Part shown: positions 1 through 64,000 of the stretch, piece after piece
How the letters are laid out: every line of letters begins with the position of its first letter
Numbering within the stretch: position 1 is the stretch's first letter
From: Coemansia sp. RSA 487
Taxonomy: Eukaryota; Kickxellomycota; Kickxellomycetes; Kickxellales; Kickxellaceae
Reading direction: 5' to 3'
DNA: 64,000 nt
NCBI GenBank assembly: GCA_027577595.1
Contig: JANBRJ010000068.1
Location: 28,116-92,115 of the forward strand
Notes under the pieces: model-generated
Database searches by the model: none
What the model was told of the DNA's origin: nothing
What the model saw: only the letters and a program-made list of their open reading frames with translations
Translations under genes and position numbers: made by a program

Positions 1-88
1 CGTCTTTCGCGTCGTGGAGGTCGATTGTGAGGAACACGATGTCTTCGCGCTGTGCCCACAGAACTGGCGGGTGAAGTCTAATATCCAT
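1..88 (-). CDS. p23/Wos2/Sba1-type Hsp90 co-chaperone, N-terminal fragment
   Basis: The minus strand opens with ATG at 88 and reads MDIRLHPPVLWAQREDIVFL followed by TIDLHDAKD to the window edge. The PPVLWAQR...VFLTID pattern is the first strand of the CS domain in p23/Wos2/Sba1 proteins, which bind the ATP-bound Hsp90 dimer and stabilise client complexes in cytosol and nucleus. Only 29 codons lie in the window; the rest continues beyond base 1. The plus strand is also open here (2-91), but that reading matches nothing I know, whereas the minus reading matches a family from its first residues. The spacer upstream on the minus strand (92-722) is AT-rich and fits a promoter. Confidence 0.82.
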   Translation of the reverse strand, partial: MDIRLHPPVLWAQREDIVFLTIDLHDAKD

Positions 89-91
89 TGA

Positions 92-722
92 TTACAACAA
101 CGGAAGAGGGGAGAGAGAGCCTGTACATATAGCGCTAATCAGTTAGATTTCATGTTTTGAAATTCAGCATATTCTTGCAGCTAACAAAAATATACCTTTG
201 ACTAAAGCCTCAGACAATTAAGCCTTTTCTTCGTGCCATTCAAAGATTACTTACATGGAAGAAGTCATGGTAAAGCGTATTGTGTTCTTACTAGCGGAGT
301 ATGCTCTTATATAGCTGAATGAAGAATGTTGACACAAGAAGCAAAACGGAGAAAGGCAGACCAAAAAAATACTGAAAAAGGAGAAGCAGAAATTGATCCA
401 GCCGAGCCGACACAAGCAAGTGAAAAATTAGAAGGGAATCGTTTGGAATGGCTCCGAAAGATGCAGAAGCTAACGTCATCACCATCATTCCCCTCTTCCT
501 GTCACCTTTTCTGGCCACATTGCTGAGTTGGATCTTGCATAAAGCCAGGCACACATTGATAAGCTCTTCTTGAAACCAATATGGTCCAGGCTGGGTTCAT
601 ATGAGATCTATTTTTTTCTTCTATCAGGCACAAGCTGTACAGCATAAATATTTGCAAAAACAAAAAGGAAAAGCGTAGCCAGCGCGCGCTTGCCTTTCTT
701 CTTGGGTGCGCGTGAGGCTGCA
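92..722. other. Intergenic spacer
   Basis: This AT-rich spacer lies between the start of the p23 gene and the stop of the SAM carrier gene, both on the minus strand. It holds the p23 promoter and the carrier 3' flank. The short open frames on both strands have no family resemblance and no coding-like composition. Confidence 0.5.
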
Positions 723-1568
723 CTATCTGTGCGCAAAGATCTTGCCTTCAACAAGAATCTCCTTTGCCTTTTCATACGAGCCGAGGAACACAAAGCCGCC
801 GACGCTGATCCAGATCGTGCGCGGGACAACGCCACTGAACAGCGCACGCGCACCCTCCTCGCGCGCAATGCGGGTCAGCGTTGACACGACGCCCGAGTAT
901 TCGTGGTGTGCGCTGACCCCTTTTGTTGAAAGCATGACGCGCGTCTTGACGACATCCAGCGGAGTGGTGAACGCTGCTGCCGCACCGCCCGCCACCGATC
1001 CACAAACTGCTGCCTCCCACGACTTGATGCCCCGGCCCTGCTTTGTCGCGTATGAGTGCTTGAGGTACTCGTACACTGGGAACTGGATACACGTGAACGG
1101 GATTTCGCGCACGACTTGCGTCAGGTATCCGCGGTAAAAGCCCAGCAGCCCCTCGGCTGCGTACGTTCCGCGGATCGCCGCGCCAAGTGATCGGTGGTGG
1201 TTTGCCTGCAGTCGCTGCTTCAGCACCTCCGTTGGTACGCGCACAAGGCATGCAGTGACCTCGCCGGCAGACGCTGCAGCCATGTACGCAAACGATTGGT
1301 ATTCGGGAGCCATACGCCGCTCGCATGCTGCCTTGGCTTGCTCGTACGTTAGGAAGAACATTGCGGCGCCAGGCGATGACCCGATGATCGCTGATGATAG
1401 TCCAGAGTAGATCCCGCGGAACCCACCGCTCCCCATGAATCCGGCCTTTGCTTGCAGCCGCGTCTTGATCGTGTCTAGTGGGAACAGCGCTGTGTCGACG
1501 GCAATGCCTGCGAGCCCACCGGCCACCAGGCACTGCGTGTTGTTTGGTTTTGTGCTTGTTTGCATCAT
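723..1568 (-). CDS. PET8: Mitochondrial S-adenosylmethionine carrier (Pet8/SAMC type)
   Basis: This is a 281-residue mitochondrial carrier family protein of the usual ~300-residue size with three tandem repeats. The signature motifs are PLDTIKTRLQ (Pro30), PTEVLKQRLQ (Pro112) and PLDVVKTRV (Pro203). The sequence between them, including FPLDTIKTRLQAKAGF and GVVPRTIWISVGG, is characteristic of the SAM transporter, which exchanges cytosolic S-adenosylmethionine for mitochondrial S-adenosylhomocysteine across the inner membrane and so feeds lipoate, biotin and RNA methylation chemistry. The frame stays open upstream to 1844, but that extension is low-complexity and the carrier fold begins just after the tandem ATGs at 1568 and 1565, so I start there. 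Assignment to SAMC rather than another carrier rests on remembered signature sequence. Confidence 0.88.
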   Translation of the reverse strand: MMQTSTKPNNTQCLVAGGLAGIAVDTALFPLDTIKTRLQAKAGFMGSGGFRGIYSGLSSAIIGSSPGAAMFFLTYEQAKAACERRMAPEYQSFAYMAAASAGEVTACLVRVPTEVLKQRLQANHHRSLGAAIRGTYAAEGLLGFYRGYLTQVVREIPFTCIQFPVYEYLKHSYATKQGRGIKSWEAAVCGSVAGGAAAAFTTPLDVVKTRVMLSTKGVSAHHEYSGVVSTLTRIAREEGARALFSGVVPRTIWISVGGFVFLGSYEKAKEILVEGKIFAHR

Positions 1569-2635
1569 CCAGGCTATAACATGCGCTAATGGACAGGACC
1601 ACGAATTACCAAGGCAAACGAAACAAGAGCAAAAGGGTGGAGGGATATCGATAAGAAATGGAAACAAAAATGCAAGAGAAGAGCTGATGCTTATGAAAGA
1701 AAAAGAAAGGAAGGCCAGCGATACTAAGCGCTGAAAACGATCCTTCTTTCGCAAAAAATGAGAAGCAGCAGTCGCTTGAAGGCGGTGGCGGACAAAATTC
1801 AATAAACCAGGCATTGGCAGAGCCAGCGGGATGATCGGGCTCAAGTTCTAAAAAAAAAACGCGCTGTCAACAGGTTCAACTGCGCTTGATTAAATGAATG
1901 GATGTCTCGACAAAAAGCCCTCTTTCCCCCACACTTTCTCGCGCTAGACAATAAGCTCGTCAATCTATCATGTGGATTGTAGACAGCGTGCGCGATCTGG
2001 TGCAATGACGCTAAACATTTGTCACCACCACAGTCGAAGCCCAACCTCTTGCCAGGACTGTCACCTGCCTTGTTCTGCTGGCTGTATCTATCTCTGTTTT
2101 CTTGGCCATATGTTGCCAAGTTGAAAGGCAGCAAAAAGAAGCGCTTGCATGCAAAAGCGAAAAGTTTGTATTGAAAAGATATCGCTGATACCGCTCTTCC
2201 TTTTCGTGTTTCTTTCAGGATATATATATATAAAAACATCCATTTGTTGCTGTTGTAAAAAGAACGGTTTAACCATTGTTCGTCTCTTTACACAGGGCTG
2301 TTATTAAATGGAGTGGAAGCCTATTTGTTTGGCTTCTGCTTTTGGCTTCTCTTCATTTGCTTTCTGTTTTTTTTGTTTCTTCTTTCTGTATTTCCTTTTT
2401 TTTTCTTGTTAATTGAGCTTGAATTTCTGTACTTTTTATTTCTAATTCTACGCTTTTCCATTTACCTCACCCCCACAGTGCAGACTCACAGCGTGAAAGC
2501 ACCCGACAACAGGAACACGAACCGCCTCTGTGAAGCATCAGAGCCTTATACTTTTGCGGTTCCATCAACTCGTCTTTTGCTAAGCGTGCAAGGTTCAAAA
2601 GATAGATAGATAGACAAGCCGTCTTCGCCGCTGCG
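1569..2635. promoter_or_regulatory. Divergent promoter region, SAM carrier / LDB17
   Basis: This 1.07-kb spacer separates two divergently transcribed genes, so it must hold both promoters. A TATA-like run of alternating T and A lies at 2219-2235. A strongly T/C-rich tract (about 2320-2470) precedes the LDB17 start on its coding strand, and a short GATA microsatellite lies at about 2601-2613. I see no coding feature. Confidence 0.5.
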
Positions 2636-5446
2636 ATGGCCGAAGCGCACGTCCCCTGTCCACCAGAGCCAGAGCAGCGCCCAGAATCGCCGCTGGCACG
2701 GCACATGCTGACAGCGAGAACGTCGCGGTTTTCGGTGCTTCTCGAAGACAGCGTCGACTATGCGGTGTATCGGACAACATACGGACGGCAGTTTTTGCAG
2801 CAGCAGCCCAAATTCGACTCGCTCAGAGACGCCGAGACGGAGCTCGAGTGCGTTCTTCACGACGATGCGTTTGCACAGCAGGAAGCGCCTACAGCGTCGG
2901 CGGTGATGGCCGAAAACGTAGCGCTGGCAATTGACTGGTACATCAGCGCCCTTGTGCTTTTGTTCGACGGCGACGAGCCCTTCCAGAACCCGGACTTTCT
3001 GCGGTTCTGCTGCTTGTTCTTTGCGTCCCCGCTGTACGAGAACAATGCGCGCCTGGTCCAGCGCCACTTGGTCAAGCGCACATATGCGGAACTTGGCGCC
3101 AGCCCTGCCGACAAATACGGTGACTCGCTCTGGATCCTGCTGGCCTTCATGCATCTCATCACAGACTTCCAGCAGGACACGTATCTGTTGTGCAAGGACT
3201 CGGGACTTTTCCCGCTCCTGCAGCACCTTATTTTGAGCACTCCCGAACGGCACTTGCACGTTCTAGCCATGTCGCTTATGTTTGAGATTGCACAGGCTGT
3301 GCCGCTCTCAAAACCGGATCTGCTCTGCGTCAGCGACGAATTCCTTGTTTATTTGCTGGAGTATGTCGAAGGCATGCGGTATGCGGAAAGCGACATGTAC
3401 AACAACACCGGCACCAAGCTTGTTGTTGCGCTTAATGAGCAGTTTCTCCGGCCAACCAGCAAGCTACGTGCGCCTCAATGCAACGGCGCCGCACGCATAG
3501 AGAGCAGTAGAAGCGAGGGCCCCGGCATCGGAGTGCCGTCTCCACCGCTGTCTACCAGGTCGACTGGGCAGCAACCACCACCTTCTCGAGAAGCGATGTA
3601 CAGTCCTGTTTGCTCGCAGACAGCACCACGAGTCAGCCACCACGCACGCACGGCCTCAGCCTGCTTCCCTGCTACTTCTCATTCATCTGTAAATAAGCCA
3701 GAAGCAGACGCCACAGATTGTGCAGACCAGCCACCGCCGCAGAACCAGCAGCAACAACAGAAGCACCTGACAGTACGCAACCTACATGATGACGACTCGC
3801 ACTTGCTTTTGCGTAGCCGGTCCATGGACTTTAACGCCCTGGTGCACAGCCAGCCCGCCGCCACCGCTCACGACACGCATGCCGAGGAGTCGCAATCGAC
3901 ATCATACCTGCATACACAAACGACGACAACACCTGTTGTGGCTATCCTTGCTCGACGCACCGACCGCTGCAAAACGTTCACAGAGAATCTGGTCTTTCTG
4001 CTGAACCGTGAGGCTGAGCCGCTCACGCAAACGCTAATCCTGAACATGCTTGCGTGCATTCTTGCAACAGACAGCACGTCGGACATCCTGTACACCAACG
4101 ACATGCACGTGCTAGTGGACATCCTGATCCGCGACCTCAGCAATCTCTCCGAGGGCATCCAGCAGCGTCTGCGCCAAGCATACCTGCGCGTTGTGTGTGC
4201 GCTCCTACGCAACCGCCTATTCCTTGCGGCCCGGCACAGGCTTTCGGATATTGAGCTCTGCCTGGTCAACATCCTTAGACAGTCGCTGATATGCTCGCAG
4301 TCATCCTCATTGGCTGTCGGTGCGGTATCGCGCAGAGGCAGCGTCAGTTCGACGAGCACGCGCCATAACTCAATGGTGTCGGCAGACTTTTCGGTCCTTG
4401 TATCCGGAGGTAGCGGCAATGGTAGAGGAACCCATGATGCACACAGGGAGTGCAGCAGAGCAGAGTCGCCGGCATCCTCGCGTTCGTCGGTGGTTAGCGA
4501 GGAGACGTGCTGCCCACGACAGACCGATGACCAAGTCGCACAGAACCAGCATCAGCACCAGCCACGGAGTCAGAGCATCGATGTCTGCCCCAAGGCCATG
4601 CGCCGCCCAGCGCCGCCGCCGCCGCCGCCTCCATCATCGTCCCCGTTACGCGGGTCAAGGCCGTCCTCGCTGTGCGAGTCGAGGCCGTTGTCGGCATCGT
4701 CCTACAGCACGCAGCACCACGGGCGGCGCCGTCGGGCACCACCGCCTCCTCCACCCTTGTCCTCCTGCTCGTCGCCATTGCGATCGTCGCAGCTAAACAC
4801 AGTCAACGAGGGCGTCGCAATGGACTCGCCAGCCAATGGATCGACTGCACATAGACCAGCGCCATCGCGACGGAAAGCTCCGCCGCCACCGCCGCCACCG
4901 CGCTCTCGGCCGTCAAGCAGGGGAAACTATGTACCGCCTGTTCCGCAGTCTCCGAACAGCATAAACCAACAGCACCAAGCACCAGCACCGCCAACCATCC
5001 TCCCCAGGCGCGGGAAGGCAGAGCCCACAGGGCTACGTCGCCAGCTGTCGGTTAAAAAGAGCGTCACCAAGTACAAGCTCCGCAGCACACGCCCGCCACC
5101 GCCACCACCACCTGTGTCGCTTGCAACGACGCCTGTAAGCGCACAGCACATGGAACCAATGGCCACCGGAGACAACTCGCTTCCTGGCGGAGATGACCAT
5201 CACATTGGCATGTATCCTGAAGGAGCTGCTATTTGTGTGAACGGACACCATGTCAACGACAGTGAGGATGACCTGGACGACAGTGCATCTGACGCTGGGT
5301 CGGAATCTGCTGGTCCTGACGATTCCGTTGAGGAACGCAGAATCACACGTAAACTGGTCGAGAGTGCACTGCGCTCGTGTCATGAGGCGCGTCATTTTGC
5401 TGTCAAGCGTCGGTATGTTGCTGGTCCTTCGCGAATAGAGATCTAA
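2636..5446 (+). CDS. LDB17: Ldb17/SPIN90-family actin regulator with polyproline cassettes
   Basis: This is a 936-residue protein. Residues ~30-280 and ~440-556 form the two halves of the helical SPIN90/Ldb17 domain (for example VDYAVYRTTYGRQFL and LTQTLILNMLACILATDS), split by a low-complexity Q/P/S/H insert. Family members (Dip1, Ldb17, SPIN90/WISH) activate Arp2/3 complex without a mother filament and act at endocytic actin patches. From ~650 onward there are at least four cassettes of basic residues followed by prolines (near 655, 698, 745 and 819), which are class-I SH3 ligands or profilin-binding tracts. The tail is acidic and ends with a basic stretch. The ATG at 2636 is the first in frame after a pyrimidine-rich leader. 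No intron is needed. Confidence 0.85.
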   Translation: MAEAHVPCPPEPEQRPESPLARHMLTARTSRFSVLLEDSVDYAVYRTTYGRQFLQQQPKFDSLRDAETELECVLHDDAFAQQEAPTASAVMAENVALAIDWYISALVLLFDGDEPFQNPDFLRFCCLFFASPLYENNARLVQRHLVKRTYAELGASPADKYGDSLWILLAFMHLITDFQQDTYLLCKDSGLFPLLQHLILSTPERHLHVLAMSLMFEIAQAVPLSKPDLLCVSDEFLVYLLEYVEGMRYAESDMYNNTGTKLVVALNEQFLRPTSKLRAPQCNGAARIESSRSEGPGIGVPSPPLSTRSTGQQPPPSREAMYSPVCSQTAPRVSHHARTASACFPATSHSSVNKPEADATDCADQPPPQNQQQQQKHLTVRNLHDDDSHLLLRSRSMDFNALVHSQPAATAHDTHAEESQSTSYLHTQTTTTPVVAILARRTDRCKTFTENLVFLLNREAEPLTQTLILNMLACILATDSTSDILYTNDMHVLVDILIRDLSNLSEGIQQRLRQAYLRVVCALLRNRLFLAARHRLSDIELCLVNILRQSLICSQSSSLAVGAVSRRGSVSSTSTRHNSMVSADFSVLVSGGSGNGRGTHDAHRECSRAESPASSRSSVVSEETCCPRQTDDQVAQNQHQHQPRSQSIDVCPKAMRRPAPPPPPPPSSSPLRGSRPSSLCESRPLSASSYSTQHHGRRRRAPPPPPPLSSCSSPLRSSQLNTVNEGVAMDSPANGSTAHRPAPSRRKAPPPPPPPRSRPSSRGNYVPPVPQSPNSINQQHQAPAPPTILPRRGKAEPTGLRRQLSVKKSVTKYKLRSTRPPPPPPPVSLATTPVSAQHMEPMATGDNSLPGGDDHHIGMYPEGAAICVNGHHVNDSEDDLDDSASDAGSESAGPDDSVEERRITRKLVESALRSCHEARHFAVKRRYVAGPSRIEI

Positions 5447-6029
5447 TAAGGAAATTCGCTAGAGATAGTATCATCATGCTCTTGTTTTCCTTCGCGGAAT
5501 CTTTATCCACTAGTATGTATTTTAATTACAATGCTTAGCGGCTTTTATATATGTGTAAAACCTATCACCTCCATCGTATAATTAACACCTAGTGGGGTAG
5601 TCATGAGGACACCAAATGCTAATTGCTATCACAGAAGTGGAGGGCGAGACTCACATTTCGTCGTCGCGCTTGGCGTCCTGGTCCACGGCTGTATTTGCCT
5701 TTGCGGCCTGTTCTGGATGAACAGGTTCGAGGTATGTGGACTCTGTCTTGGAGCCTTCTTCAATTGGGAAACTGATGCGGTTCGAGCCGAGCTATCTTTG
5801 CATTTCACATTTTTCAAAGACAAAAAATCCCCCCACACGCAAAGCAAAGCATATTCTCTACTCGCCATGTCTCGACTTTTGCATTCCAAATCTAAAACCT
5901 CTACTTTTTTTATCTTTAATCGGTGTTTGTGAATCGAAAAAAAAGCAGCAAGAGATTGAGAAGACCATTCCAACAATCCTTGTTTTGTATAACTTTCTAG
6001 CCAGCTAATGTGCTTGTAATTGAAAAAGT
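5447..6029. other. Intergenic spacer
   Basis: This is the LDB17 3' flank and upstream region of the small membrane-protein gene. Long A and T runs are present. I see no gene or RNA. Confidence 0.45.
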
Positions 6030-6299
6030 ATGCGGTTTCGTACACTCACCGGAGTACAACGACACAGACTAACGAATGCGCTCTTTGTCGCCGGGGTGGT
6101 TTCTGCTCTAGGAACAGTGACAGGATCAAACCTACTGGGCTGTCCTGTAGTAAACAGGGATAGCCGATTGGACGCAGCAAGCGATGAGGACGTAGCAGAT
6201 AATCTAAAGAATGGATCCCAAACGTTGCCGCGTGCTAAGGGGTTGGAGGGGCTTGAAGAGTCCAGATTTGTTGGTGGCAAAATGGAACCCCGTCGGTAG
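6030..6299 (+). CDS. Small single-pass membrane protein, probably mitochondrial
   Basis: This 89-codon frame has balanced codon use, unlike the surrounding AT-rich spacer. It begins with the basic segment MRFRTLTGVQRHRLTN, has one hydrophobic helix (about residues 17-40, ALFVAGVVSALGTVTG) ending at a CPVVNR motif, and finishes with a charged soluble tail of ~45 residues. A positive N terminus, one TM helix and a short tail is the layout of small inner-membrane assembly factors, so a mitochondrial location is my inference. I do not recognise a named family. The gene stands alone between LDB17 and the bZIP gene and is convergent with the latter. Confidence 0.55.
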   Translation: MRFRTLTGVQRHRLTNALFVAGVVSALGTVTGSNLLGCPVVNRDSRLDAASDEDVADNLKNGSQTLPRAKGLEGLEESRFVGGKMEPRR

Positions 6300-6659
6300 T
6301 GCGTGTGCCCATTAATGGAGCTTGGTTATCGGAACCGTTAAAAAGGAGAACAGCATTGTTCCTTTTTTTACTAGATATTTTTTTATCTATTCATCATCTA
6401 GGCGCTTTGATCTCCGCTTTGTATTTATCAACTTGCTATCTATCAATACGACATGTGAAAAATGGACTTTATCTATTATGAACATTTGCAGCTTATGTTG
6501 ATAACGACAAAAGAAAACAGAATCAGCTGTCAATGCGTGAAAGGAGCATATCCCTCCTAAAGGCTAGCAACAGTAAAAGTAACACGTTTACAAACTAAAA
6601 GAAGCAAATGAAATATGAGAAATATAAGTCAAACAAACAAAATAACTGCCCTTTCCGCT
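6300..6659. terminator. Convergent 3' region
   Basis: This AT-rich segment lies between the converging stops of the small membrane-protein gene (plus) and the bZIP gene (minus). It holds both 3' ends. I see nothing else. Confidence 0.4.
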
Positions 6660-8360
6660 TTAATAGTCGCCATTCACCAAGTTTGCAGAACTTGTGGACC
6701 GAACAGACACACGGGGTCGTTTAGAGGCCAACGACGGACTAGACATCGACTCGATCGACGACTCTGCCGCATAATCAGCAGAATTCTGCTGCTGGTGAAT
6801 CAGCTGACGTGCGGCCAGCACAGGTGTCGTTGCTGAGCTGCTGGCACGCATCCCGCCGAGCGTCAGCTTGGCATTGAGCTCCTCGATCTCCTTGCGCAAC
6901 CGGCTGTTCTCCTCATTTAGATCATGCACTTGATCCTCGAGATTTGTTATGTACGCCTTCTTCTTCTGACGGCACTCCTTGGCGGCCAGGCGGTTGCGCT
7001 GTAACCGGCGCGCTCGCCGCTCATCAGCAGTCAGGTGACGAAGTGATCCAGGCCGCCCAGATCCTGGCGCATCGGGCGTCAACGGCATTCCGTTAGCTGC
7101 TGTGTCGAGCAGGAGGTCGTCGTCGTCGTCGTCGTCGTCGTCTGAGTACATTTTTCTTTTGGTTGGCGGCTCGTTGGGTGGTGTGTGATCTGGTGCACCG
7201 ATGGCTGCAGCTGTGGCGGCACTGACACCAGCCGCCGCCTTTCTTCGACGCCCGCCACCACCACCAGTTCCCCTCTTGCTCTTCTTCTGGGGCGTCGTAT
7301 CAACGGACAAAGACCTTTGCTGTAGCTGCGGCGCGTGCAGGGCGGCCGACACGTCGATTGACGCAGCTGCCATGTCCGATGTGATCTGGTTTGCCGCAGC
7401 AATCGATGTGGGCGACAGGCCGCCAAACGCCGCCATATCAAGTACGTGCTGCATTGACGAATCCCCAGCAGTGACAGCCATCGTACCAGGTGCACCGCTT
7501 GCTGCAGTGGCAGGCGCCGAGATTGCAGCAATTGCAGCAGACGTGGCGGCAGCGGACATTAGCGGATCATCGTCCATGCCATCAGATAGTGACATGCGCT
7601 CTCCGGGAGCCGGCGTACCCTGCAGCGACGTCGACACAGATGGGATCGTCGGTAGCATGACCGAGTGCATCCCCGACGCCGCCAACAACGCCGCAGCTGC
7701 CGCGTTATGTTGCGCTGCCTGCGTCGAGTACGTGGACATTTGCGAAATCGGCGGTGGCGGCGAGTTGACGGCAGCAGCCATTGCCGCAGCAGCAGCAACC
7801 TCGCCGTCCATGTACGATTTGGCACTGTTGGCGAACGACGCAAGCACGGAGCTGGCCGCCGCAACCGCCTCGACGCTGCTCCGCCGGCGGTGCGCGTTCG
7901 TTGAGTGGTACGAGCTCATTATCTCCATGACTTGATCGTGCGCATTGCGCTGCAGCGTTGCTAGCACGTTTTCGTCCTGTGTTGACGCCGACGTCATCAC
8001 CGGCGGTGCTCCCATCATGGTGGTTGTAACAAGACCACCACTTCCACCACTGCTGGCTACAACCTGCTGTTGCTGTTGCTGCGTGGCAAACGCGAACGCA
8101 TGGGTTCTGTCTACCACTGGGATCTGTGCGTTGGTGATGGCCGAGCTCAATGCGGCAGCAGTGGCCGTTCCGATATCGTCGGGTCGTGACTCCACCGCTT
8201 CCAAGGAATCATCGGCTTCATGGTCTGAGTCAAGCGCAGGAAACGGCGATAGCAGCTGCGACACGGTGGTTGCTTCTGTTTGTCCAGGCACTGTTGCTGC
8301 TGCTGCCGCCACGACGGCCGCCAGGGAATCAGTGGACGGTGCAGTCGAGGACTCTGACAT
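6660..8360 (-). CDS. bZIP transcription factor, CREB/ATF-like
   Basis: This is a 566-residue protein. At about residues 440-503 lies a bZIP domain: the basic region has the N-x7-R signature in NRLAAKECRQKKKAY, close to the CREB/ATF class, followed by a zipper with leucines every seven residues (NLEDQVHDLNEENSRL). Members bind CRE-like TGACGTCA sites as dimers. Upstream are long Ala/Ser/Gln-rich tracts, a Gly/Arg/Lys-rich nuclear-localisation-like patch near 370 and an uninterrupted run of nine aspartates near 400, encoded by a pure GAC/GAT array at about 7114-7141. No MAPK-type domain found in Atf1/Sko1 proteins is evident to me, so orthology within the ATF group is open. The start at 8360 is the first ATG of the frame. 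Confidence 0.88.
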   Translation of the reverse strand: MSESSTAPSTDSLAAVVAAAAATVPGQTEATTVSQLLSPFPALDSDHEADDSLEAVESRPDDIGTATAAALSSAITNAQIPVVDRTHAFAFATQQQQQQVVASSGGSGGLVTTTMMGAPPVMTSASTQDENVLATLQRNAHDQVMEIMSSYHSTNAHRRRSSVEAVAAASSVLASFANSAKSYMDGEVAAAAAMAAAVNSPPPPISQMSTYSTQAAQHNAAAAALLAASGMHSVMLPTIPSVSTSLQGTPAPGERMSLSDGMDDDPLMSAAATSAAIAAISAPATAASGAPGTMAVTAGDSSMQHVLDMAAFGGLSPTSIAAANQITSDMAAASIDVSAALHAPQLQQRSLSVDTTPQKKSKRGTGGGGGRRRKAAAGVSAATAAAIGAPDHTPPNEPPTKRKMYSDDDDDDDDDLLLDTAANGMPLTPDAPGSGRPGSLRHLTADERRARRLQRNRLAAKECRQKKKAYITNLEDQVHDLNEENSRLRKEIEELNAKLTLGGMRASSSATTPVLAARQLIHQQQNSADYAAESSIESMSSPSLASKRPRVSVRSTSSANLVNGDY

Positions 8361-9067
8361 GTGTTGCTTCGACTTCTTTTTTTGTTTTTATCGGTCGGCT
8401 CAATAGAAAGGAGGCAGCGTGCTTTAGTACAGGGAGAGGCAAGCGGAACGATTCAGCACAGGCTAATGCAAAATAATAACTAAATATATAATAGAAGAGT
8501 ATTGGGAATTATTTTGTTTATTGTTTGCGGGCAAGGTGTGTTTTGACAAGAGCCCTTGCTCACAAAGTAAAACAGTACCCAAGGTGACTTTTTTAAGACA
8601 AGGAAATGAGCTTTGCGACGTAAAAAAAAATACAGAACTTTTTGTGCGAGAAATAAAGGTAGGACAAACTGACAAATTAAGACGGGCTAGAATTTAAAAA
8701 AAAAGGATAACTGAGAAGAGTACAGAAAAGAAGAGGGAGGCGTGACGACACGAATTTCGCCACTTGCCTTCCCCCCTCTCTGGGCCAGTAAAGCTACCGC
8801 TTCTCAAAGCAGAACTCGCCTATGTTGCCACAGATAGCAAGCGAGCCCATATCGCTATCATGCAACCCAAGTCTCCTGAATATACCTCTCTTTGGCTTCT
8901 GAGCTGAAAAGACACTGCACCGACTGTGCGGCCAGAGCTGAGAAAAAATTTTCTTCCACTGACTCGATCGGTGCTCATTGGACAAAACTGCCTAAAATGT
9001 CCGGCAATCACAGCCAAGATATCTCACCATCCAGCACAACGGATCTTGAGCTAACCATACATTTGGA
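8361..9067. promoter_or_regulatory. Spacer with bZIP promoter and GUF1 3' flank
   Basis: Both flanking genes are on the minus strand. The part next to the bZIP start is AT-rich with A-runs. The part from about 8790 to 9067, just beyond the GUF1 stop, is less AT-rich and open on both strands without recognisable protein, so it is probably 3' UTR. Confidence 0.4.
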
Positions 9068-11059
9068 TTACTCTTGCGAGTTAGTCATGACACTGAGAAA
9101 CGCCTCTTGCGGCAGCTCGACGCGGCCAATTTTTTTCATCCGCTTCTTGCCCTCCTTCTGCTTGTTCAGCAGCTTCATCTTGCGCGAGATGTCCCCACCA
9201 TAGCACTTGGCTGTGACGTTCTTTCGCAGCTGCTTGACGGTCTCGCGTGCAACAACTTTTCCGTTTGCAGCTGTCTGGATAATGATGTCAAACAGCTGTC
9301 TGCGAATGACGTCTTTGAGTCTCTTGGCGATCGAGTGGCCTACATTTGCCACGCTGCTGCGGTGCATCACGGCAGCCAACGCGTCGACGGGCTCTCCGTT
9401 CAGAAGTACCTCCATCTTGACCAGATCCGACTCGCTATACCCGTCGTCCTCGTAGTCAAAGCTAGCAAATCCCTGAGACTTGGACTTGAGCCGGTCGTAA
9501 AAGTCAGTGACGATCTCGGCTGTCGGTAGCCTGCATTTGAGCATGACGCGTGACTCGTCCAGGTACGTATGCGTATGGATGTCAGCACGGTGCATCGTGC
9601 ACAGCTCAAGTATCGCACCCAAGTACCGCTCAGGAAAGATAAGCGTTGCCGAGACGAACGGCTCCATGACGGCTTCGACTTTGTCCTGAAGCTCGATGGC
9701 CGTAGGAAAGTCCGCCGGCGTCTGGATATACCTAATTACGCCGTCCCTGTATTGCACGCGGTAAGGCACTGTCGGAGCCGTCACCAATATGCTGGCATCG
9801 TACTCCTCCTCCAGCCGCTGGCGAAACACATCCATATGCAAGGTACCCAGGAACCCGAGGCGCCACCCTTGGCCCAGCGCGGCGCTTGTTTCCTTGTGCA
9901 CGCCAACGCTTGCGTCGTTGAGCGTCAGCTTCTGGATCGACTCGTTGAGTTTGTCGAATTCGCCGGCATCCAGCGGGAAAACACCCGCAAACACCATGGA
10001 TTTGGCCGGCACAAAGCCAGGGAGCGGGTCGACAGGATGCTTGTCCTTGTAAAAGGTGTCGCCGACGTGTGCCTCGGCCACACTCTTCATATTGCACACA
10101 ATGTACCCGACCTGGCCGACCTGCAGCTGCGTGGCGGGCTTCTGCTCCGGGTGCATGATTCCGACCTCCATGACCTCGTAGCGCGTGCTCGAGTGCGTTG
10201 ACACGATGCGGTCGCCGCGCCTCACGGCGCCGTCCTTGACAGCCATCAGACACACCACGCCGACGTATTTGTCGTACCAAGTGTCAAACAGTAGTGCCTT
10301 GAACGGCGCATCGATTGTGCCTGCAGGCGGCGGGACCCGCTGGATCACGCTCGGAAGCACCTTCTCTATCCCGAGCCCAGTCTTTGCCGATATGTGCACG
10401 ATGTTAGTGGCGTCAATCTCAAACGCGCTCTCTATTTGCAGGGCCGCACGATCTGGCTCGGCGGTTGGCAGATCGATCTTGTTGAGCATCGGGATTACCT
10501 CCAGGCCCTCGCCAAACGCCAGAAAGAAATTGGCCACCGTCTGCGCCTGGATCCCCTGCGCCGCGTCCACAAGAAGGATGGTCCCTTGGCAGGCCGCCAG
10601 TGATCGTGACACCTCGTAGCTAAAATCCACGTGCCCTGGCGTATCGATCAGGTTCAAAAGATACTTCTGCCCTGCGTGCTCCCAGAACATGCTGGCCGAC
10701 TGCGCTTTGACTGTGATTCCGCGCTCTCTTTCCACCTTGAGCTTGTCGAGAACCTGCTTGTTCTTACCACTCTTTGTGATCACCCCCGTTGTCTCCAGCA
10801 GCCGGTCCGCCAGCGTGCTCTTCCCGTGGTCAATGTGGGCGATTATGCTAAAGTTGCGGATCCGATCCGGCGTGTATTCACTTATATCGATCTCTGCGTC
10901 GATGTCTTCTGCAGTTGCCCGTGTTGCGTACCCCTGGCTCTGCCTTTCCTGTATTGTTGTGACCCGCGAGTGTGCGTGTGCCGCTGACATAGTCCACCAT
11001 CTGTTGGGCTTTTGTGTTTGTGACGCTGTACGCACCAGTGGGAACCATGGTTGGCGCAT
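9068..11059 (-). CDS. GUF1: Mitochondrial translation elongation factor 4 (Guf1/LepA)
   Basis: This is a 663-residue LepA-family GTPase. Residues 1-60 form an Arg/Ser/Thr-rich presequence. The G domain follows with AHIDHGKST (about 71-79), DTPGHVDF, NKID and SAK motifs. Domains II, III and V and the LepA-specific C-terminal domain follow, the latter with the diagnostic AKCYGGDISRKMKLLNKQKE near the end. Guf1 acts on the mitochondrial ribosome and is proposed to back-translocate or rescue stalled ribosomes, supporting respiratory-chain protein synthesis under stress. The frame can be opened three bases further with GTG at 11062, but the eukaryotic start should be the ATG at 11059. It is divergent from the beta-propeller gene, with a ~535-bp spacer. 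Confidence 0.95.
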   Translation of the reverse strand: MRQPWFPLVRTASQTQKPNRWWTMSAAHAHSRVTTIQERQSQGYATRATAEDIDAEIDISEYTPDRIRNFSIIAHIDHGKSTLADRLLETTGVITKSGKNKQVLDKLKVERERGITVKAQSASMFWEHAGQKYLLNLIDTPGHVDFSYEVSRSLAACQGTILLVDAAQGIQAQTVANFFLAFGEGLEVIPMLNKIDLPTAEPDRAALQIESAFEIDATNIVHISAKTGLGIEKVLPSVIQRVPPPAGTIDAPFKALLFDTWYDKYVGVVCLMAVKDGAVRRGDRIVSTHSSTRYEVMEVGIMHPEQKPATQLQVGQVGYIVCNMKSVAEAHVGDTFYKDKHPVDPLPGFVPAKSMVFAGVFPLDAGEFDKLNESIQKLTLNDASVGVHKETSAALGQGWRLGFLGTLHMDVFRQRLEEEYDASILVTAPTVPYRVQYRDGVIRYIQTPADFPTAIELQDKVEAVMEPFVSATLIFPERYLGAILELCTMHRADIHTHTYLDESRVMLKCRLPTAEIVTDFYDRLKSKSQGFASFDYEDDGYSESDLVKMEVLLNGEPVDALAAVMHRSSVANVGHSIAKRLKDVIRRQLFDIIIQTAANGKVVARETVKQLRKNVTAKCYGGDISRKMKLLNKQKEGKKRMKKIGRVELPQEAFLSVMTNSQE

Positions 11060-11272
11060 CACTTTTCACCCTCGCCCTTTGTTTGTATCCTGGCCAAGAA
11101 ACAGACCTGTACAGCCTGGTAGTAGTTTGCTTTATCGTCAACAAAAGCAGAATGATAAAAAGCACTGTCTAACCTTCCAATGAAAAACTCGGAATTCTAA
11201 ATTATAAACGAAAATATCAGATAAAAACTTCAAAAGAAAGATGTGATCATAAAATTTTGCAAGTTGCACTAT

Positions 11273-11518
11273 TTATGTGATTTTTTTTGCTGGAGCCAAA
11301 ATATCCATTAAATCTCCAAGCATTGGAGTGCATGATCTATCGTCTCTGGTACCTTTCTTTGCATTTTGGATACCACACTGGTGAATGCTGCCAACAAAAC
11401 AGCGAAAGCAGCACTTGCAGATGGTTTCCATGCTGTGCCCATACCTGTTGTCATTGCATCGAAAACAACCATGCGCCAAGTGCAAGCTGGCCTGGATGGA
11501 TTTCGATCCCCTTTCCAT
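11273..11518 (-). CDS. Possible small Cys-rich protein, unconfirmed
   Basis: This 81-codon frame starts at an ATG with A at -3 (aacaaATGG) and has higher GC than the flanks. The product contains CxxC-like pairs (GCFRCND, CKCCFRC), which could bind metal, and an acidic-hydrophobic C terminus. A donor-like CAG/GTATGG and an acceptor-like GGCAG lie inside, 57 bases apart, so a spliced version without the central cysteines would stay in frame. Another minus-strand frame through the same bases is also open and hydrophobic. I do not recognise the protein; it may be spacer between GUF1 and the propeller gene. Confidence 0.22.
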   Translation of the reverse strand: MERGSKSIQASLHLAHGCFRCNDNRYGHSMETICKCCFRCFVGSIHQCGIQNAKKGTRDDRSCTPMLGDLMDILAPAKKIT

Positions 11519-11594
11519 TTGTTGTGTTTCTTCTTTTTACAGTTGTTTCAATTATCTGTTTGGGTTACATATTTGCTCACGCTATTTGGGTCCC

Positions 11595-12881
11595 ATGACA
11601 CAGTTCAAGAGAGCGCGCGTATCTGACGGCACTGATGGCACGGCATGTCAACAACATGTCCAATCGAAAGATGCATGCCGCTTTGTTGTGGAGAGAACAA
11701 TTAGGCTTCCGCAGAGCATTGGCAGAGTAGCAGCCATAGCCGCTTGGTCGATGGATCAAGCAAAGCCCAATAGTACGCCCAGTACCACCCTTACAACGAC
11801 AGAGACAACACAGAATGACCAAACATCGAAAAACAATGCCCAGAACCCGCTAGTTGCCATTGGCACAGACACCGGATGCATTGCGCTTGTACGGATGACG
11901 GATGACGATGTCACAGTCATTGACCATGGCAGCAGCGGTAATAGTAGCAACGGCAATGGAACGGCCGCGATTCAACGGATACTGATGGCCAAGAGCGCCA
12001 CAGCACCTACAGGCGCCCCTGGCATTATTATCCCATCTGCTTCTACCGCTCACTCGGCGCCCGACATGGTTGCCGGCGATGCTGACGGCCGAGTGACTGT
12101 GTTCACCCTTGGCCGGCTGTTCTCGCGCACCACGCTTTCTGCTCCCGTAAGCGCTTTGGCCGCGGACACAAACCCTCATACGCCGCATGGCTATCTTGTC
12201 GGCGACATGGGCGGCTCTGTCACCAGCTACCACACACAAGAAATGCGCTGGCGTGTGCAACTCGACCCGTATGCCGCTGAATTGACCATGTCCAATGGCC
12301 ACATAAGTGCGCTACTGGACAGGGACGATCCTCAGGTCACGGGCATATGTGCGGTCCAGTGGGCTGACGATACCGGAGTTCCGACGCGCTATGTGCTGGC
12401 AGCCACGGGAACCCAAATCCAAGTACTGTGCCATGGTACATTTGTTCTACCAGTGCACTTACGTGCGCGGTGCACAGCCCTGTGTGCAGGTTCGTTCACT
12501 GCTTCGCAGGAGGGCAGCACGCAGGCGATCGTTGGCGACGAGACTGGCTGCCTCTACGTGCTCGATAGGTTTACACTCACTCCGTATGCGCGTGTCGCCC
12601 ACCCGATTACCCGCATTTCTGTGCTTGCACACCATGCACTCTCGGCATCCGGTGGTCCGGATATTGTTGTATGCTCAACGCAATCAAACTCCGTATATCT
12701 GCTGTGCGCTGGGAAGACCATTGGCACATATGTGGCCGATGTTTGGCCCACGGATGTTGCTATCATTGAATCACTTTCAGCCGAGCGTAGATGTCCTGCG
12801 CTTGTTGTCGCAGAGACTGTTGGGCGGATGGGGACACAGGAGCACCACTGTTGGCTGAAAGTCGTTGCTATCGAGGAATAG
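11595..12881 (+). CDS. Beta-propeller protein, ITFG2/kaptin-like
   Basis: This is a 428-residue protein built from repeated four-stranded blade-like units such as PLVAIGTDTGCIALV, DMVAGDADGRVTVFTL, QAIVGDETGCLYVLD and DIVVCSTQSNSVYLL. The G-D-x-x-G-x-x-h-h pattern resembles FG-GAP/WD-type blades, and the length and blade spacing recall ITFG2 or kaptin, subunits of the KICSTOR scaffold that recruits GATOR1 to lysosomes. That match is from memory and weak, so the function is open. The frame is open from 11385, but the first 70 codons lie in T-rich leader and I prefer the ATG at 11595 (MTQFKRARV). A low-complexity insert (residues ~65-90, Ser/Thr/Asn) separates the first strands. Confidence 0.7.
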   Translation: MTQFKRARVSDGTDGTACQQHVQSKDACRFVVERTIRLPQSIGRVAAIAAWSMDQAKPNSTPSTTLTTTETTQNDQTSKNNAQNPLVAIGTDTGCIALVRMTDDDVTVIDHGSSGNSSNGNGTAAIQRILMAKSATAPTGAPGIIIPSASTAHSAPDMVAGDADGRVTVFTLGRLFSRTTLSAPVSALAADTNPHTPHGYLVGDMGGSVTSYHTQEMRWRVQLDPYAAELTMSNGHISALLDRDDPQVTGICAVQWADDTGVPTRYVLAATGTQIQVLCHGTFVLPVHLRARCTALCAGSFTASQEGSTQAIVGDETGCLYVLDRFTLTPYARVAHPITRISVLAHHALSASGGPDIVVCSTQSNSVYLLCAGKTIGTYVADVWPTDVAIIESLSAERRCPALVVAETVGRMGTQEHHCWLKVVAIEE

Positions 12882-13738
12882 CACTTTCTTGAGGCGACCT
12901 GGAAGCGCGAATCCATGGAAAGCATCTGGCCTAAGCTTTCTGAATCTCTTTCCAACTTGTTAAAATATATAATCTCAGCATCGAAGGGTTCACCCCCAAT
13001 GCAAAAGTGCGATTTTATTGTCTGCTTCTTGATGATGCATTTCCTCAACGTTTAAGAATAACCACAGCATGTAGAATGCACCCTAACCAACCACTCGATG
13101 CTTCCGGGAGAAATGACATGTGGGAAGATGGCTTACATGTTGAAAACCCCACAGGTTGGCAATTTGTGAGGTGGTTGTCTGTTTTTGACAAAACAAAACC
13201 AAGCAGTAAGTCGGCAGCGTCTGCTGATGCAATGTGAATAGCGGCCAAGGATATGTAAGCGATCAAACAGACAGACCCCAACATAGGACATGCTCCACCT
13301 TTCTCAATTTCAGCACAAGTGATGTAATATGTTTCTCCATTGCTCGGAAATCCTACTTTTTTGACAACTCAACTTGCATATTTCATTGCCTAAAGGCTAC
13401 TTGTATGCAGTGGCACTGACCTTTTTTGGTCCCTTTTCTGTACGTTTTTGCTACATCTGAAGACAGCTCGCTTCTCTCTTCTTAACTCTATCCAGTTCTG
13501 TTCTTTTTATCCCGCTTATCAACTTTGGAGCCAGATCGAGGATACTTTTTTTCTTTATCTTGTCTTTGGTTTTGGCTTGCTGTGGTCTACACTCTGCATA
13601 GCACAAGCTCAAAGTACATACTATCACATACATCTTTCTCGTCTAGTAAGAACATATACAAGCACACGTGTAAAAGTCACGAAACGCACACTATAACAAC
13701 CGCCGTCCTGGTGCAATATCCGCCCAACTACAAAAGCC
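12882..13738. other. Spacer with pyrimidine-rich leader before the NTPase gene
   Basis: The first part is the 3' flank of the propeller gene and contains a possible small secreted-protein frame on the minus strand (separate entry). From about 13410 to 13735 the plus strand is rich in C and T, as before other starts in this window, so it is probably promoter and 5' UTR of the NTPase gene at 13739. Confidence 0.4.
13045..13284 (-). CDS. Possible small secreted protein, unconfirmed
   Basis: This 79-codon frame begins with ATG at 13284. Residues 1-23 (MLGSVCLIAYISLAAIHIAS plus ADA) look like a signal peptide with an A-x-A cleavage site. The rest has three cysteines and a hydrophobic C-terminal end. 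There is no recognisable domain, and the region could equally be the 3' flank of the propeller gene. The signal-peptide shape is the only positive evidence. Confidence 0.25.
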   Translation of the reverse strand: MLGSVCLIAYISLAAIHIASADAADLLLGFVLSKTDNHLTNCQPVGFSTCKPSSHMSFLPEASSGWLGCILHAVVILKR

Positions 13739-15166
13739 ATGGTTCAGAGGGAAGATTACACATGGTTTAGGGCAAAGGCAGGCGAGGCTTTAGCACGACT
13801 CCTGGAGAGCGCAAAGCAGCTCGAGCAGCAGTTTCAATCGACTAGCCCTCAGGAGGTGCTTCTCCCAAGTGGATTGTCTTTTGGAAGCCAGAAAGCAACA
13901 AACGAGCAACACTTTGGGCCGCACCAGCAGCAGCAAGGAAACCAGCAACATTATCTACCAGATTTACAAGAAGCAAATAGTGGAAGCAGAGATGCAGGAG
14001 GCTGGACCAGGGCCATCACAAGGCCATGCTATCTCCATGGAATCCATAGGCGGCTAACCGAAATGCTCCAGCACCAGAAACCAATCTCGTTCGATGACAT
14101 TAGCATGGTCCAGTGTGGAGTATCTATAACGCCGCAGCGCACCATTGTTTTCCGCGGGTGCAAAGGAATTGGGAAGAGCTACCTCATGTTTCTGGCAGCC
14201 GCGCAATTATTAGTCCTAGACAGAAGCGTGCGCGTGGTTTATATCGCTGATTGTGGGGACTGGCGCCGCTGTATGGGCGCCGCTGAGCGTAGCGTATTTC
14301 TGGCAGAAGCAATTGCTGCAGCATTCGCTGATAGCATTGAAGTCCAGGAAATGGTCGATATGTGGATAGAGCAGGCGCATCACGATGCTGTTTATAGGCG
14401 CCCGCTGTTTGTATCACTCTTGCAGAGCATCGACGCGTATTGCCAGAAGAACGACCTCAAGATAGCAATGCTCCTGGACTGCATTGACAAGGTTGCTGGT
14501 CCAGAGCCAGAAAGTGAGGAGATAGTGGCAAACCTAGTGTTTATGCAGCACAGATACCAGTATGCCATGATATTGGCTGCATCTGACGACACAAAGGCGC
14601 GGGTTCTGAGCGAGAAACTAAATGCTGGTGACATGACTATCAGTAGTCCGTTTTCATCTGTCGAAGCAAGCCTATTTATCAACTCATGTGGGCTAGGGGC
14701 GCGCCTACAGGCACCCCAGCTCAAACAGATACTAAAACTTACATGGCAACATCCAGCCGAGCTCCAGCGACTATGTATCCTGATTCAAATGCAGCACAGA
14801 AGGCTCGGCAACGGTGGTCCGGATACTGCAATTTCGCTAGGCATTCAAGAGTTTTCTCTCAAGCCGTTTATCGACTTTGTGCCCAAGCCATTTGCAGCTT
14901 TTCTCTCTCAGGCGCAGACACTTGCTGGAGACTTTGCCCAGGCTGCTATCGACACTCTTAGAATGAGTAGCTACATTGGCGGACTCATAGATACAAATTA
15001 CATGGTCCTTGCGCCGATGTCACACCAGCATACCTTTATGTACCCAAGTCCACAAATAGCAAAAGGCATGGTTGAGCTGCATTGCAAGGCTCCCAACGAT
15101 ATCTATCACTCTTTAGAGCACTATTTGATACGCATGCAAATGGTGCTGTACCAGCGGTTTCTGTGA
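13739..15166 (+). CDS. P-loop NTPase of unknown function (STAND/crinkler-like shape)
   Basis: This is a 475-residue protein with a helical N terminus (residues 1-110, Gln-rich), a Walker A motif GCKGIGKSY (Gly140, Lys146, Ser147), a following strand VRVVYIADCGDW, and a Walker B-like KIAMLLDCID (Asp247/Asp250). The remainder is helical and Leu/Ile-rich without transmembrane segments. The order 'loader P-loop, VVYIxDCxxW, hhhhDxxD' recalls large lineage-specific NTPase families of zygomycetes related in shape to crinkler or RHS proteins; that link is inference. It is not ORC4, whose initiator-specific motifs are absent. It is an isolated plus-strand gene in a gene-poor stretch. The ATG at 13739 follows a pyrimidine-rich leader. 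Confidence 0.72.
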   Translation: MVQREDYTWFRAKAGEALARLLESAKQLEQQFQSTSPQEVLLPSGLSFGSQKATNEQHFGPHQQQQGNQQHYLPDLQEANSGSRDAGGWTRAITRPCYLHGIHRRLTEMLQHQKPISFDDISMVQCGVSITPQRTIVFRGCKGIGKSYLMFLAAAQLLVLDRSVRVVYIADCGDWRRCMGAAERSVFLAEAIAAAFADSIEVQEMVDMWIEQAHHDAVYRRPLFVSLLQSIDAYCQKNDLKIAMLLDCIDKVAGPEPESEEIVANLVFMQHRYQYAMILAASDDTKARVLSEKLNAGDMTISSPFSSVEASLFINSCGLGARLQAPQLKQILKLTWQHPAELQRLCILIQMQHRRLGNGGPDTAISLGIQEFSLKPFIDFVPKPFAAFLSQAQTLAGDFAQAAIDTLRMSSYIGGLIDTNYMVLAPMSHQHTFMYPSPQIAKGMVELHCKAPNDIYHSLEHYLIRMQMVLYQRFL

Positions 15167-16082
15167 ACACTTTTTTCGTTGTTCTGCTAATTTTCGTATA
15201 TTTCATTTCACTCTTTTGTCAATTATACACTGGTGAGGCAATGTCTTTTATTTCCTTTTTAGACAATGTGGAGAAAATGTTTTTACTATACAATTTTGAT
15301 TGATATTTTTGAGGAATTTTTCTAAAACGACTTTTGAAATAAAGTATATAAACAAACTAGCCGAAGGCATGTCTAAGCACGTGAAGATGGCCATTGACAA
15401 AAAAAAAAGCTAAACAGAAAAACATTGGCTAACTACTGCGCTATCGCCCATATGGAAGCCTACCAGTTTTCTAACCAGCAATACCATCCACAGCCAGATG
15501 CTAGCTCAGTAGCTGTGTTCTGTAGATGGTGCTTTCTTTATTTCACCTTTTAACAAATACAGTTATGGTGTTTGTGTGGTTGTCCTGTGTAGGCGCTGCC
15601 AGATTGTTTTTGGGCTTTCTATCGTTTTTCTTGGGCTTTGGCTTTACGCAATGACGTTTGCGCTGCTTCCCATTGTTTGCAGTTACGCTGCTTGCTCTCT
15701 TTTCGCTGAACCACGATTAAAAACAATATTTGCAACGGCTACATGCCAATCGACTGCTTTGGCCAGTGCTGCGGGTTTAAACACGGTTGATATATTATTA
15801 TACGCAGAAAAAACATTAGCTTATCACTGTAGAATAAAAGCTGGTTTTTTGTTTTGGGTTGCTCTGTTCCTCTCTCTCGATACTTCTGGATAGTCAAATT
15901 TCTTGGCAGAGCCCAATGCTTGATGATCGAAAAAAAAAACGAGGACAAGATGCTTTCGCGATGTACCTTCTTGGCATTTTTGAAAATGGAAAACAAGTAT
16001 AAAAGGGAAATACAGCAACAGTATTTGCCAATTATTTTTTACTTGTAATAACCACATTCATTTTTGACTTTTTCCGTTTACA
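15167..16082. other. Intergenic spacer
   Basis: This AT-rich stretch lies between two plus-strand genes. Poly(A) and poly(T) runs are frequent. Apart from the TATA element upstream of 16083 I see no feature. Confidence 0.45.
15998..16005 (+). promoter_or_regulatory. TATA box of the RTA1-like gene
   Basis: TATAAAAG lies 78 bases upstream of the ATG at 16083, a normal distance for a fungal TATA-dependent promoter. Assignment is by sequence and position only. Confidence 0.5.
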
Positions 16083-16892
16083 ATGCTCAGCGACTATGCA
16101 CAAAGCATCTTTAACATTCCAAACTATTTTCCAAGCAAAGGGGCTGCATTCGGCGTTGCAGCAGTTTACTACGCCATGGGGATAGTTCTAGCTGTTCAAA
16201 GCTTCCGTGCAAAGAACTTCAGCCCATCCCGGTATGCTGTGCTGATTGCGTTGATGCTTGGTGGGGCCTTTACGGCCCGCGGTATTTATACAATCCAGAA
16301 CTTCAGCAGCACGAGTGCGTACACTGCGTTCAGTGTCCTTGTCGCAATAGCACCAAGCTTTATCAATCTTGTAGACTATATCGTGCTTATCATCTTGCTG
16401 AAAGAGGTTTCAAACCCGCCGTCAAAGCGTATTCTCATGGGACTCAGCATGTTTGCAACATCAACAGCTGTCGCTTTTGGCGCAGTATCAATTGCTGGAA
16501 CGGTGCTTGTTACTAGCAATGCTTCAGCTACAAGGATTGAAACTGCCGTAAAGCTGATCAAGGCTAGCGTCGCTGGGCAGCTCTCAGTTAGCATCTTGTT
16601 CATTATAATAACGAGCGTTTTGCTGCTGAGGTATCGAGAGGCGCTAAGGCACACTCGGACTGTGGCCATTATCTATGTTGACGGGCTGCTTATTATTGCA
16701 CGTAACTCTGCAAAGATTGTCCCTTCATTCTACCCCCAAAGCAGTTTAATGCGCGATTCCGAAGCCGTCTGGTACTGTCTGGATCCCCTGTTTACGCTCC
16801 TAATAATATTTGTATGGGTGGTTCTGGATTTACCAAGCCGCTGTAGCCAGAAAGCTGCTGATCATGTCAATGTGTATAGCAATATTTCGTGA
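16083..16892 (+). CDS. Seven-helix membrane protein, RTA1-like
   Basis: This 269-residue protein is almost entirely membrane-embedded, with about seven hydrophobic helices separated by short loops (near residues 20-38, 50-68, 78-105, 118-140, 160-185, 193-208 and 230-250). Length, topology and the APSFxxxxDYIVL segment in helix 3 fit the fungal RTA1 family, which includes Rta1, Rsb1 and Rtm1, linked to lipid-translocation and resistance phenotypes. No signature is decisive, so a GPCR-like or other 7TM family remains possible. A TATA box lies 78 bases upstream. A GC-rich segment directly follows the stop (see 16895-17085). Confidence 0.62.
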   Translation: MLSDYAQSIFNIPNYFPSKGAAFGVAAVYYAMGIVLAVQSFRAKNFSPSRYAVLIALMLGGAFTARGIYTIQNFSSTSAYTAFSVLVAIAPSFINLVDYIVLIILLKEVSNPPSKRILMGLSMFATSTAVAFGAVSIAGTVLVTSNASATRIETAVKLIKASVAGQLSVSILFIIITSVLLLRYREALRHTRTVAIIYVDGLLIIARNSAKIVPSFYPQSSLMRDSEAVWYCLDPLFTLLIIFVWVVLDLPSRCSQKAADHVNVYSNIS

Positions 16893-16894
16893 GA

Positions 16895-17085
16895 ATCGCG
16901 ACAGGGAGCCACATCTCGGTTCCACAGCCTGAGAGCTTTGTCGTTCTCACGCCGAAGTCAGCCGGGAGGGCGTTGTACGTAACGGCGATACTATGTTTAA
17001 TCGCTGGAAAACATCCTTCATCTCTACGCCTTTTGCCATCGACCGCAGCCTCGATTATCTAAGACTCAAGTATAAGCCAAACGGT
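16895..17085. other. GC-rich orphan segment, possible gene relic
   Basis: Directly downstream of the RTA1-like stop, GC content jumps relative to the flanks and both strands are open. The minus strand reads about 63 codons ending at TGA 16869-16867, including VTYNALPADFGVRTTKLSGC. The plus strand has a 58-codon frame ending near 17064. No start codon, splice site or family match supports either. It could be a fragment of a decayed gene. Confidence 0.3.
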
Positions 17086-19148
17086 GCTAGTACCCAAGAC
17101 ACCAGGCATTCACCTATCACATATCCACTATCCATCCATAGTGGACACAGTGCTTGGCCCACTGGCTTGGTTATAACATTAGTTATTTTTCTCCAACTTT
17201 TCTTGCACTTTAATGTATTCGCCGCTCTGCGCTTAAAATATTTTTGATTATCTTTTGGAATTGATTTATCAGTCTGCTTAATTTATCAACTCGTTTTATT
17301 TAGATGAAGCTTGCAATAATGACCTGCTGTCATTGTAAAGATACTATATATTACAAGCATGCCATTTAATTAATTAATACGGTCATCTTGTACATGATAA
17401 ATCAACCGGAAAACATTAGATAGCATAAGTGGACAGGAAAGGATGATTACATATGAAATTAACACTCTTCGGATAAACTTCAACTGGAGTATGATAGATC
17501 CGCTGTTTTTCCGTATATAATTGTTTTATTTTTCGAAATGTATGCGCAGAGATTGTCTTGTTTTTTGCGTGCGAACATTAGCAGCCAAAACAAATAGAAG
17601 CCTTCCAAATGCAGTAGACACGGAGAACAAGTGCAGCATACATTCATGTGAATCTGCACTTTTCCATATCCCACTCACTTTAAAGAAAAGGCCGAATTTT
17701 GGTTTCAGCGACAGCAAACAATGGATCACGCATGCAATCAGCAGAGACAAGTGACAAACTGCAGAAACGAAACAAACCAGAATTTCCCTTTGCACATTTG
17801 CTATACATTTGCATGTGTCCCACGACACTACGCATAGGCATATTATGACATCAAGAAGCCGCGCAGTTAATCCTTCCAAATTGCCTCCACATTCCTTTTT
17901 TGCACATTGAGCATACGCTTGTTTGGACGATGCAGAAGTAGGCGCAGTCATCCGTTCGACAAGAATGCCATTTCTGCCACAATTCTGCAAATTACAAAGC
18001 ATGAATGTGCTTCTTCATCCTCCCTCCTCCCTCTTCTGCATTTGCTGTCTCACACACACGCACACACACATCCGTGTCTCTGTCCTTACTAATAACCATT
18101 TGCGATTCGTCTTTGTGATCCAGCAGCCTGACCATTTTGCATTCCTTTTCAGGTTGACCTGGTAATGGAAAAGGGACATGTAAGAGTTGACTACAAATGA
18201 TTGGCAGGTGGTCCAATGCGGAACGAAAAAACACAGCAATAAGTGCAAGACTTGCCAATGCATTGTTCATCGTCTCTCAGCAGACACAAGGCATAAAATA
18301 AAGAAAGAAAAAGACATCTGAATTGCCAAAAACATCAGGTCTGACGGTTATTTTTTTTCATAATTTTGCAATAGACGTTGCTCAACATATCGAGAATAGG
18401 AGATGTAAAAGTTGTCATATATCTTTATCACGCCTGTTTTTTCTGAGCATTGCAATCCACGGCGCTATCGTGGTCATTTTTGATAGCCCATTGTTCTTCA
18501 TTCTCATACTCGAATTTGTAATTGCATATCGTCTATTTGCCAATTTCATTCCAGAGTGACAAGTAGGCGGATTGTAGCTTTCTTTGGTAAAGAGTGAGAA
18601 AGTGGGGACGCCATATGATGTCCATGCTCTTCCGATGTCCACGGGTCATGCCAGAGGCAGATGAATCCGCAACAAGGTGCAGTTCGCGATAAACAGCAAT
18701 TATCGACAAAGCTAATTCCTTTCTGGTTGGAATTGTCTTGAACGAAAGGCAGATTAGAATGACAGAGAGGGGGCAGGACAGACAAGTGTGGGCGCTCCAG
18801 TGGCAGCAGGTCTTGTCGGTGTGTCCGTACAACGGAGCAGCAAAAAATCAGCAAATGCAAGTGGTAAAAAAGTATTGAGAGGGGGCATATGTACACCCCC
18901 CCTAATTTTCTTCGAATGCAGCGCCACAAGCAACAACAAAAGACGAAAAAAAACAAACGTATGCTTGCAATCCTTATTGTTTCCATTTTACCATCAGCTC
19001 GTTCCTTTCAATTGCAGGAGCAAGAAGGACTCTGCGCAAGCTCGACCATATGTGCACTCGTAAGCGATAAAGCAATCTGCGGAATTTGTAAATAGATAAA
19101 GAAAAACAAATTGTGAAATGCACAACCCAGCCTACGGATTGCAAAGCG

Positions 19149-19158
19149 CCTATAAATA
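19149..19158 (+). promoter_or_regulatory. TATA box of the C2H2 microprotein gene
   Basis: A CCTATAAATA element stands about 235 bases upstream of the ATG at 19388. The C/T-rich leader between them resembles other leaders in this window. Confidence 0.45.
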
Positions 19159-19387
19159 CTCACCATACTTCCTCCTTGCTTATTTCCACCCCCCCATTAT
19201 AGCCAACAGCAACGATTCAAACCCTACATTATCCACACTCTTCACTTACCTTTTCCCTGCCATCTCAGCAGTTTATTGTTTCTTTTTTGATCCGCCAGTG
19301 TATATCAAACCGCCCTTTCAGCACTATCCTTTTGTGCGTCACCGCGTATCATCTGTACGTTACTTTCTTTGCTCGAATTCAGCGACC

Positions 19388-19537
19388 ATGTGCAACCAGG
19401 AGACAACCAAGGGCCTTGCTGTCCCGCGCCTCAACAGAGAGGACTTCTTTTGCACGATCTGTGGATTCAATGCCCTTTCGGAGCTTCACCTGCAACTGCA
19501 CATTGAGTCAATCCATGGAGATTTAGATTATGAATAG
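19388..19537 (+). CDS. Single C2H2 zinc-finger microprotein
   Basis: This is a 49-residue protein with one complete classical finger: Cys22-x2-Cys25-x12-His38-x4-His43, in FFCTICGFNALSELHLQLHI. The ATG at 19388 has a good context (gcgaccATG), and its composition is more coding-like than the flanks. The frame could be extended upstream to 19118, but that part is C/T-rich leader. A single finger rarely binds DNA alone, so a protein- or ubiquitin-binding role, or a truncated remnant of a longer ZUFSP-like protein, is possible. No continuing exon was seen downstream, which is T-rich. Confidence 0.5.
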   Translation: MCNQETTKGLAVPRLNREDFFCTICGFNALSELHLQLHIESIHGDLDYE

Positions 19538-21305
19538 CTTTTGCCTGTTGCGATCTGTATTCGATCCGATTCCACCCTTGACGTATGTGACATATTTGAT
19601 TCTACCGTCTGTTTATTTGGCATGTAGTTTTTTTTTAGCCGATCTATTATTTTTTTTACCTAATTTATACTGTATTACATGTTTGACAACCTTTTCTATT
19701 TATCCAGGCTTAAAGCTACAATATGAAATTATTATTTTTAGTTGAGCAAACCCCTCACCCACCTGGACTACATACATCCAACGTGCCACAATAACTAGTA
19801 CTGTTTGTCATTGTCAAAATAAAAGATGTACTACAGAACGTCATGCGGTTTGCACCATGTCAGTGGAAAAAAAGAAGAAAATCCACTGCTCATCTGACGC
19901 AAGAGCATGTCACCTGTGTTGCTCGTGAAATTAACACCAGCGATACTGGAAAAATGAAACATTGTAAAATCGAAATTTATCCTGAATTGAATATTTTCCA
20001 CTGGTAAGCTAAAGTAAACAGCAGCTCGCTTTGCTTGCTCCGTTGCATGTACATCTGCTTCACACGTCCAGTGGTCATCCAGACAAAGTCGATCGGTCAG
20101 CAGTGAAAATGCATGCACCTGAATAAAAAAAAAGGTGTGCATTGATACTCTTTGGCATAACAGCCATGCTAAAATTTGCATTTTATTCATATCATTTTAA
20201 AGTTAAATTTTAACTAGAATCTTGAAAATGAGATTAGTGAAATTAAACATGGTCGATGGATGTAGACATGTACAGCAATGGCAGCATCCATCTTTTCAAG
20301 TACGTCTCTGCATAAAGTACACTGCTGGAAATGAGGATCTGGGTTTAAGGAGCATGACAATGGCAACTGCGGTTTGCATCTGGCTGCCTTTAGCCACGTG
20401 CCCTGTACTGGAAACGATGCTCATTTCCTTCACAACGGTATGCAAAAGTATAAAGCCTTAATTTTGCATCTCTCTTTCGTCTATCTTTTCTTTATTTCTT
20501 GTGCCAAACTGCGCGATAGAAATGGCAATGGTGCTTCATTTGTATTTCGTACTCAGCCATCTCCAGATCGTCGTTGCCTGTGCATTTCAGTGCGTAGTGT
20601 TGCATGTACACTGTGTATTCCTTATACACGGGTACAGTTGCCAAATAAATTAAACAATAGCAGAAGCGGCACCTTTGCTTTGCCAAATGTTGTCGTCATC
20701 GCCCAGTTGCTAGAGTAATCCTGTTTCATTTGCCCACGCTCTGCTGTTCAGCGTGGTACTTGAAGGATTTACACCACTGTGGACGTCAGCACATTATTTC
20801 AGTTGATCTAAAATCCCACTGTCACTCACTGCAACAATATATCCTTTCATGATGGTAAATGTCTTTTTTTTTCAGCCGATTGTCATTAATTTTGTTGCCA
20901 ATATGGATATATTATTTGTCTTTTTTTGCAATGTCTGTAATTTTGTAATTATCCGCAACCACATGCGTTTTTGCCTATCTCTTGCTTTCGCTGATTTACA
21001 TTTTCATTTTCTCTAATGTCGAATCTAATAACACTTTCAATTTATTGCCTGCATTCATGTCTACAAGCGCTATCGAAAAAGAAGATAAAGTTGTAATGCA
21101 GGCAATCACGTGTAAATCCCATGGGGTTGTGTATTTGCGTACAGGTATTTCCGGTTACCAGTGCATTTAAGACGTAAACGAGGACACGGGTTTCCTCGTT
21201 TTACCATTGTCTAAATATCCGTATTAATCCCGACTCAGGCCGAAACAGTGTCTCCGCAGCGCTCAAAAGAAGAGAAAAAGTACATCTTCAGCGACTCAGG
21301 GGGGA
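19538..21305. other. Gene-poor AT-rich spacer
   Basis: This 1.8-kb stretch has many T-runs. On the minus strand, about 19831-20120 shows splice-like signals and a 119-codon frame but no recognisable protein (see findings). A hairpin lies at 21174-21204, just upstream of RCM1. I could not support any gene here. Confidence 0.4.
21174..21204. repeat. Inverted repeat upstream of RCM1
   Basis: GTAAACGAGGA (21174-21184) pairs with TCCTCGTTTTAC (21193-21204) with one bulged base, around an 8-base loop. It lies ~100 bases before the RCM1 start and may be in its 5' UTR. It can form a stem in RNA or bind a dimeric factor. Confidence 0.5.
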
Positions 21306-22964
21306 ATGTTGTTTTACGAGCGAGCAGCAGATATCCTTCTGCGTCTGGAACGGCGCCAGGGATCAATCAAGACCATGACAATTGGGAACCAGCATCTGAA
21401 GTCCGATGAAAAGCGCAAGATGTATGCGCTGATATGCGAGACGCTGAAGCACGCCTCGGCGCTCATCACAGTCGTCCGGCGAAGCGGGATCCTGGCAGCC
21501 GAGAAAATTGATTTGCGGCTGGCATTGGTCCTCGTCCACGACCTGCTGCTCAAGAATGTCGGACTCCAGCGCCAAGGCGCCAACCAAAAGCTCAACCAGA
21601 GCATTCGCAAACACAAGGCAAAGCTGGTAGCCGAGCTGGCACGGCTCAAGGAGGAGCTAGGCATCCAGAGCAACGACGATCTGGTTCCTGCTGGGCTGCG
21701 AGACAGCGGATCGACATTCCGCTACGTGCGGATCAATTTGCTGGCAGCCACAGTCGACGGCGTTTCCAGATATTTCCAGGACGAAGGATATGAGCTGGTC
21801 GATTTCCAGCAAGTGGAGCGCAGCATGGTCCACCACGTCCTGAAGGTCAAGTCGCGCACGTTCATGAGGGATCCAGATCTGCACGACCTCTTGGTGTTTC
21901 CGCCAGGAACCGATCTCCATGCGCACCCGCTGTATCTGGGCGGATCGATTATCCTCCAGGACAAAGCATCTTGCATGCCAGCCCATGTGGTACGACCGGC
22001 AGCTGGGTCAACTGTGCTTGACGCCTGCGCTGCTCCCGGAAACAAGACAAGCCATATGGCCAGCCTGATGGGGAACAGCGGCAGGATATTTGCTTTTGAT
22101 ATGGACCGGAGACGGCTGGACACTCTGATCAAGCTAACAAACAGCGCCAAATGCGAGATCATCACTGCCCAGTGCATAAGCTTTCTCGATCTCAACCCGC
22201 TCGACCCGCAGTATGCCAGCGTCGAGTATGCGCTTCTTGATCCATCGTGCTCGGGATCCGGAATCGTCAGTCGCCTGGACGCCCTTGTCGACACGTACAT
22301 TGCTGCAATCAGCAAAAAGGACGAAAGCGAGGGCACAGATGCTGTAGGCGCTGGGCAGGAATCGCGGCTGAAGAACCTGGCCGACTTCCAAACATCGATT
22401 ATCCTACATGCAATGCGCTTCCCAAATGTCAAGCGGATATCGTACTCGACGTGCTCTGTGCACGATGTGGAAAACGAGGCTGTGGTGGCGCGTGTTCTCC
22501 AGAGCCAGGATGAATTTGGGCTGGCTTCTGCGAAGGACGTGATCCCTACGTGGCCACGCCGCGGTCTGGAAACCGCTGGGCTTACCAAGGATCAGGCCGC
22601 GTGTCTTGTGCGCACGTTGCCTGAGGACGGGACGAATGGCTTCTTTGTTGCAGGCTTTGTGCGCCAAAAGCCAGCGGATATTGACAGAACTAAGCAGCAG
22701 CTCGAGGATTTGAGAGCCGCCGTTGATCCCGGCGCTGCTGGCACGACGGCTGACCGCAAGTCCAACCAGAACCACAGCGTCAAGGGTAAGAAGAAGCGCA
22801 GAGGCGTGGCTGATGTTGATAACCCCCGACTGCCGAGCAAGAGCACCAAGCGTGCAAAGCCAAAAGGCGAAGTCGCAACAACCGTTGCGCCGTTGACAAA
22901 CAGCAAACGGTCTCATGGCAAAAAGGGGTCCAGGAGAAAGGCCAAGGTTGCTGTGACGCAGTAG
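21306..22964 (+). CDS. RCM1: 25S rRNA cytosine-C5 methyltransferase (Rcm1/NSUN5)
   Basis: This is a 552-residue protein. The N terminus (MLFYERAADILLRLERRQGS) matches the NSUN5/Rcm1 start closely. The Rossmann methyltransferase core contains DACAAPGNKTSHMA (SAM-binding motif I), DPSCSGSG (motif IV, Cys315) and YSTCSVHDVENE (motif VI, Cys383). In this family the motif VI Cys attacks C6 and the motif IV Cys releases the product. Rcm1 methylates one conserved cytosine of large-subunit rRNA (C2278 in yeast) in the nucleolus. The last ~100 residues are Lys/Arg-rich with KKKRRG and KKGSRRKAK, fitting nucleolar targeting. No intron is needed. Confidence 0.94.
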   Translation: MLFYERAADILLRLERRQGSIKTMTIGNQHLKSDEKRKMYALICETLKHASALITVVRRSGILAAEKIDLRLALVLVHDLLLKNVGLQRQGANQKLNQSIRKHKAKLVAELARLKEELGIQSNDDLVPAGLRDSGSTFRYVRINLLAATVDGVSRYFQDEGYELVDFQQVERSMVHHVLKVKSRTFMRDPDLHDLLVFPPGTDLHAHPLYLGGSIILQDKASCMPAHVVRPAAGSTVLDACAAPGNKTSHMASLMGNSGRIFAFDMDRRRLDTLIKLTNSAKCEIITAQCISFLDLNPLDPQYASVEYALLDPSCSGSGIVSRLDALVDTYIAAISKKDESEGTDAVGAGQESRLKNLADFQTSIILHAMRFPNVKRISYSTCSVHDVENEAVVARVLQSQDEFGLASAKDVIPTWPRRGLETAGLTKDQAACLVRTLPEDGTNGFFVAGFVRQKPADIDRTKQQLEDLRAAVDPGAAGTTADRKSNQNHSVKGKKKRRGVADVDNPRLPSKSTKRAKPKGEVATTVAPLTNSKRSHGKKGSRRKAKVAVTQ

Positions 22965-23438
22965 CCGGGAAGAAAAAGGCTTGCTAGCACAACAAAATGG
23001 ACTCTGGGATGACATGCGTTAAAAGTCTTTTGATAATCTTTTGAAAAGGCGATGCCGATTACCCCAAGCACTTGGCGGAATGAATGGTCGTGGCTGTGTG
23101 CTGCTGTGTGCTTGAGCCATGTGGGCTGCCTTTTTCCATACATGACTTTTTTTTTCCACACATGTTGCTTCGCTGCATCGCCAAGACACTTTATCTTTGC
23201 AAGATAAAACGCTTTGTTCGTTGGTGTCTTTTATTTTATTTTTTTCTACAAGCTGCTTCTCGAATTTCTTTAGATAAAATTTTCATTTCCTTACTTTTTC
23301 AAATAGAATTTCTCCTTGTTTCCTGTGTTTCAGTTGCTCTGTCTAGACATTCCCCGTCGTTGTCGCCCAGTTTTGGCACACATACGCAACTACCCCCACT
23401 TACAGAAACTGGCCGTCTACTTGTATCAGCTGTGTTAA
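22965..23438. promoter_or_regulatory. Spacer with MDM34 promoter
   Basis: This is the RCM1 3' flank followed by T/C-rich promoter sequence (about 23140-23430) before the MDM34 ATG. Nothing else seen. Confidence 0.4.
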
Positions 23439-25259
23439 ATGTCATTTAAATTCAACTGGGACGGGCTTCCATCCGAATTGAATGAAGAAGCACTGGACAT
23501 GCTCACACAGGCTCTGAACAAGGGCGATAACAAACCGCCCAACCTTGTCGGGCCAATAATCGCCAAAGAGCTTGACCTAGGCAGCACGCCTCCACAGCTG
23601 GATATCCTAGAGATAAGCGAGCTTGAAGAGGACAGGTTCCGGGCCATGTTCCGCATGAAGTACGAGGGCGATGGGTTTCTTGTTTTGCAGACCAAAGTCC
23701 AGGCCAACCCACTGCGACTGCCTGCCAGCGAACTGCCATCGATGCCCAGTATCGGCGTTGTTGCTGCTGCCCAGCCGCTCGTTGTCCCTATGCTCTTGCG
23801 CATCTCTGGCCTGAAATTGCACGGAATAATCGTGCTTGCGGTGTCCAAGCAGGACGGTATAACTCTTGTGTTTCGAAGCGATCCGCTTGTCTCTGTCGAG
23901 GTGCACTCGACCTTTGACTCTGTCCCGTCGGTGCGCAGTATGCTTCAGCGGGAAATCGAGGCTACGCTGAGATCGCTGTTCCAGGAGGATCTTCCAATCA
24001 TCGTCCATGAAATGAGCGTCAATGAGCTCCGTCGTGCACGCGAACTCAAGGATAGGCAGCGGAGGGAGCATATAGAGAAGCAGCAGCAGCGGATCCGCAT
24101 GAACCACGCGCAGTCTGACAGCACGGTTGGCGATATGTGGTCCCCGAGTAGAAATGGACGCACTGCAAGGTCGGATTCCGGCGCAGCATCAGTAGACTCG
24201 TTGCCGCAGTCGGTGTCGCAACACCTTATGACCACGCAGCTGCATCGCAGACTCATGGAGCTGTCCACGGAAGAGCAGATCCGCAACCACCTGGCTCGAC
24301 AGAACCAGAACTTTGGTCATGAGCAAGGCAACCCAGAGCTTTCGCGCGCTTGCTCATACGTAAACTCCTTGGCTAATTCGACATATGGCGGGAACATGGA
24401 TGACGCAGGGCTGTTTACAAATATGGGCACGGTCATTTCGGGGTCGCGGTCAAACGTGGACTGGGCACAAACGCCCCCAGAGTTCGATACGGCTTCGTTA
24501 GCGGCGCATTCGGTCTTTAGCTACGACAGCCATGGCGCCCGCACCGACTACTTTCTGCCGCCACCTCCAGCCCTAAGCAGCCACCCGAGGAGCACCACGT
24601 TTGACGAGAACCGCATGAGCGGAGACCCAGAGTCGCTGGAACAATTTCTGAGCGACGATTGGGGCCGCATGCAGCAGTCTGCAGAGCTTGACGCGTATAT
24701 CCGGCGACGCCAGGAAGAACGCGCGCTTAACGAGAAACAGAACGGCGTTATCCTGCGGTCTACAAACAATGCGGTTGCGGCGCGTTTGGCATCGCTAATG
24801 AGCATGGGGCAGACATTGTCGCCCTACACGCGGCGCTTCGAGCACACGACCATGAGATCAGATGTTGCTCCGCGGCTGAGCCAAACCCCGTATCGTGGCG
24901 CTTCGTCGCGATACATCGGAGTGAATGGCACGCAGTCGGAGACAGGAGCGCAGCCATTATCGCCTGGGAGCCCTACAGCCAGCCACGATCTCCGCAACTT
25001 TTCGTTCAGCTCGAACATGCTCCCAGTTACAGCCCAATCAGCCGCCACATCCACAACAGGGGCAGTAGCTGCTGCCGCAGCGGCTGGGACATCTGCAGGA
25101 GCATCGTTTTCGTCGACTACACCACCCCTGGGTAGTGGAGTACATTCGCCATTCTCGCGCAATCGCAAACTCCGGCGAAAGGTGCATCGCATCAATGGGC
25201 TTAGCCTCGGAAACAGTGCATCCAAGAACCCTGCGGCGTCTTCATCAACCAGCGATTGA
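23439..25259 (+). CDS. MDM34: ERMES complex subunit Mdm34
   Basis: This is a 606-residue protein. It starts with MSFKFNWDGLPSELNEEA and continues with PPNLVGPI, KELDLGSTPPQLDILEI and LVLQTKVQANPL, the hallmark N terminus of Mdm34. Residues 1 to ~200 form the SMP lipid-binding domain. Mdm34 sits in the mitochondrial outer membrane side of the ER-mitochondria encounter structure and transfers phospholipids together with Mmm1, Mdm12 and Mdm10. The rest (200-606) is disordered, Ser/Arg/Gln-rich, with an Ala-rich tract near 535 and a basic C terminus. A poly(A) signal AATAAA begins directly after the stop. Confidence 0.95.
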   Translation: MSFKFNWDGLPSELNEEALDMLTQALNKGDNKPPNLVGPIIAKELDLGSTPPQLDILEISELEEDRFRAMFRMKYEGDGFLVLQTKVQANPLRLPASELPSMPSIGVVAAAQPLVVPMLLRISGLKLHGIIVLAVSKQDGITLVFRSDPLVSVEVHSTFDSVPSVRSMLQREIEATLRSLFQEDLPIIVHEMSVNELRRARELKDRQRREHIEKQQQRIRMNHAQSDSTVGDMWSPSRNGRTARSDSGAASVDSLPQSVSQHLMTTQLHRRLMELSTEEQIRNHLARQNQNFGHEQGNPELSRACSYVNSLANSTYGGNMDDAGLFTNMGTVISGSRSNVDWAQTPPEFDTASLAAHSVFSYDSHGARTDYFLPPPPALSSHPRSTTFDENRMSGDPESLEQFLSDDWGRMQQSAELDAYIRRRQEERALNEKQNGVILRSTNNAVAARLASLMSMGQTLSPYTRRFEHTTMRSDVAPRLSQTPYRGASSRYIGVNGTQSETGAQPLSPGSPTASHDLRNFSFSSNMLPVTAQSAATSTTGAVAAAAAAGTSAGASFSSTTPPLGSGVHSPFSRNRKLRRKVHRINGLSLGNSASKNPAASSSTSD

Positions 25260-25260
25260 A

Positions 25261-25266
25261 AATAAA
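25261..25266 (+). terminator. Poly(A) signal of MDM34
   Basis: AATAAA lies one base after the TGA stop, which would give a very short 3' UTR. Confidence 0.5.
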
Positions 25267-25605
25267 GCCAGCCAGCAGCAGCCCTCATCAATTAAAAACT
25301 TCAATCACACCTTCCCCCATTCTCTTCCCTTCGATGCTTGTCATCTTTAGCTTTGTATAATATAGTAGATATTTCGATTAAATTTCGGCCATATTTCGAT
25401 ATTTCTGTGTTTGCAATGCAGCTAATGTCTGAGTTTAAAAGACTATTCCGTCGTTCGTATGATACACTAGTGTTTGGTGCAAAATTTAACAATGAATAAT
25501 CTGATAACGAATGATTTAATTACCACACTTGACACGTAAATTTTTCAACATTTCGACTTGTGCGTTTTGGTGGGGAGGAGAGAGGGAATCCTCCCTTCAA
25601 TGAAT

Positions 25606-25630
25606 TTTTCTTTTTCTTTTTCTTTTTCTT
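25606..25630. repeat. TTTTTC microsatellite
   Basis: Four consecutive near-perfect TTTTTC units on the plus strand, inside the EFM5 promoter region. Confidence 0.7.
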
Positions 25631-25674
25631 CTGGTTCTACCGTATAATACATGTAGCGTTTTTTTGTGGTGGCT

Positions 25675-25682
25675 TATAAAAG
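25675..25682 (+). promoter_or_regulatory. TATA box of EFM5
   Basis: TATAAAAG stands 69 bases upstream of the ATG at 25751. Confidence 0.55.
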
Positions 25683-25750
25683 AGTGCGGTTCTTAATCGT
25701 GAAGGGGGAGAGGAGATACTGTTGATACTACTGACCGAGATAACATCACG

Positions 25751-26428
25751 ATGGATTCTGATCCACTTTCACTTTCCGAAGACACGCTGGCTGCACTCCA
25801 GTCTTTTCTCCACGAAAAACAGGAGCTGGACGACCAGTTTGCCAAGCTGCAAGAGAATGCTGACGATATGTTCAACGAGAAGCAAAAGATCACGATGGAT
25901 TATTTCCAGGAAGACTGGCAGCTCAGCCAGTTCTGGTATGACGATGCCACAGCTGAGTTCCTTGCCACTAGGGCCCTAGAGAATACCGACGACGGCGACT
26001 ACATTGCGTTTATCAGCTCGCCGACCGCCTACGTCGCGTTCCGCAACTTGGCGCCTGAGAGATCGAACGCTTTTGTCTTCGAGTTTGACAAGCGATTTGA
26101 TGTGTTCAAGGACAAGTATGTGTTTTACGACTTTAACAAGCCTCTTGACTTTGCTCGTGCAAGCGAGTTTAAAGGCAAATTCAAGTTTATCGTCGCCGAT
26201 CCGCCCTTCTTGAACAAGGATTGCTTGTCGCAGACCGTTGAAACAGCCCAGTTTCTTGCTGCTGATAATGCAAAGATCATGATTGACACCGGTGCTGTTA
26301 TGGAGGATCTGGCAAACGAGCTTGCTGGCGCACGGATCACTGGATTCTACCCGGCTCATCGTGGAGGGCTGTCAAACGAGTTCCGCTGCTACTCTACGTT
26401 TGAGGACAACAATCTCAAGTGGGCGTAA
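25751..26428 (+). CDS. EFM5: eEF1A lysine methyltransferase Efm5 (N6AMT2/EEF1AKMT1)
   Basis: This is a 225-residue protein of the expected length. An acidic helical N terminus precedes YFQEDWQLSQFWYDDATAEF, the conserved entry motif of this family. The catalytic loop DPPF starts at Asp150, followed by NKDCLSQTVETAQFLA. The C terminus RGGLSNEFRCYSTFEDN is also typical. Efm5 uses SAM to methylate a lysine of translation elongation factor eEF1A (Lys79) in the cytosol. DPPF resembles adenine methyltransferases, which gave the old misleading N6AMT2 name. All elements look intact. Confidence 0.93.
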   Translation: MDSDPLSLSEDTLAALQSFLHEKQELDDQFAKLQENADDMFNEKQKITMDYFQEDWQLSQFWYDDATAEFLATRALENTDDGDYIAFISSPTAYVAFRNLAPERSNAFVFEFDKRFDVFKDKYVFYDFNKPLDFARASEFKGKFKFIVADPPFLNKDCLSQTVETAQFLAADNAKIMIDTGAVMEDLANELAGARITGFYPAHRGGLSNEFRCYSTFEDNNLKWA

Positions 26429-26706
26429 TAGTCTAGTACACGACGATCAGGGTTTCCAACGATGAAAACGACAATCGAATTCATATACGGACTTCCCCCT
26501 AGCCACCGACATCCGAGAAGGGTAAAGTGGCTACCAAACAGTATCTATGCTAATCCCCTAAGTATGGACTGCTTCGCTAAAAAGATGGCTTATCAAGGCT
26601 TTTTTTTGGTGGCATTCAGTTTTTTTTGTAAGGATATAGCGCTCGTTTGTGGATATTTAGCATATCTTTATTTTTATAAAGCCATTACCATAGAGCTAAA
26701 TTACAG

Positions 26707-27642
26707 ATGATTCGGAAAAGTAGGTTTCTATTGCCTAGCATCCGTGTACTACAGAAACACCATCACACATGTAATCGATATTACAGCAGCTCGGAGCCAG
26801 ACAACAACGGCAAAAAGGAGCATGTGAGTCGTTTAACCAGATTTGCAGACACTCTATCACGCAATGTGTTTGATGAGGATGAAACCACAAAAGAAGGTGC
26901 GAATAAAGATGTTGAATGTCAGACGAACTCGGCAAAGCTTCCCGAGTTTAACTTCGAGATACCAAGAAAAAAACCGACAGCGCAAGATATAGGCAATGCG
27001 ACTAATGCGATAATCGCGGCAGGGCATCGGAAAAAGTCCTCAAAATGGACAAAAGAGGAGGAAGAGCTGTTACTAGATATTGTCGAAAAATCTCGCATCA
27101 CAGCACAAGCACAGGTAAACTGGAAAGAGGTGGCAAAGCACTTTGAGCATCGGTCACTGTTGAGCTGTAGACACAGATACACGATGCTAACACGTATCAA
27201 AAGAGGAATAGAGGATTTTCAATCAAACATGGCCGGCAACAGTCCGCCGTGGTCGTTTCTCAAGGCCAACGAGATGGAAGCTATCAATGAGGGCGTGTGG
27301 ATGTATGGCGATCGGTCGTGGAGGAAGGTGGCTGAACATGTAAAGAAGACCACTGGGGCCACTAGATCAATCTCGATCCTCACGCGAGCGTGGTTCCTTG
27401 GTCTGTGTCCCAAGACCCGGAAGGCGCCTCTGTGGGATAAAGAAAAGACTGAGAAATTGAAAAATCTGATAAAGATCCATGGGAAGGATCCCGTGTTCTT
27501 GTCATTAAAGTTCTTTCCAGAATACCCGCCAAAATTCCTCAGTTATATAATCTCCAGTCTTGGGAGCAAGCAAGAGAATAGAGATCCGCGGACACGCCAC
27601 ATTGGCAACTACGGCACACCAAATATCAGTAGGCGGGAGTAA
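26707..27642 (+). CDS. Myb/SANT-repeat protein with mitochondrial-like N terminus
   Basis: This is a 311-residue protein. A first Myb/SANT repeat lies at ~112-162 (SKWTKEEEELLLDIVEKS ... CRHRYTML), a second degenerate repeat at ~178-235 (WSFLKANEMEAINEGVWMYG), and a third weak one near 245-290. The N terminus MIRKSRFLLPSIRVLQKHHH followed by RYYSSS is rich in Arg/Ser/Tyr, lacks acids and looks like a mitochondrial presequence. A mitochondrial DNA-binding or nucleoid protein is therefore possible, but nuclear Myb proteins of this size are common, so the function is unknown. The ATG at 26707 follows ATTACAG, which could also be a splice acceptor; if so, the true start lies upstream. Confidence 0.72.
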   Translation: MIRKSRFLLPSIRVLQKHHHTCNRYYSSSEPDNNGKKEHVSRLTRFADTLSRNVFDEDETTKEGANKDVECQTNSAKLPEFNFEIPRKKPTAQDIGNATNAIIAAGHRKKSSKWTKEEEELLLDIVEKSRITAQAQVNWKEVAKHFEHRSLLSCRHRYTMLTRIKRGIEDFQSNMAGNSPPWSFLKANEMEAINEGVWMYGDRSWRKVAEHVKKTTGATRSISILTRAWFLGLCPKTRKAPLWDKEKTEKLKNLIKIHGKDPVFLSLKFFPEYPPKFLSYIISSLGSKQENRDPRTRHIGNYGTPNISRRE

Positions 27643-27775
27643 AGAAAGCCAAATGCCATTGACGAAAAGCTCTAGCGTTTGTTTTTTTTCCAGTCGTAGA
27701 TAATATTTTCGATCTTGTACAAAAAGTAATGGCTTTTATTTCAAAAATGCAAGAAAAAGTTCCAAGAAACAGGTT
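27643..27775. terminator. Convergent 3' region
   Basis: This 133-bp AT-rich gap separates the converging Myb/SANT and ATP10 stops. Confidence 0.4.
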
Positions 27776-28771
27776 TTATTTAGTCTTTTTCAAAAGCTCC
27801 TTGGTCAGAGCAACCATAATTGAGCCTTCATCCTTGGCAGCTTCGCCGTTAGCGTACCACCGAACACGGGTGTTTTTGTCGACCAGGAAGGCATAGCCGA
27901 TAAGAGGGTTTGCAATGCCAAGCATCTTCTTGAGCACATCGACGCTGCCGTAGTGGACAACATAGTTGTCGTGTCGATGCTTCGGGATGCTGCGCCGGAT
28001 AAACGGAAAGCACATCCGCAACACAGCGGCCTTTGCCCAATTCTCTTCGATGTTAACCTGGATAACCTGCGCCTTCGTGCTATCAGCAAACGACTTTTCG
28101 AAAACACTGATGTAGCTCATCGTGTGCTTCTCAGCAAACTTGACAAACTCGATAGTCAAAAGCGTCGTCTTGCCTTTGCACAACGCCGAAACGTCAACAT
28201 TCTTCCCGGTAAGCGTTTTACCCTCCAGGTTGGGTAAGAACTTTGCCTTGTTTGCTGGAATCAGCTGCTTCGGCGCTATGAAGAGCTTGGCGCCGTTCTT
28301 GCGGAGATCGAGGATGTTCTGGAAGTAGGACTCGCCAATCTCGCCAATAATCTTTGATCTGTTCTCCAGGTTCTTTTCGGGGCTCAGAACATCGCGCCAT
28401 TTCTGCGCTACTTGCTCCTTTATCGGTGCCTTCTTGATCGTCTCTGCCGGATTGCTCTGCCCGATGGCTTCACCAGGCGTGATGGTCTTTCGTGGCTTTA
28501 TACGCGGCCGAGGGAACCGTGTGTTGCCAATATACTCAATCTTTTCCTCTTGGCTGGTCTCTTTGGAGCCTTCTGTTCCGGTCTGTGACTGTGGCTGCGG
28601 CTGCGGCTGTTGTTGCTGCCCTTTCTCTGCGTTTGGAGACTGGGCTTTTCCTGTGCTGCTGCTAATTTGAGATTTGTTTGGTTCTGCGGACGCCCAGACG
28701 GCGCTGGAATGTAGGGTGCGCCTTATAGCCAAACGCGGCAGGGCGTTTGTATATACATTACGCAGGAACAT
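27776..28771 (-). CDS. ATP10: Mitochondrial ATP synthase assembly factor Atp10
   Basis: This is a 331-residue protein. An Arg-rich presequence (MFLRNVYTNALPRLAIRRTL) is followed by a Gln/Pro-rich linker. The Atp10 domain (~130-331) carries FVKFAEKHTMSYISVFEKSF, IEENWAKAAVL and HYGSVDVLKKMLGIANPLIG YAFLVD. Atp10 is an inner-membrane chaperone that helps assemble Atp6 into the F0 ring. The frame can be read from a TTG at 28798, but the first ATG is at 28771 and gives a proper presequence. It is divergent from the glutaredoxin-like gene, only 215 bp away. Confidence 0.93.
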   Translation of the reverse strand: MFLRNVYTNALPRLAIRRTLHSSAVWASAEPNKSQISSSTGKAQSPNAEKGQQQQPQPQPQSQTGTEGSKETSQEEKIEYIGNTRFPRPRIKPRKTITPGEAIGQSNPAETIKKAPIKEQVAQKWRDVLSPEKNLENRSKIIGEIGESYFQNILDLRKNGAKLFIAPKQLIPANKAKFLPNLEGKTLTGKNVDVSALCKGKTTLLTIEFVKFAEKHTMSYISVFEKSFADSTKAQVIQVNIEENWAKAAVLRMCFPFIRRSIPKHRHDNYVVHYGSVDVLKKMLGIANPLIGYAFLVDKNTRVRWYANGEAAKDEGSIMVALTKELLKKTK

Positions 28772-28986
28772 TGTAAAAAAAGGGAGGGTAGAATTCAAGG
28801 CATAAATCTAATGGTAAAAGATAAAAAAGAAAAGAATCATTCGTGAGCCAGCTTTTGCTTGTCCCTTTTTGGCTTTGCTGATCATAATTTCTTTCAATTT
28901 ATACACAGCCTTTCAGACCACATATTTTCTACTCGCGTATTATTATACACCAGAAAACAGGAGGAAGGGAAAACTAGCAAAGGACG
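28772..28986. promoter_or_regulatory. Bidirectional promoter ATP10 / glutaredoxin-like gene
   Basis: Only 215 bp separate the two divergent ATGs, so both core promoters must lie here. The sequence is AT-rich without a clear TATA box. Confidence 0.55.
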
Positions 28987-29310
28987 ATGGTGGCAAAGAG
29001 GGGAGCACAGCGGCTTATGTTGACCATGTTCACGCACAATCGGTGCCAGCTGTGCGTCCACGCAAAGGAAGCGCTTGAGCATGTGCGGCAGCAGATCCCC
29101 TTTGACATCAAGGAAGTAGACATCAGAAAGCCGGGCAATGAGGCGTGGTTTGAAGAATACAAGCATGACGTTCCGGTCATCCACGTAAACGATGAGTTTC
29201 TTCTTTGGCACCGGGTAGATGTTGCCGAGACAGTGGCAAAGCTGCAAAAGATCCAGGAATCCGGTAGTGGCCAACAGTCGAGTGCAGGTCCTGGCGATAC
29301 GCGAGAATAG
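28987..29310 (+). CDS. Glutaredoxin-like protein (DUF836 / YDR286C type)
   Basis: This 107-residue thioredoxin-fold protein has the redox motif CQLC in MLTMFTHNRCQLCVHAKEAL and the cis-proline segment VPVIHVNDEF. Its length and layout match the glutaredoxin-like family of yeast YDR286C and human C5orf63, which has no firmly assigned substrate. The first ~12 residues are basic and could direct the protein to mitochondria. Its gene shares a short divergent promoter with ATP10, which fits co-expression with mitochondrial biogenesis; that is inference. Confidence 0.82.
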   Translation: MVAKRGAQRLMLTMFTHNRCQLCVHAKEALEHVRQQIPFDIKEVDIRKPGNEAWFEEYKHDVPVIHVNDEFLLWHRVDVAETVAKLQKIQESGSGQQSSAGPGDTRE

Positions 29311-29564
29311 AGCTGCAATGGCTGGAGATTGAAATGCTAGTGCCTGCGAGAATAGAGCTTTTTATAATTTTCCTGTCTCAGCATACTGGGAATGCGAAAT
29401 ACAACATTGCGCGTAAAGAGAGTAAGAAGACAAATGTGGCAAGACAGGTCGGTACAAGGAGAGGAAGAGCGAAGCGAACAAGACATAAAAAATATCACAA
29501 GAGAAAGCACAGCTGCTAAAAAAAAAAGGCAATATGATAATGTATACCTGGTAGTTGAGTTTGT

Positions 29565-30605
29565 TTATTTAGTGGCAACTGATGAAGGAGATCCAGTAGC
29601 AGATCGCTCCAAACGACTCAGCTCACCCTGAAGGACCTTCTTTACTCGTTGTAGCGAAGACGAGCCTCCAGTGAGATCACGGCAGCTGTCGACATTGTAT
29701 GGCGACTCGATCGAAATTTCATCAAGAACCACAATCTTGCCCTGACTCCACCGACAAGGAAGCGTTCTGGAAAGCGCATCAAAGATCGCCTGTGCCTTGT
29801 CGCTGACGCCTACGCCGATACGCGACGCCCGTTCCCGTGCCTGGATGAGGGCCTTTTGTTTCCGCGCCTCGATCACGCTTGCTGGGACCTTTTGGATCTC
29901 TGGCATCTCAAACCCATTGACATCGTCTTCCTGCTGTGTTTCTCCATTCTTGCCAATGACTTTGACATCAACTATGTTTGCTGCCTTGATCAGATCGACT
30001 TGTGTCTGCTGCCGCATTCCGCTTGTGTTGGAAACAGCACCAGTGACTATTTGGAAATCTGTACCACTGCTAGGCGACACCAGTGCGACGACGCCGCTGT
30101 ACACATCGTAGGCGAACAAAACTCCCTCGATCACCCTGTCGTCGACAAGCTTGATGCGGATCCTGGTGTCTACCAGTGAGGCCAGTGGTAGCGCTTCCGC
30201 CGAGGCACCAGAACGCGCGACACCTTGTCTCACCATTACTGGCTCTGCTGCTGCTGTTGCTGCTGCTGCTCTCGCTGTTCCATTTTCGTTGCTGATAGTC
30301 GCACCAGCACCAGTTGTACTTTGTGTAGCCGTTGCTGGCGACTTCTTGGATGCCGCGGCTTTTGCAGCATACGAGAGCGGCTGTTGTACTGCACCAGATC
30401 CAGTAGTCTTTTTGCTATCGCCATTTCCGCTGTTGCCAGCGGTGTTTGTGGTGGGGGAAGGTCGATTCGCCGGGGAATTTGGCTTCATCTTGGTTGCATC
30501 TGAGGTGGGCTTTTGTGAAACAGGAGACGGCGACGCCAATGCACCACCGCCTTTGTTTCCCGATGGCTTCTTTGGGTTGCTAGTCGCCGCGGCCAGGTAG
30601 TTCAT
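29565..30605 (-). CDS. LSM12: Lsm12 homolog
   Basis: This is a 346-residue protein. After a low-complexity Ala/Ser/Pro-rich N terminus (~150 residues) comes an Lsm-like fold (PLASLVDTRIRIKLVDDRVI to about residue 240) and the anticodon-binding-like AD domain (IEARKQKALIQARERASRIG through LQGELSRLERS). Lsm12 associates with polysomes and, with ataxin-2/Pbp1, links RNA-binding proteins to stress granules. The frame is open upstream to 30884, but the first ATG giving a plausible protein is at 30605 (MNYLAAATS). It converges with the glutaredoxin-like gene and is divergent from the metacaspase-like gene. Confidence 0.88.
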   Translation of the reverse strand: MNYLAAATSNPKKPSGNKGGGALASPSPVSQKPTSDATKMKPNSPANRPSPTTNTAGNSGNGDSKKTTGSGAVQQPLSYAAKAAASKKSPATATQSTTGAGATISNENGTARAAAATAAAEPVMVRQGVARSGASAEALPLASLVDTRIRIKLVDDRVIEGVLFAYDVYSGVVALVSPSSGTDFQIVTGAVSNTSGMRQQTQVDLIKAANIVDVKVIGKNGETQQEDDVNGFEMPEIQKVPASVIEARKQKALIQARERASRIGVGVSDKAQAIFDALSRTLPCRWSQGKIVVLDEISIESPYNVDSCRDLTGGSSSLQRVKKVLQGELSRLERSATGSPSSVATK

Positions 30606-31705
30606 TTTGTGAGGAGTCGACAAACAAAAAAATAACAAATGATAGCTAGTTGGAAGGGAAGGGGAAAAGAAGGGGCAAATGCAGACGAACAGTGGGAAAT
30701 GGCATTTGTTTTTTTTTTTGCAGCTGTTGTCTCTTGTCAATGTTTGCCAACTTTGGTGGCAGCACACGACAAACACTTTTTGCATGTGTCTGGCTCGGCT
30801 CACTAGGCCATGCTGAGAAATGAGTTGCTGGACAAACCTCCCTGTCATCGGCTCGTGTATGCTAAAATGACGATATGCAGACACGGCACAACATAATGTT
30901 GAGACAGCTGACTTGTACCGTTTCTTAATTTCAAATGCAGATATGTGTGAAAGCAGGAAGCTGTTGTGTGTAATCGATTTCTTCAGCCATCAATACCCAA
31001 GCATTTTTCACTTTTCTCACAATAGAAAATGAATGAGGAAAACGGTCGGCAGTTGCTTTTTTAGAGGCAATTGCAGCAGGAAGGTCATCCCCCTCATTTC
31101 AGGAGATTGAAGTCATTTGCAAGAAAATCCTCCCCTGTCCATGCACTGATCTGTGCTCTGTTTCAGACCCAGCTGTGGTATTATGTGCCGATTATTCGAA
31201 GCATGCACCTTTTTTTCTCATACTCGTCAGAGTGCATGTAGATATCCACTTTTAAAAGGAAATATTTTTGGTTTCTTTTGTTGTTCCAAAGATTCAACTC
31301 TTCTGCTCTAGTTTCTTTTTCTATTTAAGATTTATCGCCATATTCCGTTTTTTATCCATATCCAACTTGCCTTTTTTTGGACTTTCTACATCCGTTTTCT
31401 TTTTGTAGCAAAGCCTTGCCCTATTCACGGGGTTTTGCACCATTTCATCGAGAATAAAGCGTACTCCCTCCTCTGCTTGCAAAGACTGAAAACCCTCTTC
31501 GCTTGTTCTTTACACAAGAGCCAAATACACTTTTTACTTTATTCTTTAAACTAGCCACACACACTAGCCAAGTCTCTTTTTCTCTTTCCCCATTTTATTG
31601 GTCAAGTCTTGCCTCTTGCTTCAAGAAACGACAGGGATTTTTATACTATCTATAACATTATTAGTCGATTTTAACATCTGCTCCTCCATAAAATAGTGCG
31701 TGTAG
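30606..31705. promoter_or_regulatory. Divergent promoter region, LSM12 / metacaspase-like
   Basis: This 1.1-kb spacer serves both genes. From about 31300 to 31660 the plus strand is strongly C/T-rich, matching the leader style of this window. No open frame shows a domain. Confidence 0.45.
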
Positions 31706-34700
31706 ATGTCGTACGCATCCGGAGCACAGGCTCACTTTCAGCACGGCCAACAGCAGCAGCCGCCGCCGCCGCCACCACCACCTCCTCTAGAACAGCAACA
31801 TATTTCGGCAAACGACAGATATTCTTACGGAAATGGCTCATCGTATCGTGCGCAGAACGCACCTGCAACAATGACGTACTCGGGCGACTTTTCTGGCGCA
31901 CAGGCATCACAGTCGGCACAAGGGTACCAGCAACAACAGTACTATGACAATGGACCTCCATTGCATACGCAATACCCACCGCCACCACAACCGCCGCCTG
32001 TTTCACATGGTATACAGCCGCCGCCGTTGCCGCAACAGTACCACCAGCACCAACAGCAACAACAGTACCCGCCTCCTCTTCAAGGAAGCTACACTACGTA
32101 CCCAGGCGATTCTCACTACCAGGCACAGCCCCCGCCGCCGCATGTTTCTCATTCCCATTCTCATCCCCAAGCAGTGACGCATGTGACACCCGCCCAGTAC
32201 CAATCTGTCGCTGCTGGTGCATATAGTGCTGCCGCCCCACCGCTCCTGCATCAGGCTGCAACCGTTCCAGCGATGTCGCAGCACCAGCAGCAGTACGTGT
32301 CGCCGCCCGCAAGCTACCATCAGCACCATGTGGCGGCCCCACCACCGCCAGCCAGCTATGCCAACCCAGACTCTGTACACCAGGCTCCGGCCCACCAACA
32401 CCAGCATCAGCACAACTATAGCGCTCCGCCAGTATCTGGAGCAGCATCCACAAGCGGTACATGCCCCCACCACCACCAGCAACACCAGCAGCAAAACCAG
32501 TACCCTCAGGACCAGCTTTCGTACCAGTCGCCACCACTGCAACAGGATAGCTACTACTCACAACACCAGCAGCAGCAGCAGCAGTCGCCGCCGCCGATGC
32601 CCCAGTCTCTCAGCCAGGACGGTTACCCACAGCAAGGCACTGAAAACTATAGGCTGGATGCCGGGTCGCCTAGCGCCCAAAATTACCAGCAACAGCAGCA
32701 GCTGCTGCCACCAATGCATCGTCAGCAGTCGGCCGGCTACCCAAGTACTGGGCCAGAGTACCGCCACCAACCACCAGTAGCATCTCCCGGGCCTCCCGCA
32801 TCTGGCCGGCAGTACTCAAACCCCACCATCCCGCCACAATTGGGACCGTCGCCTCTGAGCCAACCGCCATCGGCACCACTCTACGGCACACAACAGCAGC
32901 AATCACAGCTGTATCCTCCGAAGCGGCAGTCACCTCTGGATCAGTACCACCACCAATCGCCGCCTCTGAGCCAGTCGCCGATGAACAGCTACCATACACC
33001 GCCGCCACAGCCGCTGTCTCAAGCGCAAATGCAACGGCATCAGTCGCTACGTGTGGCGACCACACAGACAAATGACTCCACCATGCATGGAGGAATGCGG
33101 CCTGTGGTGAGCGCACGCGCGGACTCCCGGAACAGCTACATTGAGCACAGGCAGTCGTTTGGGACAACGCCCATTTCGGCTGTTCTCGGCTCGGAGCCTG
33201 TCATTGCTCAAGCACCGCCACCGGCGGGCAGTGGCGTTGTTCGCCGCGAATCGTCCTCGGGCTACAGCCCCAATACGTATAGCGCGCACGGCAGGGATTC
33301 GTTCTCTGCGTCGCCGGGTAACCACCAGGGAACAGGGGCGGCAGTGGCATCCTTGGTCAACTCGATGGGCGCCATGTCTGTTGGCGGTCAGTCGCATCAC
33401 CTCCCTCCGAGATCGGCGACAGCAGCATCTGGTGGGTCGTTTGCGCTTCCCGCATCGCTGGCAGCTTCGTCGCTAACCATCCCTTCGCAATTCCAGGCGT
33501 CGCAGGCCACTCTTTCGCCGCAGTCTGGCGGCCAGCCGCCACTAGCACCACCAGTGCGCAGCACGTACTCAGGAGTCAATAACCTAGGGAGTATCGGTAG
33601 CCACAGCACGCTGGTCGGATCTACGGTTCCTGTAGGCGTCGGCCTTGTTCGCAACAACAGCACGCAGAAGCAGCTAGCCGTCGTGCAAAGCAGCATCGCA
33701 GGGATTCCATCCCCAACCCAGCAGCAGCAGCAGCAGCGCACGCCGCCGACGTTTGCGCAAACGGGCGAGAACATGGCGTACCCGCTGTGGAACAACATCA
33801 GCGCCACCGCGTTCCAAGCGTACAGACACCAGATCCCGGTGCAGCAATCGAACCTGAGCGGCACAAAGTACGCGCTAATAATCGGTAGCAACTACTATGG
33901 TAAAGAGTACTCGCAGACATCGAACATCAACTGGGCACATACGCTAAAGTCGCTTTTGGTCAGCCGGTACGGGTACAAGGAGAAGAACGTGGTCCTGTTG
34001 AGCGACGACCAGCCTGACCCCCGGTGCCATCCGACGCACCATCTGATAGCAACGCACATGAAGCGCATGATGCGCGATGTCCGTCCCAACGACTCGGTCT
34101 TCTTCTACTTTTGCGGCTTTGGCCGGCTCCCGATGCAGCTGGCTGAAGAGCACACGGATGCGCTGTCAAGCATCAGGCGGCTGCGCGAGGACTTTATCTT
34201 GCCCTGCGACTTTGAGGACCACGGCGCTATCAGTTCGTCGTACTTGCACAAGCACTTGGTCGGCCATCTCCCGCGCTCCGCGCGTCTTACTGCGCTTTTC
34301 AACTGCATTGTCAACGACACGGGGCTGGGCGTGCCGTACAAGTACATCCACAGCAATGGCCGCGCCGTGCTGACCAGTGCGATTGCTGGGAACAACCTGT
34401 TTGAGGCCGGAATGAAGCTCGGCCATGCGCCGTTGTCGGTCACTGGAAGCTTTGGCGACCTGACGCAGAGATTCGAGACATCGCTCATGCAGCAGCAGCA
34501 ACAGGCAGCTGGCGGTGGTGGTGGTGGCGGCGGCGGGAAGACGGACCGCGAGACCGACGAGATGGACCGCATCAGACAGTCGTCGGGCGACATCATCGTG
34601 TTCGGGTGGGACCGCAACTACACAGACCCCAGGTACAAAAAGTACATGGCACAGACGCCGAGCAACATGCTGTGCTCGTACTGGGCGGCGGCAATGGAAG

Positions 34701-34837
34701 ACACACAGCGCACAAAGGGCCGTGTCACGTTCGGCGACGTGCTGGGCTCGCTGCAGAACAAGACCAAAGACATTGCGATGATGCCGTTTGTTGCGTCGGG
34801 CCGCAAGATTAGCATGGACGAGGAGTTTAGCATCTGA
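31706..34837 (+). CDS. Metacaspase-fold protein with catalytic residues lost
   Basis: This is a 1043-residue protein. Residues 1-718 are a Gln/Pro/His/Ser-rich prodomain with poly-Q, poly-P and polyhistidine-like runs, as in yeast Mca1 but much longer. Residues 719-1043 follow the type-I metacaspase p20/p10 order: GTKYALIIGSNYYG, DSVFFYFCGFGR, DFILPCDFEDHGAIS, RLTALFNCIVNDTGLGVPY. The usual SGHG is CGFG, so the catalytic His position is Phe805. The usual DSCHSG aligns with NCIVND, so the catalytic Cys position is Ile868, with a Cys one residue earlier. The conserved acidic pair after the first loop is also gone. A Gln/Gly insert lies near 932-950. The reading frame is intact and conserved in fold, so a non-proteolytic role is likely. 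The ATG at 31706 follows a pyrimidine-rich leader. Confidence 0.85.
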   Translation: MSYASGAQAHFQHGQQQQPPPPPPPPPLEQQHISANDRYSYGNGSSYRAQNAPATMTYSGDFSGAQASQSAQGYQQQQYYDNGPPLHTQYPPPPQPPPVSHGIQPPPLPQQYHQHQQQQQYPPPLQGSYTTYPGDSHYQAQPPPPHVSHSHSHPQAVTHVTPAQYQSVAAGAYSAAAPPLLHQAATVPAMSQHQQQYVSPPASYHQHHVAAPPPPASYANPDSVHQAPAHQHQHQHNYSAPPVSGAASTSGTCPHHHQQHQQQNQYPQDQLSYQSPPLQQDSYYSQHQQQQQQSPPPMPQSLSQDGYPQQGTENYRLDAGSPSAQNYQQQQQLLPPMHRQQSAGYPSTGPEYRHQPPVASPGPPASGRQYSNPTIPPQLGPSPLSQPPSAPLYGTQQQQSQLYPPKRQSPLDQYHHQSPPLSQSPMNSYHTPPPQPLSQAQMQRHQSLRVATTQTNDSTMHGGMRPVVSARADSRNSYIEHRQSFGTTPISAVLGSEPVIAQAPPPAGSGVVRRESSSGYSPNTYSAHGRDSFSASPGNHQGTGAAVASLVNSMGAMSVGGQSHHLPPRSATAASGGSFALPASLAASSLTIPSQFQASQATLSPQSGGQPPLAPPVRSTYSGVNNLGSIGSHSTLVGSTVPVGVGLVRNNSTQKQLAVVQSSIAGIPSPTQQQQQQRTPPTFAQTGENMAYPLWNNISATAFQAYRHQIPVQQSNLSGTKYALIIGSNYYGKEYSQTSNINWAHTLKSLLVSRYGYKEKNVVLLSDDQPDPRCHPTHHLIATHMKRMMRDVRPNDSVFFYFCGFGRLPMQLAEEHTDALSSIRRLREDFILPCDFEDHGAISSSYLHKHLVGHLPRSARLTALFNCIVNDTGLGVPYKYIHSNGRAVLTSAIAGNNLFEAGMKLGHAPLSVTGSFGDLTQRFETSLMQQQQQAAGGGGGGGGGKTDRETDEMDRIRQSSGDIIVFGWDRNYTDPRYKKYMAQTPSNMLCSYWAAAMEDTQRTKGRVTFGDVLGSLQNKTKDIAMMPFVASGRKISMDEEFSI

Positions 34838-35384
34838 CTCTAGCTAGCTTCTTAGTAGCTTATTATTATTATTATTATTATTTTTAATCAGTATGTTCTG
34901 TGCGCGCCTTGTGTTATCTGTGGTTCCTGTGGCTGGGATTCAGAAATGGAATGTGCGCTATAGCACACTTAGAAAGCAATAGGTGGTGATGACGTTTTCT
35001 TTGCGGAGTTTTTGTACCTTGATGGCAGTGATTGGATCCGCTAGTGATGCTGGCTGTGCATTCCTTGTGGGAGGAGGGGAATTCGCAAAGAAAAAACGAG
35101 TCCCTCGTGGTCCTTCTTCCATTCTCAGGCTTTCTTTCTGGGCTTTCTGTTCTTGGCGACAAAACAAAGCGGCCCAGCCCCTTTCGTTCTCTTTTCTTTC
35201 TCTTTTGCACTGCTTTCCAAAAATTTATTATATTTGACCTCTTAGCATTATTATACACTCTTTACCTAGCATATACTTTATCTTTTTTGTTTTTTTAAAA
35301 AAACACAACTGGCCTTGTCCTGTATTTTCCTTTTGCACTTCTTCTCCCCTACGACCACTGCTATACTTTTACAGAAAGAAACAA
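34838..35384. promoter_or_regulatory. Spacer with proteinase A promoter
   Basis: A TTA microsatellite (about 34859-34882) follows the metacaspase-like gene. From about 35100 the plus strand is C/T-rich up to the PEP4 start. Confidence 0.45.
34859..34882. repeat. TTA microsatellite
   Basis: About seven TTA units in a row, in the 3' flank of the metacaspase-like gene. Confidence 0.7.
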
Positions 35385-36605
35385 ATGAAGACGCTTCTTA
35401 GCATCGTTACGCTGGGGCTGCTGATGGCAGCAAGCTCGCAAGTGTCTGCCAAAGGGCACACCATAGCGCTGAAGAAGGTGGACGAAACGCCGGAAGCCAC
35501 GCTGCAGCGCTATGCTAACACGGGCGGGTACATTGCGCAAAAGTACTTTGGCGCAAGTACCATCGACCAGCTGGACGCTTTGCAGGACCAGATTCTGCCT
35601 TTGAACGCCGACGGTAGCGCATCCTACGGTGTGCCAATCTCGAACTTTATGAACGCGCAATACTACGGCGAGATAGATATCGGCACGCCGGCGCAGACGT
35701 TCAAGGTTGTGTTCGACACGGGGTCGTCCAATCTGTGGGTGCCATCAACCGAGTGCTCGTCCATCGCATGCTTCTTCCACACCAAGTACGACCATTCGCA
35801 GAGCTCGTCGTACAAGGCTAACGGTACAGACTTTGCCATCCGCTATGGGTCCGGGTCGCTCGAAGGGTACCTGAGCCAGGATTCGCTCAGCGTTGGTGGC
35901 ATCAATATAGAGGGCCAGCAGTTTGCAGAGGCTACCAAGGAGCCGGGGCTGACGTTTGCGTTTGGCAGGTTTGACGGTATCCTGGGTCTCGGGTACGACA
36001 CCATCTCGGTCCTGGGCGTGGTGCCACCGTTCTACCACATGGTCAACAAGGGCCTCGTCGACGACCCGATGTTTGCGTTCTACTTGTCGGACACGAACAA
36101 GGGAGGCGATGACGGCGAAATGACGCTGGGCGGATACAACAAGGACAAGTTCGAGGGCGAGCTGCAGTGGGCCAAGGTTCGCCGCAAGGGATACTGGGAG
36201 GTGGACCTGGAGAAGGTGCGCTTCGGCGACGACGAAATCCAAATGGATAACGTCGGGGCGGCCATCGACACCGGAAGCTCGCTGCTTGTGCTGCCGACGA
36301 CGCTGGCTGACCTTGTGAACAAGAAGATTGGCGCCAAGAAGAACTTTGCTGGGCAGTACACGGTCGAATGCAGCACGGTCCCGTCGTTGCCGCCATTTTC
36401 GCTGCAGTTTGGCGGCAAGGAGTATCTTCTGGATGCCGAGGACTACGTGCTGAATGTTCAGGGCCAGTGCATCTCAGGTTTCATGGGCATGGATATCCCT
36501 GAGCCTCTCGGCCCCATCTGGATCATTGGTGACGTCTTCCTCCGCAAGTTCTACACCGTCTACGACCTGGGCAAGAACCGCGTCGGCTTTGCAAAGGCCC
36601 GCTAG
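35385..36605 (+). CDS. PEP4: Vacuolar aspartic proteinase (saccharopepsin type)
   Basis: This is a 406-residue pepsin-family zymogen. Signal peptide ~1-22 (MKTLLSIVTLGLLMAASSQV), propeptide to ~85, then the mature enzyme with VVFDTGSSNLWVP (catalytic Asp111), the flap RYGSGS (Tyr154), and AIDTGSSLLVLPT (catalytic Asp295). The C terminus ends with WIIGDVFLRKFYTVYDLGKN. The close match of LGEIDIGTPxQxFxVVFDTG-type sequence and the absence of a GPI tail favour vacuolar proteinase A, which activates other vacuolar hydrolases, over secreted or yapsin types. NGT near residue 146 is a glycosylation site. A poly(A) signal follows at 36658. Confidence 0.93.
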   Translation: MKTLLSIVTLGLLMAASSQVSAKGHTIALKKVDETPEATLQRYANTGGYIAQKYFGASTIDQLDALQDQILPLNADGSASYGVPISNFMNAQYYGEIDIGTPAQTFKVVFDTGSSNLWVPSTECSSIACFFHTKYDHSQSSSYKANGTDFAIRYGSGSLEGYLSQDSLSVGGINIEGQQFAEATKEPGLTFAFGRFDGILGLGYDTISVLGVVPPFYHMVNKGLVDDPMFAFYLSDTNKGGDDGEMTLGGYNKDKFEGELQWAKVRRKGYWEVDLEKVRFGDDEIQMDNVGAAIDTGSSLLVLPTTLADLVNKKIGAKKNFAGQYTVECSTVPSLPPFSLQFGGKEYLLDAEDYVLNVQGQCISGFMGMDIPEPLGPIWIIGDVFLRKFYTVYDLGKNRVGFAKAR

Positions 36606-36657
36606 AGACCCAGATCTCCTTTCTTCTCTTGAACTGCCCTTTTCTTCTTTTTCGCTC

Positions 36658-36663
36658 AATAAA
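36658..36663 (+). terminator. Poly(A) signal of PEP4
   Basis: AATAAA stands 53 bases after the stop codon. Confidence 0.55.
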
Positions 36664-36763
36664 CACACACATCGATCATAAAGTATTTTTGCCTTAGTTT
36701 AAAGTAATTGCCAAGACCTTGTGATATCCCAGCAAGTACTTTTATAAAGAAAGATAAAATGAG

Positions 36764-37582
36764 TTAAAAGTTCTTTTTCTTCTCGTCAACAGAGAAGCCG
36801 CCAGGCCCGACGTTGACAAGCAAGAGGAAGCCACCCATGATCGAGAGAGTCTGGAAGAAGTCGTACTTTACAAAGTCGCGGTGCGTGGGGTTAAAGTCGA
36901 TGGACCACCAGTTGTTGACCATGAGGTTGAAGATGCTGAGGATGGAGACCAGGACAATGGCCGACCACTTTGCCTTAAACCCGACAGCAACCATCAGGCA
37001 CGAGAGGCCGCCGATGGCGCTGACAACCATACGCGTAAGCGAAAACGTCCCAGAGAACACAAACGACACAAACAGCAGCACAAGCAAGATGCGCCCGCCA
37101 AGGAGCACGTACTTGGACCTATCTTCATCGGACATGCTCGGAAGCCCAGCAAAGACGCTGCGGCGCTTAGCAACCAAGCCCTCAGCAAGAAGCATCAGCA
37201 GCCCACCCACGACCGACAGATTGCGCACAAAGAAATTGAAGTCAAAGATCAGCCCGTACGCAAACCCTTGCACCACGATGACAGCAAACAACCCGCCCAC
37301 CGCGATCTCTGTGCTCCGGCGGCTGATCGCCAGCCCCGAGCACGCCAGCATCGTCACAACGTTGGCCAGCAGGAAAAAGTGGCTGATTCCCCAAGGGAAC
37401 CCGCGGTACGCCTGCAGAAAGTACAGCTGGTTCTGCCACTGCATCACGATGCGTGCCGCGTCCTCAATAAACGTAGATACCAGGAGCGCACGCGCCACCC
37501 ACGGAATGTACGGCTTGAGCGGCCGGTTCAGCTTCTCTAGTACGTCCTCCGTCTGCTCGCTGACGTTCTTTAGTTGGTCCAT
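36764..37582 (-). CDS. ERV29: ER cargo receptor Erv29/SURF4
   Basis: This 272-residue polytopic protein has the SURF4 pattern: an N-terminal helix with LKPYIPWVARALLVSTFIED, QLYFLQAYRGFPWGISHFF, GGLLMLLAEGLVAKRRSVFA and NNWWSIDFNPTHRDFVKYDF. About seven membrane helices are visible. The C terminus KKKNF places lysines at -3 and -4, a dilysine ER-retrieval signal for COPI. Erv29 packages soluble cargo, including vacuolar proteases, into COPII vesicles, so proteinase A next door is a plausible client, though the adjacency is probably chance. It converges with PEP4. Confidence 0.93.
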   Translation of the reverse strand: MDQLKNVSEQTEDVLEKLNRPLKPYIPWVARALLVSTFIEDAARIVMQWQNQLYFLQAYRGFPWGISHFFLLANVVTMLACSGLAISRRSTEIAVGGLFAVIVVQGFAYGLIFDFNFFVRNLSVVGGLLMLLAEGLVAKRRSVFAGLPSMSDEDRSKYVLLGGRILLVLLFVSFVFSGTFSLTRMVVSAIGGLSCLMVAVGFKAKWSAIVLVSILSIFNLMVNNWWSIDFNPTHRDFVKYDFFQTLSIMGGFLLLVNVGPGGFSVDEKKKNF

Positions 37583-38514
37583 TCTTTTATTCTGTAATTT
37601 CTCTTTAACGAAATAGATGCGTTATTTCAGCTCTACCGGGATTTTCTTAACGAAGAAGAATGATAATAAAAGTTGTCAATGTGAATTTAGTTATTACTGA
37701 TGAAACAGCAAAGGAGAAAAAAGGGGGGAGAGGAATGTATGTGTTTTGCAAGAGGTGTCCACACAACAAACATACCAAGAGAAAGCGTTACTTTCTTGTT
37801 TTACCTTTTTTTCCTTTTGCTGAATTTGGTGTTCAATAAACAAGACACTAGAATAATAAAGCGAAAGCACAACGTTTATAAAGCGTATGAGAAATGCCTG
37901 GAAACAAAAAGAAAGAGAAAAATAGCCTTGCTCTTGTTGCCATAAAAGCAAAGATTAAACTATCCTCTGGTGTGTCTGAAAAAAAGACATGAAAAAGATA
38001 GGAAGAGGGGGGAGGAGAGTTGAACAAACCAACACAGCGAGATCCAAATTCAAACCTGCTTCTCTTTTCTGGGCTCAGCCAAGTTGGCGTGGCACCTTCT
38101 TCTCGCTATAAGGGTGCTTCAACACGAGCCAGCTCTTTAAATTCCTCCTGCTTGGATGCCTATTGTTCTAATTGTGCTTTTATAAATAAGAAAGCATCCC
38201 TATTGTTCCGCCCTCATATGAAAGAGCCCTCTGCTGTGCTGCCACGTCACATGCTGCCTCCCCTCCCCCAGGCACACATGTGTTGCTGTTGGCAAGGCGC
38301 TGTCAATTAAAGCCCAAGCCGAAGAAGGAGGGGGGAGCAAGGCAATTTCACTCTTTTCCGTTTGAAGCAGTAGCAAAACATTGCCTCACATCCTTGTTCT
38401 ATTTCTCAGCTTCGAAGATAAGGAGCAGACATCAAGGGAACATGACATGCAAAAAGGTCAATACATTGCATTCAGAATACCATGCTAGCTCAAATCATCT
38501 ACACCACGCTGCTG
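37583..38514. other. Intergenic spacer
   Basis: It holds the ERV29 promoter (first part) and the 3' flank of the Tay1-like gene. AT-rich, no features. Confidence 0.4.
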
Positions 38515-41500
38515 CTAGATCTCCACTGCTTCACGCCGCCCTGGAGTCGACGCTGCGCTGCGGGGCGCTACAGGTGATATCGTTGGCGTTGACTCGCTGA
38601 CAGCATTGCTGCTGCCACCAATACCAAGGTACCGGCGTCCGCCAGTGGGCGTCGACGATGCCGGGCGGTACAGATCGACAGCCCCGCTGTCTGCATCCCT
38701 GCGCACATCAACAAGCGACCGTGTCTCCTCCACAGCAGTTGCCGCGCCATTCAGTCCGCCGTCCTCGCCAAGCCCCGTCCACAGATATGGCTTGAATGTC
38801 GACGACGAAAAGTCTATCGATCCCGCACACCCGGCGCTCAGCGTCGTCATCGCTTCCAGATCAACGTCCATGCTGTCACCGCCACCGTCCTTGTTGCTGC
38901 CCGCCCCTGCTGCCTTTACCTGCTGGTACTGTTGCGACGATGCTGTGTGGCCCGCCAGACCAAAATCCAGAGGCTCGTCGTGCAGCCGGAAGCTGGACAG
39001 CAGCCCCGACGAAGCATCCGTCAACGCACCCATTGCTTCCTGGGTGAGCTGCGTGCCCGAGAGTGTCCGCGCATGCCGTGTGCCACCGCTATTGGCCCCG
39101 CTTGCACCCAATCCAGCGGAGCCTATACCAAGCGAACCAAACATTGATGCCGCTTGCTGGCTCTGCTGCTGCGGTATATCTTGCTGGTAATCTCTCGTGG
39201 CTTCAGACACATGCGGAAACTGCATCAGCTGAGCTGCTGTTGCTTCAGATACCGCTGGCAGCGTCTGCATGGTTCCGTTTCCAGCACCGCCAATCCGCTG
39301 CTGCTGCTGCTGTTGCTGCTGCCCGCCTCCAACGCCGACCATCGTCCCATGACCACCACCAACACCACCGTAGTTCTGGTTGCTAATTGTCCGGCTGCGG
39401 CGGACTCGCGTCGCTCTGCTATCAACAGGCTTAAGTGTTCCGCTGCTAGGCCTGGGTGGATACCCATTCGTGCCATTTCTTTCACCCGTTAGCATATGCT
39501 GTGGGTAATGGCGTGTCTGCAAATTAAGCGCATGGATACTAGAACCGCCAGATCCGTTCGACGGTGGAATAGCTGGAACACGGTTCAGCAAGCTGTTTCC
39601 AAAGTTCGACGTTGCTACGCCCTCCATCAGCGATGACGGCACATGCATGGTCCGGCGACGCGAATGCGCATTGTCAGAACTGCTCCCCCCAGCCACAGCA
39701 GCATCAGCCGCTACAGCTCTTGCTTCGGATCCCGTGCTCAGAGATAGGCTGCGTGCGCCTGCCGCCGGAGCTCTCTGGTCGCTGGATTCGGAACCATCGC
39801 CCAGCGCCACTGCAACGGCCGCTGCAGCGGCTGCTGCCGCTTCTGCAATACCGGCTCCATCCTGGCTCGCCGTGTTGTAAACAGTGCCCTGGCTTGCGCC
39901 CATGGCACTGCGGATGTCAGTATTGCTACTATTGTTATGTAGGGCGGTTGTCTGCAGACCGAGGATATCGCCGCTGCCTGGAGGATATGCAAAACTCGGG
40001 TATATAGGCATTGAGGGTCGCCGATAGGACGCATTTGCCGTGCTTTGGCCGATTCCAAAGGGATTAAGCGATGTAATTGAGCTGGTGTCGGGTGCTGCTG
40101 CCTGTGCCGCTGCTGCAGCGGCAGTGATGTTCGCTGCGTCAAGCGTTGCTGCCAACGATGGCGTCAACCCATACCAGTCAAACTGGCTACGCCGGCGAGC
40201 ATGCGTCATGCCGTTCCCAGATACTGTAGCATTGCTATCGCTGCCGCCGCCAACTCCTGAGCTTCCGTCTGCAACGTGATCCCCGTTCGCTGACGTGCCC
40301 ATCGTCGCTGACGTGCCAATGCTGGCGTTGAGCATGTTCGGATCAATAGAATCGCCACTAATATGGTGGCCAGCACTATCGTTCAGATTCCATCCCAAGT
40401 TCGATGACGCAAAGCTTGGGAACCACTGGCTAAAATGCGTCAGCGCCTCGAGATCGACAGGCGTGTCTCCGCTGGACGTGGTACTCAGCCCAATGCTATT
40501 GTCATCAGCAACGCCGTTGGCTCGAAGCAGCCGCTGTGCAGAACGTAGCTGGCTACGATGCCCCATCAGAAGGTCGCCACGGATATCGCCCATTGCTCCG
40601 TTCATAGTGGCTGATGCAGAAAGTGACGGCTCTGCAGTGGCTGATGTGGTTGAAAGCTTGTACCCAAGGTCTGTAGATACGCTAATATCATTATGCGCCC
40701 CCGCTGCCATTGCATCAGCTGTAGTGGCTTGTATTCCTGTCTGAGCGCTAGTTATTCCAGCCCCTGTTATACCGGAGCTGTTCTGTGTTGACATATCCGC
40801 TGCCACTGCCGCCGCCGCCGCCGCCGCTGCTGCTGCTGCCACATTTTCGTCGGGGAGCCGTGGAAACAGGAAAGCATCTGGGTTGATCTGCCCATCAACT
40901 GTCATTCTCCTGATTGTGTCTGCTGTGCTACCAAGGTGCATATCCGTACTGTTAGATACGTCTGCAGCTGAGTGACCCAGCCCAGCAACCGAAGTATTGA
41001 AATATCCCATTGACGACGAAAAGTTTGTGCGATCGATCCCAGCTGCCATTGCTGCTGCTGCTGCCATTGCATCGTTTATGTCCGCCTGGACAGAGTGTCT
41101 CCGCTTGGTCGACTGAGTAGGCGTCGAGTATCCGCTAGCAACCCTCCCTTCGAGAGCCAACGCATCAAGATGGTCGGTTGGTGTAGCCGCTCCAATAGGA
41201 CGCGAAAACACTGAAGGCGCAAACGATTCAAGCAAAAAGTTGCGGTGGTTTTGGGCGCCAAACGAACTAGCAGAAATAGTGCCTGGCCGTCGCTGCTCAG
41301 AGTCAGAAAGTGCGCTAAACTCACCGATATGCACGCCCCTGTCGTTGGCTCCATGAGCAGGTGCCGAATGGATTCCACCATCGTTTTGAGCTACTGTGGT
41401 AGCATAGCCCGTGCTTGCCTCGTACTCAAGACCTACCGAGCCAAGCACCGGGTCTCTGTTTGACGCCAGAGCTATAGCCGCTTGATCTTCGCCAACAGCC

Positions 41501-43881
41501 GTGGCAGCCTTTGACCGTGAACGTCCTCGCTTTTGCGTAGTGCTCTTTCTGCGGCCACCTGTCTTTTTAGACTTGCTGCTAGCTTCATCACCAGCTTCTG
41601 TCAACGAGGCAGTAGCCCTGCGATTCTTGCTTTTGCCGACATTGTCTACGTTGCTGGCACGAGCGACGCCACCTGCAGTTGAACGCCGTTTTGGGGTGCG
41701 CGATTTGCTAGAGCCAGGCGGTGCATAGCTAACAGACATTGCACTTAGTCCTGAGTCATCATCTTCAGCTTCTGCACTATCATCTTCAGGCGAAGCTTTA
41801 CCATTGCCGTCGGCATCTGCGTCATAGCTGGGATCAACGTCGTTTTCAGGGATCGGATGCGGATCAAGCGAGTCATTTCTCTGGTGAAGAATAGCCATGA
41901 TCTTATCGCGGATATGGTCTGGTATATCGCCATCAAGCCGCTTACTGGCCGTAGGTGCCTTGCGCTTTGGTGTCAGGTTCTTGGATTGCGTCGGCGGCGG
42001 ACCAGGAGTAGTGTGGCGCTCACGGTCGGCACGCTCCTTGTTAGGGATGACATATCCAAACATTTCGAATACCTCGGGAAATGCATTGCGCAGCCGATCA
42101 CGCAGCGATTGGCCTGGTCTGTTTTCAAGCTGCAGATCAGGGTCCGCAGCTATCTTCGTCCAGTGGTTTGCATGGCGCATAACACCGATCAACAAACGAC
42201 GGTCTTCATCGTTTGTGTAATTGCGCGTGGGCTTGCGTTGAACACGGTGAAGACCCTGCAAACGCTGGGAGTTTGGTGGAAGAGGCCATACAACATCGGG
42301 CTCCTTCCCGCTGCTTTTACGGTTGTTCTTTTTATTCGGACCGTGCGCGCATTCCTGAGCGCGGATAGTGCGAAACCGATCTTTCAGATCAACAGATGTA
42401 CGGCTGTTAAAGATAAAGCTTGGGTCGTCCAAGATCTTTTTCCACGCACCAACACCATATTTGCTGCATCCTTGCAACAGATTCTCTGTTTCTTCATCGG
42501 TCCATTTACGCGCTGCGCGCCGCACTTCCGAAAGGGTGGCAAGTTTCGACTGGTCTGAAGCATGGCTGGACTTTCGCTTAGCTGGAGTCTGGAACGGGGA
42601 GTCGCTACTGCCATTCTTGCGTTTACGTTTCGACGTACTCGTGAGCCCTGGTGGCGCTATGGCTGATCCAGATTTCGCTGCGCCTGACACAGAATTCTCG
42701 TGATGTGGCAGCGCTGAATACTGGTCGCTCTGCAGCATAATGTGATCCTGATGAATCACAGAGGCCGTAAGATGGCCGATTTGCCCAGTGCTCGAACCAA
42801 ACGACTGCGGGCCAAACTGGGATTGTTGATGGCCCTGCGTTTCAACTCCTGACGACGACGACGATGACAACAGCGCAGAGTTCGAGTCGGTTGTCGTTGC
42901 AGCAATGTGCTGCAGCGCCTGCGCAAGATCGCGGTATGCTGCATTGGATAAAGACGGATCATAATGCGCTGGAAACCCCGACTGGCCATTGCTTGAACCG
43001 CCAGTTACATTGTTAAACCCATGATTGATCCCGGACAAGGTCAGCGGGTTTGCAGAAAGCAGTTCGCTGTGAGCCAAATATGCGCTATTTTCCACATTCT
43101 GTTGGCGGTTCCGGTTGTGGTGGGAGCTGCTACCGTCATGGCCAATGTGCCCGTGGTAGCTGTGTGTGCTGTTGCTGCTGTTGTTATTATGGTGAGCGGT
43201 CACAGTTGGGTTCGCAGTCGAAGACGATTCTGCCACGTATGCGGCAGCACTGTTCAGCAGAGCGAGAAAGCCCATGTCTGGACGACGCTGTGCGGATGAG
43301 TCAAAGGAGCCTGGGAGAGGAGCCGATCCCTCCCGAGCGTTTGCATCGAATGTTGAGTGGCTCTGGCGTGGGGTAGAGGTCGAGCTTTGGATCTTTGTAG
43401 CAGACGTCTGAACAGGCTTCCATAAGTTGGATACCTCAGCGACTGAAGCAGACGCGGATCCAACAGCTTCGGAGCTGGCAGAAACTCCGGTGCGGTCCTG
43501 CAGTGCAGCAAGGACACGGGCGGCAGCGGCTGCAGAATCGCCCATGGATGAGGACGACTCGGAGGACCTGCTGTTGCCTGTTACCTCAGAATCGGTGGAC
43601 TGGCCGCTGGAATCGTTGGCTTTTCTTGGGCGCATCTGAAGCGTGTCTGAAACAGTTGTTGACTCGGTCGAAGTTGAAGAAGCAGGTGTGGCCGGAGCAA
43701 ACAGCCCTTGGTGAGATAAGGCGTCGGAGACTGCTGCGATGGGGTTGTTCGATGTGGTAGAGTAGTAGGCGATAAACTTGTCTACGAGATCAGACCCAGG
43801 GCAGACTTCCGCTGCTATTGCCGATTCTTCTACGTGGTGTATTCTGGGTATATCTGTTTCGAGGCCTTTGCTTGTTGTCAT
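38515..43881 (-). CDS. Large Tay1/Teb1-type double-Myb (telobox) protein
   Basis: This is a 1788-residue protein with two Myb domains. The first (~456-508) is RKWTDEETENLLQGCSKYGV followed by GAWKKILDD and the telobox-like VDLKDRFRTI. The second (~550-605) is NYTNDEDRRLLIGVMRHANH with ENRPGQSLRDRLRNAFPE. This tandem arrangement with a VDLKDRFR helix is that of Yarrowia Tay1, Ustilago Tay1 and fission-yeast Teb1, which bind double-stranded TTAGGG-type telomeric DNA or act as transcription factors. The rest is low-complexity Ser/Asn/Gly/Ala with basic AT-hook-like patches (~690-770). Teb1 and Tay1 are far shorter. The ATG at 43881 is the first in this frame; an unusual leader precedes it. Confidence 0.82.
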   Translation of the reverse strand: MTTSKGLETDIPRIHHVEESAIAAEVCPGSDLVDKFIAYYSTTSNNPIAAVSDALSHQGLFAPATPASSTSTESTTVSDTLQMRPRKANDSSGQSTDSEVTGNSRSSESSSSMGDSAAAAARVLAALQDRTGVSASSEAVGSASASVAEVSNLWKPVQTSATKIQSSTSTPRQSHSTFDANAREGSAPLPGSFDSSAQRRPDMGFLALLNSAAAYVAESSSTANPTVTAHHNNNSSNSTHSYHGHIGHDGSSSHHNRNRQQNVENSAYLAHSELLSANPLTLSGINHGFNNVTGGSSNGQSGFPAHYDPSLSNAAYRDLAQALQHIAATTTDSNSALLSSSSSSGVETQGHQQSQFGPQSFGSSTGQIGHLTASVIHQDHIMLQSDQYSALPHHENSVSGAAKSGSAIAPPGLTSTSKRKRKNGSSDSPFQTPAKRKSSHASDQSKLATLSEVRRAARKWTDEETENLLQGCSKYGVGAWKKILDDPSFIFNSRTSVDLKDRFRTIRAQECAHGPNKKNNRKSSGKEPDVVWPLPPNSQRLQGLHRVQRKPTRNYTNDEDRRLLIGVMRHANHWTKIAADPDLQLENRPGQSLRDRLRNAFPEVFEMFGYVIPNKERADRERHTTPGPPPTQSKNLTPKRKAPTASKRLDGDIPDHIRDKIMAILHQRNDSLDPHPIPENDVDPSYDADADGNGKASPEDDSAEAEDDDSGLSAMSVSYAPPGSSKSRTPKRRSTAGGVARASNVDNVGKSKNRRATASLTEAGDEASSKSKKTGGRRKSTTQKRGRSRSKAATAVGEDQAAIALASNRDPVLGSVGLEYEASTGYATTVAQNDGGIHSAPAHGANDRGVHIGEFSALSDSEQRRPGTISASSFGAQNHRNFLLESFAPSVFSRPIGAATPTDHLDALALEGRVASGYSTPTQSTKRRHSVQADINDAMAAAAAMAAGIDRTNFSSSMGYFNTSVAGLGHSAADVSNSTDMHLGSTADTIRRMTVDGQINPDAFLFPRLPDENVAAAAAAAAAAAVAADMSTQNSSGITGAGITSAQTGIQATTADAMAAGAHNDISVSTDLGYKLSTTSATAEPSLSASATMNGAMGDIRGDLLMGHRSQLRSAQRLLRANGVADDNSIGLSTTSSGDTPVDLEALTHFSQWFPSFASSNLGWNLNDSAGHHISGDSIDPNMLNASIGTSATMGTSANGDHVADGSSGVGGGSDSNATVSGNGMTHARRRSQFDWYGLTPSLAATLDAANITAAAAAAQAAAPDTSSITSLNPFGIGQSTANASYRRPSMPIYPSFAYPPGSGDILGLQTTALHNNSSNTDIRSAMGASQGTVYNTASQDGAGIAEAAAAAAAAVAVALGDGSESSDQRAPAAGARSLSLSTGSEARAVAADAAVAGGSSSDNAHSRRRTMHVPSSLMEGVATSNFGNSLLNRVPAIPPSNGSGGSSIHALNLQTRHYPQHMLTGERNGTNGYPPRPSSGTLKPVDSRATRVRRSRTISNQNYGGVGGGHGTMVGVGGGQQQQQQQQRIGGAGNGTMQTLPAVSEATAAQLMQFPHVSEATRDYQQDIPQQQSQQAASMFGSLGIGSAGLGASGANSGGTRHARTLSGTQLTQEAMGALTDASSGLLSSFRLHDEPLDFGLAGHTASSQQYQQVKAAGAGSNKDGGGDSMDVDLEAMTTLSAGCAGSIDFSSSTFKPYLWTGLGEDGGLNGAATAVEETRSLVDVRRDADSGAVDLYRPASSTPTGGRRYLGIGGSSNAVSESTPTISPVAPRSAASTPGRREAVEI

Positions 43882-46378
43882 TGAAAGCTAGCGATAGGTG
43901 TTCCTGGTCGCTATTTTGAATGTAAGCTTTTTGTGTGGTACGCGAGCGCCTGTCAACGAGAAAGAGCGGAGATAAATAAAACTGAGGGTTTGGAAATCGT
44001 AAGATGCGCAGTCGATTCTGGGCTATAGGTGTAGAAAGATGGATACGAAGAAGATTGCAGAATCGTACAAAAGATATGATTCGATAATTATTTTTAGCAA
44101 TACGAAAGACTTTGATGTGCAAGAAAAAGCGGATGCTGAGGAACTGCGATAGAACCAGACCTGTGTCCAGGGGTATAGAAAGGATTTGAGAGATGTCAGT
44201 TAACGGAATCAACAGATAGTAGAGAGGAATGCTGGTGCACGCGATCAGTGGTGTCTGTACGCAATATACTTGGGAGAAGAAGGGAGGGAAAACAGGCAGT
44301 AAACAAATAAAGCAATAGAGCAAATGAGGCAAGGAAAGGTGGCTGCAAGTAGTGCCTTGGCACGCGTGCTCAAGGAGCAAGACAACGTGGGTCTGAGTCG
44401 GCTGCCAAGAAAAAGGAGCAAGCACAAAGAGGAAATATTTATCAAAGCAAGAACGTACAGTTTTGTGGAGTAAAGTCGAACCGGAAAAAGCGCAATAGAA
44501 TAAAATGGTGTCGAGTAGGAAAAACAGGCGTGGTACACGGACTGCCTTGGTCCTGCTTGACCTCTTGTTTGGCTTCTTTTTTTTGGCCAGTAGAACGGAA
44601 AAAGTAGAGGCCAAGTAGCAAAAAGGTGTGATAGTTTTTCGCGGGCTGCTTCGGAAGACTAATGAGTGTGAGTATGGAGAAGCGGTTCTTTCAGAAGTAA
44701 GGAGTAGTATATGTGCTCCTGGTCGCAGAACAATACAAGTGAAAATGGAACAGCTGCAAAGAGAACGCAAATTTAAGAAAGGAAAGAAATAAGAGTGCCA
44801 GGATAAAGGGAAAGAGGCTGGGAAGAAGGAAACGAGATAAAAGTATGCTTGCTTGATGGCGAAGCTTTTTTTTTTGCAGAAGCGGAAAGTGGCAGTTGGC
44901 GGCGGCACTGTGAAAGAAGCGTGATGTCAGGCAAGAAAGGCAGAAAAAGAAATAAAGCTGGCAGCATCAATCTGAGCCAAGCAGCCTGCGTTCTAGCCAC
45001 ACCTTAGTTTCTTTTTTCTTTTCCTGTTCGGTGCCGCTTGCTTGCCTGCTTGCTTTGGTTCGGCGCTGCCTCTGCCTAGACTCTTGCGCATGGTTTGGAT
45101 CAAACCGTGTCAAGTGAGCACGGTGTGGTCCATTTTTTAATTTTGGCAAGGGCCAGGCGTCGATCCTTCCTTTTTCGCTGGTCTGAGCCAGGAAATGAAG
45201 ACAGCTCGACTTTTCCAGGACACTGGCAAAGCTTCTACAAACTTTGCCATTGCTCTGATCACAAGCCCCATTTTGGATGATCGCGGACGGTGCCAGCAAT
45301 TGTTGAATCCAGCAGCAAGGAGCATTCACTGGGTGAAAAAAAGTAGTAAGGTCCGGCATGTTTATCCCCCACCTTCCCTGCCTTTATCAGTGCGGCTGCT
45401 ACTGATACATGCATGCATGCGTGTGTAAAAGACATTACATTCATTCCAGCAAAACGAAAGAAAGGTACACTTTGCTTCCTTGAGATAGAAAATATGGCGG
45501 AGAAAAGAATGGAAACGGGACTTTTCTCTTATGCGCATGAGGATGACAGCCATGTGCGTCAGCCATTGGCTCTGTCACTCCCTTACTCCCTTGCTTTCAG
45601 CAAAGAAGGCTGAAAGTCCCACGCATGTCGGGGAATGATGCTGTCTTGAGTCTGGGTCTCCCGTCGCAAACCTCATCAATGCCAAATGCCTCCTCATCGC
45701 CATTGCATCATCTCAACATCCAGGGCGACTTTCAGTGACGACACATATACATATTGTATCTATCCGAACTGGCCGGGTTTAAGGTCTTGGCATTTTAATA
45801 AGAAGGAGGTGGCTAGTCTTCTCGCCGTCTTTCTCGGCTAGAAGCAACAGCAACAGGCGACATGTTTTTGATCCACGATTGCCGGCACCACTCACCTTTG
45901 TGTTCTTGGTTGCAATTTGCTGTAACCTCCGTAATCGATTCGTCGGAGATTTTATTTCCCGTGGTATGAGCGCACACGACAAAGATACTCGGAGAAACAG
46001 AAATATATTGAATGTGAGATGCTTCAGCAGAAAAAGAGCAAAATGAAATGCTTGCTTTGCTTACTTTGCTTTCTTTCCATGCCCCTGGGTCAAAGCCGTA
46101 GCAATATGCCGACAAGCCTACTACTACTTTTTGATTTATCAACAAACATCTGTTGCTGCTAAAGCCCATATGCCATTTGCAGCAGCCTATTGTTGCACTG
46201 TTCATAATACAATCTCGATACTGTTGTTCGTTTTACTGCATGCGCAGATCTACTTGAGACTAAGCCTTATCTTGTGTACTTGGGAGGGACATGGGAAAAT
46301 TGAAAATAAACGGGTTTGCAAATGTGCATCTATCAGTGACAAAAATAAATAGCGCAGTTGTTTGTTGCATTGTGTTGC
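43882..46378. other. Leader and long spacer upstream of the Tay1-like gene
   Basis: On the minus strand, about 44900-43882 is very rich in C and T and lacks stops in one frame for 372 codons (43790-44908), overlapping the Tay1-like start in another frame; I read it as promoter and 5' UTR rather than a gene. The stretch 44910-46378 shows only short frames with no domain. It ends at the stop of the GPI-anchored gene. Confidence 0.45.
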
Positions 46379-47330
46379 CTACATATATCCACTGCTGCCG
46401 CTGCCAATGGCCGCAACAGCAACAATGGCTGGAACCGCGACAGCAAGCCAAGCATTGACCGAGGCGCTGCTGGCGGCAGATTTAGAGCCGGTGGGCAGAG
46501 GGCCGCCCCTTCTCTTTGGCGCGCCTTGCTTGTCGTCCTTCTTTGGCTTGGTCTTTGACGAGCCACCGTCAGCAATGATGACGTTAGGCCCGGTGGCTGT
46601 CTCGTTGCTCAGTAGCTTTGGCTGCGGCTTGCTTCCAGTGGTCTGGTCATCGTACTTTTGCACCATGACCTTGAGGTCCGGCGCCTGGTCGGTGGTGCAA
46701 GCAATCCGAGCGTCGCAGCTAGTGAAGCACGAGGTTCTGTCGCCAGAGTTCATCCCACCGTTGTTGCACGACGCACGGCACTCGCTTCTTTGCGCCTCGC
46801 ACACGCGCTGGAATGCTGGCCACTGGTACCGGTGGATTGCAGCCTCTGCGCCATTCGTGCACGTACACTTTGATCCGAGCGTGTTGGTGTTGCAGAATGC
46901 CTCCCGAGTCAGGCCCTCGCCACCGCAGACGTTGGTGCAGAACAGCACTTGCTCCGCGCAAAGCTCCTTGCGAAGCTTCTCGGGCATCTGCTCCGTTTCC
47001 CATGCGCATGCTATGTACAGAATAATGTGGCATCACTTGCATTGTTTTCTATCAGTATACTCTTTGTGTTTTTGCTCCTCACATCCGTCGCCACAAGAAA
47101 TATTCGTTGAAACAAAGCAAAACAAAGCACAGCAAAAGAGATACATTGTATGTCTGCACTATTTGAAATGTCTCAATTGTGAGCACACAGCAAAGGATTT
47201 CGCTTGTTCTTTTGCAAAATGAGTTCTGGTATTAACAAATGCACACGTTACAAGAAAAAGCAAAAAAAAAGGAAAACTTACCTGCAGAGGCAGCAAGCAT
47301 GACAATTGTCAGTTCTTCGTAAAGACGCAT
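46379..47330 (-). CDS. GPI-anchored Cys-rich surface protein (DUF7707-like), two exons
   Basis: Exon 1 is 47330-47282 (MRLYEELTIVMLAASA plus one base) and exon 2 is 47010-46379, giving 226 residues in frame. The signal peptide ends near AACA. Twelve cysteines follow in a fixed pattern (CAEQVLFCTNVC, FCNTNTLGSKCTC, VCEAQRSECRASC, SCFTSCDARIAC), resembling the fungal DUF7707 extracellular family, then a Lys/Pro-rich linker and a C-terminal hydrophobic tail (AWLAVAVPAIVAVAAIG) typical of a GPI attachment signal. Expected location is the cell wall or plasma membrane surface. The splice donor is GTAAGT and the acceptor ACATAG; the phase fits exactly, which strongly supports this model. Without exon 1 the secretion signal would be missing. 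Confidence 0.8.
47011..47281 (-). other. Intron of the GPI-anchored protein gene
   Basis: Minus-strand donor GTAAGT at 47281-47276 and acceptor TAG at 47013-47011 bound 271 bases. The interrupted codon (G/CA) restores an Ala codon between signal peptide and mature chain. Confidence 0.72.
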
Positions 47331-48888
47331 CGACTTTGCTTCGATTTCCTATATAAACTATCTAGATAAAATATGGTAGTGATGTTATGCTTGTGGAAAA
47401 AACTAAATGAATAATATATCGGTAAAGGCTTGTAATGTTTTCCGATCCAGAGCATTGCCCGCGCGTTGTTCGCTATGTGGTTTAAATACAAAAACAAGCA
47501 GACAAGTTGGCCCTTGATCGAGAAAACACATATTGTGTTGTAAGTTTATTGATACCCACCAGATGAAACCGGTGTTTGCTAGACAAACACACGTGTCTGG
47601 TATTAAAGCCATTTCTTGTTCAGAATACTGACTACTTGTTTTTGCAATACGTAATATATAGGGGGTTTCAGATCGCGGCATGCGCATGTGGTATTTATAT
47701 TCACACTGATCTTTACGTTATGTTTGCGAACTTGCTGATTTTGTTTTTGCTCCAATGTACTTGATGTGCTACAAGACCGCGTGTCTGTGATTAATTGATA
47801 TTACGTGTGCTCCTGTCTCACTTTAACTTTTAGCTGGCGATGCTCTGCATTTGACATTTAAAGATCTACAAGCCACTTTCGGAAACAGTAACTCGTGCTT
47901 GTTTTCATTTTTGTTTGTTTTCATTTTATTTGCCTGCACAAGCATATTGAATTAAAGCTCAATTACAGAGTGTGGCATATATGGCGTCTTTATCATCGAC
48001 AAGCTTCTATGATTTGTGCACTTCATCTCCATCTTCCCCCGCCTTTGATCCAATGTTCAAGGTTCAAAGCCGAAACCCTCTTCATACCGCCATATAGGAT
48101 ATGAGTTGTGCGGGGGGGAATAGATGGAAAACGCGGAAATGTAATCCATCCAGAATTAAATTGGTATGAAAGAGTGCAAAACATGAATCAAAGCCAAAAA
48201 CGTTCTTCGTATATCATCTACTGCGCTTGGCAAAAAAAACATTAGGCCTGCACTCAATGTATACATCACAGCCACACAAAAGAAGCCAAGCACCCTCTTT
48301 TTTTCTGTTCATTCCATCCTTTGCCAGCAATATGCGCGGGAAGCAAAGCATGCGGGCGAAGAATGTTTACTTTTTATTCCTTGAATCCACCACTTCATTC
48401 TTTAAATGTTAATGGCAATTGTTGCAATGTCAGCAAGGGGATTTATCACTTGTAATCGCCACTGCCTCAGGAAAAGCAAAGCGCCGTCCTTTCCTCCCCC
48501 GCACCCGTTGCAACAACTCTTCCTCTACCCCCATCTTTTTGTTGTCCAGTCTGAATCATGCTACTTTTCGAGAGCTTCATTCTTTGCTACTGCTTCTGCT
48601 AACCAACGCTGCCTACGCCTCATTCTTGTTCTTGTTTTTTCGCTTCTTTGTCCGCCGTCATTTCTTGCCAACTCTTGTTTTTCTCTTTTCCTTGCCCACA
48701 AAAGTGCTATATTTTCATATTTACGCGTTTGGAAACTCATATTCCCCCCTTTTATTCGCATACATCCCGTTGCAGCTGTATTCTATATCTAGCACCAACG
48801 GCGTTATCCCATTTCTGGAGTCCTTTTTTCCGGTCTATTTCCATTTTCCTTGCATATCGCAGCTAAAACCACACCACTTTCCCAAAAG
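47331..48888. promoter_or_regulatory. Divergent promoter region, GPI protein / septin
   Basis: This 1.56-kb spacer holds both promoters. The first part is AT-rich. From about 48480 to 48880 the plus strand is strongly C/T-rich before the septin ATG, and open frames there lack domains. Confidence 0.45.
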
Positions 48889-49911
48889 ATGAAGGAGGGA
48901 TCCGGCGAAGAACAGAACATTGCACCTAGCGTGTACAGCCATACCTCGCGGCCTGGCAGCCACAGATACAAGAACGCCAAAAAGGGCCTTCCATTCAACG
49001 TCATGCTAGTTGGTGAGTCCGGGCTGGGGCGCACGACGTTCCTCAACACGCTGTGCGAGCGCATGGTTGTTGCGCCAAACAACGGACCCAACCCCGACCA
49101 AGCGCACATCGCCGAGCCCATGCAATTCAAGCACTACTCGGTGGAGATGGAGGAGGATGGGATGAAAATCATGCTCAATATCATCGACACACCGGGGTTC
49201 GGCGACAGCATCGACAACGAAAGCAGCTTCAACCAGATCCAAGAATACTTGGAGACACAGTTCGACGGCGTGCTTGCCGAGGAAAACAGGATTAAGCGCA
49301 ACCCTAAGTTCAAGGACTCGCGTGTCCATGCGCTCATCTACTTCATTACGCCCACGGGTCACTCGCTGCGGGAAATCGACATTGAGCTGATGAAGCGTCT
49401 AGGCAACCGCACCAACATTATCCCTGTCGTTGCGCGCTCGGATTCAATGACCCCGCGCGAACTTGTTCTGTTCAAGCAGCGTGTCATGGACGACATTGCC
49501 ACGTACGGGATCCCGGTGTTCAGCTTCCCCGATCCCGAGGAGGACGACGATGAGGGCGACGAGGAAACCGTCGAAGAGAACGCCGAGCTCCGCGCAATGA
49601 TGCCGTTTGCTGTTGTCGGATGCGAGGAAGTCGTCAATGAAGACGGGCGTCCCGTGCGTGTACGCTCATACCCGTGGGGCGTCGTGCAAATTGATAACGA
49701 CGAGCACTCGGATTTTGACCGCCTGCGTTACGTGCTCCTCAATTCGCATATCGGCGACCTTCGCGACCGCACCCAGAACGACCTTTACGAAATGTACCGC
49801 ACTGAAAAGCTCTCTGGGGCTTCGGCTATCCAGCAGGACCAGCAGGACCAATCACAACACCAGCAAACGCATGCGCAAATCGCTGCTCAGCCACGCTCTG
49901 TTGTTGCCTGA
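48889..49911 (+). CDS. Septin, Cdc11-like
   Basis: This is a 340-residue septin GTPase. The P-loop is GESGLGRTT (42-50), with Arg instead of Lys as in Cdc11-type septins. The switch motif is DTPGFGD (Asp100), and the usual G4 AKAD is ARSD (182-185). The septin unique element is present at LRYVLLNSHIGDLRDRTQND. A glutamate/aspartate-rich insert (EEDDDEGDEETVEEN) lies near residues 223-238. The C terminus is Gln/His-rich without a coiled coil. Septins form hetero-oligomeric rods and filaments at the bud neck, septum and hyphal base. Features of the P-loop argue for the Cdc11 group, perhaps with weak GTP binding or none. I start at the ATG of 48889; the frame extends upstream only with TTG. Confidence 0.9.
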   Translation: MKEGSGEEQNIAPSVYSHTSRPGSHRYKNAKKGLPFNVMLVGESGLGRTTFLNTLCERMVVAPNNGPNPDQAHIAEPMQFKHYSVEMEEDGMKIMLNIIDTPGFGDSIDNESSFNQIQEYLETQFDGVLAEENRIKRNPKFKDSRVHALIYFITPTGHSLREIDIELMKRLGNRTNIIPVVARSDSMTPRELVLFKQRVMDDIATYGIPVFSFPDPEEDDDEGDEETVEENAELRAMMPFAVVGCEEVVNEDGRPVRVRSYPWGVVQIDNDEHSDFDRLRYVLLNSHIGDLRDRTQNDLYEMYRTEKLSGASAIQQDQQDQSQHQQTHAQIAAQPRSVVA

Positions 49912-50460
49912 GTTTTATTTTGGGCTCTTTATTTTTGCTTTGGCATTCTCGTAATGTTTTTGTTTACTTTTTTTTTGTCCTTGATGCATTTTCATATTAT
50001 TCGAAATACTACTGTTCTCACCTTTATAAATGCAAGCATTTCTTATTATTTTCTTTTCAGATTTTATTGGTGCATGATTTTCGTACAATGTTTGATCGGT
50101 AGGTAGATCTGTTTCATAAGCCGTCATCAGATCAGCTCAAACATTCATATCATGTGACTAATATCATCTATGTGCCATACTTTCCGCAATGCGTGTCTAA
50201 AGAGCTACGCGAAACTAATCGGCCAACCATTTTTTTTTTACAAAATTTTAAAAGTGGATACGAACAAAATAACACTCTTTTCCCACCATTCTTCAGAACT
50301 TTATTATTCTTGCTTATTTTCCTGTTTCCAGAGAACGGCGTTATTCTTTTGTAGTTTGCTGTTGTTGTGAATATTGTAATTCAATCACAGCATTTGGAAT
50401 CAGTACCAAGAAAAAAGGAGTCTGTAAAAGATAAAAACAAGCTTTCCTTCTTAAAAAACA
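49912..50460. other. Intergenic spacer
   Basis: AT-rich sequence between septin and SPT5, both plus-strand. It holds the septin 3' end and SPT5 promoter. Nothing else seen. Confidence 0.45.
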
Positions 50461-53400
50461 ATGTCTGACGGAGTGGAAGACATGTTTGATGAGCGCCCAA
50501 AGGCACAGCGGTACTCTGACGACGAAGACGAGGACAGCGAATCGCAAAACCTAGGGACGCGTAAGAGCAGAGGACGCACCGAGTACTCGGACGACGAGGA
50601 CGATGCCGAGGACTATGACGACGATGAAGAAGACTATTCCAGAAAAAAGAGCGCTTCAGGGGTACGTACAAAAAGTTATTTTCTTTTTGCTATATGTTTG
50701 ATGCAAGATATCTGGGCTTTTTTTATTTTTTACACCAGGTTCTACAAACATCTGTGTTTAATTTCCTGTGCTTTTCCTTATTCTTCGCTTGGGGGGGTGT
50801 GCTTTTAATAGAAGAGTGGCGGGCGCAGAAAGCGGCCTAGGACGCACAACTTCCTCGATATCGAGGCCAGCGTGGATACCGATGAAGAGGAAGAGGACGA
50901 TGACGAGGGAGCGCTGGGCGACTTTATCGTTGACAACGAGGCGGAACTGGCGACGGCCGAAAAAGATGCACTCCGGCACCGCAGCGCCGTGCGACCGCCA
51001 GTGTTCCATGACGATGAGACGCTGGACGCCGACGCAATCGAGGCACAGCTGCGCGAACGATACAGCGGATACGCGGCGTCAGGTGTCGGACGCGGGGCGG
51101 CGGCACCTCCGATCGACACTGACTGGGTGCCACAGCGACTGATCATCCCAGGCATCAACGACCCGCATCTGTGGATGGCGCGGTGCGCGCACGGCAAGGA
51201 GCGCGATGCAACGTTAGCTGCGGCACGACGGGTGCTGGATCAGGGCGTGCTGGCGCAGGCACAGCGGTTCAAGAACGTATTTTCCGTGTTCTGCCGCGAC
51301 GGACTGTCTGGGTACTTATATGTGGAGGCAAAGAGCCAAGCGGACGTGCAAGCAGTGCTTGACGGGATTCCCGGCGTTTATGCGCACAAGCTGGTGCTGG
51401 TACCTATCAGTGACATGGTGGATGTGGTGAAGGTCAAGGCACATGTTGCCAAAATCAACCCGGGCTCGTGGGTGCGTGTGCGTCGCGGTAACTATGCCGG
51501 CGATTTGGCGCAAGTTGTGTCGGTCATCGAGTCGTCCGAGTCGATCGAGGTACGGATGCTTCCGCGGCTCGACTACAATGGCGAGGGCCGTGGCGGCGGA
51601 CGCGGTACGAGGCCCCCGCAGCGCCTGTTCAGCGTTGAGGACGCGCAGAGGGCCGATCCGCGCACACTGACGTCCAGACAGAATGAGATCCTGTGGAAGG
51701 GCGACCGCTTCATTAATGGGTACTTGCACAAGGACATCCGCGCGGCGTCGCTGCAGACAGAGAACGTTGGCCCAACACTCGAGGAGATAGCTAAATTCGC
51801 GGCGGGCGAGGCTGGCGAGGACGGCGACGAGCAGGCGGCCATTGCGGCGCTTGCCAGCCAGGCGGCGGCAGCATCAATGTCGGGCACGGCAGATGGCATC
51901 GAGGAGGCCAACGGGCTTAGCGCCACCGACCTTGTCCCCGGAGAACTGGTAGAGGTGATTGAGGGCGATCTTGCAGGCGTCGCCGGCGTCGTGCGCAGCA
52001 TCGAGAACGACAACGTTGTGCGTGTGGCTCCCGAGCTAGGCGGCCTGATGCGTGGCACGCGTGGAGGAGTAATGAGCTTCCCTGCGCGCCACCTGCGCAA
52101 GCGGTTCAGCGTGGGCGATCACGTCAAGGTGCTCAACGGCCGCCACCGCAACGAGACTGGCATGGTGCTCGAGGTGGCCGACGCTGTCATCACAATCCAC
52201 ACCGACATCAGCAAGAGCGAGATTCGTGTGCTGACCAAGGACCTGCGCATCTCCAGCGACGTCAGCACAGCGTCAGCGGCTGGCGGAGACCAGGGCGCCA
52301 TTGTGGGACTCGACATCCACGATCTCGTGCACCTCGAGGGCAAGCAGATGGGCATTGTGCTCAAGGCCGACCGCGACAGCCTGACTGTCCTTGACGACCA
52401 CAACAACATGCGTACCGTGGCTCTGACCGCCGTGCGCCCAACCAACAGCAGATTCGAGCGCACCGGCGTCGACTCCTCGGGAAGCCCAATCAAGCGCGGC
52501 GATAGCGTCAGGGAGATCAGCGGCGCCCGCCGCCAAGGCTCCGTGCTCCAGGTCACCCGCTTCGTCACATACATCCAGCCCCGCGACCAATCGTCCGCCA
52601 GCGGCATCTTTGCCTGTCGTACGCGCCAGGTCGAGTCGCTGAGCGCCCGGCAGAACTCGCTGGACCCGTATGCCACACGCACGCTGCGCACAGGCGCCAA
52701 CCACAATGGGCGCGGCGGTGGCGGCGGTGGTATGGGAGGACGCGGCGGGCGTGGTGGCGGGCGTGGTGGTGGGCGTGGTGGCGGGAGTGTTGGCGTTTTG
52801 CGTGGCCGCCGCGACCCGCTGATCAACAAGACCGTGATTGCCTGCCGCGGCCCGTACAAGGGCTACATGGGAATGGTCAAGGAGGTCTCGGGCAACATGG
52901 TGCGTGTGGAGCTGCAAACGAACTCGCGTGTCGTCAGCATCGAGAAAGATAAGCTAAATGTTCGCCAGCCCTCGGGCGAAACCATCCCTGCTGCGGAGTA
53001 CGGTACCCAGATGCAAGGAGGCATGGGAGGTGGAATGGGTGCCAATGGCGGTGGAGGCGGTAGCGGCGGGTATGGAAACGACCAGGTGGGCGGGGGTTGG
53101 AACGCAGGGGCTACCGCAAGCCCTGCCCCTGGTGGCTCTTCGTGGGGCGCACCGTCGCCAATGCCCGCGCGGGGCGGTGGTGGCTACGGCGATACGCGTG
53201 CTGCACCATCCGCTGCGTCGCCGGCAGCATATGGGTCGTGGGATACTACTGGTCCAGCCTCTGTCGGGCCAACCGGCGGCTGGGACGCTGGTTCTGCCGC
53301 TGGTGACACCGCCGGTGGCTGGGACGCCGGATCTAACGCGCCCAGCAGCATCGGCGGCGGAGGAGCAGATGGATGGGGCAGGGCGAGCAACGTTGGTGGT

Positions 53401-53913
53401 GGTGGTGCATCCAGCAACTGGGCATCGTCGCCTGGACCGACCACGCCTGGCTCGTTCCCACAGACCCCCGGTGGTCCGTACCCACAAACACCGGGAAGCA
53501 CCGGTGGCGGTGGCGGTGGCTACCGTGACGCACCAACACCGGGCGGCTGGTCGTCCGAGCCATCCGTCGACGGTTTCTTCACATGGGCCGTGCTACGCGC
53601 AATGGTTACGCTGGGCGGCTCTGGACAGCGGGGAACAATTCGGGAGCTTGCACCCGAGCGCCAGCAGGCCATCATCCAGCTCGAGTCTGGCGGCACCCAG
53701 GTCATCGACAGGTCCTCTGTGGGTCGCCATGACCCGCGCCCCGTGCGCGCCGAGAAGCGCGACCGTGTCATTGTGATCCGCGGCATACGCAAGGGTGCCC
53801 TGGGGACCATGATGGGAAAGGACGGGACAGAGGCGTTCTTCCAGGCTGATGGCGATGCCACTTGGCATCCGGAGCCCCTGCGCAACCTTGCCGTCTACAA
53901 CAACCGAGTCTAG
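50461..53913 (+). CDS. SPT5: Transcription elongation factor Spt5, two exons
   Basis: Exon 1 is 50461-50661 (67 codons) and exon 2 is 50812-53913, giving 1100 residues. The acidic N terminus (DDEDEDSES, DDDEEDY) leads to the NGN domain (~187-275, WMARCAHGKERDATLAAARR), which binds Spt4, and several KOW domains (first near 281, PGSWVRVRRGNYAGD). A Gly/Arg-rich RGG block is near 700. The C-terminal region is rich in GGWDAGS and TPGGPYPQTPG-type repeats, the likely target of P-TEFb kinase, before a final KOW. Spt5 with Spt4 clamps RNA polymerase II during elongation and recruits capping and other factors. Exon 1 without exon 2 would stop soon after, so the intron is needed. Confidence 0.95.
50662..50811 (+). 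other. Intron of SPT5
   Basis: Donor GTACGT and acceptor TTTTAATAG bound 150 bases in phase 0, between GGG and AAG codons. The acidic N terminus joins the conserved KSGGRRKRPRTHNFLDIEA segment. Confidence 0.85.
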
Positions 53914-54005
53914 GCTAGGGCAATCGATTATTTTCACTTTTCGTATTTCTTTATACAGATTTTTTTAGTTTCTTTCGATAGCTTGGAACACTGTGTCTAG
54001 CTAAT
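53914..54005. terminator. Convergent 3' region SPT5 / QNG1
   Basis: Only 92 bp, T-rich on the plus strand, separate the two stops. Confidence 0.4.
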
Positions 54006-55118
54006 CTAGTAGAATATGCTGCGGGTGAGGTGGATCGGGATGCTGCGCATCGACTGCGAGTGCTCCTTGGCGTAGTCCCACAGGTAAAAGTCGATCAGGA
54101 TAGCGTTGACGTGGATGCCAGCTTCAGCAATGATGCGGCGGATCTGCTCGACGGCCCAGATGCTGTTGCCGCGGATCTCTATTTCCCACGGATGGCCCGA
54201 TGCAAGTAGGCCCGGCTGCTTCGGGGGGCACGAGACAGCCGATCCGGTCCTCTTTTCGCCCTTTGAATCCACAGCCCTTTCCGACGCACTCAAGAACTCG
54301 AGCAGCTGGTCCGAGTAAGCAAGGGCACCAAAGTGGCATAATGCCTGGGGCACCCTGTAGTCCGCAAACATCGTCACCGCATCGATGTCGTAAAAGCTCC
54401 CGTGGCCCGTGCCCTCGAAGCACGCCCAAACGTCGGCCACCAGGATCTGTGCGCGCTTGTACAGCTGCACAGTGCGTCCATTGAAGCGGTGCTCGTCGCG
54501 GAAGCATGGGAAGTCGCGTACAATCAGCTCCACCAGCCGCTGCGCACTCCCCTCGCATTGCTTGATTACGTTGGCGAATTTCCCGCCGTACTTGTCTCGC
54601 AGAACCGCACCCACCTCGTACAGCACTTGGAGACGCTCCGCAAGTAACGGTGCCGGCTCCTGGTGCTCCGGATCGTCAGTGCGGAAAATGCGCGCCAGCT
54701 CTTGCTCCGACACACTGGCGTAAAACGTGGCATCGGTCATGGGTATTCCTTCACGCAGCGCCCTGTTCACCGATGCGCACAACGTCCAGTAGCCTTGGTA
54801 CGCGGTGCCATCGAGAGTCACGGTGTACCGTTTCTCTGGCGCAGACACTTTGTCTGTCCAGAACGAAAAGTTGAGCGCATCGACCACGAATATCCACTCC
54901 ACTGCATCGTCGTTTGCCACCGACGGATTCAGTGCATGCTTTTTCCATTCTGCTGCACAGTAACCGGTGCTTTGCATGCGCTTCATTATTTCCCGTGCCG
55001 CATGGCGCGCACCTGCCTCGGGAACATGCACCTCCTTGCTGTGCTTGCTTATGTACTGCGCTGACTCTAGCACCCGGTCGCTGGGTGTACGCTCCTTTGT
55101 GGTCTGTGCAATAGGCAT
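54006..55118 (-). CDS. QNG1: Queuosine 5'-phosphate N-glycosylase (QNG1/DUF2419)
   Basis: This is a 370-residue protein. Family landmarks are VDALNFSFWTD near residue 90, the segment GRTVQLYKRAQILVADVWAC, then TMFADYRVPQALCHFGALAY with the conserved Asp-Tyr-Arg-Val-Pro, and EIEIRGNSIWAVEQIR near the end. The human homolog (C9orf64) has 341 residues. QNG1 releases queuine from queuosine 5'-phosphate salvaged from tRNA or diet, so that tRNA-guanine transglycosylase can insert it at the wobble position of GUN-decoding tRNAs. The frame is open to 55229, but the added residues form a hydrophobic leader in low-complexity sequence; I use the ATG at 55118. Confidence 0.92.
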   Translation of the reverse strand: MPIAQTTKERTPSDRVLESAQYISKHSKEVHVPEAGARHAAREIMKRMQSTGYCAAEWKKHALNPSVANDDAVEWIFVVDALNFSFWTDKVSAPEKRYTVTLDGTAYQGYWTLCASVNRALREGIPMTDATFYASVSEQELARIFRTDDPEHQEPAPLLAERLQVLYEVGAVLRDKYGGKFANVIKQCEGSAQRLVELIVRDFPCFRDEHRFNGRTVQLYKRAQILVADVWACFEGTGHGSFYDIDAVTMFADYRVPQALCHFGALAYSDQLLEFLSASERAVDSKGEKRTGSAVSCPPKQPGLLASGHPWEIEIRGNSIWAVEQIRRIIAEAGIHVNAILIDFYLWDYAKEHSQSMRSIPIHLTRSIFY

Positions 55119-55349
55119 GTTTGTTGGCTTAGTACAAAGTGAAATAAAAAGAAAGAAAGAAAGAAAGAAAGAGTACAGAATAGCAATGCAAAGTTGGCGG
55201 TATAAACGGATCCAGAAAGATAAAGACAAAAATAAACTGCGAAGAGAAGGAAAAATGTTTTTTTAGGTGTTTTTTTTTCCCTGAAGAATCCAAATTTTGC
55301 TGATCCAGGAATCAACCTCCTCCTCTCCAGCCACATCTATAAACGGGGT
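55119..55349. promoter_or_regulatory. Promoter of QNG1 with GAAA microsatellite
   Basis: A run of about six GAAA units (55148-55171) lies 30 bases upstream of the QNG1 ATG (CTTT on its coding strand). A T-run near 55257-55280 follows. Confidence 0.5.
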
Positions 55350-56216
55350 TTATTTGAGTTTGCGCAGCGTAACCGAGATACGTCGGTCCTGCACATTGCT
55401 GCGTCCGTCTATCTGTGTCGGGAATCCATGTGTCCAGCGGTACCGAGCGTCTCCAGACATTGCATAGACGTCACCGGCGTCCAATCGGACCAGGACATGG
55501 TCGCCAGCGGAACCATCCTGTGGCGGAGCGAGATCCTGTGCATACCTGCATGCACGGTCAATATCTTCGTCATTATGTAGCTTCCGGAGCCGCATTGTCG
55601 CCGATCCGCCAAAACTAAACCCGATGATCCCATCCTCGAACCGCAGCAAATCGATGTGGTCGCCGATACCTTCGCCCACGTCATAGAGATTGATTATGGC
55701 CTGGTCGAACAACCGAGCGCTACGACTAGCCACAACGTCGTGCGGAAGCAGCTCCTCCATTTGCATGCATGCCGTTGCAAGAAACCCAAAGGGCGTGTGG
55801 CGGTTCGACAGTGCGCCAAAATGCATGCCCTGGTTTATCCGCGATACGTTTGGTACTGTGCTTTGCAGATTGGGAGTGCTGGAAAAATACCTTGCGTTGA
55901 GCCACTCGAAAAACAGCATGCTCAGCTTTGGTCCCAGTGCTCTGCGGTAGACCACTAGTCCAGGACCAGGATGCTCAATGACACAGTCTTTTGGGATCAG
56001 CGCTTCAAACTGCACCCGTGCCATTTCTGACTCTAGCATTTTTAAAGCAGCATCACATAGCTCGTGCTCTCTATCCTCATCTCCCACATGACAAGCAATA
56101 TCATTGTCGTCATTGCTGTCGTCGTTTATACTGTCATCTTCGCTTGAATCGCCAAACAGCTCTTGAAACAGCATCTCTTGTTTCTTACCTTCGGCAATGC
56201 TATTAGTCTGTGCCAT
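55350..56216 (-). CDS. AlkB-type 2-oxoglutarate/Fe(II) dioxygenase
   Basis: This is a 288-residue protein. After an acidic N terminus (~60 residues) comes an AlkB fold. The iron triad is complete: His187-x-Asp189 in GEGIGDHIDLLRFEDG and distal His263 in RYRWTHGF. The 2-oxoglutarate pair is Arg279 and Arg285 in RRISVTLRKLK. The enzyme should therefore be active. The loop with INLYDVGEGIGDH resembles tRNA-modifying ALKBH8-like and other fungal AlkB members more than nucleic-acid repair AlkB, but subfamily and substrate cannot be fixed by eye. It lies between QNG1 and RRP3, all on the minus strand with short gaps. Confidence 0.85.
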   Translation of the reverse strand: MAQTNSIAEGKKQEMLFQELFGDSSEDDSINDDSNDDNDIACHVGDEDREHELCDAALKMLESEMARVQFEALIPKDCVIEHPGPGLVVYRRALGPKLSMLFFEWLNARYFSSTPNLQSTVPNVSRINQGMHFGALSNRHTPFGFLATACMQMEELLPHDVVASRSARLFDQAIINLYDVGEGIGDHIDLLRFEDGIIGFSFGGSATMRLRKLHNDEDIDRACRYAQDLAPPQDGSAGDHVLVRLDAGDVYAMSGDARYRWTHGFPTQIDGRSNVQDRRISVTLRKLK

Positions 56217-56417
56217 TCCTTCTATATGTTGAGCGAAGATATATATATGTAATAACGACCAGCAATGATTAGTATTGGCTTAACTCTATATGAGCTATTC
56301 GGCTTGGCAACATGCAATCTAATAATTTTTATTTCAGGTGTTATGGAAAAAGGGTACAAAAGAAACCACGGATCGTACTGAATAGAAAATGGAAACCCGC
56401 AATATCTGGCATTATGT

Positions 56418-57791
56418 TCATCGACGGTGCTTCTTTCCGCCCTTGCTGATCTTCCTAGCTTCGCTCAGCGAGATCTGGTTGTCGTCACCATCATGCCTTT
56501 GCCGCTTCTTTCCACCTTTTCCGCGCTTTGCTTGAATCTCCTTTAGCTCCATCGCAGACGTGCGCTGTGCCTCGCTCACTCGCTCCTGGATCACCAACAC
56601 TTCGTCCATCTCGTTCGGGTAGGTCTCGAGCTTCTTGCCAATAACTTGCTCGATCCTCTGCAGGAGCTCGATGTCGTACTGCGTGACAAACGAAACAGCG
56701 CGTCCAGACCGGCCAGCTCGTGCGGTGCGGCCAACGCGATGAATGTAATCCTTGGAGAACGTTGGGATGTCGTAGTTGACAACAAGATCGACTGCCGGGA
56801 TATCCAGACCACGCGATGCCACATCGGTGGCCACCAGCACTTTCCGTGCTCCAGATTTGAACTTGTTCAGCGCACCCAGACGCTTGTCCATGCTGAGCTG
56901 TCCGTGCAGCGGAATCGCCTCAATTCCCAGGTTGCGCAAAAGCAAAGCCATACGCAGTACCTCGTTACATGTACGGGCAAACACAATCGCGGACTGTCCA
57001 GCCATCTCGTTCATCAGCCACACGAGGTAGCAGTCCTTGTGCTTGAACGGGAAAAACATGTAGTATTGCAGCAGTTTATCAACAGTGGAGTACTTTGCGG
57101 ACACCTCGACCTTGACTGGGTTCGACAGAGATGCCCGCTGCAGCTTGGCTACCTTTGTGGTCATCGTTGCGGAGAACAGAAAAGTGTTGCGCTCGCGGGG
57201 GATAACCTTGAGAATCTGGTCGATTTTCGGCCCAAAGTCCATATCAAGCAGCCTGTCCGCCTCGTCCATCACCAAGTACTTTAACGTGCGCAGCGAAAAT
57301 CCTTTCGTGTTCTCCAGATGGTCCTGCAACCGACCGGGTGTGCACACCACGACGTGCGGCTTCTTCGATAATGCGATTTGCTGCGAAATCATGTCCATCC
57401 CTCCAACAATAACCGCACACCGCGCACCGATGCCCGACCCCAGCGCCTCAAACGTCTCAGAGATCTGGTACGCCAGCTCGCGCGTCGGCGCCATCACACA
57501 AGCAAAAAGAGGTGTCGGCGTCTCCCATAGCGCCTGGAGAATCGGCAGTGCAAACGCTGCAGTCTTGCCTGAACCCGTTTGCGCAAGCCCAATGACATCG
57601 CGGCCCTGGAGCGCCCATGGGATCGACTTTGCTTGGATCTCGGTCGGAGTTTTGAATCCGAGCTTGTCGCAGGCTTCGCAGAGCTGCTTCATAATACCAA
57701 TGTCGGCAAACGTTGTTTTTTGTGTGTCGCTGCTGGTGGCTGCTGGCACCTGTCCGTCGGTGCTACCTGTGCTGCTATCACTGCTGCTCAT
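56418..57791 (-). CDS. RRP3: DEAD-box rRNA-processing helicase Rrp3/DDX47
   Basis: This 457-residue DEAD-box helicase has the full motif set: Q motif ([12 protein letters not shown]), [20 protein letters not shown] in [21 protein letters not shown], and [10 protein letters not shown]. The segment [20 protein letters not shown] and the short Lys/Arg-rich C terminus (GGKKHRR) are characteristic of Rrp3/DDX47. It acts in the nucleolus in early pre-rRNA cleavage for the small subunit. Length fits the family. The ATG at 57791 is the first in frame, with a Ser/Thr-rich N terminus. Confidence 0.95.
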
Positions 57792-58430
57792 TTGTATTGA
57801 TCTCTATCTGTTTGCAATTCACAAGTGTATCATTAATTAAGAGTAAGCTAAAGACAAAGGAAAGAAGAGTGGAACCGACATTTGCAAACTAAAATCGATT
57901 GCCAAAGTAGCAGTGCTTTTATTTTTCGTTTTTTTTTATTTTTCAAGATGCAAAAAAGCGGTGATTAGATTAACGAGATTCACTAATCTGTCAAAAAGCT
58001 CAGAACAGAGCCCCAGCATCAAATCTCACTCCTACTTGGTCCAATTATCCATTGCATTAACGTAAAGACCGTGCACAAAAAGCATAGCCCCCATCCTCTA
58101 TATTATATGCGTTGTAGGATTTGTAAATCAGATGGCCAAACGCCAAATAAAATGTGGCATCTCTTTCTACCAACCTTTCTTGGCTTGTGCTCTGGCTGTC
58201 TTTTTGCAGCAGAAAGAGAAACAAGCTTTGGCGGTATACATTAACTGTTTCTTTTGAGCCAGGCTATTTTTGTTCTAAGCGTGCAGCTTTAGGCATAAAT
58301 CTTGATGAGAAAGGTAAAAATACGCTTTCCACTAAATCTTTTTCTTTCTTAATCTGTTCATTATATTTCTCATTTTCTAACTCCTGTTTATCTGTTGTTC
58401 GTTTATATTTCAAACTATCAATATTCCAGA
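57792..58430. promoter_or_regulatory. Divergent promoter region, RRP3 / LRR-like gene
   Basis: This AT-rich spacer holds both promoters. The final ~110 bases before 58431 are T-rich on the plus strand. Confidence 0.45.
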
Positions 58431-59993
58431 ATGAGTGCAAAAAAGCAAAGATTGTCAAAGGGTGTTCGAGAGACTGTATCCCAGACAAAGAATGGCCTGA
58501 GTACCTTCTGGAAGAGCATGGCTGTTGGTCTACGCATACTTAGGAGATACCAGTTCGAACCGTCTATTCATGAAGACAATACGATTAAAGTAGCATGCAA
58601 TTCGGTTAGCGAGACCCTTAATGGTGACGGTGCAAGTCAAGCTGATGCGGCTGCTGTAGCTGACACAAGGATAGTGACTACTATTCGTCTACATGCAAAT
58701 ATAAAACCACCAGCAAGCGAGACTACTGATCGAACGCTTGAATTGCACGTTATATTCTATGATAGACCTGTGCAAAACATATCTGCAACTATTGAAATGC
58801 TGAAAAGGCTTGATTCTGCCTTAGGAAAAGTCAAGTACTTAAACATGTTTATTTTTCCTGCTGTTGAGGATATGGAGGGCACAGATGAACAGATGGTATC
58901 TGATGTAGCCGAGCTAGAAATCCTTGCCAAGAAGCTCGTGGAGCTTGTCCCAAACGTACGCTACATTAGATGTACTGGCCCGGCAATGGGGATTGTTTCC
59001 ACGGCGTTCCAACATAATGTGATTAGTTTGCTCTCCTCGCAGCTGTATCAACTTCGTTGCAGCTCCAGCTATATTTCTCATCTGCAATGTTTCTCAAAGC
59101 AGCTTCTGTCACTAAAATTGTGCAATGATGGCATGTACCAAACCCAACCACTGCAAATACGCGCAGATAGGCTAAGACATTTGGCTGTGTACAATCTGGA
59201 CGCTGACTTTAACTGGAGAATCTTTGAAAGCAGCGACAAGCCAGGGTATATCGATTTCTGCAATATCAGGCATCTGCATCTTAACCCTAACAGCTTCTTT
59301 GAGCTAAATGGATATTTGAAAAAGTTTGTTCATGTTGGGCCAACGGATATGTTTTCATATAGAATCAATGCACCCAATCTGGCTCACCTGTGCATAAAAC
59401 TTAATCCATTGGTGTTTTCAATATTGTCTAATGCAAAACTTCCGGGAACTTTGCGGATGCTAACCATCAAAGACAACAATGGCTTGATATTCCATCTACA
59501 ACATGCCAACACTAAGAGACTAGTAAACGATGTGTTTTCAAAGTTTACCGAGCTTGGCGATGACAACATGGAGTATTATGACGTTATAAACAATTTGTTT
59601 GGTAAGCACAAAATTGCAAAGAGTATAGAATGCGTCGTCAAAAGGCAATTAAGGTATGTTGACTTTAAGGATATAGAGAAACTGTATATTACATCATTGG
59701 ACTTGCGTGTGCCAATCCTATATACTGATTTTCTAGCCCTGATTTCTCGTATACCCACATTGGTGGATGTAATCGCACACAAAGTTATATTCTCGACGGA
59801 TACTAAAGGCGCAGTTACTTTGTCAGAGCTGGAAAGAGAAACAAAAAACTATTCTAGGCTGTTACCGAAGAGCATTAGCCACATGCATTTGGCGACTGCA
59901 GATGGGCAGCATGCCGATGAAAAGACATGCGAGTATCTATCAGATTTTATGCATAAGAGCACCAAGGCACTCAGTTACTTTAAGCTTGTTTGA
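58431..59993 (+). CDS. Leucine-rich protein of unknown function
   Basis: This is a 520-residue protein. Leu/Ile/His-rich segments recur every 25-45 residues (LSSQLYQLRCSSSYISHLQC, LRHLAVYNLD, FCNIRHLHLNPNSF, NAPNLAHLCIKLNPLVFS), like irregular leucine-rich repeats. No F-box is visible at the N terminus, which is basic (SAKKQRLSKG). The C terminus (SISHMHLATADGQHADEKTC) is unusual. I cannot assign a function. The composition is more AT-rich than neighbouring genes, which suggests a different history or weak expression. I start at the ATG of 58431; the frame continues upstream only with TTG. Confidence 0.7.
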   Translation: MSAKKQRLSKGVRETVSQTKNGLSTFWKSMAVGLRILRRYQFEPSIHEDNTIKVACNSVSETLNGDGASQADAAAVADTRIVTTIRLHANIKPPASETTDRTLELHVIFYDRPVQNISATIEMLKRLDSALGKVKYLNMFIFPAVEDMEGTDEQMVSDVAELEILAKKLVELVPNVRYIRCTGPAMGIVSTAFQHNVISLLSSQLYQLRCSSSYISHLQCFSKQLLSLKLCNDGMYQTQPLQIRADRLRHLAVYNLDADFNWRIFESSDKPGYIDFCNIRHLHLNPNSFFELNGYLKKFVHVGPTDMFSYRINAPNLAHLCIKLNPLVFSILSNAKLPGTLRMLTIKDNNGLIFHLQHANTKRLVNDVFSKFTELGDDNMEYYDVINNLFGKHKIAKSIECVVKRQLRYVDFKDIEKLYITSLDLRVPILYTDFLALISRIPTLVDVIAHKVIFSTDTKGAVTLSELERETKNYSRLLPKSISHMHLATADGQHADEKTCEYLSDFMHKSTKALSYFKLV

Positions 59994-61895
59994 AAGAAAA
60001 ATTAGTACATTTATTTTTTGCTTTCTTTTATAAATTATCTTTTCAATTTGCATACTTGAGCTATGTCGATGATGAGTAGAGTGGAACGACAAGAACTGTT
60101 GCTTTCATTAACATTGCTTTGTTTATTTTGGCGCTCATTTAGGGTACTGCAGCGTTTAATTATGTAATTGAAAGTTGCATTTGCGATGAGGCATGTGATA
60201 TGTTCAAGTGCCACATGTAAACAGTCTATGCAGAAAAGTGATGGTCTTTCGATCCTGCAAAAAAACTCCGCAAAGAAGGGCAAAAAATGATGTACCAAAT
60301 CTGCGGATCAGCAGATATCATTTGCAAGCGGTCCTGAGTCAATTTTTCTACCTTTCAAAAAGTCTTGCTTTTGTTGCAAAATTTTCACTTTCTCAAGCAT
60401 CCTCGCTCCGCCCCCAAAAAACGAATGACACAAACTTCACAGTGAAATTCACAGTGTGAAGCCAAACCTATTTTTGGATTGGTACAATTTCCCGAGCCTT
60501 TTATTTCCTTTTTAAGCCTTGAGCCGAAATTGGTACTGTTCCTTTAAAGTTTTCTGGGATACTCGGCTAAAAAAAGATCATGGAGCCAAAGCTTCAGCTC
60601 AGTCTGTGAAACATCTACCATGTCCAGATGCACCCCCTGCTTTGAGCGATGCAACGATGCATGGATCCGAAAAAGTATATAATCAAAGTACAACCTGGTG
60701 CCACAATTGGACTCAGGTGGTCACCCAACCAACGTGACTGTCTCGCAACAAAGGCTAATGTCCATCTCCGTTTTTGGGATCGTTTACGTCAATGCCAAGA
60801 GGAGCTCATACTCTCACCACAGATCATATATTTTTGAGAACAAAGCCTAAATTGGCGAATAGAGTGTGAGATGCGAATGCTGCGAATGGAAACAAGTTTG
60901 GCTGGTCACCACTTTTTGTCGCTCACAAAACCTGGAGAGAAAACTGTTTGTATGCTGCTTTCTTTTCCCTCTTTCATCCAAGTTCCTTTTCTCTCTTTTT
61001 TATAATCATTTGCTCTTATTTTCTTTTGTCTTTGCACATAAAGCAAGGTGAAAGACACTGTTCTACTGAGGCGTATTTCTTGACAGTGCTTCTTTTGTAA
61101 TTACAAACGCATCAGCGCGATCGACAAGCAACAAAGCAAAGCAGCCTTGGCGTCCATTTTTGCGCTTATTGAGACTAGTTTTCTTTTATTTGCAGATTGT
61201 CCACAGTGCCAGAAAACGGAGGACCGTTGGGACCGCAAACATTTTTCTTCAAAAAGGGCCAGTTACGCCCCCACTGTCATTCTCCGAGTATACCTGCCTA
61301 TAAAATATACACGCGTACGCAAACAAAGCTGAGCGGACACAGGGAGAAAATCTGTTTTTGTTTTCTGTTGTTGTCGCTAATGCGCAAAGGCCAAAACGCA
61401 GTAAACCCAACGCTGACCGAAAGGGAATTACGAGCTTTATCATCTCTCACCGCCTGTATACAATCTTTTCAAACCTTACTGTCTTTTTAAGTTTGCCCTT
61501 TTACATTTTTCGTTGTAACTTGGCCATTCTTGCTATTTGCTTTCTCTTTCTTTTTATTCCTGAACCATATCCATTTTCCTGGATTCTCTAGTCTCTATCT
61601 CTCTCTGTCTGCTTTCTAGAGAACTCCATTCCACGCACAACCTACCTGTTCATACTTTTCTGTCGTTTTTCCTGCTCCGTACGAATTATAGCTCCTCTCC
61701 CTTGTTCTCCCTACATTCACACCAAAGTTTGTCTTTTTTTATCTCTCTCGTTCTTGCGTTTGCATTCTGTCCCGGCTATACGTTTTTTGTTCTCACATCT
61801 GTTATCTCATATTTGCTACGTTTCGTCTATTCACACGCCTGAGCCAGCTCAATTTCCCCAGTCGACAATACCCTAGCTGCACAACTGACCCGCAC
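59994..61895. other. Long spacer upstream of the PLC-like gene
   Basis: This 1.9-kb stretch has no supported gene. A 27-base repeat structure lies at 60435-60461. From about 61480 to 61860 the plus strand is strongly C/T-rich, which fits the leader of the PLC-like gene at 61896. Confidence 0.45.
60435..60461. repeat. Overlapping direct and inverted repeat
   Basis: The 9-mer TTCACAGTG occurs twice, three bases apart, within a segment flanked by CTTCACA and TGTGAAG, so it is both a direct and an inverted repeat. It could be a factor-binding site, or chance. Confidence 0.4.
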
Positions 61896-62936
61896 ATGAT
61901 GCCTTCAATACATGCAAATGCTGTACAAGGCACACGCCATAAAGGATCATTGTCCAATGCACTATTATGTGTGCTAGCTCTCTTGGCAATTGTACTTTTA
62001 CATATTCCGGCGGCAACGGCAGCAGATAGCAGCGAACGACTATGCAACCAGCACTCTGAGCTTTGCACCCGGGCATATAACGATGTTTCCTTCATATCAA
62101 CACACGCTTCATTTGCAGTGACCGATAAGACACGACCTTCGGTTCCTGGTACTCAGTACAAAGGCATTCAGGACCAACTCAATGATGGCGTTCGCGGGTT
62201 ACATTTCAATCTCACAAAGGGCAGCACCGCCTCATCGGTGCTGCTTTGCTTCCCCGACTGCAGCGTGAACAACGGCGGTGAACTTGCCGATGCTCTCAAG
62301 ATTGTGAAGAGCTGGCTGGATAGCAACAAGAACGATGTGGTGACCATCTTTCTCGAAGGATTGTCGATGGACGCAAGCCCTGCCTATGTGATGAATGCGT
62401 TTACAAGCTCTGGAGCAGACAAGTACGCGCTCAAGGGGAAGCCTGCCACTTGGCCAACGCTAGGCGACATGATCGATGCTGGTACGACACTGGTGGTGTT
62501 TTCAGAGTCGGCTGCTGTTGCCAACGCAAATACAAAGGGTTATTTCATTCCGTACGATGGAAACGTGCTCCGGCTAGAGGGGCCGTACACCTATGGCTAT
62601 GAATGGCAGTGTGGGCCGTGGGATCGCTCCACACAGTCCATATTGCTAATTCCACACTACATTGTCCAAACGGCATCATACAACGGGAAATCGTACAATG
62701 ACATGCCATATCCGTTCAGTCTTGGCATTACAAATGGATACCAGCTCGAATACCACGCTGTTACATGTCGAAGCGGCCAATCCATCTGGGTGAATTTCAT
62801 GGAGGTGGACTATTACGACCAAGGAGACGTGTTCACGCCGACGCTGAAGATGAACTCCCTTCCATACACTGGCGATGACGACAGCAACTTTTACCCGGTG
62901 TTCTTTGATGCCGACCCCGACGCCTCTGGTTACTGA
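61896..62936 (+). CDS. Secreted PLC-X-like protein, probably catalytically impaired
   Basis: This is a 346-residue protein. Residues ~20-42 form a signal sequence (ALLCVLALLAIVLLHIPAAT). The TIM-barrel pattern of PI-PLC-X-like fungal proteins follows: VSFISTHASFAV (His70), GIQDQLNDGVRGL, LLCFPDCSVNNGGELADALK and VKSWLDSNKNDVVTIFLEG. The first catalytic His is kept. The second is usually in an LCH-x-x-C context, but here it is LCF, with Phe119 at that position. The barrel Asp (in L-x-L-D) appears as Asn105 in GLHFNLT. That suggests a carbohydrate- or lipid-binding or regulatory role. No GPI tail is visible. The twin ATG at 61896 and 61899 leaves the start open by one residue. Confidence 0.82.
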   Translation: MMPSIHANAVQGTRHKGSLSNALLCVLALLAIVLLHIPAATAADSSERLCNQHSELCTRAYNDVSFISTHASFAVTDKTRPSVPGTQYKGIQDQLNDGVRGLHFNLTKGSTASSVLLCFPDCSVNNGGELADALKIVKSWLDSNKNDVVTIFLEGLSMDASPAYVMNAFTSSGADKYALKGKPATWPTLGDMIDAGTTLVVFSESAAVANANTKGYFIPYDGNVLRLEGPYTYGYEWQCGPWDRSTQSILLIPHYIVQTASYNGKSYNDMPYPFSLGITNGYQLEYHAVTCRSGQSIWVNFMEVDYYDQGDVFTPTLKMNSLPYTGDDDSNFYPVFFDADPDASGY

Positions 62937-63388
62937 AAGGAGATGAACCAACGGCGGTTTTGTGACTTTTGACGCAACCTGTGTCATCCCTTATATATAC
63001 ACGCTCTGTCGTCACCATTGTATTGCGGACACTATGCTCCTTTAGATATTTCCTTTTATTTTTACTATTGCAGTTTTTCCTCTGTTTTATATCGCTTATC
63101 TCTTATTACAGAAAAATGTGTATGCGTCTTTGCAACAAACAAACAAACATCCGTATGTTACCATTGACACCAAATGGATTTTATTGTGTGGGGGTATTGC
63201 GAATCCCGAGATTTTCATGTGCCACTTCTTACACATCATCTAGTATGAAAGGCGAAAATGCAGATTCATAATAGCAAGGTATATACAAAGGACCAAGGGA
63301 AGATCATGCATCGGCTTTAAACCTCCCTAAATAATAAAAATATGTACAACATTTGCGACAGCACTGATAAGAATACCTCACAACGGGT

Positions 63389-63396
63389 ATAAATAG
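63389..63396 (+). promoter_or_regulatory. TATA box of a possible right-edge gene
   Basis: TATAAATA stands about 186 bases upstream of an ATG at 63575, with A/C-rich leader-like sequence between. Confidence 0.4.
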
Positions 63397-63574
63397 AATG
63401 AAGGCGAGGCAAAGATTGCAATAAACAAACACATCAATATCCTCCAAACAAGTCATCGATTTCTGCCCTCTTATTGTCTAAAGCTTCTAGCTGTTTCAGT
63501 CAGATACAAGCCCAGCCAGCCTAAACGCCAGTATTTAATACTCCCAAGAACAACATCGAAAGTACAGATCAGCA

Positions 63575-63664
63575 ATGCCTGCCGCAATCTTTTCAAGCTC
63601 TTTGTCCGATCGCAAAGAAGAAAAGTCAACAAAGGAGGTAGTTGAGGAAATGCTAAATTTTTAA
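63575..63664 (+). CDS. Possible start of a small or spliced gene
   Basis: The frame MPAAIFSSSLSDRKEEKSTK continues for nine more residues to a TAA. The composition is more coding-like than the flanks and a TATA box lies upstream. It might be a 29-residue microprotein or a first exon followed by an intron; a CTTTTCAG acceptor-like site occurs near 63838-63845. No family is recognised. Confidence 0.25.
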   Translation: MPAAIFSSSLSDRKEEKSTKEVVEEMLNF

Positions 63665-63827
63665 TCTAAAAACTAGCTACCATTGTGATTCCTTTAACTA
63701 GCTAGACATTTTAAATGCGTGTTAGGAAAAGTGTGCACATGCTTGTTTCAACTTTTCTCAAATTGTATGCCAAATATTAAAAGTAAAAATATATGTTGCA
63801 AGCGTGAAAATGCTAATGAACTACCAT

Positions 63828-64000
63828 CTACGAATATCTTTTCAGTACTTCAATATTACGATTAATCATCGGAATTATTAGAAAATATTCTGAAAAGGCA
63901 AGTGCACCTCTTACGTGCATGCTAATTCTCAGCAACAGCAATTCAAGCCTAGCTTTGAATGTGGTCTGTGAGGGAAGTGCTTCTAGGAGGCTTGTTAATG
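63828..64000 (-). CDS. Possible C-terminal end of an off-window gene
   Basis: The minus strand is open from the window edge to TAG at 63830-63828, reading LTSLLEALPSQTTFKARLEL and on to LKRYS. It is Leu-rich and could be a C terminus. The plus strand is also open over about 50 codons here, so the choice of strand, and coding at all, is uncertain. Confidence 0.2.
   Translation of the reverse strand, partial: LTSLLEALPSQTTFKARLELLLLRISMHVRGALAFSEYFLIIPMINRNIEVLKRYS

What the first reader, a model, noticed from the sequence alone, without database searches (positions are those of the whole stretch)
33860..34837. Metacaspase fold without catalytic His or Cys: likely pseudoprotease
The C-terminal domain follows the type-I metacaspase order closely, so alignment is unambiguous. 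SGHG became CGFG (Phe805), and DSCHSG became NCIVND (Ile868 at the Cys position). The acidic residues after the first catalytic loop are also replaced. The frame is intact over 1043 codons, with a 718-residue QP-rich prodomain. An intact but dead caspase-like protein suggests a regulatory or aggregate-handling role, comparable with inactive trypanosome MCA4. Cys867 next to the lost Cys is a weak alternative nucleophile, but the His is gone.
Basis: partly seen in the sequence, partly recalled or inferred. Interest (0 to 1): 0.85.

Follow-up and report, generated by a model that had tools for sequence, protein, structure and literature searches.

The report
Conserved dead metacaspase in Kickxellaceae fungi
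A fungal gene encodes a caspase-like protein whose cutting machinery has been erased but whose predicted shape is kept in related species, so it probably works by binding other proteins rather than by cutting them.

The parts
31706..34837 (+). Complete coding sequence, 1043 aa, pseudo-metacaspase
   Evidence: the N-terminus MSYASG resembles MSYAPG of homologues P0005 and P0006, which supports this ATG; the database model P0001 (988 aa) starts at residue 56
31706..33781 (+). Q/P/S-rich prodomain, residues 1-692 (Q 16.2%, P 15.3%, S 13.4% over residues 1-686)
   Evidence: composition; poorly alignable between species
33344..33385 (+). Conserved short motif VASLVNSMGAMSVG, residues 547-560
   Evidence: pattern in 26 of 28 dead proteins tested, 0 of 117 active
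33782..34834 (+). Metacaspase-fold domain (p20 then p10), residues 693-1043
33923..33934 (+). Former S1-pocket segment: Asn740 for Cys92 (also a proposed second reactive Cys of type I metacaspases), Trp743 for Asp95 (T. brucei MCA2 numbering)
   Evidence: site roles from passages of PMC4357240 and PMC6341073
34112..34123 (+). CGFG, residues 803-806, in place of SGHG: Ser156 to Cys803, catalytic His158 to Phe805
34187..34192 (+). Former calcium ligands: Glu828 (Asp189), Asp829 (Asp190 position, acid kept)
   Evidence: ligands from passages of PMC9622860
34301..34318 (+). NCIVND, residues 866-871, in place of D-C/S-C-H-S: Asp211 to Asn866, catalytic Cys213 to Ile868
34328..34330 (+). Gly875 in place of calcium ligand Asp220
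34490..34537 (+). Poly-Q/poly-G stretch in the p20-p10 linker (residues 929-944), partly in a low-confidence part of the model

Best explanation
The gene is an old paralogue of the ordinary fungal type I metacaspase that lost proteolysis and was kept for a binding function in Kickxellaceae. Shown: the predicted fold is kept; His, Cys, the four S1-pocket residues and most of the calcium site are gone; the loss is shared by a single clade spanning four named genera; an intact metacaspase persists beside it. Inferred: the dead domain works as a protein-binding module on a long flexible Q/P-rich tether, and the conserved prodomain motif is a second docking site, so that the protein scaffolds or tunes other proteins (possibly the active metacaspase or its proteostasis partners) without cutting.
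Against: No activity, expression, partner or localisation data. No DNA of relatives could be read, so constraint is inferred from proteins, without dN/dS. Homologues come from a protein database, so broken copies in other species would not have been seen. The family diverges about twice as fast as the active partner (45 of 45 species pairs, median ratio 1.97), which fits weaker constraint as well as new function. Cys803 (30 of 31), Cys867 (29 of 30) and His708 (31 of 31) are conserved, so a new chemistry is not excluded. Foldseek's TM-score on the model's length is only 0.59-0.61 for the best matches, since the disordered linker and N-terminus do not align. The motif pattern was written after seeing the motif and the proteins are related.
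Confidence: 0.7

Rival explanations
1. A FLIP-like direct regulator (a special case of the scaffold): the dead protein binds the active metacaspase of the same cell and inhibits or times its activation, or is its processed substrate, as T. brucei MCA4 is by MCA3.
For: One dead and one active gene in this genome; I could pair both by organism name in 9 further species or strains. Precedents: MCA4 is processed by an active metacaspase (passage of PMC6426788); Chlamydomonas CrMCA-II forms dimers, and its self-interaction and interaction with a catalytically dead mutant were assayed (abstract and passages of PMC10896300).
Against: Metacaspases are described as active monomers (passage of PMC4357240), so a dimer-style mechanism is not given. 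Whether the dead domain's surface can pair with the active one was not testable here.
Confidence: 0.22
2. A still working hydrolase with a rebuilt site, using Cys867 or Cys803 with His708 or another base.
For: Cys803 30 of 31, Cys867 29 of 30, His708 31 of 31 conserved.
Against: Cys867 is Ser in P0014 and Cys803 is Ser in P0030; the Cys867 column is Cys in 50 of 119 ordinary enzymes, next to their own catalytic Cys; the catalytic Cys, the His and the second reactive Cys position (Asn740 in 31 of 31) are all lost. His708 lies in the N-terminal lead-in; its distance to the site could not be measured because model coordinates were not readable.
Confidence: 0.04
3. A decaying gene under relaxed constraint, not yet broken here, with no present function.
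For: About twofold faster divergence than the active partner; long stem; freely varying prodomain. Broken copies elsewhere would be invisible in a protein database.
Against: The window's frame is intact over 1043 codons; the domain is still about 43-89% identical between species, with fixed family-specific residues and a motif shared from Linderina to Coemansia. Neutral decay over that span would not be expected to keep these.
Confidence: 0.06

Closest known systems
Trypanosoma brucei metacaspase 4 (MCA4), a pseudopeptidase
   Same: Metacaspase homologue that lost both dyad residues and is kept beside active paralogues (passages of PMC6426788, and PMC10269628; the primary paper PMC3220528 was not held)
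   Different: MCA4 carries Tyr and Ser at the dyad; here Phe/Leu and Ile/Val/Arg, with the S1 pocket and most of the calcium site also gone; different lineage; long Q/P-rich prodomain here. Whether MCA4 keeps its pocket was not compared.
Bacterial pseudo-orthocaspases
   Same: Caspase-fold proteins lacking the dyad, most often Tyr/Ser (abstract start and passages of PMC6426788)
   Different: Prokaryotic, without a p10 domain; not compared by sequence here
Human c-FLIP(L) pseudo-caspase
   Different: FLIP has death-effector domains and acts in animal apoptosis (recalled); nothing here shows pairing with the active paralogue
Yeast Mca1/Yca1 and Candida glabrata MCA-I
   Different: Both have the dyad; CgMCA-I is calcium-dependent (abstract); in yeast a catalytically inactive Mca1 raises aggregation
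Chlamydomonas CrMCA-II
   Same: A metacaspase with a function that does not need proteolysis (abstract of PMC10896300)
   Different: Active type II enzyme with its dyad intact

Membership tests
Type I metacaspase (active, C14B) | Caspase-hemoglobinase fold, p20 then p10, N-terminal prodomain | tested here: met
Type I metacaspase (active, C14B) | His-Cys catalytic dyad | tested here: not met
   Phe805, Ile868; absent in 31 of 31 and 30 of 30 covered family members
Type I metacaspase (active, C14B) | S1 pocket residues (Cys92, Asp95, Ser156, Asp211 of MCA2) | tested here: not met
   Asn740, Trp743, Cys803, Asn866 in the window
Type I metacaspase (active, C14B) | Calcium-site aspartates (Asp189, Asp190, Asp220 of MCA2; Asp173 not mapped) | tested here: not met
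   Glu828, Asp829, Gly875 in the window: an acid is kept at two positions, Asp220 is lost. Across the family the Asp189 position is mostly Ser, Ala or Cys. Calcium binding itself was not measured
Pfam PF00656 Peptidase_C14 | Profile match | tested here: not met
   No match at E<=0.01 for the full window protein, and none at this locus in the six-frame search; 22 of the 31 homologues carry a precomputed PF00656 label
Pseudo-metacaspase (descriptive group) | Homologous metacaspase fold with dyad lost, gene intact and conserved in relatives | tested here: met
Pseudo-metacaspase (descriptive group) | Absence of peptidase activity in an assay | not testable with these tools
   needs purified protein
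FLIP-like regulator | Physical pairing with the active paralogue | not testable with these tools
   only single chains could be modelled

The most novel reading that the evidence does not exclude
Kickxellaceae turned one metacaspase copy into a dedicated non-proteolytic hub: the remodelled former active site (Asn740, Cys803, Asn866, Cys867) and a new prodomain docking motif bind specific partners and control the active metacaspase or condensates, a fungal counterpart of c-FLIP that arose independently of trypanosome MCA4.
Probability: 0.2. Interest if true: 0.72.

Novelty: new variant of a known kind. Interest (0 to 1): 0.52.

Why it matters
Roles of metacaspases that do not need proteolysis have been probed with engineered dead mutants (for example CrMCA-II). 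Here evolution made a dead version and kept it next to an intact one in several species, so the two can be deleted separately to ask what the fold does without cutting. It also flags misleading names: 26 of the 31 database homologues are called Ca(2+)-dependent cysteine protease, although the cysteine is replaced wherever the site is covered and most of the calcium site is gone.

Tried and rejected
Sequencing or assembly error: rejected, since proteins from other genomes share the substitutions. A shifted alignment hiding another His/Cys pair: rejected at sequence level by flanking residues fixed at 90% or more in both groups (Gly804, Gly806, Phe865, Pro877). Cys867 as nucleophile: rejected (ancestral; Ser in P0014).

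Where the duplication happened: not resolved. The single clade of dead genes is firm, but AU tests rejected none of three placements: dead clade outside the Kickxellomycotina actives (p 0.547), with Kickxellales actives (p 0.455), with Kickxellaceae actives without Spiromyces and Mycoemilia (p 0.358); grouping with Harpellales, as in the free tree, had support 59/72. The tree used 63 of 151 aligned sequences (20 of 32 dead, 43 of 119 active).

Breadth: queried with dead members, found dead members only in Coemansia, Kickxella, Linderina, Dipsacomyces and one unnamed metagenome protein. (mixed profile) scored 7997 candidates, listed 120 of 2516, and did not list known members such as P0018 and P0029, so absence from Smittium, Spiromyces, Mycoemilia or other fungi is not shown. 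The 119 ordinary metacaspases are that listing (118) plus the own paralogue, not a random sample.

dN/dS could not be computed (no DNA of relatives), and model coordinates could not be read. Dropped before counts: P0001 (the window's own protein) and P0032 (a metagenome protein with two C14-like stretches, E 1.1e-12). Partial rows P0020, P0025, P0031, P0070 were kept, their gaps counted as gaps. In one search, P0022, P0023 and P0027 had no anchor and were left out (P0023 and P0027 show the motif); P0070 was not tried; P0028 and P0030 lacked the motif (67 and 77 residues before the anchor); 2 of 119 active proteins had no anchor.

Full report
What is there. The window lies in a 17.8 Mb, 184-contig genome (C68:28116-92115). 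The protein's closest named relatives are Coemansia, so the source is very probably a Kickxellaceae fungus (inference). The ORF 31706-34837 (+) is one uninterrupted frame of 1043 codons ending in TGA. Residues 1-692 are Q/P/S-rich; residues 693-1043 are a metacaspase-like domain. By sequence the domain matches yeast Mca1 (E 1.3e-22) and T. brucei MCA2 (E 9.6e-16) in the PDB, although the full protein has no Pfam hit at E<=0.01. Neighbours look like ordinary cellular genes: an anticodon-binding-domain protein with a weak LSM match (LSM12-like, a recalled name) and an ATP10 protein upstream, an aspartic protease and a SURF4 protein downstream.

The active site. CGFG sits at 803-806 and NCIVND at 866-871. 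In an alignment of 151 sequences (32 of this family, 119 others) the His column is H in 119 of 119 others and F in 29, L in 2 of 31 covered family members; the Cys column is C in 119 of 119 others and I in 24, V in 5, R in 1 of 30. The S1-pocket residues named for MCA2 (Cys92, Asp95, Ser156, Asp211; passage of PMC4357240) are Asn740, Trp743, Cys803 and Asn866 in the window. The calcium ligands (passages of PMC9622860) Asp189 and Asp220 are Glu828 and Gly875, while the Asp190 position keeps an acid; Asp173 lies in a loop I did not map. Scoring eight of these residues, 116 of 119 others keep eight and 3 keep seven; in the family 27 of 32 keep none (three of them partial), 4 keep one, and the Dipsacomyces protein keeps three. 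The Cys92 position, where a second reactive cysteine has been suggested for type I metacaspases (Cys176 of yeast Yca1 in PMC6341073, passage; I mapped it through the chain alignment), is Asn in 31 of 31 covered family members. Cys867 falls in a column that is Cys in 50 and Ser in 69 of the 119 others, so it is an inherited neighbour of the nucleophile.

Related species. Two searches with dead members found 30 homologues, leaving out the window's own protein and one distant C14 protein; a third added P0070. Thirty of the 31 are named, from Coemansia, Kickxella, Linderina and Dipsacomyces; NCBI taxonomy puts Linderina and Dipsacomyces in Kickxellaceae (Coemansia and Kickxella not looked up). Twenty-six of the 31 are named Ca(2+)-dependent cysteine protease in the listings, which the missing residues contradict. 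The own genome holds one intact metacaspase (L001, SGHG and DCCHS); a search with the dead domain found these two loci and three weak matches with E of 0.012 to 0.18 that I did not follow.

History. In a tree of 63 sequences the 20 dead ones form one clade with 100/100 support on a stem of 3.56 changes per site; no branch inside the clade exceeds 0.76. Dipsacomyces, the least eroded member, branches first, with moderate support for the next fork (88/67). The place of the clade among Kickxellomycotina is open, and so long a stem makes any placement uncertain. After the stem the family settled: 39 positions are at least 90% fixed to the same residue in both groups and 25 to different residues. 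Across 45 pairs made from ten species or strains holding both genes (paired by me from the names; one active protein partial), the dead domain was more diverged in 45 of 45, with a median ratio of 1.97. That is constrained, but less so than the enzyme. Because all relatives come from a protein database, frame-broken copies elsewhere would not have been seen.

A new motif. The prodomain is hard to align, but one short stretch stands out: in the window VASLVNSMGAMS, in Linderina VAMLSNSLGAMA. A pattern written from it occurs in 26 of 28 dead prodomains tested, in 3 of 28000 shuffled ones, and in 0 of 117 active proteins. The pattern is post hoc and the rows are related, so this is a description rather than a test; still, the same stretch is kept in otherwise unalignable sequence across genera. 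It was not seen in P0028 and P0030, whose prodomains are short.

How it may work. Shown: no canonical catalytic apparatus, retained predicted fold, shared loss, active paralogue kept. Inferred: a binding role of the dead domain, with the prodomain motif as a docking site. A polyglutamine-rich region ties yeast Mca1 to aggregates (passage of PMC13304501); the disordered prodomain and loop of Arabidopsis MC1 govern stress-granule behaviour, and a catalytically inactive version still forms normal granules (passages of PMC10473220); CrMCA-II protects from heat without proteolysis (abstract of PMC10896300). On the other side, catalytically inactive yeast Mca1 lets aggregates build up and MC1 clearance of an aggregated test protein needs catalysis, so aggregate clearance by this protein alone is not the natural expectation. 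I put most weight on a scaffold, less on direct control of the active metacaspase.

Comparison and novelty. Pseudo-metacaspases are known: T. brucei MCA4, with Tyr and Ser at the dyad, and bacterial pseudo-orthocaspases (passages of PMC6426788); that paper describes caspase-homologue pseudo-proteases as seemingly restricted to prokaryotic orthocaspases while citing MCA4. I found no paper holding both metacaspase and Coemansia. The searches for inactive, pseudo- and pseudoenzyme metacaspases listed no title or abstract start that describes a fungal family of this kind, nor did the passages I saw in the fungal reviews. These cover only the open library held, some listings were cut (20 of 21, 15 of 35, 8 of 9, 10 of 28, 12 of 34), and I read passages, not whole texts. 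I therefore call it a new variant of a known kind: an apparently independent, fungal, more thoroughly erased pseudo-metacaspase.

Noticed in passing
window 33344-33385: Conserved prodomain motif around LVNSMGAMS, not found in the active proteins tested; binding partner unknown.
   Followed up: partly
window 31706-34837: The database model of this protein (P0001, 988 aa) starts at residue 56; homologue N-termini suggest the upstream ATG at 31706 is the start.
   Followed up: partly
window 35385-36605: Aspartic protease (PF00026, E 2.5e-107) directly downstream on the same strand; a functional link was not examined.
   Followed up: no
window 38515-43881: 1788-residue frame on the minus strand with only Myb-like and CHD1/Hrp3 HTH domain matches in Pfam.
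   Followed up: no
window 11385-12881, 13739-15166, 23439-25259, 58395-59993: Four frames of 475-606 aa without a Pfam match at E<=0.001.
   Followed up: no
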